NCBI GenBank assembly: GCA_902558375.1
Contig: CACEDQ010000009.1
Location: 1-46,394, forward strand
From: an uncultured SAR86 cluster bacterium
Lineage (GTDB): Bacteria; Pseudomonadota; Gammaproteobacteria; Magnimaribacterales; D2472
Direction: 5' to 3'
Length of the DNA: 46,394 nucleotides
A program made the position numbers and the translations under genes. The notes beneath the pieces are model-generated. The model searched no databases. It was given only the letters and a program-made list of their open reading frames with translations, and was not told where the DNA came from. Positions 1 through 46,394 of this stretch are shown here, one piece after another; position 1 is the first letter of the stretch, and each line of letters starts with the position of its first letter.

Positions 1-1
1 T

Positions 2-2254
2 TTTTGTATGGAAAAAAGAGATAAAGTTATTGATTATGTGAGTAACAAATATGGCAGCGAAGCTGTTTCACAAATTGCTACCTTTGGAACAATGGCTGCA
101 AGAGCTGTTGTAAGGGATGTTGCTAGGGCAATGGGAAAGCCTTATGCATTGGGAGATAGAATTTCAAAGATGATTCCATTTGCACCAGGAATGACACTTG
201 ATAGAGCAAAAGAAGAACAACCAGTTTTTGCTCAAGCTGCAAAAAATGATTCTGAAGTTAGAGAGGTTGTGGATTTGGCATATAAATTAGAAGGCATAGC
301 AAGAAATGTTGGTAAACATGCTGGTGGGGTTGTTATCGCCCCAGGTAGTTTGTCAGATTTTTGCCCTATATATAATGATCGACAGTCATCTTCAATCATG
401 ACTCAATATGACAAAGATGATGTAGAAAAAATTGGATTAGTAAAATTTGATTTTTTGGGATTGAGAACACTAACAGTGATTGATAAAGCCTTAAAATCTA
501 TCAATAGATCTTTTCAAAAAGGTGAAAAAAAATTAAATTTAGACAACATTCCTTTAAATGATCCTAAGGTTTTTGAATTATTGTCATCTGGCAAAACAAT
601 GGCAGTATTCCAATTAGAGTCGACAGGGATGAGAGATTTAATCAAAAAACTCAAACCTACAAAATTTGAAGAAATAACAGCTCTTTTAGCCCTATACAGG
701 CCTGGACCACTTAATTCAGGAATGCATACAACTTTTGTGGATAGAAAGCATGGCAGAAGTCAGGTTACTTATCCGCATGAATTACTTGAACCAGTTTTAT
801 CTGAGACCTATGGAGTTATTGTTTACCAAGAACAAGTCATGGAGGCTGCTCGAGTTCTTGCTGGCTATTCTATGGGTCAAGCAGACATTCTTCGAAGAGT
901 GATGGGTAAGAAAAAAGTTGAAGAAATGGAAGAGCAACGAGAAATTTTTGTTAAGGGCTGCGATAAAAATTCTATACCAGCAAAAACTGCTGAAAAAATA
1001 TTTGAGCTAATAGAACAATTTGCAGAATATGGCTTCAATAAATCTCACTCAGCTGCTTATGCAGTAATTTCTTATCAAACAGCATTTCTTAAAACTTATT
1101 ATCCTGAGCATTTTATGGCTGCTGTACTCTCAACTGAGCTAGGAAATACAGATAAAATTCATGTATTGATTCAAGAATGCAAACGAATGAATATTAATGT
1201 CTTAAAACCAAATATTTTATCAAGTAGCAAAATGTTTCTTGTAAATGATGAAGGTGATATTGAATATGGCTTAGGAGCTATAAAGGGCGTTGCTGATGCA
1301 TTTATAAAACATGTTTGTGAAATAAGAGAAACTAATACATTTAATGATTTATGGGATTTCTCAAAGAAAGTTGATATAAAACTTGGGGGTAAAAAATCTT
1401 TAGAAGCATTATCTCAATCCGGTGCATTTGATAGCATTGCTCCTTCAAGAAGCATAGCAATTTCATGTATTGAAGATATGTTGAAAGATGGATCAAAAAA
1501 CACATCCAAGCAAATTGGGATGTCAGGAGATTTATTTTCATCATTAGATGATAGCTTTGATCCATACGAAAAATATAAAAATACCCAAGACATAAATTTG
1601 AGTGAGCTACTATCACTTGAAAAAAAATCACTGGGATATTACCTATCCGGGCATCCTGTTAATGCAATCGAGGCTAAAGTAAACAGCATTAGATCAACAA
1701 AAATACACAAACTCAATCATGATACAAAAAAAGCTTCTTTAGTAGTATTAATTAATAGTGTTAGACAAATCAAAGACAAAAAAGGAAAACCTTTAACATT
1801 TATAAACTTTGATGATGGTAGTGGAGTCATGGATGGAATAGTTCCAAGTGAAGTTCTTGAAGACTGTCATGAAATTTTAAAAGATGGAAGAATTCTTGTT
1901 GTAAAAGGCGCAGTTGAAATAGATGACTACAGATCTAAGGAAGTTGGTGATGCCATGTTTAGGATGAGAGTTAAAGAAGTTAAGTCATTAGACCATGAGC
2001 TCTTAAAAAAGATCCGCGTAGTTACTTTAAATCTAGAAAAATCTGACATATTTTCACTTGAGGGACTTTCTGAGAAGTTAGAGAAATTAAATAAAGACTT
2101 GTGGAAATCTACAGGATGTAATTTGAATGTAAAAGTAATAACGAATGATTCAGAGGCTATAATAGACATGGGTAACAAATTTAAATTTGAACCGACTTTG
2201 TCAAATTTAAGTTTGTTAGATGAAACTTTTGGAAAAAATGCTCTAGAAATATAA
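2..2254 (+). CDS. dnaE: DNA polymerase III alpha subunit, 5'-truncated by the window edge
   Basis: Replicative DNA polymerase catalytic subunit. The frame is open to the left edge: Phe-Cys precede the first Met at base 8, matching the 'DIDFCM' active-site segment of family C polymerases. About 400 N-terminal residues, including the PHP domain and the first two catalytic aspartates, therefore lie outside the window. Visible are the palm and finger motifs: GKHAGGVVIAP, the KFDFLGLRTLT segment with the third catalytic Asp (codon 449-451), YQEQVM, RRVMGKKK and FNKSHSAAYA. They are followed by the helix-hairpin-helix region, the OB fold around the YLSGHPVN segment, and the divergent C-terminal tau-binding part. 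It is followed at 18 bases by accA, the usual gammaproteobacterial neighbour. The call is certain; only the N-terminus is missing. Confidence 0.98.
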   Translation, partial: FCMEKRDKVIDYVSNKYGSEAVSQIATFGTMAARAVVRDVARAMGKPYALGDRISKMIPFAPGMTLDRAKEEQPVFAQAAKNDSEVREVVDLAYKLEGIARNVGKHAGGVVIAPGSLSDFCPIYNDRQSSSIMTQYDKDDVEKIGLVKFDFLGLRTLTVIDKALKSINRSFQKGEKKLNLDNIPLNDPKVFELLSSGKTMAVFQLESTGMRDLIKKLKPTKFEEITALLALYRPGPLNSGMHTTFVDRKHGRSQVTYPHELLEPVLSETYGVIVYQEQVMEAARVLAGYSMGQADILRRVMGKKKVEEMEEQREIFVKGCDKNSIPAKTAEKIFELIEQFAEYGFNKSHSAAYAVISYQTAFLKTYYPEHFMAAVLSTELGNTDKIHVLIQECKRMNINVLKPNILSSSKMFLVNDEGDIEYGLGAIKGVADAFIKHVCEIRETNTFNDLWDFSKKVDIKLGGKKSLEALSQSGAFDSIAPSRSIAISCIEDMLKDGSKNTSKQIGMSGDLFSSLDDSFDPYEKYKNTQDINLSELLSLEKKSLGYYLSGHPVNAIEAKVNSIRSTKIHKLNHDTKKASLVVLINSVRQIKDKKGKPLTFINFDDGSGVMDGIVPSEVLEDCHEILKDGRILVVKGAVEIDDYRSKEVGDAMFRMRVKEVKSLDHELLKKIRVVTLNLEKSDIFSLEGLSEKLEKLNKDLWKSTGCNLNVKVITNDSEAIIDMGNKFKFEPTLSNLSLLDETFGKNALEI

Positions 2255-2272
2255 TTTTTGTATCAAATAAAA

Positions 2273-3262
2273 ATGACAAATAAAGAAATTAATCCAAAGA
2301 ATATTCCTGAAATCTCAGAAGATTATAAGTTTTTAGATTTTGAGAAAACAATTCAAGATATATCTGAGAAAATCACTGCTCTTAAAAATTCAGCTATAGA
2401 TTCTTCAGAGTTAAATAATCAAATTAATACTCTTCGAAAAGAGAGGGATGTGGAAACAAAAAAAATATATTCAAAGCTTTCTATTTGGCAGACAGTTCAA
2501 GTTGCGAGGCACCCTCAAAGACCGCATACATTAGATTTTATTGAAAGAATTTTCGATGATTTTGATGAATTACATGGTGATAGACAATTCGGTGATGATG
2601 CTTCAATTATTGGAGGCATAGCATTTCTTGAAAAGATACCAGTCATGATTATTGGACATGAAAAAGGAAGAGATACTGAAGAAAAAGTTAGAAGAAATTT
2701 TGGCATGCCGCAACCTGAAGGCTACAGAAAAGCTAAAAGGTTGATGGAATTAGCTGAGCAATTTTCTATGCCAGTTATAACTTTTATTGATACTGCAGGA
2801 GCATATCCAGGTATTGAGGGTGAAGAAAGGGGTCAGAGTGAGGCAATTGCTAGAAACTTAGCAGTAATGTCTGAGCTAAAAACTCCAATTTTAGTCGTAG
2901 TCACTGGTGAGGGTGGTTCTGGAGGAGCATTAGCTATCAGCGTTGGTGATAATATTGCGATGCTTCAATATGCAACTTATTCTGTAGCCTCTCCAGAAGC
3001 TTGTGCTTCAATAATATGGAGGACTGCTGACAAGGCTCCAGATGCTGCTGAGGCTATGAAGGTTTCAGCAAATGAATTAAAAAAATTAAAAATTATTGAT
3101 GAAATTATTGAAGAACCTTTGGGTGGAGCTCATAGAGACTATGATCTAATTTCATCGAGCATAAAAGATTCTCTAATTAAAAACTTATCTACTTTAAATA
3201 ATATGCCTATGGAACAATTATTAGAAAGAAGATATAAAAGATTGCTAGAAATTGGCATTTAG
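2273..3262 (+). CDS. accA: Acetyl-CoA carboxylase carboxyltransferase subunit alpha
   Basis: AccA and AccD transfer the carboxyl group from carboxybiotin to acetyl-CoA, giving malonyl-CoA, the first committed step of fatty acid synthesis. The protein of about 329 residues has the AccA landmarks: FLDFEKTI near the start, [35 protein letters not shown], the GAYPG oxyanion segment and [15 protein letters not shown] at 2258 lies in frame, but the ATG at 2273 is preferred because the conserved domain starts about 20 residues after it. Neither start has a clear Shine-Dalgarno. It sits between dnaE and tilS as in other Gammaproteobacteria; accB, accC and accD are not in this window. Confidence 0.97.
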
Positions 3263-3265
3263 ATT

Positions 3266-4216
3266 TTGATTAGTTTTGAAGCTCTAACTTGTCACATAGA
3301 TTTAGATAAAAAAATCTATGTTGGTTACAGTGGAGGGCCTGATTCAACTGCGTTATTGCATTTGCTTCATTCAAATAATATTTCTAATATAGAAGCAATC
3401 CATATTAATCATAATCTTTCAAGTAATTCAGCTGAATGGGAGGGCCATTGTAGACAAATGGCTAAAAAATTAGGTATTCGATGTCATGTTGAGTCTGTTG
3501 AAATTAAAATTGATGGGGATGGTCTGGAGTCAGCAGCCAGAAAAGCTAGATATAAGATATTTACAAAATACCTCCAAGAGGGAGGTCAGATTTTACTTGG
3601 CCATCATTCAAATGATGTAGCTGAAACTTTTTTATTAAGACTGTTCAGAGGCACAGGAGTGGATGGTCTTGAAAGTCTTAATGTGAAGAGAGTCGTAGGA
3701 AATGGTTATCTTGTAAGACCCTTAATTAACTTAACCAAAGAAGAAATTATGATGTATCTCAAAGAAAATAATATTAGCTACATCAAAGATGAGTCTAATT
3801 ATGAGCAGGAGCAAGATAGAAATTACATACGAAATAATATCATACCCTCTATTGAGCAGAGATGGATAAAGGCATCATCAAGAATCTCAAACACTTCAGA
3901 TTTTATAAAAATCAAAAATCAATCATATGAAATACTTTTTCAAGAAAAATTTAAACACCTAATTAAAAGAAAAATCAAAGTCAAAGATCTAAAAGAAATA
4001 GAAGAACAATTTGTTGTTGATATTATTAGACATTCAATAAAAAAACAGAATATAGCTATGCCAAGCAAAAAGGTAATTGAAGAAATTATAAAAACTTTTT
4101 TGCAATCAAATCCTGGGCCTAAGTCTTTAGTTGCATGGACAAGAGCTGATAATGATCAACCAGGTGGAGAAATTTGTTATCAAGATGGGTGTATCATTAT
4201 TGCTAAGAAACAATGA
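3266..4216 (+). CDS. tilS: tRNA(Ile)-lysidine synthase, short form
   Basis: TilS attaches lysine to C34 of the CAU-anticodon tRNA-Ile so that it reads AUA. The N-terminal PP-loop ATPase domain is clear: SGGPDS at residues 22-27, then ESAARKARY, GHHSNDVAETFLLRLFRGTG and RPL. The next 100 residues correspond to the TilS substrate-binding domain, ending with the GGEICYQDG segment. At 316 residues it is about 115 shorter than E. coli TilS (about 430) and lacks the C-terminal TilS_C domain. The only plausible start is TTG at 3266, three bases after the accA stop; no in-frame ATG precedes the PP-loop motif. The gene is probably translated by coupling to accA. Confidence 0.93.
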   Translation: MISFEALTCHIDLDKKIYVGYSGGPDSTALLHLLHSNNISNIEAIHINHNLSSNSAEWEGHCRQMAKKLGIRCHVESVEIKIDGDGLESAARKARYKIFTKYLQEGGQILLGHHSNDVAETFLLRLFRGTGVDGLESLNVKRVVGNGYLVRPLINLTKEEIMMYLKENNISYIKDESNYEQEQDRNYIRNNIIPSIEQRWIKASSRISNTSDFIKIKNQSYEILFQEKFKHLIKRKIKVKDLKEIEEQFVVDIIRHSIKKQNIAMPSKKVIEEIIKTFLQSNPGPKSLVAWTRADNDQPGGEICYQDGCIIIAKKQ

Positions 4217-4244
4217 TTGGGCGTTAAATTTAGGAAATTAAATT

Positions 4245-5018
4245 ATGGATTTTAAGACAGTAAAAATAAATAAAAAAAATAAAGTTGCTTCAATAGAAAT
4301 AAATAGACCGGATGTATTGAATGCTTTTAACTCTCAATTAATTTGGGATTTACAAGAAGCAACTAAATTAGTGAAAGATGATGACAATATAAGAGTTGTG
4401 ATTCTTTCTGGATCAGGAAGAGCTTTTTCTTCTGGTGCTGATTTATCAGAAGCTGATGCTAATTGGGATGGATCTAAGGATGCTTTGCTAAGAGGCTTTA
4501 AGCCTTCATTTGAAAATATAATTTCTATGCCTAAGCCAGTTATAGCATCTATCCAAGGTCCAGCAGCTGGAATAGGAGCTGCATTCGCTATGGCATGCGA
4601 TTTAAGAGTGATGTCTGATGATGCCTATATTCTCTCAGTATTTAGTAATATTGCTTTAATACCTGATGGAGGACTGTCATGGCTATTACCAAAATACCTT
4701 GGTTACTCAAAAGCATATGAATATGCAATAGAAGCAAAAAAAATTGATGCAACAGAATGTTTGCAGTTTGGTTTGGCTAATAAAGTAACAACGGTTGATA
4801 AGCTTAAAGAAGATACATTAGAGTGGGCTGCTCGACTTGCTAAAAGATCACCACAAGCCCTTGCGAACACCAAAAAATTAATGCGAGAATCATTATCCAA
4901 TTCATATTGGGACACATATCAAAGCGAAGCTGAAATTCAAAATAGCTTGACTAGAAGTCCTCAAAATGAAGAGGCTGTAATAGCTTTTTTTGAGAAACGC
5001 GAACCAAATTTCGATTAG
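4245..5018 (+). CDS. Crotonase-fold enoyl-CoA hydratase/isomerase family protein
   Basis: A 257-residue crotonase-superfamily protein acting on acyl-CoA thioesters. The fold signatures are present: RPDVLNAF at 21-28, SGRAFSSGADL (oxyanion-hole region) near 57-67, and the second oxyanion segment QGPAAGIGAAFAMACD at 104-119. The two glutamates used by classical enoyl-CoA hydratases are not there: their positions align with Ala113 and, without gaps, Phe133. Asp141 in the IPDGG segment is kept, the place of the catalytic aspartate in PaaG-type isomerases. A delta3/delta2-enoyl-CoA isomerase or PaaG-like role is thus more likely than simple hydration, but substrate cannot be told. An AGGA ribosome site precedes the ATG. 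It ends three bases from the convergent leuA stop. Confidence 0.88.
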   Translation: MDFKTVKINKKNKVASIEINRPDVLNAFNSQLIWDLQEATKLVKDDDNIRVVILSGSGRAFSSGADLSEADANWDGSKDALLRGFKPSFENIISMPKPVIASIQGPAAGIGAAFAMACDLRVMSDDAYILSVFSNIALIPDGGLSWLLPKYLGYSKAYEYAIEAKKIDATECLQFGLANKVTTVDKLKEDTLEWAARLAKRSPQALANTKKLMRESLSNSYWDTYQSEAEIQNSLTRSPQNEEAVIAFFEKREPNFD

Positions 5019-5021
5019 TTT

Positions 5022-6674
5022 TTATAGGATTTTACTTAGCCCTACGATAATAGCTTCAAATGAGGCTCTTGTAGTATTTGGATTTATTCCAACCCCCCAT
5101 CTTGTCTGTCCATCTTTCTCAAGCTCAATGTATGCTGCAGCCTGAGCATCAGAACCTGATGAGATTGCGGATTGATGATAGTCAGAAATTTTTATATTGA
5201 TTCCTAATTCCTTGGACAGACCATTGACAAATGAATCTATTGGCCCATTCCCAATTCCAGATACAGTAACTTCGCCTGTATTCATAATCATCTTTACTTC
5301 TAACTTGTTAACGTCATCTTTGGTTGATGAAGTATGGCTTTGATATGCAAAATTATTTTTTGGTTTTAAAAAGTTTGTCTCAAATATTTCCCATATTTCA
5401 GGACTACTAATTTCTTTACCTGTTTCATCTGCAAGTTTTTGAATTTTTTGACTCATGCTAATTTGAAGTCTTCTTGGAAGAGATACCCCGTGATCTTTTT
5501 CTAAAAGAAATGCAACACCACCTTTTCCAGATTGAGAGTTGATACGAACAACAGCCTCATAACTTCTTCCTAGGTCAGCTGGATCAATTGGTAAATATGG
5601 GACAGCCCAATCAGGGTCATTGCTTTGTTTCATAGCTTGGAAACCTTTTTTTATTGCATCCTGATGGGATCCAGAAAATGCTGTAAAAACTAGGTCTCCT
5701 GCGTATGGATGTCTTGGATGGACTGGTAGCTGATTACAATACTCAACCTCTCTCATAACTGAATTTATATTCGAAAAGTCCAGCTGCGGATCAATTCCTT
5801 GAGTAAGCATATTCAAAGCAATCGTGACTATGTCTACATTACCAGTTCTTTCACCGTTTCCAAACAAAGTACCTTCTACTCTGTCTGCACCAGCCATAAG
5901 CCCAAACTCAGCTGCTGCAACAGCTGTACCTCTATCATTATGAGGATGGAGACTTAGAGAGATACCTTTACGATTTTTTAAATTTTTATCCATCCATTCA
6001 ATCTGATCGCCATATATATTTGGTGTAGACATTTCAACAGTTGCTGGAAGGTTTATTATGATCTTATGTTTTGAAACCTCTTTTAGAATATCTACAACTG
6101 CATCACAGACTTCTGCGGCATAATCTAGTTCGGTTCCAGTAAAGCTTTCAGGTGAGTATTCAAAACTCCAGTCGGTATCAGGATTTGCTAAAGCCAATTC
6201 CTTTATTTTCAATGCACCATTAATTGCAATTTCTTTGATGCCTTCTTTGTCTTGATTAAAAACAACTTTTCTTTGAAGAGTAGATGTCGAATTATAAAAA
6301 TGAACAATAGCTCTTGGAATGCCTTTAAGAGATTCAAAAGTTCTTTCAATTAATTCATTTCTAGACTGGGTCAGAACCTGTATGTTTACATCAGAAGGAA
6401 TTTTTTTATCCTCTATTAGAGATCTTACAAAATCAAAGTCAGTTTGTGATGCAGAAGGAAAGCCAACTTCTATTTCTTTAAACCCTAGTTTACATAACAA
6501 ACTAAACATTCTGTCTTTTCTTTCAGAGCCCATTGGCTCAATTAATGCCTGATTTCCATCTCTAAGATCAACAGAACACCATATAGGCGCTTGATTTATT
6601 GCTTTTGAAGGCCACTGTCTATCTTTAAGATTAATGGGCTTAAAAGCTTTATATTTATTTACTGGATTATCCAT
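5022..6674 (-). CDS. leuA: 2-isopropylmalate synthase (long, type 2 LeuA)
   Basis: LeuA condenses acetyl-CoA with 2-oxoisovalerate, the first committed step of leucine synthesis. At 550 residues it matches the long LeuA form of Pseudomonas and Actinobacteria. The catalytic TIM barrel carries VDLRDGNQAL at 35-44 with the metal-binding Asp, EVGFPSAS near 69-76, and HPHND with metal ligands His243 and His245. The LFGNGERTGNVD segment follows. The C-terminal third is the leucine-sensing regulatory domain (VSGIGNGPIDSFVNGL), so feedback inhibition by leucine is expected. It is a single gene here, convergent with the crotonase and divergent from holD with only 32 bases between; leuB, leuC and leuD are absent from the window. 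Confidence 0.97.
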   Translation of the reverse strand: MDNPVNKYKAFKPINLKDRQWPSKAINQAPIWCSVDLRDGNQALIEPMGSERKDRMFSLLCKLGFKEIEVGFPSASQTDFDFVRSLIEDKKIPSDVNIQVLTQSRNELIERTFESLKGIPRAIVHFYNSTSTLQRKVVFNQDKEGIKEIAINGALKIKELALANPDTDWSFEYSPESFTGTELDYAAEVCDAVVDILKEVSKHKIIINLPATVEMSTPNIYGDQIEWMDKNLKNRKGISLSLHPHNDRGTAVAAAEFGLMAGADRVEGTLFGNGERTGNVDIVTIALNMLTQGIDPQLDFSNINSVMREVEYCNQLPVHPRHPYAGDLVFTAFSGSHQDAIKKGFQAMKQSNDPDWAVPYLPIDPADLGRSYEAVVRINSQSGKGGVAFLLEKDHGVSLPRRLQISMSQKIQKLADETGKEISSPEIWEIFETNFLKPKNNFAYQSHTSSTKDDVNKLEVKMIMNTGEVTVSGIGNGPIDSFVNGLSKELGINIKISDYHQSAISSGSDAQAAAYIELEKDGQTRWGVGINPNTTRASFEAIIVGLSKIL

Positions 6675-6706
6675 TTTTTATCTGTAAATGTTAATATTTT
6701 CTTTCT

Positions 6707-7138
6707 ATGATAACTTCAAGTATTAAAACAAACTTAATTCTTAAAGAGATGGGTATTACCAGGTATGAAATTCGTTCAAAGCAGCAATCAGACCTCTCAA
6801 AAACAATTTTTAGTTATCAAAAAGGAAATATTCTAACATTACTTGAGCAATCATATAATGATTTAGGTGAAGATGAGGTAAAGCTTCTTAATGCTATTGT
6901 TGATGCAGTTAATCCTGCTAACAAAGATACAATTCAAGATAAATATGCTCTTGAAGATGCAAGAAAAAATATTTTAGCCATTAAAGATATTAAAGGCATA
7001 ATTAGTTTTACATCTGACATTAGCACTCTTGATTCATCAATACCTTTTGTTCAATCACCATCATTAAAAAAAATGATTTCTGATACAGAGTCAAAAAAGA
7101 TTTTATGGAAAAATCTTAAAGAGATTATTCTAAAGTAA
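6707..7138 (+). CDS. holD: Probable DNA polymerase III psi subunit
   Basis: A 143-residue protein, close to E. coli HolD (137). Psi links the clamp loader to chi and thereby to SSB. Similarity is confined to the two ends, as usual for this divergent family. The N-terminal LKEMGITRYEIRS resembles the LQQLGITQW peptide of E. coli psi that binds the clamp loader. The C-terminal SPSLKKMISDTESKK-ILWK matches the 'SPALTDLRANPTARAALW' region. The decisive support is position: rimI follows after three bases, and holD-rimI is a conserved gammaproteobacterial pair. There is no good ribosome site at the ATG. Functional assignment rests on these two motifs plus synteny. Confidence 0.8.
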   Translation: MITSSIKTNLILKEMGITRYEIRSKQQSDLSKTIFSYQKGNILTLLEQSYNDLGEDEVKLLNAIVDAVNPANKDTIQDKYALEDARKNILAIKDIKGIISFTSDISTLDSSIPFVQSPSLKKMISDTESKKILWKNLKEIILK

Positions 7139-7141
7139 TTT

Positions 7142-7576
7142 ATGTACAAAATTTCCTTGATGGGTTTGAATGATTTAGAGGAAGCTTACAAGATAGAACT
7201 TAGTGTTAATCCCAGTCCTTGGAAGTATGAAACTTTTTTATCATCCTTTGAAGTTGGCCATAAAGGCCTCATATGTAAGCAAGACAACCAAATAATTGGA
7301 TTTATTATCTTTTCTCCAATTAACCCAGAAGCCCATATATTAAGCATTTCAGTTAAAAAAGAAATGCAATCAAAAGGTATTGGGACCTTGTTACTTAACA
7401 GCATGCTAGATCAATGCAAAGTTATGAACTATAAAAAGATATTCCTTGAGGTAAGAGCAAGCAACATTCAAGCCATTAATTTTTATGAAAAACTTGGTTT
7501 TAGCAAAGATGCCATTAGGAACAACTACTATACTGACAATTCTGAAGATGCATTGTTAATGTCACTTTCAATTTAA
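7142..7576 (+). CDS. rimI: Ribosomal protein S18 N-alpha-acetyltransferase
   Basis: A GNAT-fold acetyltransferase of 144 residues that acetylates the N-terminal alanine of S18 and possibly other proteins. The acetyl-CoA pyrophosphate loop is QSKGIG at 76-81. Glu103 (in EVRASN) and Tyr115 (in NFYEKLGF) fall at the same numbers as the catalytic pair known for RimI. The C-terminal RNNYY segment, where the substrate tail binds, is also kept. It lies three bases downstream of holD and is surely co-transcribed with it. Its stop overlaps the stop of the convergent membrane protein gene. Confidence 0.93.
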   Translation: MYKISLMGLNDLEEAYKIELSVNPSPWKYETFLSSFEVGHKGLICKQDNQIIGFIIFSPINPEAHILSISVKKEMQSKGIGTLLLNSMLDQCKVMNYKKIFLEVRASNIQAINFYEKLGFSKDAIRNNYYTDNSEDALLMSLSI

Positions 7577-8058
7577 CCATCTCTTTTTTTTAACCATATA
7601 ATTTGATTTATTGTGATTATCAGATATGAAATAAAAAATGTTATGTAAAAGCTTATAAGAATGGGATGATCTACGTTTGAATCTATGACAATTGGGTTGT
7701 CTGGAGGAAATCTTCTTAAAACTTCCGTTATACCAGGAACCATGTGAAATAAAAAAAGTGCAGAATAGCTTATGGTTTGAAAGTAGGGTGTAAGGAATCC
7801 AAAAAATAAACCTTTTTCATTAATATATCCAAATATCACAGCTAAGAGTGTAACTATTGCTAATAAGTGCCCCACACCAAAACCACGTTTATATATCAAC
7901 AGGGCAGTTACTGCAGCAATAATGGTTGTAACAACAAAAACTTTAGCTGAAAAATTTTTAGTTTCAATGATTGTATGTTTTTTTAAAGAATATGCTCCAA
8001 AGATTATTGCCAGAAGGGCTATTAAAGTATGAATCCAACCAATGAAGGAGATATCCAT
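7573..8058 (-). CDS. Small multi-pass membrane protein, DUF2306-like
   Basis: A 161-residue hydrophobic protein with about five membrane segments, at roughly 5-23, 39-58, 62-80, 92-112 and 131-154. It starts with the pattern IHTLIALLAIIFGAYSL, has a mid-protein LLIYKRGFGVGHLLAI stretch, and later FLFHMVPGITEVLRRFP. This arrangement of helices, with a His in the GH and FH positions, resembles proteins annotated as DUF2306, whose function is unknown; the match is from memory of the family pattern. It starts six bases downstream of the thiol peroxidase gene, so the two are probably one transcript. A redox or haem-related role would be a guess. Confidence 0.6.
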   Translation of the reverse strand: MDISFIGWIHTLIALLAIIFGAYSLKKHTIIETKNFSAKVFVVTTIIAAVTALLIYKRGFGVGHLLAIVTLLAVIFGYINEKGLFFGFLTPYFQTISYSALFLFHMVPGITEVLRRFPPDNPIVIDSNVDHPILISFYITFFISYLIITINQIIWLKKRDG

Positions 8059-8064
8059 TAGGAA

Positions 8065-8547
8065 CTAGCTAAGTAGATTTTGAATATCTGATTCAATATC
8101 TTCTGGCTTAGTAGTTGGAGAATATCTTTTAATGACTTTTCCATCCTTGTTAACTAAGAATTTTGAAAAATTCCATTTGATATTTTTTGTACCGAGAACA
8201 CCAGGTTGCTCATTTTTAAGAAAATCATAAAAAGGATCAGCATTTGGACCATTAACATCAATCTTGTTAAAAATTTTAAAACTCACATTATATTTTTCGG
8301 TACAAAAAAATTGAATTTCTTCATTAGTACCAGGTTCTTGACCTTTAAATTGGTTACAAGGAAACCCAAGGATCTCTAAACCATTAGAATTATATTTTTC
8401 ATATAATTCCTGAAGTCCTTCATATTGTGGGGTAAGTCCGCATTGACTAGCAACATTAACAACCAATAGAACTTTGTCTTGATATTCACCAAGAGATACT
8501 TCATTTAAATCTGCATCTTTAACATTAAAGTCATAAACTGTTTTCAT
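8065..8547 (-). CDS. gpx: Glutathione peroxidase family protein, probably thioredoxin-dependent
   Basis: A 160-residue non-selenium peroxidase of the BtuE/Gpx family that reduces organic hydroperoxides or hydrogen peroxide. The catalytic tetrad is visible: Cys36 in NVASQCGLTPQY, Gln70 in FKGQEPG, and Trp125-Asn126 in IKWNFSKF. A further Cys82 (FFCTEKY) sits at the resolving-cysteine position of yeast Gpx3, which forms a C36-C82 disulfide and is reduced by thioredoxin. This implies a thioredoxin-dependent enzyme rather than a glutathione one. There is no signal peptide, so it is cytoplasmic. A possible -10 box lies at 8598-8603 in the divergent region shared with elaA. Confidence 0.93.
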   Translation of the reverse strand: MKTVYDFNVKDADLNEVSLGEYQDKVLLVVNVASQCGLTPQYEGLQELYEKYNSNGLEILGFPCNQFKGQEPGTNEEIQFFCTEKYNVSFKIFNKIDVNGPNADPFYDFLKNEQPGVLGTKNIKWNFSKFLVNKDGKVIKRYSPTTKPEDIESDIQNLLS

Positions 8548-8597
8548 TTTTGGGTTCCTTTGTTTTGATTAAAAAAATATGATTTTATGAAAATGTG

Positions 8598-8603
8598 ATT
8601 ATA
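8598..8603 (-). promoter_or_regulatory. Putative -10 box for the gpx transcript
   Basis: A perfect TATAAT hexamer reads on the minus strand about 50 bases upstream of the gpx start codon. No convincing -35 hexamer is present 16-18 bases before it. It is placed in the 131-base divergent region between gpx and elaA, the only open spacer in this neighbourhood. Confidence 0.4.
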
Positions 8604-8630
8604 TACAAAAAAGAGATACAAATCTTAAAA

Positions 8631-8659
8631 ATGACCTTATCTTAAAGCATCTATATAAT
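8631..8659 (+). promoter_or_regulatory. Putative sigma-70 promoter of elaA
   Basis: ATGACC (8631-8636) and a perfect TATAAT (8654-8659) are separated by 17 bases. Transcription would begin about 12 bases before the elaA ATG at 8679, giving a very short leader. Confidence 0.55.
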
Positions 8660-8678
8660 CATTTAATGAGTAAGAGTT

Positions 8679-9149
8679 ATGACTAATACAGACGTTATAT
8701 ATATTTGGAAAACATTTGCTGAGTTATCTTCAGATGAGCTATATGCAATGATTCACTTGAGACAAAAAGTATTTATTGTTGAGCAAGACTGTCCATACAT
8801 AGATGCAGACTACACCGATCAAGATGCATTTCATTTATTGGCATATAAAGATAGTGACTTAATTGGGTACCTTAGAGCTTTTAGACCGGGCATAAAATAC
8901 GAAGGTTCTTCAATAGGAAGAATAGTCACAGAGGTAAATTCAAGAGGCCTTGGCATTGGAAAAGAAATTACAAAAGAAGGAGTAAACTTTTTATCAAAAG
9001 AATATCCTGATCGTGAAATTGTTATTTCAGCTCAACATAGGCTAGAACACTTTTATGTTGAACTTGGATTTACTGCCAGAGGTGAGGTTTATCTAGAAGA
9101 TGACATTGATCACATCCAGATGTTTATTCTTCCTAATGAAAGAAGTTAA
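8679..9149 (+). CDS. elaA: GNAT family acetyltransferase, ElaA type
   Basis: A 156-residue GNAT protein matching ElaA along its length. Landmarks are LRQKVFIVEQDCPY-D-D-D near the start, DAFHLLAY, a GRIVTEVNSRGLGIGKEI segment holding the acetyl-CoA loop RGLGIG, and the C-terminal AQHRLEHFYVELGF. Family members are small cytoplasmic acetyltransferases of uncertain physiological substrate. It is a single gene with its own likely promoter, divergent from gpx and convergent with the Rossmann-fold gene 22 bases away. No clear terminator is seen in that gap. Confidence 0.88.
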   Translation: MTNTDVIYIWKTFAELSSDELYAMIHLRQKVFIVEQDCPYIDADYTDQDAFHLLAYKDSDLIGYLRAFRPGIKYEGSSIGRIVTEVNSRGLGIGKEITKEGVNFLSKEYPDREIVISAQHRLEHFYVELGFTARGEVYLEDDIDHIQMFILPNERS

Positions 9150-9170
9150 CATTAATCTTGGAATATATTA

Positions 9171-9830
9171 TTAATGACTTTTTCCTATGAAATCGTTAAA
9201 TTTAAAATAATGTATCCCAGTCTTCTCATTAAGAGAATTATTGACAACAAACTTTGAAAGCTTTTTTGCAGGTATGCTCCTAAATTTTTTCATAGGTCCA
9301 TGAAGAAAAGGATCAAAGACAAAGGACACACTGTCAGCTAAAAAGATATCAAATCGAAATTTATTTCCCATGAGATGTCCTGGCTGAAAAATATTAGTAC
9401 TTTTAAAACCAAGATTAATAATTTCTTCCTCTAATGCCCCCTTTGTTTTTAAATAATAATTCATGGAATTTGAGTTTGCACCTACAGCTGAAATAAGAGA
9501 AATATTATCAGCTCCTGCTTTTTTAGCTTTTTTAGCTATCTCAAGTTGATAGGTGAATTCTACTTGGTAAAGATTTTTTTTAAGGGACTTGCTCATCAAA
9601 CCCATAACATTATGATAGTAAAGAGGGTGCCCTAAAGAAAGAAAAACATGATTGATGTTTGGTATCTCTAATTCCGGTAGATTATCAAAATCAATAATTA
9701 ATTCTTGAGCATTGTTTGGTAAATTAGGTATGTTTCTTCTACTCAATGCTATGGTTTGGCTTTCAATTAAACCCAATTCATTTAGGATATTACCACCTAA
9801 AAATCCAGTTGACCCAGCAAGTAAATTCAT
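9171..9830 (-). CDS. NAD(P)-binding Rossmann-fold (atypical SDR) protein
   Basis: A protein of 219 residues with an N-terminal dinucleotide-binding loop GSTGFLGG (residues 5-12), followed by the SLGHP and SLISAVGANSNS strands. It lacks a clear YxxxK pair of classical SDR enzymes (YYLKTKG is the nearest). The family resembles NAD(P)H-binding, NmrA- or YbjT-like proteins, often annotated 'nucleoside-diphosphate sugar epimerase'. An in-frame ATG exists at 9866, but the start at 9830 is chosen: a GGAG lies about seven bases upstream, the Rossmann loop then begins at the normal distance, and overlap with the preceding hydrolase gene is avoided. Function is unknown; last gene of the pepA-valS-yheT run. 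Confidence 0.75.
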   Translation of the reverse strand: MNLLAGSTGFLGGNILNELGLIESQTIALSRRNIPNLPNNAQELIIDFDNLPELEIPNINHVFLSLGHPLYYHNVMGLMSKSLKKNLYQVEFTYQLEIAKKAKKAGADNISLISAVGANSNSMNYYLKTKGALEEEIINLGFKSTNIFQPGHLMGNKFRFDIFLADSVSFVFDPFLHGPMKKFRSIPAKKLSKFVVNNSLNEKTGIHYFKFNDFIGKSH

Positions 9831-9834
9831 TTTT

Positions 9835-10779
9835 TTACTCCAATTCAATACAATCAATTCTACCAACTATTTCATCATACACAGAAGATGAAAATTTATA
9901 GTCATCTATAAAACCACAATGACCTCCATATTCTAGAGGTTTAAATTTTACATGTTCAGTTTGATCTAGTTTAAGAAGAGGTTCAATGGGAACGCATGGA
10001 TCATCATAAGATGAATATATAAGTGTTTTATGTCTTATTTGATTAATAGTATTTTGAGTTATGGCATACCCAGAAAAAAGTTCATCAACATTGTTATGAG
10101 GTGAAAAATTTTTTGTAAAAAATTCTGTCATCTGCTCAAGATTTTTATATTTTAATGCCTCTTCTGCATTAACAACATTATGCAATTTAATTTTTCTTTT
10201 TAATGTTTTTCGCCATTTGTCTAAAAAGTATTTTTTTAGAATCCATGCAGAATTATCCATAGCATGCATTGAGATTTTAGGATTAATTACCGGAGATAGA
10301 ACAACAGTACTTTTCAAAAAGTCGATTGAGTTAGAAGCTGATATTCTTAATGAGATATTACCACCTAATGAAAAACCAATTAAGTGTATTTCGCTGTCTT
10401 GATATTTATTACCAATAGACTGAACTGCTTCAATTAGGGTTTGAATATCAGTAGCCCTAAAAAAATCTTTATTTAAATGCTCGGTATTGCCATGGTCAAC
10501 TGGATGAACTCTAATAATATCAAAATTATTAATATGCAAAAGTTCGGCTAAAGGTATCAAATATTTAGAATCTTTGTGGCCTAGCCATCCAGGAAAAAAA
10601 ATCACCTTCTTTCTATATAAATCTGTCTCAAATATCTCAATTGATTGAGAATTGGATGACGTAAAAACCTTTTTAGATGATATTTTATTAAGTTTTTTAC
10701 GTATGGGTTTTTGCTGTATTTCTCTTAAAGGGCTTGATGCCAAAAGGGTATTAAATAAACCATTCTTTAGTAAGTTCAT
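9835..10779 (-). CDS. yheT: Alpha/beta hydrolase, YheT family
   Basis: A 314-residue serine hydrolase of the YheT/ABHD1-3 type. The nucleophile elbow is GFSLGG with Ser137. Asp260 in SSYDDPCVP and His287 in GGHCGF complete the triad. An FFPGWLG segment (61-67) gives the oxyanion region, and the HPVDHG at 92-97 is typical of YheT, which usually has a 'RGHG' here. Substrates are likely esters or lipids, but none is established for the bacterial members. It starts six bases downstream of the valS stop and is followed after four bases by the Rossmann-fold gene, so it is part of the pepA operon. Confidence 0.82.
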   Translation of the reverse strand: MNLLKNGLFNTLLASSPLREIQQKPIRKKLNKISSKKVFTSSNSQSIEIFETDLYRKKVIFFPGWLGHKDSKYLIPLAELLHINNFDIIRVHPVDHGNTEHLNKDFFRATDIQTLIEAVQSIGNKYQDSEIHLIGFSLGGNISLRISASNSIDFLKSTVVLSPVINPKISMHAMDNSAWILKKYFLDKWRKTLKRKIKLHNVVNAEEALKYKNLEQMTEFFTKNFSPHNNVDELFSGYAITQNTINQIRHKTLIYSSYDDPCVPIEPLLKLDQTEHVKFKPLEYGGHCGFIDDYKFSSSVYDEIVGRIDCIELE

Positions 10780-10785
10780 TATTAA

Positions 10786-13002
10786 TTAAATAATTGAACG
10801 ATCAAATAATAAACTATGAATTTCTTCCGTTATAAATGGTGCAAAAGGATGCATCATAATTAGTATTTCTTTTAAAAGAGGTCTTAGATTATTTGTCTCT
10901 CCACTTTTTTTACATTCTTCGATATAGACATCACAAAACTTACTCCAGAAAAACTCATAAACTTCGTTGATGGCATAGTCCAATCTATAATCTTTAATAT
11001 TTCTATCGATTTGGTTTTTTGATTTATCAAACTCTTCATATATCCACTCATCAGTTTTATTAGCAGATTGAAATGAATCGTTTCCAACTGGATAGCCATT
11101 GATAAATCTCGCTGCATTCCAGATTTTAGTACAGAAGTTTCTATATCCTTTAAGTCTTCCCATTTCAAAACTTATGTCTTTGGTATGCGTTGCTAGTGAA
11201 TAAAATGTCATTCTTAAAGCATCTGTTCCATATGAATCAATGCCTTTTGGAAATTGATTCCTTGTCTTCTTTTCAATCTTCTGTGCAATACCTTCTTGCA
11301 TCAGATTAGAAGTTCTTTTTTTAACTAAATCGTCTTGAGAAATACCATAGATAAGGTCAAGTGGATCAATAACATTGCCTTTAGATTTCGACATCTTTTG
11401 CCCATTTTCATCTCTTATAAGGCCAGTAACATAGACATCTTTGAAAGGGATTTGATCAGTAAACTCGAGGCTCATCATCATCATTCTTGCTACCCAGAAA
11501 AATATGATGTCAAACCCAGTAACCAGCAAAGAAGTTGGAAAATGTTTTTCAAAATCTTCAGTTTTTTCTGGCCATCCTAAAGATGCAAAAGGCCATAAAC
11601 TTGAAGAAAACCAGGTATCTAAAACATCTTCATCTTGTGAGAGCTTTCTATCGTCAAGTTTATAAAATTGCCTAACTTCTTCTTCATTGTGACCAACGTA
11701 TACATTATTTTCTGAGTCATACCATGCTGGGATTCTATGACCCCACCATATTTGCCTACTTATACACCAGTCCTCAATATTATTCATCCAATTAAAATAT
11801 GTTTTAACCCAATTACTAGGATGAAATTTTATCTCACCCTTGTTAACAGCCTCATTAGCTTTTGCAGCCATTTCTTCAGTTTTGACATACCATTGATGAC
11901 TTAATCTAGGCTCAATAACAATATTAGATCTTTCGCCTCTGGGCACACTTATGTGATGTTTTTCTTCTTTTTCCAAAAGATTGAGTTCTTTAAGATTCTC
12001 TAATACAGCCTTTCTGACTTTAAAACGATCGAGGTTTGAAAATGGCTCAGGTACATTTTCATTTGACCATGCATCTTCATTAAATATATTGATAGGCTCA
12101 AAATCACTTGCGTCATCCGAAGTCTTTACCTGACCATCTACATCATGAAGTGAGTATTTTTTACCTATCTCGTAATCGTTAAAGTCATGACCTGGAGTAA
12201 TCTTGAGACATCCAGTACCAAATTCCATATCAACATATTCATCAGCTAGTACAGGTATTTTTCTTCCAACAAAGGGTAAAACGATATTTTTACCTATAAG
12301 ATTTTTATACCTATGATCATTTGGATTAACAGCAACTGCCATGTCTCCAAACATAGTTTCAGGTCTTGTTGTTGCTACTATTACAAATTCTTCTGAATCT
12401 TCAATTGGATATTTAATATGCCAAAGGAGGCCATCTTTTTCCTGCCTTACTACCTCAAGGTCTGAAACAGCAGTTTTAAGAGATGGGTCCCAATTAACTA
12501 ATCTGTAACCCCTATAGATTTTATTTTTTCTGTGCAATTCAACGAAGGCTTTTATAACTGCTTCGTTGCATCCATCATCTAAGGTAAACCTATATTTATT
12601 CCAATCTACTGAGCATCCAAGTCTTTTAATTTGGGATGTAATTTTTTCTTCTGAATAATCTTTCCATGACCAAACCTCATCAAGAAATTTCTCTCTTCCA
12701 AGTTCATTTCTAGTTATATCTTTTTTTGCAAGATTATTCTCTACAACCATTTGAGTAGCTATACCAGCATGATCAGCTCCAACTTGCCAATGAGCATCTT
12801 TTCCAGCCATATGGTGATATCTTGTGTAGAAATCCATAATGGCATATTGGAAACTATGACCCATATGAAGAGTACCGGTGACATTTGGGGGTGGTATTAC
12901 CTGAGAAAAAGAATCTTTTGAGTCTTTATTAGAAATAACTCTTTCAGCCCAAATCTTGGACCATTTTTCTTCGATTTCTACAGGGTAATACTGTTTATCC
13001 AT
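10786..13002 (-). CDS. valS: Valyl-tRNA synthetase lacking the C-terminal coiled-coil region
   Basis: Class Ia synthetase charging tRNA-Val. Motifs in order: the HIGH-type HMGH at 46-49 in PPPNVTGTLHMGH, the CP1 editing domain with TTRPET at 211-216 and GTGCLKITPGHD near 263-272, GxxISRQIWWGHRIPAW at 412-427, and KMSKS at 536-540. The anticodon-binding helical domain begins around RNFCTKIWNA (621-630). The protein ends at residue 738, just after the MHPFAPFITEEI segment. E. coli ValRS is about 950 residues, so some 190-200 residues, including the rest of the helical domain and the tRNA-binding coiled coil, are missing. The next gene starts six bases on, so nothing remains downstream. The gene is otherwise intact. 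Confidence 0.95.
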   Translation of the reverse strand: MDKQYYPVEIEEKWSKIWAERVISNKDSKDSFSQVIPPPNVTGTLHMGHSFQYAIMDFYTRYHHMAGKDAHWQVGADHAGIATQMVVENNLAKKDITRNELGREKFLDEVWSWKDYSEEKITSQIKRLGCSVDWNKYRFTLDDGCNEAVIKAFVELHRKNKIYRGYRLVNWDPSLKTAVSDLEVVRQEKDGLLWHIKYPIEDSEEFVIVATTRPETMFGDMAVAVNPNDHRYKNLIGKNIVLPFVGRKIPVLADEYVDMEFGTGCLKITPGHDFNDYEIGKKYSLHDVDGQVKTSDDASDFEPINIFNEDAWSNENVPEPFSNLDRFKVRKAVLENLKELNLLEKEEKHHISVPRGERSNIVIEPRLSHQWYVKTEEMAAKANEAVNKGEIKFHPSNWVKTYFNWMNNIEDWCISRQIWWGHRIPAWYDSENNVYVGHNEEEVRQFYKLDDRKLSQDEDVLDTWFSSSLWPFASLGWPEKTEDFEKHFPTSLLVTGFDIIFFWVARMMMMSLEFTDQIPFKDVYVTGLIRDENGQKMSKSKGNVIDPLDLIYGISQDDLVKKRTSNLMQEGIAQKIEKKTRNQFPKGIDSYGTDALRMTFYSLATHTKDISFEMGRLKGYRNFCTKIWNAARFINGYPVGNDSFQSANKTDEWIYEEFDKSKNQIDRNIKDYRLDYAINEVYEFFWSKFCDVYIEECKKSGETNNLRPLLKEILIMMHPFAPFITEEIHSLLFDRSII

Positions 13003-13020
13003 TAGGAAGCTTTTGTAATA

Positions 13021-14532
13021 TTATTTTAATTTTTTACTTAGCAACAATTGACTTATAAGAGGTACCGGTCTACCTGTTCCAGCTTTTACAGGAGTACTGT
13101 AAGAGGCTGTAGCAGCAATATCAATATGCGCCCACTTATAATCATTGGTAAATTTTGAAAGGAAAGCAGCAGCATGAATTGTTCCAGCCTCTCTTCCTCC
13201 ACCAATATTAGCTAAATCAGCATATTTAGTTTTAGTACATGATTGATGCTCATCCCATAATGGAAGTTGCCATGCTCTGTCACCTGACTCTTCACCAGAT
13301 TCAATTATTTTATCTGCAAGATGCTGATCATTTGCCATAACTCCACTTGCATGCCTTCCAAGGGCAATCACAACAGCTCCAGTTAATGTTGCCATATCAA
13401 TAACGTATGAAGGTTTGTATTTTCCAACATATGTTAAGCAGTCAGCAAGAATCAACCTTCCTTCAGCATCTGTATTGAGTATTTCAATAGTTTGACCAGA
13501 CATTGAGGTTACAACATCACCAGGCTTAGTAGCTTTAGAAGAACACATGTTTTCAGCACAACCCATCACACCAACAACATTAACATCTGCATTTAATCTT
13601 GCTAGGGTAGACATCACTCCAAACACAGTTGCAGCTCCACACATATCCCATTTCATTTCATCCATTGCAGGACTGGGTTTAATAGATACTCCCCCAGTAT
13701 CAAAAGTTACACCTTTACCAACTAAAGCAATTGGTTTCTCGGTTGATTTACCGCCTTTATATTCTATAACCATCATTCTAGCTGGTTCTTCACTTCCTCT
13801 AGAAACACTTAAGAATGAACCCATGCCCATTTTTTGCATTTGTTGTTCATTAAAAGATTTAACTTTTAATTTAGGAAAATCTTTAGTCATTGCTTTTACT
13901 TTTTTCTCAATAATTCTTGGAGTGCAATGGTTGGCAGGAAGATCTCCTAAATATTTTGCAGTATTAACTCCTTCACCAATTGCATATCCAACTTTTGCAG
14001 CTCGTTTAGCTTGTGTTAATTTAGGTCCAGTTAAACCTGAAGTTAGAATAGTCAGTTTTTTAACACTTGGTTTTTTTGAAGATTTATTTTTTGTTTCAGA
14101 AAATATATAAACATTAGACTCAATTGTTTTAGATACCATTTCAATCAACCAAAACTCATCTTTACCTTTAGGCGCAGTATTTCCAGGCATAATTGAGATA
14201 TCTTTGCATTTATTTAAATTTCCTTTATGCGCAATACCTTGATACATAGCAAGCCATTTATGAGTAGGGGTATTTGCATCAAGACCTTTAACTAGAAGAA
14301 TATTTTTTGCATTAATCCCATCTACTTTTGGCAGTAATATACTGCTTCCAGCCTGATCAAGGTGCGATTGAATAGTTTTAGAAATATAACTTTTTGATTT
14401 TTTATTTAGCTCTTTAAAAGAAGCATCATTTTTAGTATTTTTATTAATAACTATAACAAGCATATCTGTTGATATAGATGATATGTTTGCTGTGTCTTTT
14501 ACAAGAACATTATTTAAAACTTTATAGGCCAT
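13021..14532 (-). CDS. pepA: Leucyl aminopeptidase (PepA)
   Basis: A 503-residue M17 metallo-aminopeptidase that removes N-terminal residues; in some bacteria PepA also binds DNA. Every active-site residue sits three positions after its E. coli counterpart: Lys273, Asp278, Lys285 and Asp296 in GKGVTFDTGGVSIKP and the following segment, then Asp355, Glu357 and Arg359 in NTDAEGRLILAD. The N-terminal domain is diverged, as is usual. A GGAG ribosome site precedes the ATG. It is divergent from lptF, as in most Gammaproteobacteria, and heads the run pepA-valS-yheT. The chi subunit gene holC, commonly between pepA and valS, is absent: the gap is only 18 bases. Confidence 0.96.
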   Translation of the reverse strand: MAYKVLNNVLVKDTANISSISTDMLVIVINKNTKNDASFKELNKKSKSYISKTIQSHLDQAGSSILLPKVDGINAKNILLVKGLDANTPTHKWLAMYQGIAHKGNLNKCKDISIMPGNTAPKGKDEFWLIEMVSKTIESNVYIFSETKNKSSKKPSVKKLTILTSGLTGPKLTQAKRAAKVGYAIGEGVNTAKYLGDLPANHCTPRIIEKKVKAMTKDFPKLKVKSFNEQQMQKMGMGSFLSVSRGSEEPARMMVIEYKGGKSTEKPIALVGKGVTFDTGGVSIKPSPAMDEMKWDMCGAATVFGVMSTLARLNADVNVVGVMGCAENMCSSKATKPGDVVTSMSGQTIEILNTDAEGRLILADCLTYVGKYKPSYVIDMATLTGAVVIALGRHASGVMANDQHLADKIIESGEESGDRAWQLPLWDEHQSCTKTKYADLANIGGGREAGTIHAAAFLSKFTNDYKWAHIDIAATASYSTPVKAGTGRPVPLISQLLLSKKLK

Positions 14533-14598
14533 TTAAGTTCTCCTGTCATGGTATTTACTGATAAGATAAATATTGTAATGCATCATAGTTCACAAGGC

Positions 14599-15732
14599 AT
14601 GTATAAAAAAAATATTCTTTCAAAAAGTTTAAATATAGAGGTATTTAAATCTTCATTTGCAGTACTGTCTATATTTTTTCTTTTAGTTGTAGGGTCAAGA
14701 TTTGTGGGTTATTTTGAACAAGCAGCAGAAGGCAATATAGATCCTGCATTAATTTTAAGTATTATTATTTTAAGATTACCAGATTTTATTACTTTACTAT
14801 TACCGCTATCATTTTTTTTAGGCTTGCTAATTGTAATGAGCAGGCTTAATTCAGAAGGAGAAATTTTTGGTTTTTTTTCGGCTGGCATATCTAAACCAGA
14901 TCTAATTAAATTTTTAACACCTCAAGTTTTTTTATATTTTTTATTAACGTTGATCTTAAGTTTATATATTGCACCATATACAAAAAGCCTTTCCAAAGAT
15001 CTACTCAAAATAGACTCCTTTGAAGAACAACTAGATGCAATAAAGTCTGATCAAATAATATCAATTGAAAAGGGTGGGTTTCTTCATGTTACTAGTGTTG
15101 ATAATAAGACAATTGAAGGCGTCAAGCTCTTACAGTTAGATGACAAAAACCCATTTATAGTGAATGCAAAAAAATTAGAAACCCTTGAAAATGATGATAA
15201 TATTGAATTGAAGTTAGTTAATGGCTCTTATTACGGCGGCTTATTTTCAAATTCATCAAAAGTAATTTCGAATTTTAATGAATTTAGTTTTCATATTGAC
15301 AACGTCTCGTCTAAAGATGGTGAATTAAACTTTTCAAAATTATTTGATTATTCCTTAAATTCTAATAAAGCTACTTTTCAATGGAATCTATCAATACCTA
15401 TAACTATTTTAATTTTAGTTTTTTATGCTATTTATATGTCTTCAGTAAAGCCAAGGGAAAGTAAATTTTTATTTATTCTTCCAGGCCTATTTATATACAT
15501 TTTGTATCTAAGCTTATTAATACTTGGTAGAGAATACATTTCAGATAATCCAAACTCAGATTTTGAGCTTTGGTATGTCCATGCGTTATTTATTTTATTA
15601 TTAATTTTGTATATCAATAAAGACATTATAATTTTCAAAAAATTTGGCATATCCCTTAAGAGTGAAAATATATATGTTCGTATATTAATTTTAGTAGTTA
15701 TGTTAATTCTTTTGACTTGGATGATAATTTGA
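14599..15732 (+). CDS. lptF: LPS export ABC transporter permease LptF
   Basis: LptF and LptG form the membrane part of the LptB2FG machine that extracts LPS from the inner membrane and pushes it across the periplasm. The layout fits the family: a first helix after the amphipathic IEVFKSSFAVLS, two further N-terminal helices, a polar periplasmic beta-jellyroll domain (about residues 120-265), and three C-terminal helices. In-frame ATGs also occur at 14548 and 14578. The one at 14599 is chosen because it brings the N-terminus to the normal LptF length. The stop is joined to lptG as TGATG. The fast-diverging sequence makes LptF rather than LptG a call by order and topology. Confidence 0.9.
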   Translation: MYKKNILSKSLNIEVFKSSFAVLSIFFLLVVGSRFVGYFEQAAEGNIDPALILSIIILRLPDFITLLLPLSFFLGLLIVMSRLNSEGEIFGFFSAGISKPDLIKFLTPQVFLYFLLTLILSLYIAPYTKSLSKDLLKIDSFEEQLDAIKSDQIISIEKGGFLHVTSVDNKTIEGVKLLQLDDKNPFIVNAKKLETLENDDNIELKLVNGSYYGGLFSNSSKVISNFNEFSFHIDNVSSKDGELNFSKLFDYSLNSNKATFQWNLSIPITILILVFYAIYMSSVKPRESKFLFILPGLFIYILYLSLLILGREYISDNPNSDFELWYVHALFILLLILYINKDIIIFKKFGISLKSENIYVRILILVVMLILLTWMII

Positions 15733-16781
15733 TGAAAATTTTTTACGCATATCTTTTTAAAAGATCATTTATCATATCAGCGCTAATTTTTATATTGTTT
15801 GTTCTGCTTGATTTAATCTTTAGTTTAATTTCTGAGCTTGAAGATTTAGACAATAAATATACTTTTTTTCATGCATTAAAATATGTCCTTGGCACAACTC
15901 CAAGCAATGGCATCACTTTTTTAGAAGGTGCGTGTTTGCTTGGTGTAATGATTTCTCTTGGAATATCTCATCAAGAGGGTAATCTTAATGTACTTAGATC
16001 TACTGGAGTGGCACCATTAAAAATTGTTTTTATAAGCTTTGCAGGACCATTACTTTTGATTTTTTTATATTTAGCTTCGAATGAATTCTATTTAAAAGAT
16101 TTTTATTCCAATTCTCAGATTCAAAAAACCTTAATATCAGGATCAGACAAAAAGACTAACAATAAAATAAATTGGATAAAAGATAGAGATTCTTTCCTGA
16201 GTTACTCTTTAATGAAAAATTCCGTTATTTACAATGTAAAATTTCTTAGATTTGATGAAGAGAAAGTTCTGTATTACAAAATGTCAGACTCTGCGTTCAT
16301 AAAAGATAATACAATCACTTTTGATAAATCGCTTAAATATCATTCATACAATGCAGAAAGCGAAGACATATATACTGAAATTTTTAATCTTCCTTTGGTA
16401 ACAAAAATACCATTTAAAAACATAGACAATCTTAAGATTATTGAGGTCAAAAATATTTATAGCCTAATTAAAAAAAGTGACTTAGAACAAGATATTCTTT
16501 TTAAAGCGCATATAGAAAAGGCACTTTATAAAAATATTTTTTATCCATTTTCAATTATGTGCTTAATTTTATTTTTTGGTTCATTTATTTTTGGGTCTCT
16601 AAGGGATGCATCTCCAGCATCAAGAATTGTCTTATCAGTAATAGGTGCTTTTATTTATAAGGTTGCTCAAGATTTCTCAATAAGTTTTTCTATCGCAACT
16701 AATTTATCTGTATTCATGGGTGTTATCACTCCAGCAATGCTTTTATTACTAGTAAGTATATTTTTCTACAGAAGAATCTAA
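15732..16781 (+). CDS. lptG: LPS export ABC transporter permease LptG
   Basis: Partner of LptF. The protein of 349 residues has the same six-helix plan with a central periplasmic domain (about 105-260). Family segments include FLEGACLLGVMISLG-SHQEGNL near the second helix (coupling region to LptB) and FGSFIFGSLRDASPASRIV at the fourth. A TTG at 15717 could start the frame, but the ATG at 15732 shares a base with the lptF stop (TGATG), the normal coupled arrangement. The C-terminus overlaps the stop of the convergent RDD gene by four bases. LptB is not in this window. Confidence 0.9.
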   Translation: MKIFYAYLFKRSFIISALIFILFVLLDLIFSLISELEDLDNKYTFFHALKYVLGTTPSNGITFLEGACLLGVMISLGISHQEGNLNVLRSTGVAPLKIVFISFAGPLLLIFLYLASNEFYLKDFYSNSQIQKTLISGSDKKTNNKINWIKDRDSFLSYSLMKNSVIYNVKFLRFDEEKVLYYKMSDSAFIKDNTITFDKSLKYHSYNAESEDIYTEIFNLPLVTKIPFKNIDNLKIIEVKNIYSLIKKSDLEQDILFKAHIEKALYKNIFYPFSIMCLILFFGSFIFGSLRDASPASRIVLSVIGAFIYKVAQDFSISFSIATNLSVFMGVITPAMLLLLVSIFFYRRI

Positions 16782-17188
16782 ATTATTTTTAACGAGGTTT
16801 TTGAAAGAGTGTCATTAATTGCATGACCTCTTGGTGAAAAGTATATTTGTATAAGAGGCAATCCGGCCAATAAAAATATGAAAATATTTACAAGATATCT
16901 TATCGAAGCTTGTTTGAAAGTAATTTTTTCTCCATCAGGCCTATATATTTCAATATTCCAGACTGCCATTCCTAATGTTTTATTGCCCACAAGCCAAAAG
17001 TAACAAAAAAACCCCCAACTGCTCAAAAAAACCAAAGATAACCCTAAGTATGGGTTTAATGTTTCACCTCCATTTAACCATATAGCTACTGAGCCTACAG
17101 CAAACCACACACCCAATAAAAGGAAGAAGTCATATATGCTTGCAATTATTCTTTTTAATGGAAAGACCTTATATGCTTTTTGATTCAT
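16778..17188 (-). CDS. RDD family membrane protein
   Basis: A 136-residue protein with three membrane helices and the RDD signature: an Arg-rich N-terminus with LKRIIASIYDF (the R and D of the name), GNKTLGMAVWNIEIYRPDG in the middle loop and ASIRYLVN before the third helix. RDD proteins are inner membrane proteins of unclear function; some have been tied to sodium export. An in-frame ATG at 17227 is possible, but 17188 is preferred because the conserved part begins about ten residues later. The place beside lptG is also seen in pseudomonads. The promoter region is shared with the divergent POT transporter. Confidence 0.8.
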   Translation of the reverse strand: MNQKAYKVFPLKRIIASIYDFFLLLGVWFAVGSVAIWLNGGETLNPYLGLSLVFLSSWGFFCYFWLVGNKTLGMAVWNIEIYRPDGEKITFKQASIRYLVNIFIFLLAGLPLIQIYFSPRGHAINDTLSKTSLKII

Positions 17189-17228
17189 TTTGGTATAGTA
17201 CTTAAAACAATTAAAAGAATAAATCATT

Positions 17229-18701
17229 ATGAGTACTTCAACTGAAATTTTAGGACATCCAAAAGGATTATTTGTTTGCTTTGCTACTGAGATGTGGGAG
17301 CGTTTTTCATACTATGGGATGAGAGCACTTTTAATTTTGTATCTCACAAAACATTGGGAATTTTCTGATGCACAAAGTTACATAATTTATGGGGCATATA
17401 CATCATTGGTTTATATCATGCCTGTTTTTGGTGGAATGCTAGCTGACAGAATCCTTGGCTCGAGAAAAGCTGTGACCTTTGGAGCAATTCTTTTAGTTCT
17501 TGGCCATACTGGAATGGCATTTGAAAGCAGTTTACAAATATTTTATCTATCTTTGGCTTTAATAATCTCTGGCGTAGGCTTCTTGAAACCTAATATATCA
17601 ACTATGGTTGGTGCCTTATATGAGGAAGGTGATCCAAGAAGAGATCCTGGCTTTACAATTTTTTATATGGGTATAAATATAGGAGCTTTTACCGCAACTT
17701 TATTATGCGGATATCTAGGAGAAGAGATTGGTTGGTCGTATGGATTTGGAGCAGCTGGTATCGGCATGTTAATAGGTTTAATTATTTTTATATGGGGACA
17801 AGCTTATCTTGAAGGACATGCAGAACCAACCTCAGATCTTTATCTTGAAAAAAAATACAACATAACATATGAGAACTGGGCATACATAAGTGGAGTCATA
17901 ATGGTCATTAGTTCATGGTTTTTAATACAGAATCAAGAATTAGTTGGTAATCTCCTTGGTGGATTTGGTGCAATATGTATAGCTTTTTGGTTGGGTTATT
18001 CTCTAATGAAATGTACTCCAGAAGAAAGGGATAGGCTTATAGTTGTTGGAATATTAATATTGTTTTCTTTAATTTTCTGGGCTTTATTTGAGCAAGCAGG
18101 CTCATCATTGAATATATTAACTGATAGAGGTGTTGATAGAACAATTATGGGATGGGAAGTTCCAGCTTCTATGTTCCAGTCTCTTAATGCATTCTTTATA
18201 TTTACTCTTGCACCATTATTTGCATTCATGTGGCTTGCACTAGCGAAAAGAAATATTGAACCCTCTACTCCATTAAAATTTGCTATTGGCATTATGTTTG
18301 TTGGAATTGGGTTCTTGGTTTTAGTATTTGGCATGAAAACCTCATCTAGTATTCAAACAGGTGTTTTTTGGATAATGATGATTTATTTGCTTCATACCAT
18401 AGGAGAGCTGTGTTTATCTCCGGTTGGCTTGTCATCTGTGACAAAGCTTTCACCAAAAAGAATTGTTGGAATGATGATGGGAATGTGGTTTTTTGCATCC
18501 GCAGCTGGAAACTTTGTAGCTGGACTTATTGCTAGGGCTACAGCCAGCGAAGAAATTGGTGGTGGTAGTGTTTTTAATGATATTCAAAAAACAGCATTCA
18601 TGGATGTATACACAAATGTTGGCTTAATAGCTTTAGTTTTTGGTATTGTTTTGGCACTTGCATCTCCTTTGATGAAAAAAGGAATGCATGGCATTAACTA
18701 A
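17229..18701 (+). CDS. Proton-dependent oligopeptide transporter (POT/PTR family)
   Basis: A 490-residue major-facilitator protein importing di- and tripeptides with protons. The POT hallmark ExxERFxYYG is at residues 21-30 (Glu21, Glu24, Arg25). The second family motif follows: FGGMLADRILGSRKAV, and later FYMGINIGAF. Twelve to fourteen hydrophobic helices can be seen. The GELCLSPVGLSSVTKLSP segment near residue 400 is also typical. The ATG lies 40 bases from the start of the RDD gene on the other strand. Its end overlaps the stop of dapE by four bases. Peptide scavenging fits a heterotrophic marine lifestyle. Confidence 0.93.
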   Translation: MSTSTEILGHPKGLFVCFATEMWERFSYYGMRALLILYLTKHWEFSDAQSYIIYGAYTSLVYIMPVFGGMLADRILGSRKAVTFGAILLVLGHTGMAFESSLQIFYLSLALIISGVGFLKPNISTMVGALYEEGDPRRDPGFTIFYMGINIGAFTATLLCGYLGEEIGWSYGFGAAGIGMLIGLIIFIWGQAYLEGHAEPTSDLYLEKKYNITYENWAYISGVIMVISSWFLIQNQELVGNLLGGFGAICIAFWLGYSLMKCTPEERDRLIVVGILILFSLIFWALFEQAGSSLNILTDRGVDRTIMGWEVPASMFQSLNAFFIFTLAPLFAFMWLALAKRNIEPSTPLKFAIGIMFVGIGFLVLVFGMKTSSSIQTGVFWIMMIYLLHTIGELCLSPVGLSSVTKLSPKRIVGMMMGMWFFASAAGNFVAGLIARATASEEIGGGSVFNDIQKTAFMDVYTNVGLIALVFGIVLALASPLMKKGMHGIN

Positions 18702-19828
18702 TTAAATTTTTTATTTAAATTAGTAAGTATGTCTGTATAAATTTTTTGCAGAAGTTCAATTTCTGAAATTTTTACATGCTCATCAATTTGATGAATCGTT
18801 TCATTCAATGGACCTAATTCAACTATTTCAGTTCCCATCTTAGCTATAAATCTTCCATCTGATGTTCCACCTTTTGCATTTAAATCAGGCGAATAACCAG
18901 TAATATTTTCTATAGATTCGACTACAACATCTTTTAAGTTGTCTTCTTTTGTCAGGTATGGAAGACCACTTAGCTTCCATTCAATTTCATATTCAACGTT
19001 AAGTTCTTTAAGTATAGATTCAAATTCACTCATAAGTTTTTCGTGAGTAGACTCAGTTGAGTACCTAAAGTTAAACAACATATCCAGTTCTCCTGGAACT
19101 ATGTTTTTAGCACCAGTGCCAGAATGAATATTAGAAATTTGAAAACTTGTAGGTTGGAAAATAGCATTACCGTTATCCCAAACTGTATTTTTTAATCTAA
19201 CAATCACATCACTTGCAGAAAATATTGGGTTCACTACATTCTCTGGATAAGCAATATGACCTTGTTTACCAATAATTTTTAGTGAGCCACCAAGAGATCC
19301 TCTTCTGCCAATTCTAATACTGTCCCCGATTTTTTTATATGATGTAGGCTCACCGACAAGACATAAATCAATTTTTTCATCTTTTTCAATCATGTCATCA
19401 ACAATTTTGTCTATAAAGCCATCTTCAGCATCTCCTTCCTCATTTGAAGTAAGCAATACTGCTATTCTGTAATTTAAGTCCGGCTTAGAATCCATAAATT
19501 CTTCAAGTGATTCTATAAAAGCTGCTATTGAAGCTTTCATGTCAGCAGTTCCTCTACCATACATTACATCACCCTCAATATGACCTGAGAAGGGGGGATA
19601 AGTCCATTGGTTTTCTGGACCGGTTGGAACTACATCCGTATGACCAAGGAAGCAGAAAATTTTACCTTTGTCTCCATAAGTAGCATATAAATTTTCAACA
19701 TTTAGATAATCAATTCTTTCACATTTAAAATTAAGCTTATTTAATCTCTCTTCAATTAGATCAAAACACCCTTCGTCCCTAGGTGAGATGGATTGAATTT
19801 GTATGAGTTTTTGCAGGAATTCAATCAT
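18698..19828 (-). CDS. dapE: Succinyl-diaminopimelate desuccinylase
   Basis: DapE removes succinate from N-succinyl-LL-diaminopimelate in the succinylase branch of lysine and peptidoglycan synthesis. The M20 dizinc site is complete: His63 and Asp65 in LGHTDVVP, Asp96 in GRGTADMKAS, Glu130-Glu131 in TSNEEGDA, Glu158 in LVGEPT, and a late His in the NETIHQIDEH segment. The GGTSDGRF motif near residue 315 is present. At 376 residues it has the family length. The start overlaps the dapD end by eight bases, so the two steps of the pathway are translated together. Confidence 0.96.
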   Translation of the reverse strand: MIEFLQKLIQIQSISPRDEGCFDLIEERLNKLNFKCERIDYLNVENLYATYGDKGKIFCFLGHTDVVPTGPENQWTYPPFSGHIEGDVMYGRGTADMKASIAAFIESLEEFMDSKPDLNYRIAVLLTSNEEGDAEDGFIDKIVDDMIEKDEKIDLCLVGEPTSYKKIGDSIRIGRRGSLGGSLKIIGKQGHIAYPENVVNPIFSASDVIVRLKNTVWDNGNAIFQPTSFQISNIHSGTGAKNIVPGELDMLFNFRYSTESTHEKLMSEFESILKELNVEYEIEWKLSGLPYLTKEDNLKDVVVESIENITGYSPDLNAKGGTSDGRFIAKMGTEIVELGPLNETIHQIDEHVKISEIELLQKIYTDILTNLNKKFN

Positions 19829-20735
19829 TTTTATGTAGTTCAGAGTTTAAATTAATGGACTTTTGATTTACTTTGGCGATCACCTTACCATTCTGTGAGT
19901 TTCTTAAAAAGACTAAGTTGGAGCGATTTGATAATTCAGAACCTTTTAAAACCCCATCTACATCTCCATTTTCTTTATATACTTCAATTTTTGTTCCAGC
20001 AGTAATATACAAACCAGCTTCAATCATACAGTTATCTCCAAGGGGTATACCCACGCCAGCATTAGCTCCAATTAAGCAGTTTTCTCCTATAGATATTTTT
20101 ATATTATTACCACCTGAAAGAGTTCCCATAGTACTGCAGCCACCTCCAAGATCAGAATTATCTCCAACAACAACTCCGGCAGATATTCTTCCTTCTATCA
20201 TAGCTGTACCCAGTGTTCCTGCATTAAAGTTGACAAAACCTTCATGCATGATTGTAGTCCCTGGGCTTAAATAGGCTCCTAGTCTTACTCTTGAAGCATC
20301 AGCTATTCTCACATTTTTTGGGATAATGTAATCAACTAGTTGAGGAAATTTATCCAGTGATCTTATAAATAAATCACTTTTACTTTGTTTTGAATTTAAT
20401 AACTCTTGATCAATCTCATCAATAGAAATTGGGCCTTTATTTGTCCAAGCTACATTTGGCAATGCATTAAAAAGACCATCAAGATTAATTGAATTAGGAA
20501 GAACAAATCTATATGAAATTAAGTGTAATTTAAGATATGCACTTACAACATCTTTTATTGGCTCATCAAGATCTTTTTGAGTCCAATGTATTTCAACAAC
20601 TTCTTTTTTTAAGTTATCAGTTCTTATATCCTGAATATCAGTTTTTTGATCGTTAAATTCAATAATAGGAAAATATGCATCAAGCGTTTCACCGCTAGAC
20701 GATATTGTTATTAAGCCTATTGCTTTGATATTCAT
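19821..20735 (-). CDS. dapD: Tetrahydrodipicolinate N-succinyltransferase
   Basis: DapD adds succinyl from succinyl-CoA to tetrahydrodipicolinate, one of the steps before DapE. The C-terminal half is a left-handed beta-helix of hexapeptide repeats. It contains MHEGFVNFNAGTLG, MIEGRISAGVVVGDNSDLGGG, the glycine-rich GTLSGGN segment and IGANAGVGIPLGDNC. The N-terminal half is the mixed domain of the longer DapD group found in Pseudomonas and Actinobacteria rather than the 274-residue E. coli type. It is preceded by glnD at 29 bases and overlaps dapE. The order map-glnD-dapD-dapE is a known gammaproteobacterial arrangement. Confidence 0.93.
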   Translation of the reverse strand: MNIKAIGLITISSSGETLDAYFPIIEFNDQKTDIQDIRTDNLKKEVVEIHWTQKDLDEPIKDVVSAYLKLHLISYRFVLPNSINLDGLFNALPNVAWTNKGPISIDEIDQELLNSKQSKSDLFIRSLDKFPQLVDYIIPKNVRIADASRVRLGAYLSPGTTIMHEGFVNFNAGTLGTAMIEGRISAGVVVGDNSDLGGGCSTMGTLSGGNNIKISIGENCLIGANAGVGIPLGDNCMIEAGLYITAGTKIEVYKENGDVDGVLKGSELSNRSNLVFLRNSQNGKVIAKVNQKSINLNSELHKND

Positions 20736-20764
20736 GTCGATATTATAGGGACGAATTAAGTTAT

Positions 20765-23281
20765 TTACATAGTTTCTTTGAGACTATCACTTATTTTTTT
20801 AATTTTTTTACTTGAAACAGATGAAAGTGTCATATCTTCAATCTCAAAAGTATCCTCAACCCTGTCACCTAGGGTATTAATTCTCGCAGAATATATTGAA
20901 GTACCATGTTCATGGAGTGTTTTGGCAATTTTCACCAACAAACCAGGACTATCTGCAGTTTCAATAGTTAGTAAATTTCTTTTTTTATCTTTTTGTTCAA
21001 CATTTGAAATTTTAAAAGGTTTCCCAAAAGATTCATTTTTCTTTTTCTTGAAGACTAATTTTTTTGATTGACCTTCTAGATTATTAAAATTACTAGATAT
21101 TTTTGATTTAATATCTTGAACCTCAATATTGGTTAAAGGTCTATTGTGAAATGAATACTTTGCAATAAAAGTATTTGCAGCAATAGCTTTGTTGGTGCTG
21201 GTAGCGATATTCGCATCAATTATTTCAAGACCAGATAACTGGAAAACTTGAACTAGTTTTAAAAAGAGCCCATCAAAATTTTCTGTCTTAATAAAAATTT
21301 CCAACAAGTTATCAAAACATTTTCTAGCACCAATAACTGTTTTATTTATTTCACTATTAATGACTAAACTACATTGCCATTTTAATTTATCAAGATTATT
21401 TTTTGTAAAGAAGGAATCATCAAAGATTCCAAGATAGTTTTTAATTTTTTCTTTATCTTTTTCTTCTTTAAATGATCTTATGCAATTCTTTTTTCTATCC
21501 TCAGTAATCTCTTTAATGGTTTGAACTGGTTCTTTATTTATTTTTGACCTTGTCAGTATAAAAAGATCTTTGAGTAGCCCGTGCTTCCAGCCATTCCAAA
21601 GGGCAGGGTTGGTAGCCCTTATGTCATTAACAGTTAAAAGATATAAATAATCTAGTTTTTCAGTTGTTCCAGCAAGATTTGCAAACTCTTCTATTGTATC
21701 CATATCAGAAATATCTTTTTTCTGAGAAATTGATGACATTTCAAGATGATGAAGAACTAACCAAGAAATAAGGTCAGCATCAGCTTTTGATAAACCAATT
21801 TTTTTTGCAAAGTTATAACTTGTTTTTGCCCCAATTTTAGAGTGATCTCCTCCTTTGCCTTTACCTAGATCATGAAAGAGACCAGCTAAATAAAGAATTT
21901 CTATCTTTGGAAGCCTATTTATTAATTCATGCTCTAACTTAAACTCATCTTTATAGTGAATTTTCATTTGGCGCATATTTCTTACGACCTTAAATGTATG
22001 CTCATCCACCGTATAAACATGAAATAAATCAAATTGCATTTGACCAACAACTTCATTAAATTCATCTACGTATTTCTGAATTATTCCAATAGCTTTCATG
22101 GATTTTAAGATCGAAGAAAGATTATATTTTGACCTAAAAATTTCTAAAAATTGGTTTGCATAAATTTGGTCCTCTTTGAACTTCTTATTAATAAGTTTTA
22201 GATTATTTTTTAGAAGAGATACCGTATTGGTATCAATCGCATTAATTTTTTTGTTTGATCCTATAAAGTTATAAATTCCAAAAATTAAGTCCTTTCTATT
22301 TGAAAGATTAATTTTTGGATTAATACCAATTTTGTCTCCTTTGATATAGTAATCGCCAATATTTTTTTTAAGGCTAAAAGTATTCTGTTCCTCAAACTTG
22401 TTAAATACTTGCTGATTAAAGTTAGTTAGATTTGATGCGTTTTCATAGAATTTTTGCATCATTTTTTCTACAGACCTTTTTCTAGTTCCTTCATTTATAT
22501 TAGCCTTGAGAGCAATTTCTAGTTGAAGTTCAAAAGTTAACCTATTTCTTGAGGATAAAGCGTTTGTTATATATCTCAGAGTTTTAACAAAATTATAAGA
22601 ATCAATAATTTCATCAATATTATCTCCAAATTCTTTTGAGCTTTTGATCTCTTTAATATTTTCTATATCAAAACAGTGTTGAAGAATCCATAAAGCTGTT
22701 TGAAAATCTCTTAAGCAACCAGGTGATTCTTTTAAATCTGGCTCTAAGTTATATGCCGTAGAGTAAAAGGATTTATATCTATCTTTTTGCTCTAATAATT
22801 TTACTTTGTAGAATTTTCTTTTTGACCATATTTTTTGCAGTGTAGAGGTAATTTCTTTGTCGATAGCATTGTTGGTAATTAATGCTCTTCGAGTTAAATA
22901 TGAAGTAAATTCTTTTGGATCATCCCTGGTAATTTTTTTTATATCTTTTAAGGTTCTGACGGAATGGCCAACCTGAAATCCTAAATCCCAAAGTTTAGCT
23001 ATAAATTTTTCTAAATTTTCAATTTTTTTTGCTTTCTTGTTTTTATGGATTATTGAAATATCTATATCTGATGACGGATAAAGTTCCTTTCTACCAAATC
23101 CACCATTTGCATAAATAGCAAAATCTTTATCAAGCTCATATTGCTTGAAGTAGTTAAGGATTTTCTCTTCTATTCGAGATGTATTTTCCGCCAAGTAGTT
23201 ATTTGTTGAGCTTGGGTTTTGATATATTTTTGGAAAATTTTTTAAAAACTCATCATTTAAATCTGATTTATTTTTAATCAT
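20765..23281 (-). CDS. glnD: Bifunctional uridylyltransferase / uridylyl-removing enzyme GlnD
   Basis: GlnD senses glutamine and adds or removes UMP on PII proteins, setting the nitrogen response. About 838 residues. The nucleotidyltransferase active site is GGFGRKELYPSSDIDIS with Asp72 and Asp74. The HD phosphohydrolase domain has HVYTVDEHT and the HD pair at 470-471 in GLFHDLGKGKGGDHS. Two ACT domains follow; the last reads LLTIETADSPGLLVKIAKTL. An upstream in-frame ATG at 23350 would run deep into map, so the start is put at 23281, where ATGA overlaps the map stop. The sequence is lysine-rich and diverged, but all catalytic motifs are intact. No PII gene is in the window. Confidence 0.94.
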   Translation of the reverse strand: MIKNKSDLNDEFLKNFPKIYQNPSSTNNYLAENTSRIEEKILNYFKQYELDKDFAIYANGGFGRKELYPSSDIDISIIHKNKKAKKIENLEKFIAKLWDLGFQVGHSVRTLKDIKKITRDDPKEFTSYLTRRALITNNAIDKEITSTLQKIWSKRKFYKVKLLEQKDRYKSFYSTAYNLEPDLKESPGCLRDFQTALWILQHCFDIENIKEIKSSKEFGDNIDEIIDSYNFVKTLRYITNALSSRNRLTFELQLEIALKANINEGTRKRSVEKMMQKFYENASNLTNFNQQVFNKFEEQNTFSLKKNIGDYYIKGDKIGINPKINLSNRKDLIFGIYNFIGSNKKINAIDTNTVSLLKNNLKLINKKFKEDQIYANQFLEIFRSKYNLSSILKSMKAIGIIQKYVDEFNEVVGQMQFDLFHVYTVDEHTFKVVRNMRQMKIHYKDEFKLEHELINRLPKIEILYLAGLFHDLGKGKGGDHSKIGAKTSYNFAKKIGLSKADADLISWLVLHHLEMSSISQKKDISDMDTIEEFANLAGTTEKLDYLYLLTVNDIRATNPALWNGWKHGLLKDLFILTRSKINKEPVQTIKEITEDRKKNCIRSFKEEKDKEKIKNYLGIFDDSFFTKNNLDKLKWQCSLVINSEINKTVIGARKCFDNLLEIFIKTENFDGLFLKLVQVFQLSGLEIIDANIATSTNKAIAANTFIAKYSFHNRPLTNIEVQDIKSKISSNFNNLEGQSKKLVFKKKKNESFGKPFKISNVEQKDKKRNLLTIETADSPGLLVKIAKTLHEHGTSIYSARINTLGDRVEDTFEIEDMTLSSVSSKKIKKISDSLKETM

Positions 23282-24048
23282 AAAGATTCTTCTTTTCTTT
23301 TTGTAAGAACCTCCACTCCACTTGATGTAACTGCAAGTGTATGCTCCCATTGAGCAGAATTTCTTCCATCTTTGGTTTCAACAGTCCATCCATCTTGTAA
23401 GGTTTTGCAGTGTTTAGATCCTTGGTTAATCATTGGCTCGATTGTGAAACACATGCCTTCTTGAATTTGAATGCCTCTTCCAGGCTTTCCGTAATGAAGT
23501 ATCTGCGGTTCCTCATGATAGACGTTTCCTATTCCATGACCACAATATTCCTCAACAACACTATAGTAGTTAGATTCAGCATGCTGTTGTATAGCATGCC
23601 CAATATCACCAAGATATGCCCCTGGCTTAACCACTTCAATAGCCTTATAAAGACATTCTTGGGTAATTTTAACCAATCTTTCATTATGTGGTTGACACTT
23701 TCCGACAAGATACATTTTTGATGTGTCTCCATGCCATCCATCTTTAATAACAGTAACATCAATATTTAAGATGTCCCCATTCTTTAAAATTCTATTTTTA
23801 TCAGGAATACCATGGCATATCACTTGATTAATGCTTGAACAAATGGTTTTTTCAAAACCGCGGTAACCAACATTTGCAGGAATTGCTTTTTGGACATTAA
23901 CAATATGCTCATAGCAAATAGTATCCAACTCTTCAGTAGATACACCAGGAACAACGAAAGGTTCTATCATTTCTAATACTTCTGCTGCCAGCTTTCCAGC
24001 AACTCTCATTTTTTCAATTTCTTTTTCAGTTTTAATAGAAATTTTCAT
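23278..24048 (-). CDS. map: Type I methionine aminopeptidase
   Basis: Removes the initiator methionine from nascent proteins. The 256-residue protein shows the five metal ligands in order: two Asp in NIDVTVIKDGWHGDTSKMY, His in EYCGHGIGNVYHEEPQ, Glu in CFTIEPMI, and Glu in SAQWEHTLAVT. An ATG four codons earlier (24060) is possible. The one at 24048 is chosen because it aligns the MKISIKT start with the usual MAP N-terminus. In many Gammaproteobacteria map faces rpsB-tsf; here the divergent neighbour is carA instead, 155 bases away. Confidence 0.96.
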   Translation of the reverse strand: MKISIKTEKEIEKMRVAGKLAAEVLEMIEPFVVPGVSTEELDTICYEHIVNVQKAIPANVGYRGFEKTICSSINQVICHGIPDKNRILKNGDILNIDVTVIKDGWHGDTSKMYLVGKCQPHNERLVKITQECLYKAIEVVKPGAYLGDIGHAIQQHAESNYYSVVEEYCGHGIGNVYHEEPQILHYGKPGRGIQIQEGMCFTIEPMINQGSKHCKTLQDGWTVETKDGRNSAQWEHTLAVTSSGVEVLTKRKEESL

Positions 24049-24073
24049 ATTTTTTCTCATTTAGTATAGACAG

Positions 24074-24100
24074 TTGACTACTAAATCTATAAAGTACAAT
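24074..24100 (+). promoter_or_regulatory. Possible carAB promoter and leader
   Basis: TTGACT (24074-24079) and TACAAT (24095-24100) are good hexamers but only 15 bases apart, which is short. If used, it gives a leader of about 95 bases before the carA GTG at 24203. The leader (24105-24203) also forms a 32-codon reading frame ending in a TAG that shares its G with the carA start. No terminator-like hairpin that would suggest attenuation is visible in this stretch. Confidence 0.35.
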
Positions 24101-24202
24101 TTTAATGCCAGCACGATATTTTAGCTCATTAAAAACCAAAATTTCTTTAAATAGTTACCCATTAATTTTCTCTAATTTCAAGCCCGAATGGAGGAATTTT
24201 TA

Positions 24203-25324
24203 GTGTCTTTTCCAGCCATTTTAGCACTTGAAGATGGAAGTATATTCTATGGGGAAGGCTTTGGTGAAGAAAAAATTGATGTTGGTGAATTAGTTTTTAA
24301 TACCTCCATGACCGGTTATCAGGAAATTATTACCGATCCTTCTTACAAAAAACAAATTATTACCTTTACTCACCCTCATATTGGCAATACTGGTATTAAT
24401 GATGAAGATAATGAATCATCTGCAATTCATGCTTCTGGGCTCGTTATCAATAAGCATTGTGCAAAGCCGAGCAACTGGAGATCTAATAAAACATTAGATG
24501 AATTTTTACGCGAGCAAGAGGTAATTGCAATTTCAGAAATTAATACTAGAAAATTAACATCAATATTGCGAGACAAAGGGTCCCTGAACAGTTGTATTGC
24601 ACCTCTTTCAAAATTAACATCAGAAGAAGCGGTGTTAAAGGCTAAAGATTTTTCAGGGTTAAAAGGGATGGATTTAGCTAAGGTAGTTTCTGTAAAAGAG
24701 CAATATGTTTGGAATGAGGGTGTATGGCCAGCTAATAATTTAGCTACAAAAAATTATCCAGTCGTTGCGTTTGATTTTGGTATAAAAAACAATATTTTAA
24801 GGCTTTTATCAGATCATGTAGGGGAAATTACTGTAGTAAATGCAGAGACGTCTTTTGAGGAGATAATGGAGCTCTCGCCAAAAGGAATTTTCCTATCAAA
24901 TGGGCCTGGAGATCCTGAGCCATGCACTTATGCTATTGATAATATTAGAAAATTCCTTGAGATTAATCTTCCAATTTTTGGTATATGCCTTGGTCATCAA
25001 CTTTTAGCACTCGCTGGAGGAGCATCAACATATAAGATGAAATTTGGTCATCATGGAGCTAATCATCCTGTGCAAGATTTAAAAACAAAAGAAGTTTTTA
25101 TTACAAGTCAAAATCATGGTTTTGCAGTGGATGAAAAGACTTTACCTGCAAATATAAGTGCTTCTCATGTATCTCTATTTGATCAATCATTACAAGGTAT
25201 TGAGTTCACTGATAAACCAGCATTTAGTTTTCAGGGTCATCCTGAAGCAAGTCCAGGCCCACAAGAAATACAAACTTTATTTAAAAAGTTTCAATCTATG
25301 GTAGAAGAATATGCCAAGACGTAA
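24203..25324 (+). CDS. carA: Carbamoyl phosphate synthase small subunit
   Basis: Glutaminase subunit that feeds ammonia to CarB for arginine and pyrimidine synthesis. The class I amidotransferase domain has the nucleophile Cys262 in FGICLGHQ, and His346 and Glu348 in [10 protein letters not shown]. The N-terminal domain opens with [11 protein letters not shown] and [18 protein letters not shown]. An in-frame ATG exists at 24188, but a GGAGG (24190-24194) lies eight bases before a GTG at 24203. Starting there also aligns the N-terminus with E. coli CarA residue for residue, so GTG is chosen (373 residues). carB overlaps the end by 14 bases. Confidence 0.96.
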
Positions 25325-28300
25325 AGATATAAAATCAATTTTAATAATTGGTGCAGGCCCTATCATCATTGGTCAAGCATGTGAATTTGATTACTCTGGA
25401 GCTCAGGCTTGTAAGGCATTAAAAGAAGAGGGTTTTAGAGTAATTTTGGTTAATTCTAATCCGGCAACTATTATGACGGATCCTTTAATGGCAGATGCAA
25501 CTTATATTGAACCAATTCACTGGGAGTCGGTTGAAAAGATAATTGAAAAAGAAAAACCGGATGCAATTTTGCCAACAATGGGCGGTCAGACAGCTCTAAA
25601 TACCGCTTTATCTTTAGACAAACACGGAGTTCTTAAGAAGCATGGAGTAATCTTAATAGGAGCTAACAGAGAAGCTATTGATAAAGCAGAAGACAGACAG
25701 CTCTTTGATGAGACAATGCAGGCAATTGGAATTGAGACTCCAAGCTCAGGTATTGCTCATTCAATGGAAGATGCAATGGAAGTCCAAAAAAGAATTGGTT
25801 TTCCATGCATTATTAGACCTTCATTTACTATGGGTGGAACTGGTGGGGGAATTGCTTATAACATTGATGAGTTTGAAGCTATTTGTAAAAAGGGGCTTGA
25901 GTTATCACCTACGAATGAGCTTTTAATTGATGAATCTCTAATTGGTTGGAAAGAGTTTGAAATGGAGGTTGTTCGAGACTGCAAAGACAATTGTATTATT
26001 GTGTGCTCAATCGAAAATCTTGATCCAATGGGAGTTCATACAGGAGACTCAATTACTATAGCCCCAGCACAAACCTTAACTGATAAAGAATATCAAATAA
26101 TGAGAAATGCTTCATTTAAGATTCTTAGAGAAATAGGCGTAGATACTGGTGGCTCAAATGTTCAATTTGCAATCAATCCAGACAATGGAAAAATGGTTGT
26201 CATAGAAATGAATCCAAGAGTAAGCCGGTCATCTGCTCTTGCTTCAAAAGCTACAGGTTTTCCAATTGCTAAAGTAGCTGCATTGCTTTCTGTTGGATAC
26301 ACGCTTGATGAATTAAAAAATGATATTACAGGAGGACTTACACCTGCATCATTTGAGCCTAGCATTGATTATATCGTTACTAAAATTCCTAAATTTGCTT
26401 TTGAAAAATTCCCACAGGCTGAACCAAAGCTTACAACCCAAATGAAATCTGTTGGAGAAGTGATGGCAATTGGGTCTAATTTTCAAGAATCACTTCAAAA
26501 GGCTTTAGAAAGCATGGAAGAAGACTTAAATGGCCTTAATTCCATAGTTGAAAAATCATATGAAGAATGTAAGGAAGAAATTCTTTATCAATTAACATTT
26601 CCTGGCCCTAAAAGATTATTTTATGTTTGTGATGCGATAAGAGCAGGATGGGGACTTGAAAAAATTTATGAGCTTACAAAAATCGATTATTGGTTTCTTG
26701 ATCAACTTGAAGAAATCTTAAATATTGAGAAATCTTTACAAACTAAAAAATTATCTGATCTTGATCATGATGCAATATATTCATTAAAGAAAAAAGGCTT
26801 TACTGACTCAAGAATCGCTGAATTAATTAATATTAAAGAATCCGACTTTAGAGACTTTAGGAAAGAGCTTAATATTCTACCTGTTTTCAGAAGAGTAGAT
26901 ACCTGTGCTGCAGAATTTGCAACCTCCACATGTTACATGTACTCAACCTATGCAGATCAATGCGAAAGCAATCCAACAAAAAATAAAAAAATTCTTGTTT
27001 TAGGAAGCGGGCCAAACAGAATAGGACAAGGAATTGAATTTGATTATTGTTGTGTTCATGCATCACTTGCTATGCAAGAAGAAGGCTATGAATCTATTAT
27101 GGTTAATTGTAATCCTGAAACTGTCTCTACAGATTATGATGTTTCAAATAGATTATATTTTGAGCCAATAACAGCTGAAAAGATTCTAGACATTATTGAT
27201 AATGAGAAGCCTGAGGGAGTTATTATTCAATTCGGTGGACAAACCCCGTTAAAGTTAGCAGATGTTTTATCCGAGAGGGGTGTAAAAATTCTTGGAACAG
27301 ATGTGGATGCAATTGATAGGTCTGAAGACAGAGAAAGGTTTCAAGAATTAATTCAAAAACTTGATTTAAAGCAGCCCGCAAATGCAACTGTAAAGAATAT
27401 ATCTGAAGCCATGATTGAAGCAGAAAAAATTGGGTTCCCGATAGTTGTAAGACCTTCTTATGTATTAGGTGGAAGAGCAATGCAGCTTGTTCATAACTTA
27501 AACGAATTAGAGCTATATCTAAATGAAGCTGTAGAAGTTTCAAATAGTAAGCCAATTTTATTAGATAGCTACTTAACAGATGCTGTTGAGGTTGATGTTG
27601 ACGTTGTTTCTGATGGAAAAGATATTAAAGTTGGTGGAATTTTGCAACACATTGAGCAGGCTGGTATTCATTCTGGTGATTCAGCATGCTCATTACCTCC
27701 CTATAGTTTGTCAGAAGAAATTCAAAAGGAAATTTCTGATCAATCCATCAAAATTGGTAAAGAATTAGATATTTTAGGTCTTATGAATATTCAATTCGCT
27801 GTAAAAGATGATGTTGTATATATTATTGAAGTAAACCCTAGGGCTTCAAGAACTGTTCCATTTATATCTAAAGCAATTGGTAGTTCACTTGTTAAAGTTG
27901 CTTCAAAAGCTATGATAGGAAATACTCTTGCCAATCAAAAATTCTCAAGCGCTTTACCTGATGATTTATATTTTGTTAAGGAAGCAGTCTTACCATTCGA
28001 TAAATTCCCTTTAGTTGATCCAATACTTGGTCCAGAAATGAAATCCACAGGAGAGGTAATGGGGATTGGGATTGATTTTGGTGAGGCGTATGCAAAAGCA
28101 CAAAAAGGCGCTAATAAAGTTTTACCAAGATCTGGAACTGTATTCATAAGTGTAAAAGATAGCGATAAAAAATATTTAAATGAACTTTTACCTCTCATAG
28201 AAAAGAATGGTTTTGAAATGGTTGCTACTGGAGGTACAGCCGCCTACATAAAAGGCTTAAATTATAAAGTTAAGAAAATTAACAAAGTATTAGAAGGAAG

Positions 28301-28532
28301 ACCTCACACAGTTGATAGCCTTTTAAATAAAGAAATTGATTTGGTCATAAACACAACAGAAGGAACTCAATCAATTAAAGATTCAGCTGCTATTAGAAGA
28401 ACAGCCCTGCAAAATAAGATCTTTTGTACAACTACAATGTTTGGTGCATTTGCAATAATGCAGGCTCTTAATGGTAGAGAAGCAGACTGGTCATATAAGA
28501 CACTCCAAGAAATACATAATTCCAAGCCATAG
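25311..28532 (+). CDS. carB: Carbamoyl phosphate synthase large subunit
   Basis: The 1073-residue synthetase makes carbamoyl phosphate from bicarbonate, ammonia and two ATP. Two homologous ATP-grasp halves are clear. The first starts with [22 protein letters not shown] and has [10 protein letters not shown] and [18 protein letters not shown]. The second starts with [21 protein letters not shown] and has [10 protein letters not shown] and [18 protein letters not shown]. The C-terminal 130 residues form the MGS-like allosteric domain ([13 protein letters not shown]), where UMP and ornithine act in E. coli. It begins inside carA. The downstream gene greA follows after 16 bases, as in pseudomonads. 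Confidence 0.98.
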
Positions 28533-28548
28533 TTGCTATAATTAAAGT

Positions 28549-29025
28549 ATGTCACGTGTACCTATAACAATCGAAGGTGAAATTGCCCTTAAAGATGAAT
28601 TATCTAAACTTAAATTTATTGAGAGACCAAAAATATCAGAAGCTATAGCTGAAGCTAGAGCGCATGGTGATTTAAAAGAAAACGCAGAATACCATGCGGC
28701 CAAAGAACTTCAAGGCTTGATGGAAGCAAAAATAAATGAAATAGAAAGCGCTCTATCAAATGCTCAAGTAATTAATGTAAAAGATATCCCAGAAACTGGT
28801 AGAGTTGTATTTGGTTCGACAGTTAAATTATATGATGTAAACAATGATAAAGAGATTGTTTATAAAATAGTTGGTAACTTAGAATCCAACCCTGAAGATG
28901 GTCATATCTCAATTGAAACACCAATTGCAAAAGGTTTGGTTGGTAAGTTTGTTGATGATGAGGTAGAAATCGTTACTCCATCTGGAAAAATGACATATGA
29001 AATTATTGAAGTTAATCATATCTGA
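28549..29025 (+). CDS. greA: Transcription elongation factor GreA
   Basis: GreA enters the RNA polymerase secondary channel and stimulates cleavage of backtracked RNA. The 158-residue protein has the N-terminal coiled coil with RPKISEAIAEARAHGDLKEN (the tip bears the acidic residues D and E after HG), AEYHAAKE, and the C-terminal FKBP-like domain with the VFGSTV and ISIETPIAKGLVGK segments. The stop overlaps the rlmE start as TGATG. The yhbY gene often found between greA and rlmE nearby is not present. Confidence 0.96.
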   Translation: MSRVPITIEGEIALKDELSKLKFIERPKISEAIAEARAHGDLKENAEYHAAKELQGLMEAKINEIESALSNAQVINVKDIPETGRVVFGSTVKLYDVNNDKEIVYKIVGNLESNPEDGHISIETPIAKGLVGKFVDDEVEIVTPSGKMTYEIIEVNHI

Positions 29026-29594
29026 TGCATGCTGATAACTGGGCAAATAAGGCAAAGCAAGAGGGTTACAGAACAAGAGCGGTATATAAACTCGAAGAAA
29101 TTCTTCAAAAAACAAAATCTCTAAAAAAAAATCAAAATGTTCTAGATTTAGGTTCAGCCCCAGGAGGCTGGTCGCATTACATTAAAAAAAAATCACCTAA
29201 TTCAGAGGTTTATGCTATTGATATATTAGATATGGAAGCAGTTGATGGAGTATATTTTTTTCAAAACAGCATCGAAGAAATAGATAACATAGAGCCCATT
29301 AGTTCAAAAATGGGTTCATTTGGACTTGTAATTTCAGATATAGCCCCCAACTTGACTGGTATAAATGCTATAGATGTGGAAAATATATACGAGCTTAATA
29401 TTCTAACCCTAGATACAGCAGCAAAATATTTAAATAAATCTCATGGCTCATTTATCATGAAGACCTTTCAAAATAGTATGTTGAAAAATCTTCGAAAAAA
29501 AATGGAATTATCTTTCAAGATAGTCCAAACTTTTAAACCTGCTGCTTCAAAAAAGCAGTCTGGTGAAATATTTTTGTATGGAGCATATAAATAA
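29025..29594 (+). CDS. rlmE: 23S rRNA 2'-O-methyltransferase RlmE (FtsJ/RrmJ)
   Basis: Methylates U2552 of 23S rRNA late in 50S assembly. The 189-residue protein has the SAM-binding motif [12 protein letters not shown], the catalytic Asp in [10 protein letters not shown], and Lys in FIMKTFQ; the first catalytic Lys is likely in [11 protein letters not shown]. It is about 20 residues shorter than the E. coli enzyme at the N-terminus. It starts on the last base of the greA stop and ends by sharing a base with the ftsH start (TAATG). The rlmE-ftsH pair is conserved widely. Confidence 0.95.
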
Positions 29595-31501
29595 TGAATA
29601 GTGTTTTAAGAAATTTAGTTGTTTGGTTCGTTCTAGGCTCATTACTAATTTATGTTTTCAATAACATTGAAAATACTGGAGCAAGGGAGCAGATTAGCTA
29701 TAGTCAATTTAAAGAAGAAGTTCTTTCAGATCGAATTGCTAAAGTAGTCTATAAGGGCGATCAAATGACAATTATAGGCGACCGCTTGGACGGTTCTAAA
29801 TTTGAAACAACACATCCAATTTATAAAAAAGATGAAGCAGTAGATAATGCTATTGAAGATAATGGTGTAATCGCTGTATATGAAAAAATTGAACAACCTT
29901 CAGTCTTATCACAATTACTAGTAGGAGCATTTCCAATCCTATTGCTTCTTGCAATTTTTTTCTTTTTTATGAGACAAATGCAAGGCGGAATGTCTGGTAA
30001 GGGTGGCCCCATGTCTTTTGGAAAGAGTAAAGCAAAATTAATGGAAGGTGGAAAAGTAAAAACAACATTTAAAGATGTTGCAGGCTGTGAAGAAGCAAAG
30101 CAAGATGTTCAAGAATTGGTTGATTTTTTAAGAGATCCTACTAAATTTCAAAAACTCGGTGGAAAAATTCCAAGAGGAGTTTTAATGGTAGGCCCTCCTG
30201 GCACCGGAAAGACTCTATTAGCAAGAGCTGTCGCTGGTGAGGCAAAAGTTCCATTTTTTACAATTTCAGGATCTGACTTTGTAGAAATGTTTGTTGGTGT
30301 TGGTGCTTCTCGAGTAAGAGATATGTTTGACCAGGCAAAAAAACAGTCACCTTGTATTGTTTTCATCGATGAGATAGATGCTGTTGGTAGGCATAGGGGT
30401 GCCGGTCTAGGTGGCGGTCACGATGAAAGAGAGCAAACATTAAATCAACTCTTGGTTGAAATGGATGGTTTTGAGGGAAATGATGGAGTTATTGTTATTG
30501 CAGCAACAAATAGACCTGATGTATTAGATCCTGCTTTATTAAGACCAGGAAGATTTGATAGACAAGTTGTTGTGGATCTCCCTGATATAAGAGGTAGGGA
30601 AGCAATTCTAAAAGTTCACATGAGAAAAGTACCACTTGATTCTGATGTTGATCCATTGGTATTGGCAAGAGGCACACCAGGCTTTTCTGGAGCAGACTTG
30701 GCTAACTTAATTAATGAAGCAGCATTATTTGCAGCCAGATACTCTGATAAAAAGATAGATCAAACTCACTTAGATTTAGCTAAAGATAAAATTATGATGG
30801 GTGCAGAAAGAAAATCTATGATATTAAGTGAAGAACAAAAAAGAATAACTGCATATCATGAAGCAGGGCATGCAATTGTTGGAAGATTATGTCCAACCCA
30901 TGATCCGGTTTATAAAGTTACGATCATTCCTAGAGGAAGAGCACTGGGTGTAACGATGTTCTTGCCAGAAGAAGACACTTATATGCAAAGTAAAGAATAT
31001 TTATTAGCAAGAATAGCAGCATTATTTGGTGGCAGAATTGCCGAAAGTATTATTAATGGTAATCAGGGTATTACCACTGGTGCTTCAAATGATATTGAGG
31101 TAGCAACAAATATTGCAACAAATATGGTTACAAAATGGGGTTTTTCTGATGCCCTTGGCACTATTAAGTTTGGTGAAGATGAAGGTAGTCCATTTCTCGG
31201 AAGAACAGCATCATCACCTTCACAACATCGAAGCGAAGAAACCTCAAAGTTAATTGACTCTGAGATTAAATCAATTATTGATTCGTGTTACGAAAGAGCC
31301 GAAAATCTTTTGAAGACAAATCTTGATAAATTAAATGTAATGGCCGATGCTTTATTAAAATATGAAACAATCGACGAACCCCAGATTGATGACATAATGG
31401 CAGGGGCTGAACCTAGAGAGCCAAAAGGTTGGTCGGATGATGATACTAAGCCTAAATCAAATAAAAAAACATCGATAAAAGGTGCCGCTGAAGAGTTATA
31501 A
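29594..31501 (+). CDS. ftsH: ATP-dependent zinc metalloprotease FtsH
   Basis: Membrane-anchored AAA+ protease for quality control of membrane proteins and, in E. coli, LpxC turnover. Order of parts in 635 residues: TM helix 7-23, a periplasmic domain, TM helix about 107-126, Walker A GPPGTGKT (200-207), Walker B IVFIDEID (255-262), the pore FVGVG loop (233-237), the second region of homology with RPGRFDR (317-323), and zinc motif HEAGH (422-426). A basic C-terminal tail follows. All catalytic residues are intact. glmM follows after nine bases; folP, which usually stands here, is missing. Confidence 0.98.
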
Positions 31502-31510
31502 TCTTTAGTT

Positions 31511-32833
31511 ATGAATTTAAAATTTGGCACTGATGGTATTCGAGGACCTGTAGAAACTCATATCACACCTGAAGCTTGCCTAAAAATAGGGCACGCAACT
31601 GGCTTGGTTATGAAAGAGCAGGGTTGGGATACTGTAATGATTGGAAAAGATACTCGTGTATCCGGTTACATGCTCGAATCTGCACTACAGGCTGGTTTTA
31701 TTGCTGCTGGAGTCAATGTAAGCCTTTGTGGTCCACTTCCAACACCGGGAGTGGCATATCTTACAAAATCATTGCGAAGAAAATTCGGAGTGGTGATCAG
31801 CGCGTCCCATAACGATTTTCTAGATAATGGAATAAAAATATTTAATGCTGATGGTGAAAAGTTATCTAGGGATTTAGAAAAGAAAATAGAAAAGCTCTTA
31901 GAGTCTGATCTCAATCCAGTAAAAACTGAAGAATTAGGAAAAGCTAGACGTTTCGACGAGTCAGGAGCAAGATATATCGAATTTTGTAAATCAACAGTAC
32001 CTCAAAATATTTCATTTGCATCTTTAAGAATTGTTCTAGATTGTGCAAATGGTGCTTGTTACAAAACTAGTCCTGACGTTTTTAAAGAACTTGGAGCAGA
32101 AGTAATTTCAGTTGGTGTTGAGCCTGATGGATATAATATAAATGCTGATTGTGGATCTACGCACCCAGAACTCGTTCAAAAAGAAGTAATCAAGCACAGA
32201 GCTGATTTTGGAATATCTCTTGATGGAGATGGTGATAGGGTAATTATTATCGATCGTAATGGAAATATTTTAGATGGTGATGATCTTTTATACATATTAG
32301 CTTTTGCAAACCCTAATAGGGTTGGTCCATGGTCAGGTGTTGTTGGTACACACATGAGCAATCTTGGTTTTGAAGACGGTATTACAAAGCTTGGATATAA
32401 ATTCATTCGTGCTGATGTTGGCGATAAATATGTAAGTAATATGCTAACTAAAAAAGGCTGGATGTTAGGTGGTGAAACATCAGGACATATAATATGCAAA
32501 GACTTAGTTAGTACAGGTGATGGCACTATTGCAGCTCTAAAAGTAATTTCTTCATTACTTCTTCTTGAAAAAGACCCATCAGAAGTTTTATCAAATTACA
32601 CAAAAATGCCTCAGGTAAATAATGCAGTGAAAGTTTCAAATAAAGACATCGTTAATGATAAGGATTTACTAAATCTTATAAAAGAAGTTGAGTCTGATAT
32701 TACTGTAGGAAGAGTTTTAGTAAGGCCCTCTGGAACAGAGAGTAAAATAAGAGTAATGATTGAAGCGCCTGAGGAAAAAGTTGCAAAAAAATATGTCAAA
32801 GATTTAAGCGACTTAATAAAATCTAAATCGTAA
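31511..32833 (+). CDS. glmM: Phosphoglucosamine mutase
   Basis: Converts glucosamine-6-phosphate to glucosamine-1-phosphate for peptidoglycan and LPS precursors. In 440 residues: FGTDGIRGP at the start, active-site phosphoserine Ser99 in VVISASHNDFLDNGIK, the metal loop LDGDGDRV, the sugar-binding GGETSGH segment, and the phosphate-binding RPSGTESKIRVM near the end. Here glmM directly follows ftsH, and its stop is two bases before the tpiA start, so the genes form one operon. Confidence 0.97.
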   Translation: MNLKFGTDGIRGPVETHITPEACLKIGHATGLVMKEQGWDTVMIGKDTRVSGYMLESALQAGFIAAGVNVSLCGPLPTPGVAYLTKSLRRKFGVVISASHNDFLDNGIKIFNADGEKLSRDLEKKIEKLLESDLNPVKTEELGKARRFDESGARYIEFCKSTVPQNISFASLRIVLDCANGACYKTSPDVFKELGAEVISVGVEPDGYNINADCGSTHPELVQKEVIKHRADFGISLDGDGDRVIIIDRNGNILDGDDLLYILAFANPNRVGPWSGVVGTHMSNLGFEDGITKLGYKFIRADVGDKYVSNMLTKKGWMLGGETSGHIICKDLVSTGDGTIAALKVISSLLLLEKDPSEVLSNYTKMPQVNNAVKVSNKDIVNDKDLLNLIKEVESDITVGRVLVRPSGTESKIRVMIEAPEEKVAKKYVKDLSDLIKSKS

Positions 32834-32835
32834 TT

Positions 32836-33579
32836 GTGATAATTGCTAACTGGAAAGCCAACGGAGATATCGAATCAAATAAGATTTGGTGCAATCAACT
32901 GATTTCAAGAATGTCTGATAAAGGCTTCAAATCTATTGGAATAGCCCCATCATATATACATTTTAATCAAATAAAGAATATGCTTAAAAATAATGGTATT
33001 GAAATAGGCTTTCAAGATATTGATATTGAAGGTGGAGCTAGAACTGGATCAATCTCACCATCAATGGCAGCTGATAGTGAATGTTCTTTTTGTTTAATTG
33101 GTCATTCAGAAAGAAGAGAAATATTTAATGACGATAATGATACTATTTCTAAAAAATATAAGATGCTAGCTAAACATCATATAAAACCAGTTCTATGCAT
33201 CGGTGAAAGCTTTGAAGATTTTCAAGCCGGCAAAACAGAAAAAAAATTACAAACTCAAATTGAGGAATGTATACAGGGAAATATTTTGTCAGAAAATTTA
33301 ATTATTGCTTATGAACCAGTATGGGCAATTGGTACAGGAAACACACCCAAGCCAAAAGATGTAAATACAATTCACGAATTTATCAAAGATGTTGTACAAT
33401 CCGCAACTGAAAATAATATAGTTCCACAAGTTTTATATGGTGGAAGCGTTAATAAAAATAATGCAGCCGATTTTTTTGTTCAACAAAATATAGATGGCGC
33501 CTTAATTGGCGGGGCATCATTAAACGCAGATATATTTTCAGATATTATTGATATTTATAGAAGGCTTAGAGAAAGATGA
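32836..33579 (+). CDS. tpiA: Triosephosphate isomerase
   Basis: Interconverts dihydroxyacetone phosphate and glyceraldehyde-3-phosphate. The 247-residue protein has all catalytic residues: Asn5 and Lys7 in IANWKANG, His90 in LIGHSERRE, and Glu160 in AYEPVWAIGTG, plus the phosphate-binding YGGSVN and GALIGGASL segments. The start is GTG at 32836, two bases after glmM; no in-frame ATG would leave the active-site Asn and Lys. It sits between glmM and secG as in Pseudomonas, unlike in E. coli. Confidence 0.97.
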   Translation: MIIANWKANGDIESNKIWCNQLISRMSDKGFKSIGIAPSYIHFNQIKNMLKNNGIEIGFQDIDIEGGARTGSISPSMAADSECSFCLIGHSERREIFNDDNDTISKKYKMLAKHHIKPVLCIGESFEDFQAGKTEKKLQTQIEECIQGNILSENLIIAYEPVWAIGTGNTPKPKDVNTIHEFIKDVVQSATENNIVPQVLYGGSVNKNNAADFFVQQNIDGALIGGASLNADIFSDIIDIYRRLRER

Positions 33580-33887
33580 TAGTGTTAATTAAAATAGTTT
33601 GTATAGTTTTAGCAGTTGCAATAATTGCATTAGTTCTTTTGCAACAAGGCAAAGGCTCTGATTTAGGCTCTGCATTTGGTGGCGGGTCATCTAATTCAAT
33701 GTTTGGAGCGTTAGGGCCATCAGGCTTCTTGGGTAAGCTAACATATTCTTTAGTAGCATTATGGCTAGTTCTTACTTTAGGTTTAGCATATCTATACAAA
33801 ACAGAAAATACTAAAAAAATTTTTGAAGAGCCTTTAATTGAAGAAGTCATGGAAGAAATTCCATTGGATGAGATACCAACAGAATAA
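33576..33887 (+). CDS. secG: Preprotein translocase subunit SecG
   Basis: Small SecYEG translocon subunit. The 103-residue protein has two membrane helices (about 2-20 and 50-70) joined by the family loop LLQQGKGSDLGSAFGGGSSN and FGALGPSGFLGKLT. The C-terminal tail is acidic. The ATGA start overlaps the tpiA stop. The tRNA-Leu gene that follows lies on the opposite strand, tail to tail. No terminator hairpin is seen in the 13 bases between them. Confidence 0.95.
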   Translation: MIVLIKIVCIVLAVAIIALVLLQQGKGSDLGSAFGGGSSNSMFGALGPSGFLGKLTYSLVALWLVLTLGLAYLYKTENTKKIFEEPLIEEVMEEIPLDEIPTE

Positions 33888-33900
33888 CTAAATAGAATTA

Positions 33901-33987
33901 TGGTGCCGAAAGCGGGACTTGAACCCGCACGAGCTTTCGCTCACTAGCCCCTCAAGCTAGCGTGTCTACCAATTCCACCACTTCGGC
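33901..33987 (-). tRNA. tRNA-Leu (anticodon GAG)
   Basis: An 87-base tRNA on the minus strand with CCA encoded. The acceptor stem GCCGAAG pairs with TTTCGGC, the anticodon arm is CTAGC-TTGAGGG-GCTAG with GAG at 34-36, the long variable arm GAGCGAAAGCTC identifies a leucine (class II) tRNA, and the T arm holds GGTTCAAGTCC. It lies downstream of secG as in E. coli and Pseudomonas but in the opposite orientation, which is unusual. It reads CUC and CUU codons. Confidence 0.97.
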
Positions 33988-34000
33988 AAAAAGATTGCGA

Positions 34001-34006
34001 ATTATA
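34001..34006 (-). promoter_or_regulatory. -10 box of tRNA-Leu
   Basis: TATAAT on the minus strand starts about 19 bases before the mature 5' end of the tRNA. The upstream -35 region is only A/T and gives no clear hexamer. It and the tRNA-fMet promoter at 34041-34069 diverge from the same 97-base gap. Confidence 0.5.
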
Positions 34007-34040
34007 GCAAGATATTATTTTAAATATAAAAATAATATAC

Positions 34041-34069
34041 TTGACCAAACATACTAAACTTCATAAACT
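34041..34069 (+). promoter_or_regulatory. Promoter of tRNA-fMet and the rimP-nusA-infB operon
   Basis: TTGACC (34041-34046) and TAAACT (34064-34069) with a 17-base spacer. A G+C-rich CGCTGCG stretch (34077-34083) lies between the -10 and the mature tRNA at 34085; such discriminators often mark stringently controlled stable-RNA promoters. Confidence 0.6.
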
Positions 34070-34084
34070 TCACACTCGCTGCGT

Positions 34085-34161
<77 letters not shown>

Positions 34162-34181
34162 CAGTTACATATATTTTTTGT

Positions 34182-34201
34182 GGGGCATTTGCCCCTTTTT
34201 T
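34182..34201 (+). terminator. Intrinsic terminator after tRNA-fMet
   Basis: GGGGC (34182-34186), loop ATTT, GCCCC (34191-34195), then six Ts. It should release most tRNA transcripts, and read-through would supply rimP and the genes beyond, similar to the metY-rimP arrangement of E. coli. Confidence 0.8.
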
Positions 34202-34212
34202 GTACATAAAAC

Positions 34213-34692
34213 ATGAGAGATGAAATTGAGAAAATTGTTGAGCCTGTTATAGAAAGACATAATTGTTTTTTATGGGGGCTTGAAATATTGAGAGGTCGAA
34301 AGAGGCCAACGCTAAGAATTTATATTGAGTCTGATCTAGGGGCAAATATCGCTGATTGTGAAAATGTCTCAAAAGATCTTAATTATGAAATAGATTTAGA
34401 TTCTTCTTTGGGTGATGATTATGTTTTAGAAGTATCTACGCCTGGAATTGGTAGAAAATTTTTTAAACAAAATCAGCTTGAGGAGTATATTGGGGAGGAG
34501 TTAAAAATCAAATTAAGAGAGCCTCTTGAGGGTATAAAAAATATAGAAGGAACTCTTGTTGATTGTAATAAAGAATTTTTTCTTATAGAGTCACTAGAAT
34601 TAGAATATAAGTTAAATTTTAATGATATTGATTTTTGTAAATTAGAACCAAATTTTGAAAAATTAATGAAGGAAGAAGAATATGCAAAGTAA
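34213..34692 (+). CDS. rimP: Ribosome maturation factor RimP
   Basis: Needed for 30S subunit maturation. The 159-residue protein has the N-terminal alpha/beta domain beginning IEKIVEPVIER and WGLEILRGRKRPTLRIYIES, the CENVSKDL segment, and the family motif YVLEVSTPGIGRKF near residue 73, followed by an SH3-like C-terminal domain. The ATG is 51 bases after the tRNA-fMet, just past the terminator, and lacks a strong Shine-Dalgarno. It overlaps nusA by 11 bases, as expected for the first gene of the rimP-nusA-infB operon. Confidence 0.94.
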   Translation: MRDEIEKIVEPVIERHNCFLWGLEILRGRKRPTLRIYIESDLGANIADCENVSKDLNYEIDLDSSLGDDYVLEVSTPGIGRKFFKQNQLEEYIGEELKIKLREPLEGIKNIEGTLVDCNKEFFLIESLELEYKLNFNDIDFCKLEPNFEKLMKEEEYAK

Positions 34693-36142
34693 TGAAATTT
34701 TAGCTGTAGTTGATTCTGTCTCTACTGAAAAAGGTCTTGATAAAGATGTAATTTTTAAAGCTATTGAAATAGCTATTGCGTCAGCCTCACAAAGACATTT
34801 TCATGAAGATGCTGATTTATTTGTCAGAATTGATAGAGCTTCAGGCGAATATTCAACACACAGAAATTGGATTGTTTTTGATGAAAATAATGAAGAATTT
34901 CATCCTGAAACTCACGTTAAGATTGGCGACTCTGGTTTAGAATTAGGCGAAATTTATTCAAAAGAACAAGAAAACATATCTTTTGGAAGAATAGAAACTC
35001 AGGCTGCAAGACAGGTAATGCTTCAAAAAGTTAGAGAAGCTGAAAGAGAAAAAGTCGTAGCGCAATTTAAAAGCCAAGACAACCAATTAGTAAATGGTAC
35101 TGTCAAAAGAGTGACAAGAGACAACATTATTGTAGATATTGCTCACGATGCTGAGGCTATTTTACCAAGAGACAAACTAATGCCTGGTGAGATATATAAA
35201 ATAAATGACAGAATTAGAGCAATTCTTCAGATTCAAGAAGTTGAAGGAAGAGGCCCCCAGTTAATGCTAAATAGGTCTTGTCCAGAAATGGTAACTGAAC
35301 TTTTTAGTATTGAAGTTCCTGAAATAAATGAAGATGTTATTGAGATTAGGGGTGTTGCTAGAGATGCTGGTTCAAGATCTAAAATTGCAGTTAAGACAAA
35401 TGATGGAAGGATAGATCCTGTTGGGGCTTGTGTTGGAATGAGAGGTTCCAGAGTTCAAGCTGTTTCTGCCGAGCTTGGGAATGAAAGAATTGATATCATC
35501 ATATATGACGATAATCCAGCACAGTTAGTAATTAATGCTTTAGTTCCAGCTAAAGTTGAATCTATTGTAATGGATGAAGATTCAAGGTCGATGGATATTG
35601 CTGTCAACCAAGAAAATTTAGCCTTAGCTATTGGTTCTCGAGGTCAAAATATTAGGCTTGCTTCAAAATTAGTTGGTTGGGATCTAAATATTATTAGTAG
35701 TGAAGAAGCAGAAGCTAAAGTTAAAGTTGATGAAACTGAATTTTTAGCTAGTCTAATTGGTAGTCTCGAAGTGTCTGAAGAGATAGCTGAAAAAATTGCT
35801 TCCACAGGCTTATCAAGTTTTGACGATATAGCTTATGCAACAGACGAGACTTTTAAATCATTCATTGATAACGAAGAAGAGATTGCAAGAATTAAAGGTG
35901 CTGCTGAAGATGCTGCCCTTCTTGAAGCTATGGGCGCTATTACAGAGGAAGAGGATAATGTTGAATCTCTTACTGACTTAAACTTAAGTGATGAAGATAT
36001 TCAAAAGTTATCTAGTAAGGGTATAAAAAATAAGGATGATCTTGCTGAATTAGCAATTGATGAATTACAAGATATTATTGAAATTTCTTCTGATGATGCA
36101 TCAAAAATGATTATGAAAGCTCGAGAACATTGGTTTAATTAA
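34682..36142 (+). CDS. nusA: Transcription termination/antitermination factor NusA
   Basis: RNA polymerase-binding factor for pausing, termination and antitermination. In 486 residues: an N-terminal polymerase-binding domain (1-125), an S1 domain (about 135-200, GTVKRVTRDNIIVD), two KH domains with DPVGACVGMRGSRVQAV and IGSRGQNIRLASKL, and C-terminal acidic helix-hairpin repeats that, in E. coli, bind the alpha CTD. The length fits the family (495 in E. coli). It begins inside rimP and is followed by infB after 20 bases. Confidence 0.97.
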   Translation: MQSNEILAVVDSVSTEKGLDKDVIFKAIEIAIASASQRHFHEDADLFVRIDRASGEYSTHRNWIVFDENNEEFHPETHVKIGDSGLELGEIYSKEQENISFGRIETQAARQVMLQKVREAEREKVVAQFKSQDNQLVNGTVKRVTRDNIIVDIAHDAEAILPRDKLMPGEIYKINDRIRAILQIQEVEGRGPQLMLNRSCPEMVTELFSIEVPEINEDVIEIRGVARDAGSRSKIAVKTNDGRIDPVGACVGMRGSRVQAVSAELGNERIDIIIYDDNPAQLVINALVPAKVESIVMDEDSRSMDIAVNQENLALAIGSRGQNIRLASKLVGWDLNIISSEEAEAKVKVDETEFLASLIGSLEVSEEIAEKIASTGLSSFDDIAYATDETFKSFIDNEEEIARIKGAAEDAALLEAMGAITEEEDNVESLTDLNLSDEDIQKLSSKGIKNKDDLAELAIDELQDIIEISSDDASKMIMKAREHWFN

Positions 36143-36162
36143 TAATTTAATAGGAAAATATT

Positions 36163-38433
36163 TTGGCTTTAACCGTTAAAGATTTCGCAAAAACTTTAAA
36201 AATTAGTGATACTGCTTTGCTTGAACGAATGCAAAATGCTGGATTAAGCCACTCAAAAAATACTGATGAGGTTACAGCAGCTGATAAGCAAGCTCTTTTA
36301 AGATCCTTAAAAAGTGGAAAAGCCACTCCATCTAAATCTGTAACCTCTGGTTCAGGTGTTACTGTTACATCTAAAGGTAAGACATCCAAGGAAACAGAAA
36401 CAGTAAAAAGTTACTCAGATAATATTGAAGCAAAAAGAGCTGCTGCATCGGAACAGCTTAAAGAGCAACAAAAAATAAGAGAGCAACAATTAAAAGAAGC
36501 CGCAAAGTTAAAAGATGAAGCTAAAAAAAGAGAAAAATTCAAAAAAACTGATAAAGAAAAGCCTGCTGTTAAAGTAAATGTAAAAGAGCAGTTATCTAGT
36601 GCAGTTAATGCTTATAAGAGAAGAGAGGCATCTTTTCCTCAAGAATCAGAGCATAAGTTTGAGGTACCAACAGAATTTATAAAAAAAGATATAGAGGTTC
36701 CATCTTCAATACAAGTTGGTGAGCTAGCAAAGTTAATGGCAGTTAAAGGAAATCTAGTCGTTAAGAACCTAATGGGACTTGGAGTTGTTGCAACCATAAA
36801 TGATGTCATTGATCAGGAGACAGCTATCTTAGTAGTTGAAGAGATTGGCCATAATGGAGTTGCATTAAAAGAAGAAAACTTTGAAGAGGACTTAGCTAAT
36901 TTAATCAATTATACAGATGATGCAAAACCCAGATCACCAGTAATTACTGTCATGGGCCATGTTGATCATGGAAAAACAACACTTCTTGATTTCATAAGAA
37001 AAACTAAAGTTGTTGATGGTGAGGCTGGAGGAATTACACAGCATATTGGAGCCTATGAAGTAGAAACACCAAAGGGTAAAATAACTTTCATAGATACTCC
37101 AGGGCATGCTGCATTCTCATCAATGAGGGCTAGGGGCGCTAATACAACAGATATTGTGATTTTAGTTGTTGCTGCAAATGATGGTATTAAGCCACAAACT
37201 GAAGAAGCTATTAATCATGCAAAAGCAGCAGGTGTATCAATTGTTGTTGCAATTAATAAAATTGATTTAGATGGTGCAGACATTGACAAGGTCAAGGGAG
37301 ATCTGGCAGCCAAGGACTTAACACCAGAAGACTGGGGTGGAACTACGCAAATGGTTCCAGTTTCAGCTCTAAAAGGGACTGGAGTTGATAAATTATTAGA
37401 AAGTGTTTCTCTTGAAGCAGAATTACTTGAATTAAAAGCTCATCACAAAGGTCCTGCACAAGGCGTGGTTATTGAATCTGAACTAGATAAATTTAGAGGT
37501 TCAGTTGCAACTTTTTTAATTCAAAATGGAACATTAAAAGTTGGTGATTTAGTTGCTTCTGGAAATTCTATTGGAAAAATCAAAAGTATTGTAAATAGTG
37601 ATGGATCAAAGATTAAATCAGCTGGCCCGTCAGCCGCAGTTGAAGTATTAGGGTTAAATAATGTTCCAAATGCAGGGGATCCATTTCAGGTAGTTGAGAA
37701 TGATAAACAAGCAAGAGAAATTGCTGAGTATAGAATCAATCAAGAAAAGGAAAGAAAACTATTAAAACAAAAAGATGATACTGCAGGTGATTTATTTGAA
37801 TCACTTGGGCAAGAATCTAAAAAAGTACTTAACATAATTGTTAAAACCGATGTTGGAGGAACATGTGAAGCTATTTCAGCTGCTCTTAACGACTTAAGTA
37901 ATGAGTTGGCAAAGGTCAAGATTGTTTCTAGTGGTGTAGGCGGAATATCGGAATCAGATGCAAATCTAGCGTTAGCCGTGGATGCAATTATTTTAGGTTT
38001 TAATGTTAGATCAGATAATTCTGCAAAGAAAATTATAGAAAATGAATCTATACCTTTAAGTTATCATAGCATCATATATGAGTTATTAGACGACGTTAAA
38101 GCAAGAATGAGTGGACTTCTTGATCCTATTATCAAAGAAGAAATAGTAGGTACAGCAGAAGTATTAGAGGTATTCAATTCCCCTAAATTCGGTCAAATTG
38201 CTGGTTGCACGGTTATTGAAGGAAATGTTTTGAGGCATAAACCAGTTAGAGTTCTTAGAGATGAAATAGTTATTTTTGAAGGTGAACTAGATTCTTTAAG
38301 AAGGTTCAAAGAAGATGTTAACGAAGTTAAGAATGGAACTGAATGTGGGATGGGTATTAAGAACTATAAAGATATTAAGCCTGGAGATAAAATAGAGGTT
38401 TATGATCGAAAAGAAGAAGCACAATCAATGTAG
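36163..38433 (+). CDS. infB: Translation initiation factor IF-2
   Basis: GTPase that brings fMet-tRNA to the 30S subunit. In 756 residues: an N-terminal IF2 domain ([19 protein letters not shown]), a Lys/Glu-rich linker (about 80-150), a second IF2_N-like part near 180-235, G domain with GHVDHGKT (265-272), DTPGH (311-315) and NKID (365-368), then domains II, III and IV with the fMet-binding C-terminus. The linker is shorter than in E. coli (890 residues). The start is TTG at 36163, after an AGGA ribosome site; no ATG lies upstream in frame. It is followed by rbfA at 11 bases. Confidence 0.97.
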
Positions 38434-38444
38434 TTGAAGTTTTA

Positions 38445-38792
38445 ATGTCATCATTAAGAGCAGAAAAAATTGGCGACGAACTAAAAAAAGAAATATCTTT
38501 AATTATCAACAAAGAAACTAAAGATCCACGGCTTCAAAATATTAACATTACTGCTGTAAAAGTTTCAGATGACATAGGTGTAGCAACCGTATTCTATACT
38601 TTAATTGGAGAATCTATAATTAAAGAACAAAGTGAAATAAACCCTAAAATATTAAAAAAATTTTCGGGCATGATTCGATCAAAACTATCAAGAACTATGC
38701 AGATTAGAAGGGTGCCTGTTATAAATTTTAGATTTGATGAAAGTATTGAATATTCCGATAATATTGAAAGCTTATTAAAGAATATAAAATAA
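38445..38792 (+). CDS. rbfA: Ribosome-binding factor A
   Basis: Cold-shock related factor that acts in 16S rRNA 5' end and 30S maturation. The 115-residue KH-like protein shows RAEKIGDELKKEISLIINKETKDPR, the VKVSDDIGVATVFY strand and the LSRTMQIRRVPVINFRFDES segment, all typical. It shares its last base with the truB start (TAATG), so the pair is coupled. The place between infB and truB is conserved. Confidence 0.94.
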   Translation: MSSLRAEKIGDELKKEISLIINKETKDPRLQNINITAVKVSDDIGVATVFYTLIGESIIKEQSEINPKILKKFSGMIRSKLSRTMQIRRVPVINFRFDESIEYSDNIESLLKNIK

Positions 38793-39631
38793 TGGACGGT
38801 TTTTTTCTTCTAAACAAAGAAAAAGGCATAACCTCTAATCAACTTGTACAAAATATAAAAAAATCTTTGAGGTTACAAAAAGTTGGTCACTTGGGAACAC
38901 TAGACCCAATGGCAACTGGATTAATGGTAATTGCAGTTAATAGAGCTACAAAGTTTTCTAGTTATTTTTTAGAATCTGATAAAACATATCATGCAACAGT
39001 AAAACTTGGGTCATCTACTGACACGGATGATGCACTGGGTAAAATTATCGAAACTTCAGATAACCTCCCAACCGAAGAAAATACTCACCAAGTTCTAAAT
39101 TCATTTATTGGAAAGTCATTGCAGATTGCACCTTTTTATTCTGCTTTGAAGCATAAAGGTAAACCATTATATAAATATGCAAGAGAGGGCGATTTGATAT
39201 CAAAACCACCAAGAGAAATTATTGTTTTCTCAATAAAAGATTTTATTTTTGATCACGATGAATGTTCTTTCTTAATTCATTGCTCAAAAGGAACTTATAT
39301 TAGGTCAATTGCAAGAGATTTAGGGAAAAAACTTGGATGTGGCGCTCATTTATCAGGCTTAAAAAGAGTGTCTCAAGGTAAATTTAATACTAATCAAGCA
39401 TCAATTATTGAGGAAGTTAAAATAAAAAATTTAATATCGATTGAAGAAGCATTCAAAGAATTTTCTGCTATTAAATTACAAAATGATCAATTAAAGATTT
39501 TTTTAAATGGCGGAAAATTAACAAACATTAATTACGAAGATAATGACTATAGAATTTATGATTCATCATCAGCTTTTCTTGGCCTTGGCAATGTGTCTAA
39601 CAATGTTCTAGCCTTAAAACGACTTGTTTAA
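38792..39631 (+). CDS. truB: tRNA pseudouridine(55) synthase
   Basis: Makes pseudouridine 55 in the T loop of tRNAs. In 279 residues: FFLLNKEKGITSNQLV at the start, the catalytic Asp38 in GHLGTLDPMATG, the YHATVKLGSSTDTDD segment, and CSKGTYIRSIARDLG. The C-terminal PUA-like part is short relative to E. coli (314 residues). The stop is followed by an 86-base leader region before rpsO. Confidence 0.96.
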   Translation: MDGFFLLNKEKGITSNQLVQNIKKSLRLQKVGHLGTLDPMATGLMVIAVNRATKFSSYFLESDKTYHATVKLGSSTDTDDALGKIIETSDNLPTEENTHQVLNSFIGKSLQIAPFYSALKHKGKPLYKYAREGDLISKPPREIIVFSIKDFIFDHDECSFLIHCSKGTYIRSIARDLGKKLGCGAHLSGLKRVSQGKFNTNQASIIEEVKIKNLISIEEAFKEFSAIKLQNDQLKIFLNGGKLTNINYEDNDYRIYDSSSAFLGLGNVSNNVLALKRLV

Positions 39632-39717
39632 TGACCAGATTAGTTATAAGATTCGCACGCTTACTTTAGTTGTACGAGGTTTGCATTTTATTAATAAGTA
39701 CATCGAGGAATATAAAT

Positions 39718-39987
39718 ATGGCACTTTTAGCTAACGAAAAAGAAAAAATTGTTGGAAAATTTCAAAGAACAGACAACGACACAGGATCTCCTGAAGTTCA
39801 AATTGCGTTGTTAACAGAAAATATCAATAAATTACAAAGTCATTTTAAAACACATAAAAAAGACCACCATTCAAGAACAGGGTTAATAAGAATGGTAAAC
39901 CTAAGAAGAAAGCTTTTAGCCTATCTAAAAAGAAAAAACCCAGATAGTTATAAAGAGGTTGTAAAGCAATTAAAACTTCGTGGTTAA
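39718..39987 (+). CDS. rpsO: 30S ribosomal protein S15
   Basis: Primary 16S rRNA-binding protein of the small subunit platform. The 89-residue protein shows [38 protein letters not shown] and [16 protein letters not shown], nearly canonical. A frame extends upstream to 39670, but the start at 39718 has a GAGGAA seven bases before it and gives the normal S15 N-terminus. In E. coli S15 represses its own mRNA through a leader pseudoknot; the 86-base leader here is long enough for that. It pairs with pnp, 26 bases downstream. Confidence 0.97.
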
Positions 39988-40013
39988 TTATAAAAACATA
40001 AAAAAGGATAATC

Positions 40014-42146
40014 GTGGAAAATAATAAATTAGAATCTACATCGGTAGAATTTCAGTATGGAAATAAATTAGTAAAATTAGAAACAAATAAAGTTGCAAGA
40101 CAAGCTACAGCTGCAGTTGTTGTAACAATAGATGATTTGGTTGTTCTTACAACTGTAGTCGCAAAAAAAGAAGCAGATCCTGGAAAAGATTTTTTTCCGT
40201 TAGCTGTATTTTATCAAGAAAAATTTTATGCAACAGGTGTAATTCCTGGAGGTTTTTTTAAACGAGAGGCTAGGCCCACTGAAAGAGAAACATTAACATC
40301 GAGGCTAATTGATAGACCTATTAGACCTTTATTCCCAGAAGAGTTTAAAAACGAGGTTCAGGTCTTTTCAACAGTGATGTCATCAGGTAAAGATCAAAAT
40401 CCTGATATAGCTGCCATGATTGGTGCTTCAGCAGCTCTATGTGTAGCAGGTGTTCCTTTCGATGGACCTATGGGTGCTGCTAGGGTGGGGTTCATAGATG
40501 GTAACTACGTTTTAAATCCGACATTTGCGGAGCTAGAAGAGTCATATCTTGATATGGTTGTAGCTGGAACTGAACAAGCGGTTCTAATGGTTGAGTCCGA
40601 GGCAAAAGAATTAAATGAAGATCTTATGCTTGGTGCGGTATTATTCGGCCATCAAGAAATGCAGGCAGTTATAAGTGCTTGTAAGGAGCTTAAAGATAAA
40701 GCAGGAAAAGAAGACTGGGTCATTACACCAGATGAAGAATCTCCAAGATATTACTCAGAGTTACAAGAAAAATATACTGACCAAATTAAAAATGCTTTTA
40801 CTATAAAGCTTAAATCCGAGAGATCTGAGGCTATAAGTAAAATTAGAGAAGATATTGTTAATTCATATCCTGAAGCTGATGACATTCAATTAGGAAAAGT
40901 TTTAGGCGCTTTTAAAAATCTAGAAAAGGACATAGTTAGACAAAATATTTTAAGTAATCAGCCAAGGATTGACGGGCGAGATACAGATACAGTTAGACCA
41001 ATTTTTATCGAAACTGATGTTTTACCAAGCACTCACGGATCATCTTTATTTACAAGAGGTGAAACACAAGCAATTGTTGTTGCAACATTAGGCTCATCAA
41101 GAGATGCTCAAAGAATTGAAGCTATTGAAGGTCAAGGAACTGACAATTTTATGCTGCATTATAATTTTCCAGCATACAGTGTTGGAGAAATAGGAATGCC
41201 AATGGGTCCAAAAAGAAGAGAAATTGGACATGGAAATTTAGCAAAAAGAGCTATTAAAGCTGTATTACCGGATGTAACAGATTTTGGATACACGATGAGG
41301 GTAGTATCTGAGATTACTGAATCTAATGGTTCAAGTTCAATGGCATCAGTTTGTGGAACCTCCTTATCATTAATGGATGCTGGAGTTCCTATCTCAAGTC
41401 CAGTTGCAGGTATAGCAATGGGGCTAATTAAGGAAGGTGATGACTTTGCAGTGCTTACTGATATTCTGGGTGATGAAGATCATTTAGGTGATATGGATTT
41501 TAAAGTAGCCGGAACAGAAACAGGTATTACTGCTCTTCAAATGGATATTAAAATCCAAGGTATAAACGAAGCTATTATGGAAGTTGCTTTAACAAAAGCA
41601 AAAGCTGCAAGGACTCATATTCTTGGAATAATGAACGAAGCTATTTCAGCTCCAAAGGATTTATCTGAAAATGCCCCTGCAATGAAAACTTTTATGGTTG
41701 ATAAAGATAAGATCAAAGAGATTATCGGTAAAGGCGGAGCAGTTATAAAATCAATGCAAGAAAAAACAGGGGCAACAGTTGATATTGATGATGATGGAAC
41801 TGTTTCTGTGTTTGGCCAAAATCAGTCTTCAATGAAAGCATGCCTTGAAATAATTGAGGGTATTTTGGAGGAGCCTGAGCTTGATAAGGTATATAAAGGT
41901 ACTGTTGTAAAGATTGTTGATTTTGGTGCCTTTGTAAATATTTTGCCTGGTAAGGATGGATTGTTACATATATCTGAAATTGCTCATGAAAGAACAGAAA
42001 ATGTTAGTTCTGTGCTTACAGAAGGACAGGAAATTGATGTGAAACTCATAGGTTTTGATAGGGGTAAGATGAAATTATCTGCCAAGGCCTTAATCAAAAA
42101 AGCAAATATTGACGATTCTGAAGCTGAAGATAGTCCTGAAGAATAA
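40014..42146 (+). CDS. pnp: Polyribonucleotide nucleotidyltransferase (PNPase)
   Basis: A 3'-5' phosphorolytic exoribonuclease of the degradosome. In 710 residues: first RNase PH domain ([20 protein letters not shown] with RPIRPLFP), an alpha-helical linker, second RNase PH domain ([36 protein letters not shown]), KH domain with [13 protein letters not shown] (near 565), and an S1 domain ([20 protein letters not shown]). The start is GTG at 40014 after an AGGA. An intrinsic terminator lies 20 bases downstream. Confidence 0.97.
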
Positions 42147-42166
42147 ATTCATTTTTTGATATTATT

Positions 42167-42198
42167 AAAACCGAAATGTCAAATTTTCGGTTTTTTTT
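42167..42198 (+). terminator. Intrinsic terminator of the rimP-pnp operon
   Basis: AAAACCGAAA (42167-42176), an 8-base loop, TTTCGGTTTT (42185-42194), with the T run continuing to 42198. It lies 20 bases after the pnp stop. Confidence 0.85.
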
Positions 42199-42280
42199 GT
42201 TCACAAAATTTGAATCCTTTCTCTTTTTATGGTCTCATGTAGGCTGCAAATCATAAATAACCTAATAGGGGGGAATAATT

Positions 42281-42502
42281 ATGCGAGCAATTGATACATT
42301 AAAAGATATAGTAGCTGACTTAACATCACTATTAATTGGTGTTGTTGGTTTAGGTGTTGTAGCAGGTATTGTATTTGGCGGTAACGTAGCATTTTTCAAC
42401 GATGTTCTTGATGGACTAATGGGAGTTGTTGCAACGCTAGGAGAAAATGGATTAGTAGGACTTTTAGTGGCTGCTATTCTAATTGGTTTACTTAATAAGT
42501 AA
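42281..42502 (+). CDS. Small two-helix membrane protein, paralogue 1 (unknown)
   Basis: I do not recognise this 73-residue protein. It has an amphipathic N-terminus (about 1-14) and a Gly/Val-rich membrane helix (about 17-34) ending in FGG. A short loop with FFNDVLDGL follows, then a second helix (about 47-71) and the ending NK. It aligns without gaps to the next gene product over 73 columns with 21 identities (about 29%). The ATG has a very strong ribosome site: an A followed by six Gs (42267-42273) seven bases upstream. No signal peptide cleavage site is visible. High expression is inferred. Its two-helix hairpin size resembles VirB2-type pilins or holins, but nothing else supports either. 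Confidence 0.75.
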   Translation: MRAIDTLKDIVADLTSLLIGVVGLGVVAGIVFGGNVAFFNDVLDGLMGVVATLGENGLVGLLVAAILIGLLNK

Positions 42503-42512
42503 TCTCTAAAAA

Positions 42513-42538
42513 TAAGAAGGGCCTATAGGCCCTTCTTA
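42513..42538. terminator. 26-bp perfect palindrome, probable bidirectional terminator
   Basis: TAAGAAGGGCC, loop TATA, GGCCCTTCTTA. As RNA, an 11-pair stem on either strand. On the + strand an A run precedes and the 3' arm is T-rich (CTTCTTACTTTAAC). On the minus strand TTATTTTTAG follows, a better T tract. It separates the paired small genes and ends eight bases before the second start codon. Confidence 0.65.
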
Positions 42539-42546
42539 CTTTAACA

Positions 42547-42777
42547 ATGAAATATAAATCATTTCTAAATTCTATAAAAGATTTTTTTACACGACTAACA
42601 GATGTGCTAGTACCAGTAGTTTCTGTAGCTTTATTATTAGGCGTAATTTTTGGTCCAGATGCCCCTTTTATAGGAGATGTATATAAAAACCTATCAGATC
42701 TTTTAAACTTAATCGGTACTGATGGAATTCTTGGTTTAGTATCTATAATTATAATTTTAGCTTATCTTAAGAAATAA
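42547..42777 (+). CDS. Small two-helix membrane protein, paralogue 2 (unknown)
   Basis: A 76-residue paralogue of the previous gene product, with three extra N-terminal residues and otherwise a gap-free match. Conserved columns include the KD and LT of the N-terminal helix, VV, GVIFG against GIVFG, the F-x2-DV-x3-L in the loop, the G-x2-G-x2-GL segment, and the terminal Lys. Hydrophobic helices lie at about 19-36 and 60-73. Unlike its neighbour it has no Shine-Dalgarno: the 3' arm of the palindrome ends eight bases before the ATG. It may be expressed at a much lower level, or by reinitiation. It ends seven bases from the elongator tRNA-Met, which is on the other strand. Function unknown. Confidence 0.7.
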   Translation: MKYKSFLNSIKDFFTRLTDVLVPVVSVALLLGVIFGPDAPFIGDVYKNLSDLLNLIGTDGILGLVSIIIILAYLKK

Positions 42778-42783
42778 AAGAGT

Positions 42784-42860
42784 TGGTGGCTATGGGTGGA
42801 ATTGAACCACCGACCCCAGCGTTATGAGTGCTGTGCTCTAACCATCTGAGCTACATAGCC
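42784..42860 (-). tRNA. Elongator tRNA-Met (CAU)
   Basis: A 77-base minus-strand tRNA with CCA encoded. The acceptor GGCTATG pairs fully with CATAGCC, so it is not an initiator; the anticodon loop is CTCATAA. It resembles E. coli metT rather than the CAU tRNA-Ile (whose acceptor is GGCCCCT). An elongator tRNA-Met beside ychF is also found in Pseudomonas. Confidence 0.93.
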
Positions 42861-42869
42861 AATCGTTGA

Positions 42870-42897
42870 ATGATAAGTCCTAGAATTCAAGAGTCAA
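42870..42897 (-). promoter_or_regulatory. Promoter of elongator tRNA-Met
   Basis: On the minus strand TTGACT (42897-42892), a 16-base spacer and TATCAT (42875-42870), both five of six to consensus, end ten bases before the tRNA 5' end. This lets the tRNA be made apart from the ychF operon upstream. Confidence 0.65.
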
Positions 42898-42915
42898 TAT
42901 TTTTTTTCATTAACT

Positions 42916-44004
42916 TTAAACATTAAACTTAAAATGAATTACATCACCATCTTTTACAATATAATCTTTTCCTTCGAGCCTTAATTTACCTTTTTCTTTT
43001 GAACCAGACTCTCCATTGCATGAGATGTAGTCCTCAAAACTAATTACTTCGGCTTTTATAAACCCTCTTTCAAAATCAGTATGAATGACTCCTGCTGCAT
43101 TGGGTGCAGTTGAGTTATTCTTAATGGTCCATGCTCTTATTTCCTGAGGTCCGGCAGTAAAATATGTTTGAAGTCCAAGAAGTTCATATCCTTTAAAAAT
43201 AATTTTATTTAGAACAGGCTCATCCATATCCATTAATTCTAAATATTCTTTTCTTTCCTCATCATCCAAAATAGATATCTCTTGCTCAATCTTAATTGAT
43301 GTTGGTATAACTGTATTGCCTGATAGATTTGCAAATTCTATTAATTTTCTTAGAGCATCATCTGAAGATCCATTATCAGAAATATTTGCAATATAAAATG
43401 TTGGCTTAGAGCTAAGTAATTGAAAATTTTTAATAATTAACTTTTCCTCTTCATTGAAACCTTCGATATTTATAAGTCTTCCTTGATCAAGTTCGCTCTT
43501 AATTCTTAATAAGACCTCATGTTCAGTCTTATTTTTTTTATCGTTGGTTTTCAGAAGTTTTTCACATTTTAATATTCTTTTACTGACCGTTTCTAAGTCA
43601 GACATTATTAATTCAAGATTGATTATTTCAGCATCTCTTACCGGGTCAATCGATCCATCAACATGAGTAATATTTTCATCTTCAAAACACCTTACAACAT
43701 GAGCTAAGGCATTCATCTCTCTGATATTAGAAAGGAATGCATTGCCTAAACCCTCTCCTTGAGAGGCGCCTTTTACAAGGCCTGCAATATCCACAAGGTC
43801 TAGGCTTGCTGGAATTATCTTTTTTGAATTTACGATATCGTTTAGTTGCTTCAATCTATTATCTGGAAGAGGGACCTTTCCAACATTGGGTTCTATGGTA
43901 CAAAAAGGAAAGTTTTCTGCAGGTATTGAAGATTTAGTTAAAGCATTAAAAAGAGTGGATTTACCTACATTTGGAAGCCCAACAATACCGCATTTAAATC
44001 CCAT
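42916..44004 (-). CDS. ychF: Ribosome-associated ATPase YchF (OLA1 family)
   Basis: Obg-like P-loop protein that prefers ATP and binds ribosomes; linked to oxidative stress control. In 362 residues: Walker A GLPNVGKS (9-16), the FPFCTIEPNVG switch, DIAGLVKGASQGEGLGN, a coiled-coil insertion (about 140-200), and a C-terminal TGS domain with AWTIKNNSTAPNAAGVIHTDF and the KDYIVKDGDVIHFKFNV ending. The start is one base after the pth stop. The family residue NxxE in place of NKxD is the known reason for ATP use; here the segment is not fully clear. Confidence 0.95.
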   Translation of the reverse strand: MGFKCGIVGLPNVGKSTLFNALTKSSIPAENFPFCTIEPNVGKVPLPDNRLKQLNDIVNSKKIIPASLDLVDIAGLVKGASQGEGLGNAFLSNIREMNALAHVVRCFEDENITHVDGSIDPVRDAEIINLELIMSDLETVSKRILKCEKLLKTNDKKNKTEHEVLLRIKSELDQGRLINIEGFNEEEKLIIKNFQLLSSKPTFYIANISDNGSSDDALRKLIEFANLSGNTVIPTSIKIEQEISILDDEERKEYLELMDMDEPVLNKIIFKGYELLGLQTYFTAGPQEIRAWTIKNNSTAPNAAGVIHTDFERGFIKAEVISFEDYISCNGESGSKEKGKLRLEGKDYIVKDGDVIHFKFNV

Positions 44005-44005
44005 A

Positions 44006-44572
44006 TTATCTCGTATGTAGTTGTTTTTGTAATTTAGAAAATTCTTGAGAACATAATGTATTAAAGTTTATGCTGAATAGTTCATAAGCTTCGTCAATAT
44101 ATTTTCTATCAGTTGGATGAAATTTGTTTAAAACCCAACTAGAAACTAAATCTTTACTACCTGGATGACCTATGCCAATTCTTATTCTTAGGTAATCGTT
44201 TGCTCCAGTTTTTTCAAAGATATCTTTAAGTCCATTGTGTCCACCATGACCGCCACCTTCTTTTAATCTGACCTCTCCGGGGTTTAAATCTAAATCGTCA
44301 TGAAAAATAATAATTTTATTATTAGGAAGATTGATATTCTTTACTAGTTTAGAGACAGTACGACCGCTATTGTTAACATAATTGTCTGGAATAACCCAAA
44401 GAATTTCTTCTGCATGGGAGTGAGTTATATCTGCTTCGATGCCACTTTTTGCAACAAAGTCACAGCAATGAGATTCACTAAGCTTAATCAACCACTCTTT
44501 ACCAATATTATGTCTAGTGCCGTTATATTTTGCTCCAGGATTGCCCAGACCAATTAAGCAAAGCTTAAGCAC
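44006..44572 (-). CDS. pth: Peptidyl-tRNA hydrolase
   Basis: Releases tRNA from peptidyl-tRNA dropped during translation. In 188 residues: GLGNPGAKYNGTRHNIG with Asn11 and catalytic His21, the NNSGRTV segment, FHDDLDL (90-96), and GGGHGGHNGLKDI (107-118). The length matches E. coli (194). Its start is five bases after the rplY stop and it leads into ychF after one base. Confidence 0.96.
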   Translation of the reverse strand: MLKLCLIGLGNPGAKYNGTRHNIGKEWLIKLSESHCCDFVAKSGIEADITHSHAEEILWVIPDNYVNNSGRTVSKLVKNINLPNNKIIIFHDDLDLNPGEVRLKEGGGHGGHNGLKDIFEKTGANDYLRIRIGIGHPGSKDLVSSWVLNKFHPTDRKYIDEAYELFSINFNTLCSQEFSKLQKQLHTR

Positions 44573-44577
44573 AATTT

Positions 44578-45291
44578 TTAGCTCTCTTCAGATCCTTCTG
44601 CAGAGTCTTCAGAAGTTGATTCTTCACCACCTTCTTGAGCACCACCTTCTCCAGCAGCATCTTCTTCAGCAGCAGCTTCTTCACTTTCTTCAACAATAGG
44701 CTCTTCTTCAACAGCTTTAGGAGCATTAACAGACACAACCATTTGATCGGTTTCTTCTGTAAGTCCAGGTATCTCTGATCCTTCAGGTAAAGTAACTTCT
44801 GTAAGTCTTATTGATGCACCTAATTCAAGCATTGAAACATCTACATCTATTGACTCAGGTATATTTCCAGCTAAACACATAATCTCAACCTCTCTGATAG
44901 CCTTTGTTATTAAACCACCATCATTCTTAACGCCAACACACTCTTCTTCGTTGACAAAGTTCATAGGAATAACAACTTTTAGTTTAGTTTTTCTAGAAAC
45001 TCTTTGAAAATCAGCATGAAGTAATTTGCCTTTTGCAGGATCTCTTTGGAGCTCTTTTAATACAACTTTCTCTTCAAGGTCGCCATTTTTAATTAGAAGG
45101 ACCTGTGTATAAAAAAGTTCATTTTGAGACGCTTTAGTAAGCTCATTTAGATGCAACTTTAAATTTAAAGATTCTTTTTCATCTCCATAAACTATCGCTG
45201 GAACCATTCCATCAACTTTTCTAATAACTCTAGCTTTATTAGACCCAGTTCTTTCTCTTGTTTCAGCATTTAAAACTATTTGTTCGCTCAT
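44578..45291 (-). CDS. rplY: 50S ribosomal protein L25, long (Ctc/TL5) form
   Basis: Binds 5S rRNA. Two folded domains: the N-terminal L25 domain (1-92) with NAETRERTGSNKARVIRK and VPAIVYG, and the TL5-type C-terminal domain (93 to about 190) with the VPMNFVNEEECVGVKNDGG-like strand and IRLTEVTLPEGSEI. They are followed by a low-complexity tail of about 45 residues made of Glu, Ala, Gly and Ser. E. coli L25 has only the first domain; the long form is usual in other Gammaproteobacteria, but the acidic tail makes this one longer (237 residues). A GAGGA ribosome site precedes the ATG. It follows prs after nine bases. Confidence 0.94.
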   Translation of the reverse strand: MSEQIVLNAETRERTGSNKARVIRKVDGMVPAIVYGDEKESLNLKLHLNELTKASQNELFYTQVLLIKNGDLEEKVVLKELQRDPAKGKLLHADFQRVSRKTKLKVVIPMNFVNEEECVGVKNDGGLITKAIREVEIMCLAGNIPESIDVDVSMLELGASIRLTEVTLPEGSEIPGLTEETDQMVVSVNAPKAVEEEPIVEESEEAAAEEDAAGEGGAQEGGEESTSEDSAEGSEES

Positions 45292-45300
45292 AATATCCTC

Positions 45301-46254
45301 TTATATAAACATCTCACTTAGAGATTCTTCATTGCTTAATCTTTTAATGCATTCTGCAATTGTTGCACCTAAAGAAATGACGCGTATTTTACTGCATTTT
45401 TCACCTTCATGTGACAATGGAATTGAATTTGTTACCACAAGTTCATCAATTTCTGACTTATTTAATCTTTCTATTGCTGGACCAGAGAGTACAGGGTGAG
45501 TTATATATGCCTTTACTCCAGCTGCACCGTGTTCTTTCAATGCTTTGGCTGCATTACAAAGCGTGCCTGCTGTATCGATAATATCATCTGGAACAATACA
45601 TACTTTACCCTCAATATCACCAATTATGTTCATCACTTCAGATTGATTTGCTGCAGCTCTTCTTTTGTCTATGATTGCTAAATCGGCATCATTTAACTGT
45701 TTTGCTAAAGCTCTTGATCTCACTACACCTCCAACATCTGGAGACACAACAACAATATTATTGTCTGGATTATTTTTTTTGATATCGTCAACCATCAATT
45801 TAGTTGCATAGACATTGTCAGCAGGCATATCAAAAAAACCTTGTATAGTTTCTGAATGTAGATCTACAGTTAAAACTCTATCAATTCCAACAGAATAAAA
45901 CATATCAGCTACAACTTTAGCACTAATTGGTACTCTGGCAGATCTAACCCTTCTATCTTGTCTCGCATAACCATAGTATGGAACGATTGCTGTAATTCTG
46001 GATGCAGAAGATCTTTTAAGAGCATCTGCCAGTAACATTAATTCCATTAAATTTTTATTAGAAGGAGCACATGTAGATTGGAGTATGAAAGTATCATGAC
46101 CTCTAACATTATCTTCAATTTGAACTTTTATTTCACCATCAGAAAAATAGCCAACATCTGCTTTAGATATCTTTATATCTAATATTTTAGCAACCTCATT
46201 AGCAAGCTCTGGGTTAGCTGTTCCAGTGAAAAGATCTAGGATTTGTTTGCTCAT
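45301..46254 (-). CDS. prs: Ribose-phosphate pyrophosphokinase
   Basis: Makes PRPP for nucleotides, histidine and tryptophan. In 317 residues: [14 protein letters not shown] near 40-52, [20 protein letters not shown] (ATP site), [15 protein letters not shown], and the PRPP loop [16 protein letters not shown] (near 217-232). Class I enzyme. A GAGGAAA ribosome site precedes the ATG, and the gene starts 19 bases after tRNA-Gln on the same strand, so they are likely co-transcribed. Confidence 0.97.
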
Positions 46255-46273
46255 TATTTTCCTCTTTTAAAAA

Positions 46274-46348
46274 TGGCTGGGGTGGTAGGATTCGAACCTA
46301 CGCATGACGGGATCAAAACCCGTTGCCTTACCGCTTGGCTACACCCCA
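46274..46348 (-). tRNA. tRNA-Gln (UUG)
   Basis: A 75-base minus-strand tRNA with CCA encoded. The acceptor TGGGGTG pairs with CACCCCA, the D arm has AGCCAAGCGGTAAGGC, the anticodon arm is ACGGG-TTTTGAT-CCCGT (anticodon TTG), and the T loop TTCGAAT. A weak first pair U1-A72 is typical of tRNA-Gln. The tRNA-Gln/prs neighbourhood is shared with pseudomonads. Confidence 0.96.
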
Positions 46349-46377
46349 GTGTTACACAAACTCCTTTAAAGGCGAAT

Positions 46378-46383
46378 ATTGTA
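46378..46383 (-). promoter_or_regulatory. Possible -10 box of tRNA-Gln
   Basis: TACAAT on the minus strand, 29 bases before the mature tRNA 5' end. The place of the -35 hexamer falls off the window, so this cannot be confirmed. Confidence 0.3.
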
Positions 46384-46394
46384 ATGGTTTAGCA

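Follow-up and report, generated by a model that had tools for sequence, protein, structure and literature searches.

Why should a SAR86 bacterium keep two adjacent genes for small, related membrane proteins between pnp and a tRNA gene, and what might the two products do together? The genes lie in what we call the window, which is the whole 46,394-nucleotide stretch of DNA that was analyzed, and which near-identical loci identify as SAR86. A literature search found no publication on the pair.

A tandem pair of paralogues downstream of pnp

The features of the locus to which we refer throughout are as follows:

40014..42146, + strand: pnp (polynucleotide phosphorylase), the upstream neighbor, conserved in SAR86 families f1 and f2
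42167..42194, + strand: terminator-like hairpin of pnp, the upstream boundary of the gene A transcription unit
42267..42275, + strand: strong ribosome-binding site of A (AGGGGGGAA), SD:anti-SD -11.0 kcal/mol, with a G-run conserved across SAR86 loci
42281..42502, + strand: gene A, a predicted 73-residue two-helix membrane protein with a glycine-rich first transmembrane helix (TM1)
42513..42538, + strand: A-B intergenic RNA hairpin, with an 11-bp stem and a TATA loop, -18.8 kcal/mol
42547..42777, + strand: gene B, a predicted 76-residue two-helix membrane protein, paralogue of A, which starts 9 nt past the hairpin and has no ribosome site
42784..42860, - strand: tRNA-Met (CAT), the convergent neighbor downstream of B
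42916..44004, - strand: ychF-like GTPase gene, the next neighbor downstream

The original prediction described tandem paralogous open reading frames of 73 and 76 residues, set between the pnp terminator and tRNA-Met. Both elements of that description were confirmed: BLASTP aligns A with B free of gaps (21/70 identical, 42/70 positive, E 7e-12), a profile-profile comparison of the two families gives a probability of 99% over 74 columns (E 3.3e-18), and the pair is flanked by the terminator-like site at 42167-42194 and by the minus-strand tRNA at 42784-42860. Judged by these alignments, A and B are true paralogues.

The pair is ancestral to SAR86 and rare elsewhere

The search covered 61 genomes, namely that of the window and 60 relatives belonging to four families of the order. 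Both genes occur in 51 of them, adjacent to one another; for genomes of at least 90% completeness the proportion is 29 of 31. Profile searches detected no pair in the two other near-complete genomes (G038 and G053), so the pair is not strictly essential. In families f1 and f2 it follows pnp, and at the f3 and f4 loci that were read its neighbors are different genes. Its presence in 29 of the 31 near-complete relatives, which represent four families, taken with these different neighbors in f3 and f4, indicates from gene order that the pair is ancestral to SAR86 and has been relocated at least once, and that it is not a one-strain insertion. The proposal that the pair is a local insertion is therefore appropriate by comparison with other gammaproteobacteria, but not within SAR86, where it is ancestral and nearly universal. 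The original prediction had also staked itself on the existence of homologues under purifying selection; these are found across the order, with median pairwise dN/dS values of 0.31 for A and 0.37 for B (about 0.3-0.4), figures that are readable only as 'purifying' because dS is near saturation.

Outside the order, profile searches that covered 369 genomes from the class and 398 from the phylum found almost no relatives. Bearing in mind that this wider sample comprises about 770 genomes and one pattern scan of 84,980 species that required a single conserved stretch of A, diverged relatives may have been missed. Some of the few gammaproteobacteria with a relative retain the tandem layout. In G161 and G277, the second gene, after A, encodes a protein with a longer loop; at three other loci (L152, L154 and L155) A is followed by a protein of 209-221 residues, in which a putative coiled coil is flanked by two ends that match the B profile. 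The B-profile match of the second genes of these distant gammaproteobacteria is stronger than that of all 1000 locally shuffled versions, and the insert in the B loop would be periplasmic by the charge rule. The coiled-coil genes themselves (L152:436-1098, L154:5251-5913 and L155:5251-5907) look as if the B loop had gained a large periplasmic domain. L153 and G382 each have one A-type gene, standing singly. We also noted that in G285 a B-like hairpin protein (L240:5884-6435) is fused to a long lysine-rich C-terminal tail, which would be cytoplasmic by predicted topology, and that in one distant gammaproteobacterial genus the tandem pair (L241:3829-4409 and L242:4654-5298) directly follows genes that read as zapA-like and 5-formyltetrahydrofolate cyclo-ligase-like.

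Predicted topology and the search for a named family

Charged residues were counted in 83 A and 68 B proteins. TM1 is charge-free in both families, and TM2 is charge-free in B and nearly so in SAR86 A. The loop between them is acidic, with Lys or Arg in only 2% of A and 43% of B, while basic residues occur at the N-terminal end in 99-100% of proteins and at the C-terminal end in 66% (A) and 100% (B). This pattern predicts an N-in/C-in orientation. AlphaFold2 models B as two long helices (residues 2-35 and 42-74; pLDDT 87.9) and A as three helical segments (2-31, 37-55 and 58-72; pLDDT 79.7); pTM is low in both single-protein models, at 0.41 and 0.53. Taken together, charges and models argue strongly that A and B each form a helical hairpin oriented N-in/C-in, whose short acidic loop faces the periplasm. 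The two proteins differ in the glycine content of TM1, which in SAR86 is 3.1 residues for A versus 1.1 for B; in phage A it is 1.3. Thirteen A residues are 100% conserved in SAR86: L14, T15, L24, G25, A28, V31, F32, F38, V42, L53, G57, G60 and L61.

The original prediction knew of no named family that fits, and this was upheld in every library tried: Pfam, NCBIfam, PHROGs and PDB sequences gave no significant match to A or B, and fold searches gave no match. The weak names that did surface (DUF5989, E 0.008; TsoY, E 0.0097; Phage_holin_Dp1, E 0.081; KCNH channels, E 2.1) are far under curated cut-offs or at chance level. A potassium-channel arrangement of TM, pore helix and TM, to which an LGxxG motif before TM2 might allude, was rejected: the preceding Thr is variable, and GYG/GFG is absent.

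A strong ribosome site and a covarying hairpin

The predicted SD:anti-SD energy of A in the window, -11.0 kcal/mol, equals the median of 81 cellular A genes; the corresponding medians are -1.5 for B, -2.0 for the other long ORFs of the window, and -7.3 for phage A. Against a background of 422 long ORFs drawn from about 446 kb of the genome, only 5-7 attain this value (top 1-2%), which bears out the earlier description of this ribosome site as exceptional.

Another feature, absent from the original prediction, is the A-B hairpin at 42513-42538. It has a counterpart in 68 of 68 distinct loci, with every z below -3; compensatory changes affect 9 of its 11 pairs (15 sequences), and between clades the entire stem sequence is replaced while pairing is kept. 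Rfam contains no family for it. It is known, for example from pufBALMX, that hairpins of this kind can make the amounts of neighboring cistrons differ (PMC5927463), and we suggest that the A-B hairpin may be a puf-like dosage device, one that would favor A over B whether it terminates or protects the message. With the contrast in ribosome sites, the evidence argues strongly that A is made in large excess over B. The notion of a 'dosage-tuned pair' is thus well supported at the sequence level, by that contrast and by the covarying hairpin.

We also considered that the hairpin is merely the terminator of A, and that B is transcribed independently from a promoter of its own, in which case there would be no single dosage unit. 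Family f2 favors this explanation, in that a long T run follows its hairpin and its B has its own G-rich ribosome site. On the other hand, the window has no T run after the stem and most f1 loci are T-poor there (the mean over all loci is 3.9 T in 9 nt); a terminator scan of the region did not accept the hairpin, and a weak test found no promoter-like site on its + strand. Furthermore, B in f1 starts just beyond the stem, without a ribosome site. We consider an independent B improbable.

Phages carry A alone

An A-profile scan of viral contigs returned at least 120 relatives, of which 80 were kept; each of these loci has one A-type gene and none has a B-type gene. Scanning the same collection, from which the viral assignments are taken, with a B profile built from a narrower alignment also yielded no relative. 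Since phages carry the A type alone, A can probably work without B. No match to the family was found among isolate phages or plasmids, nor in the stretches read of Melnitz-3, HTVC008M and vB_ValS_X1.

The carriers are several unrelated kinds of phage. In T4-like carriers, the neighboring RNase H is nearest to those of Methylophilales phage Melnitz, cyanophages and HTVC008M, and the order is often nrdA, A, an iron-sulphur gene, nrdB and glutaredoxin (gene names from sequence). T5-like carriers have a terminase that is 50% identical to those of Demerecviridae phages; in two of them (L177:1984-2316 and L180:170-505) a small ORF with an MscS beta-domain (PF00924, E 5e-4, just over the cut-off) lies directly upstream of the A-type gene. 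The portal of a third group, to which 28 contigs belong in a further scan, is only distantly like those of known phages; here a holin gene and a gene for M15 endolysin or DUF5675 precede A, often together with one for a small, secreted protein that is barrel-like. The latter, a recurrent protein of 130-137 residues with the look of a small outer-membrane barrel, is encoded directly upstream of A in L270, L272, L273, L281, L282, L283, L286 and L287, and had no Pfam or PHROG match among the barrel-like proteins tested.

At loci L157-L159, phage A groups inside SAR86 A with moderate support, in a tree of 74 columns many of whose forks lack resolution. In L158 and L159, A is near a gene for a Gcw_chp-type protein. 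The ClpP gene of L159 gave no indication of a SAR86 host, the identity to SAR86 ClpP being 50-58%.

This distribution bears on the idea that A and B serve as small accessory subunits in a larger respiratory, transport or rhodopsin-associated membrane complex. Accessory roles of this kind are known for many small membrane proteins, and the near-universality of the pair in SAR86 is as expected of such a role. However, the cellular neighbors are translation and RNA genes, and are different in f3 and f4; A occurs alone in several unrelated phage kinds, and it would appear to be expressed in excess. We therefore doubt this explanation.

A possible two-subunit assembly at the inner membrane

We hypothesize that one small inner-membrane assembly contains both A and B as subunits, which would have become distinct before SAR86 diversified. 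A, with its glycine- and alanine-rich helices, would be present in large excess and self-associate through glycine-rich faces, and B, the minor subunit, would serve to cap, anchor or modulate it. The very strong ribosome site of A would set dosage together with the A-B hairpin, which would end or protect the A message such that little B is made. The assembly may act on the permeability or integrity of the inner membrane, and phages may acquire only the A type, as a module active on the envelope. Our best reading, to which we give a probability of roughly 0.35, is accordingly of an oligomer made mainly of A, with B as a minor subunit, that acts on membrane permeability or integrity. Both the oligomer and its function were proposed with the gene neighbors in phages as a guide, and we put forward the oligomerization of A and an envelope role of the pair only tentatively. 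In favor, phage A in some groups has endolysin and barrel-like genes, or an MscS-like domain, as its neighbors. Against it, these neighbors vary by phage kind, T4-like phages put A among nucleotide-reduction genes rather than lysis genes, and phage A is less glycine-rich in TM1.

A more specific alternative is that A is a miniature channel, mechanosensitive-type or holin-like, which forms a gated pore with B as the gate or inhibitor; this layout is comparable to MscL or to holin and antiholin. The predicted N-in/C-in hairpin, the N-terminal helical segment and the glycine-rich TM1 are as in MscL, and phage copies adjoin an endolysin or MscS beta-domain ORF. MscL itself is found in 0 of 41 SAR86 and related genomes, versus 10 of 14 control genomes, from which the channel gains a little; however, its loss is unsurprising in an ocean of constant osmolarity, and 37 of the 41 genomes keep MscS. 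In addition, there is no similarity to MscL or to any holin profile, the lysis cassette of the phage already includes a separate holin, and a lethal pore would not be expected to have expression that looks strong and constitutive. We consider such a gated pore unlikely.

Returning to the assembly of A with minor B, the pair is unnamed and near-universal in SAR86, it has a very strong translation signal, and its A half also occurs in marine phages of several kinds; this points to an envelope process relevant to both host and virus. It is conceivable, albeit speculative, that A and B represent a new family of small assemblies, either membrane pores or membrane guards, the A half of which is carried and used by several unrelated marine phage groups; if so, this pore or guard family would be conserved in a bacterial group that is among the most abundant of the ocean. 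Now that a cultured SAR86 isolate, HIMB1674, has been reported (PMC11582366), the pair is open to direct testing.

Comparison with known systems

ATP synthase subunit c resembles A in being a strongly translated two-helix hairpin with a glycine-rich TM1. However, the predicted topology of A and B is inverted and there is no profile match; instead of the conserved acidic TM2 residue of subunit c, the mean number of Asp plus Glu in TM2 is 0.11 for A and 0.00 for B.

Phage holins (e.g., PF11351 and phrog_3427) are likewise small phage-encoded membrane proteins, and in one phage group the order holin, M15 endolysin, A gives A an endolysin neighbor; this lysis-cassette context is absent from the T4-like, T5-like and SAR86 loci. 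A differs in having a separate holin in that cassette, in being a conserved host gene in SAR86, and in having no significant holin-profile match (none in PHROGs; the best in Pfam is that to Phage_holin_Dp1, from 1 of 22 family members).

MscL (PF01741) is an N-in/C-in hairpin with an N-terminal helical segment and a glycine-rich TM1. By charge pattern and models, A and B are also predicted to be two-helix subunits in the N-in/C-in orientation, with a glycine-rich first helix in A. They are about half the length of MscL, with no sequence or structural match and no conserved MscL motif seen; the MscL profile did not match A, B or 22 family members, with E 10 / E 1 as the upper limits.

In the Rhodobacter puf operon (pufBALMX), as in other protective-hairpin operons, small membrane proteins come first, a stable hairpin follows the abundant cistron, and the downstream product is made in smaller amounts (PMC5927463). 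Here neither protein is related to those of the antenna or reaction centre, and the second is a paralogue of the first. As to the T run of an intrinsic terminator, the stretch after the hairpin is T-poor in the window and most f1 loci and T-rich in f2. A stable conserved hairpin between cistrons was found at all 68 loci, with a median z of -7.1 and compensation at 9 of the 11 pairs.
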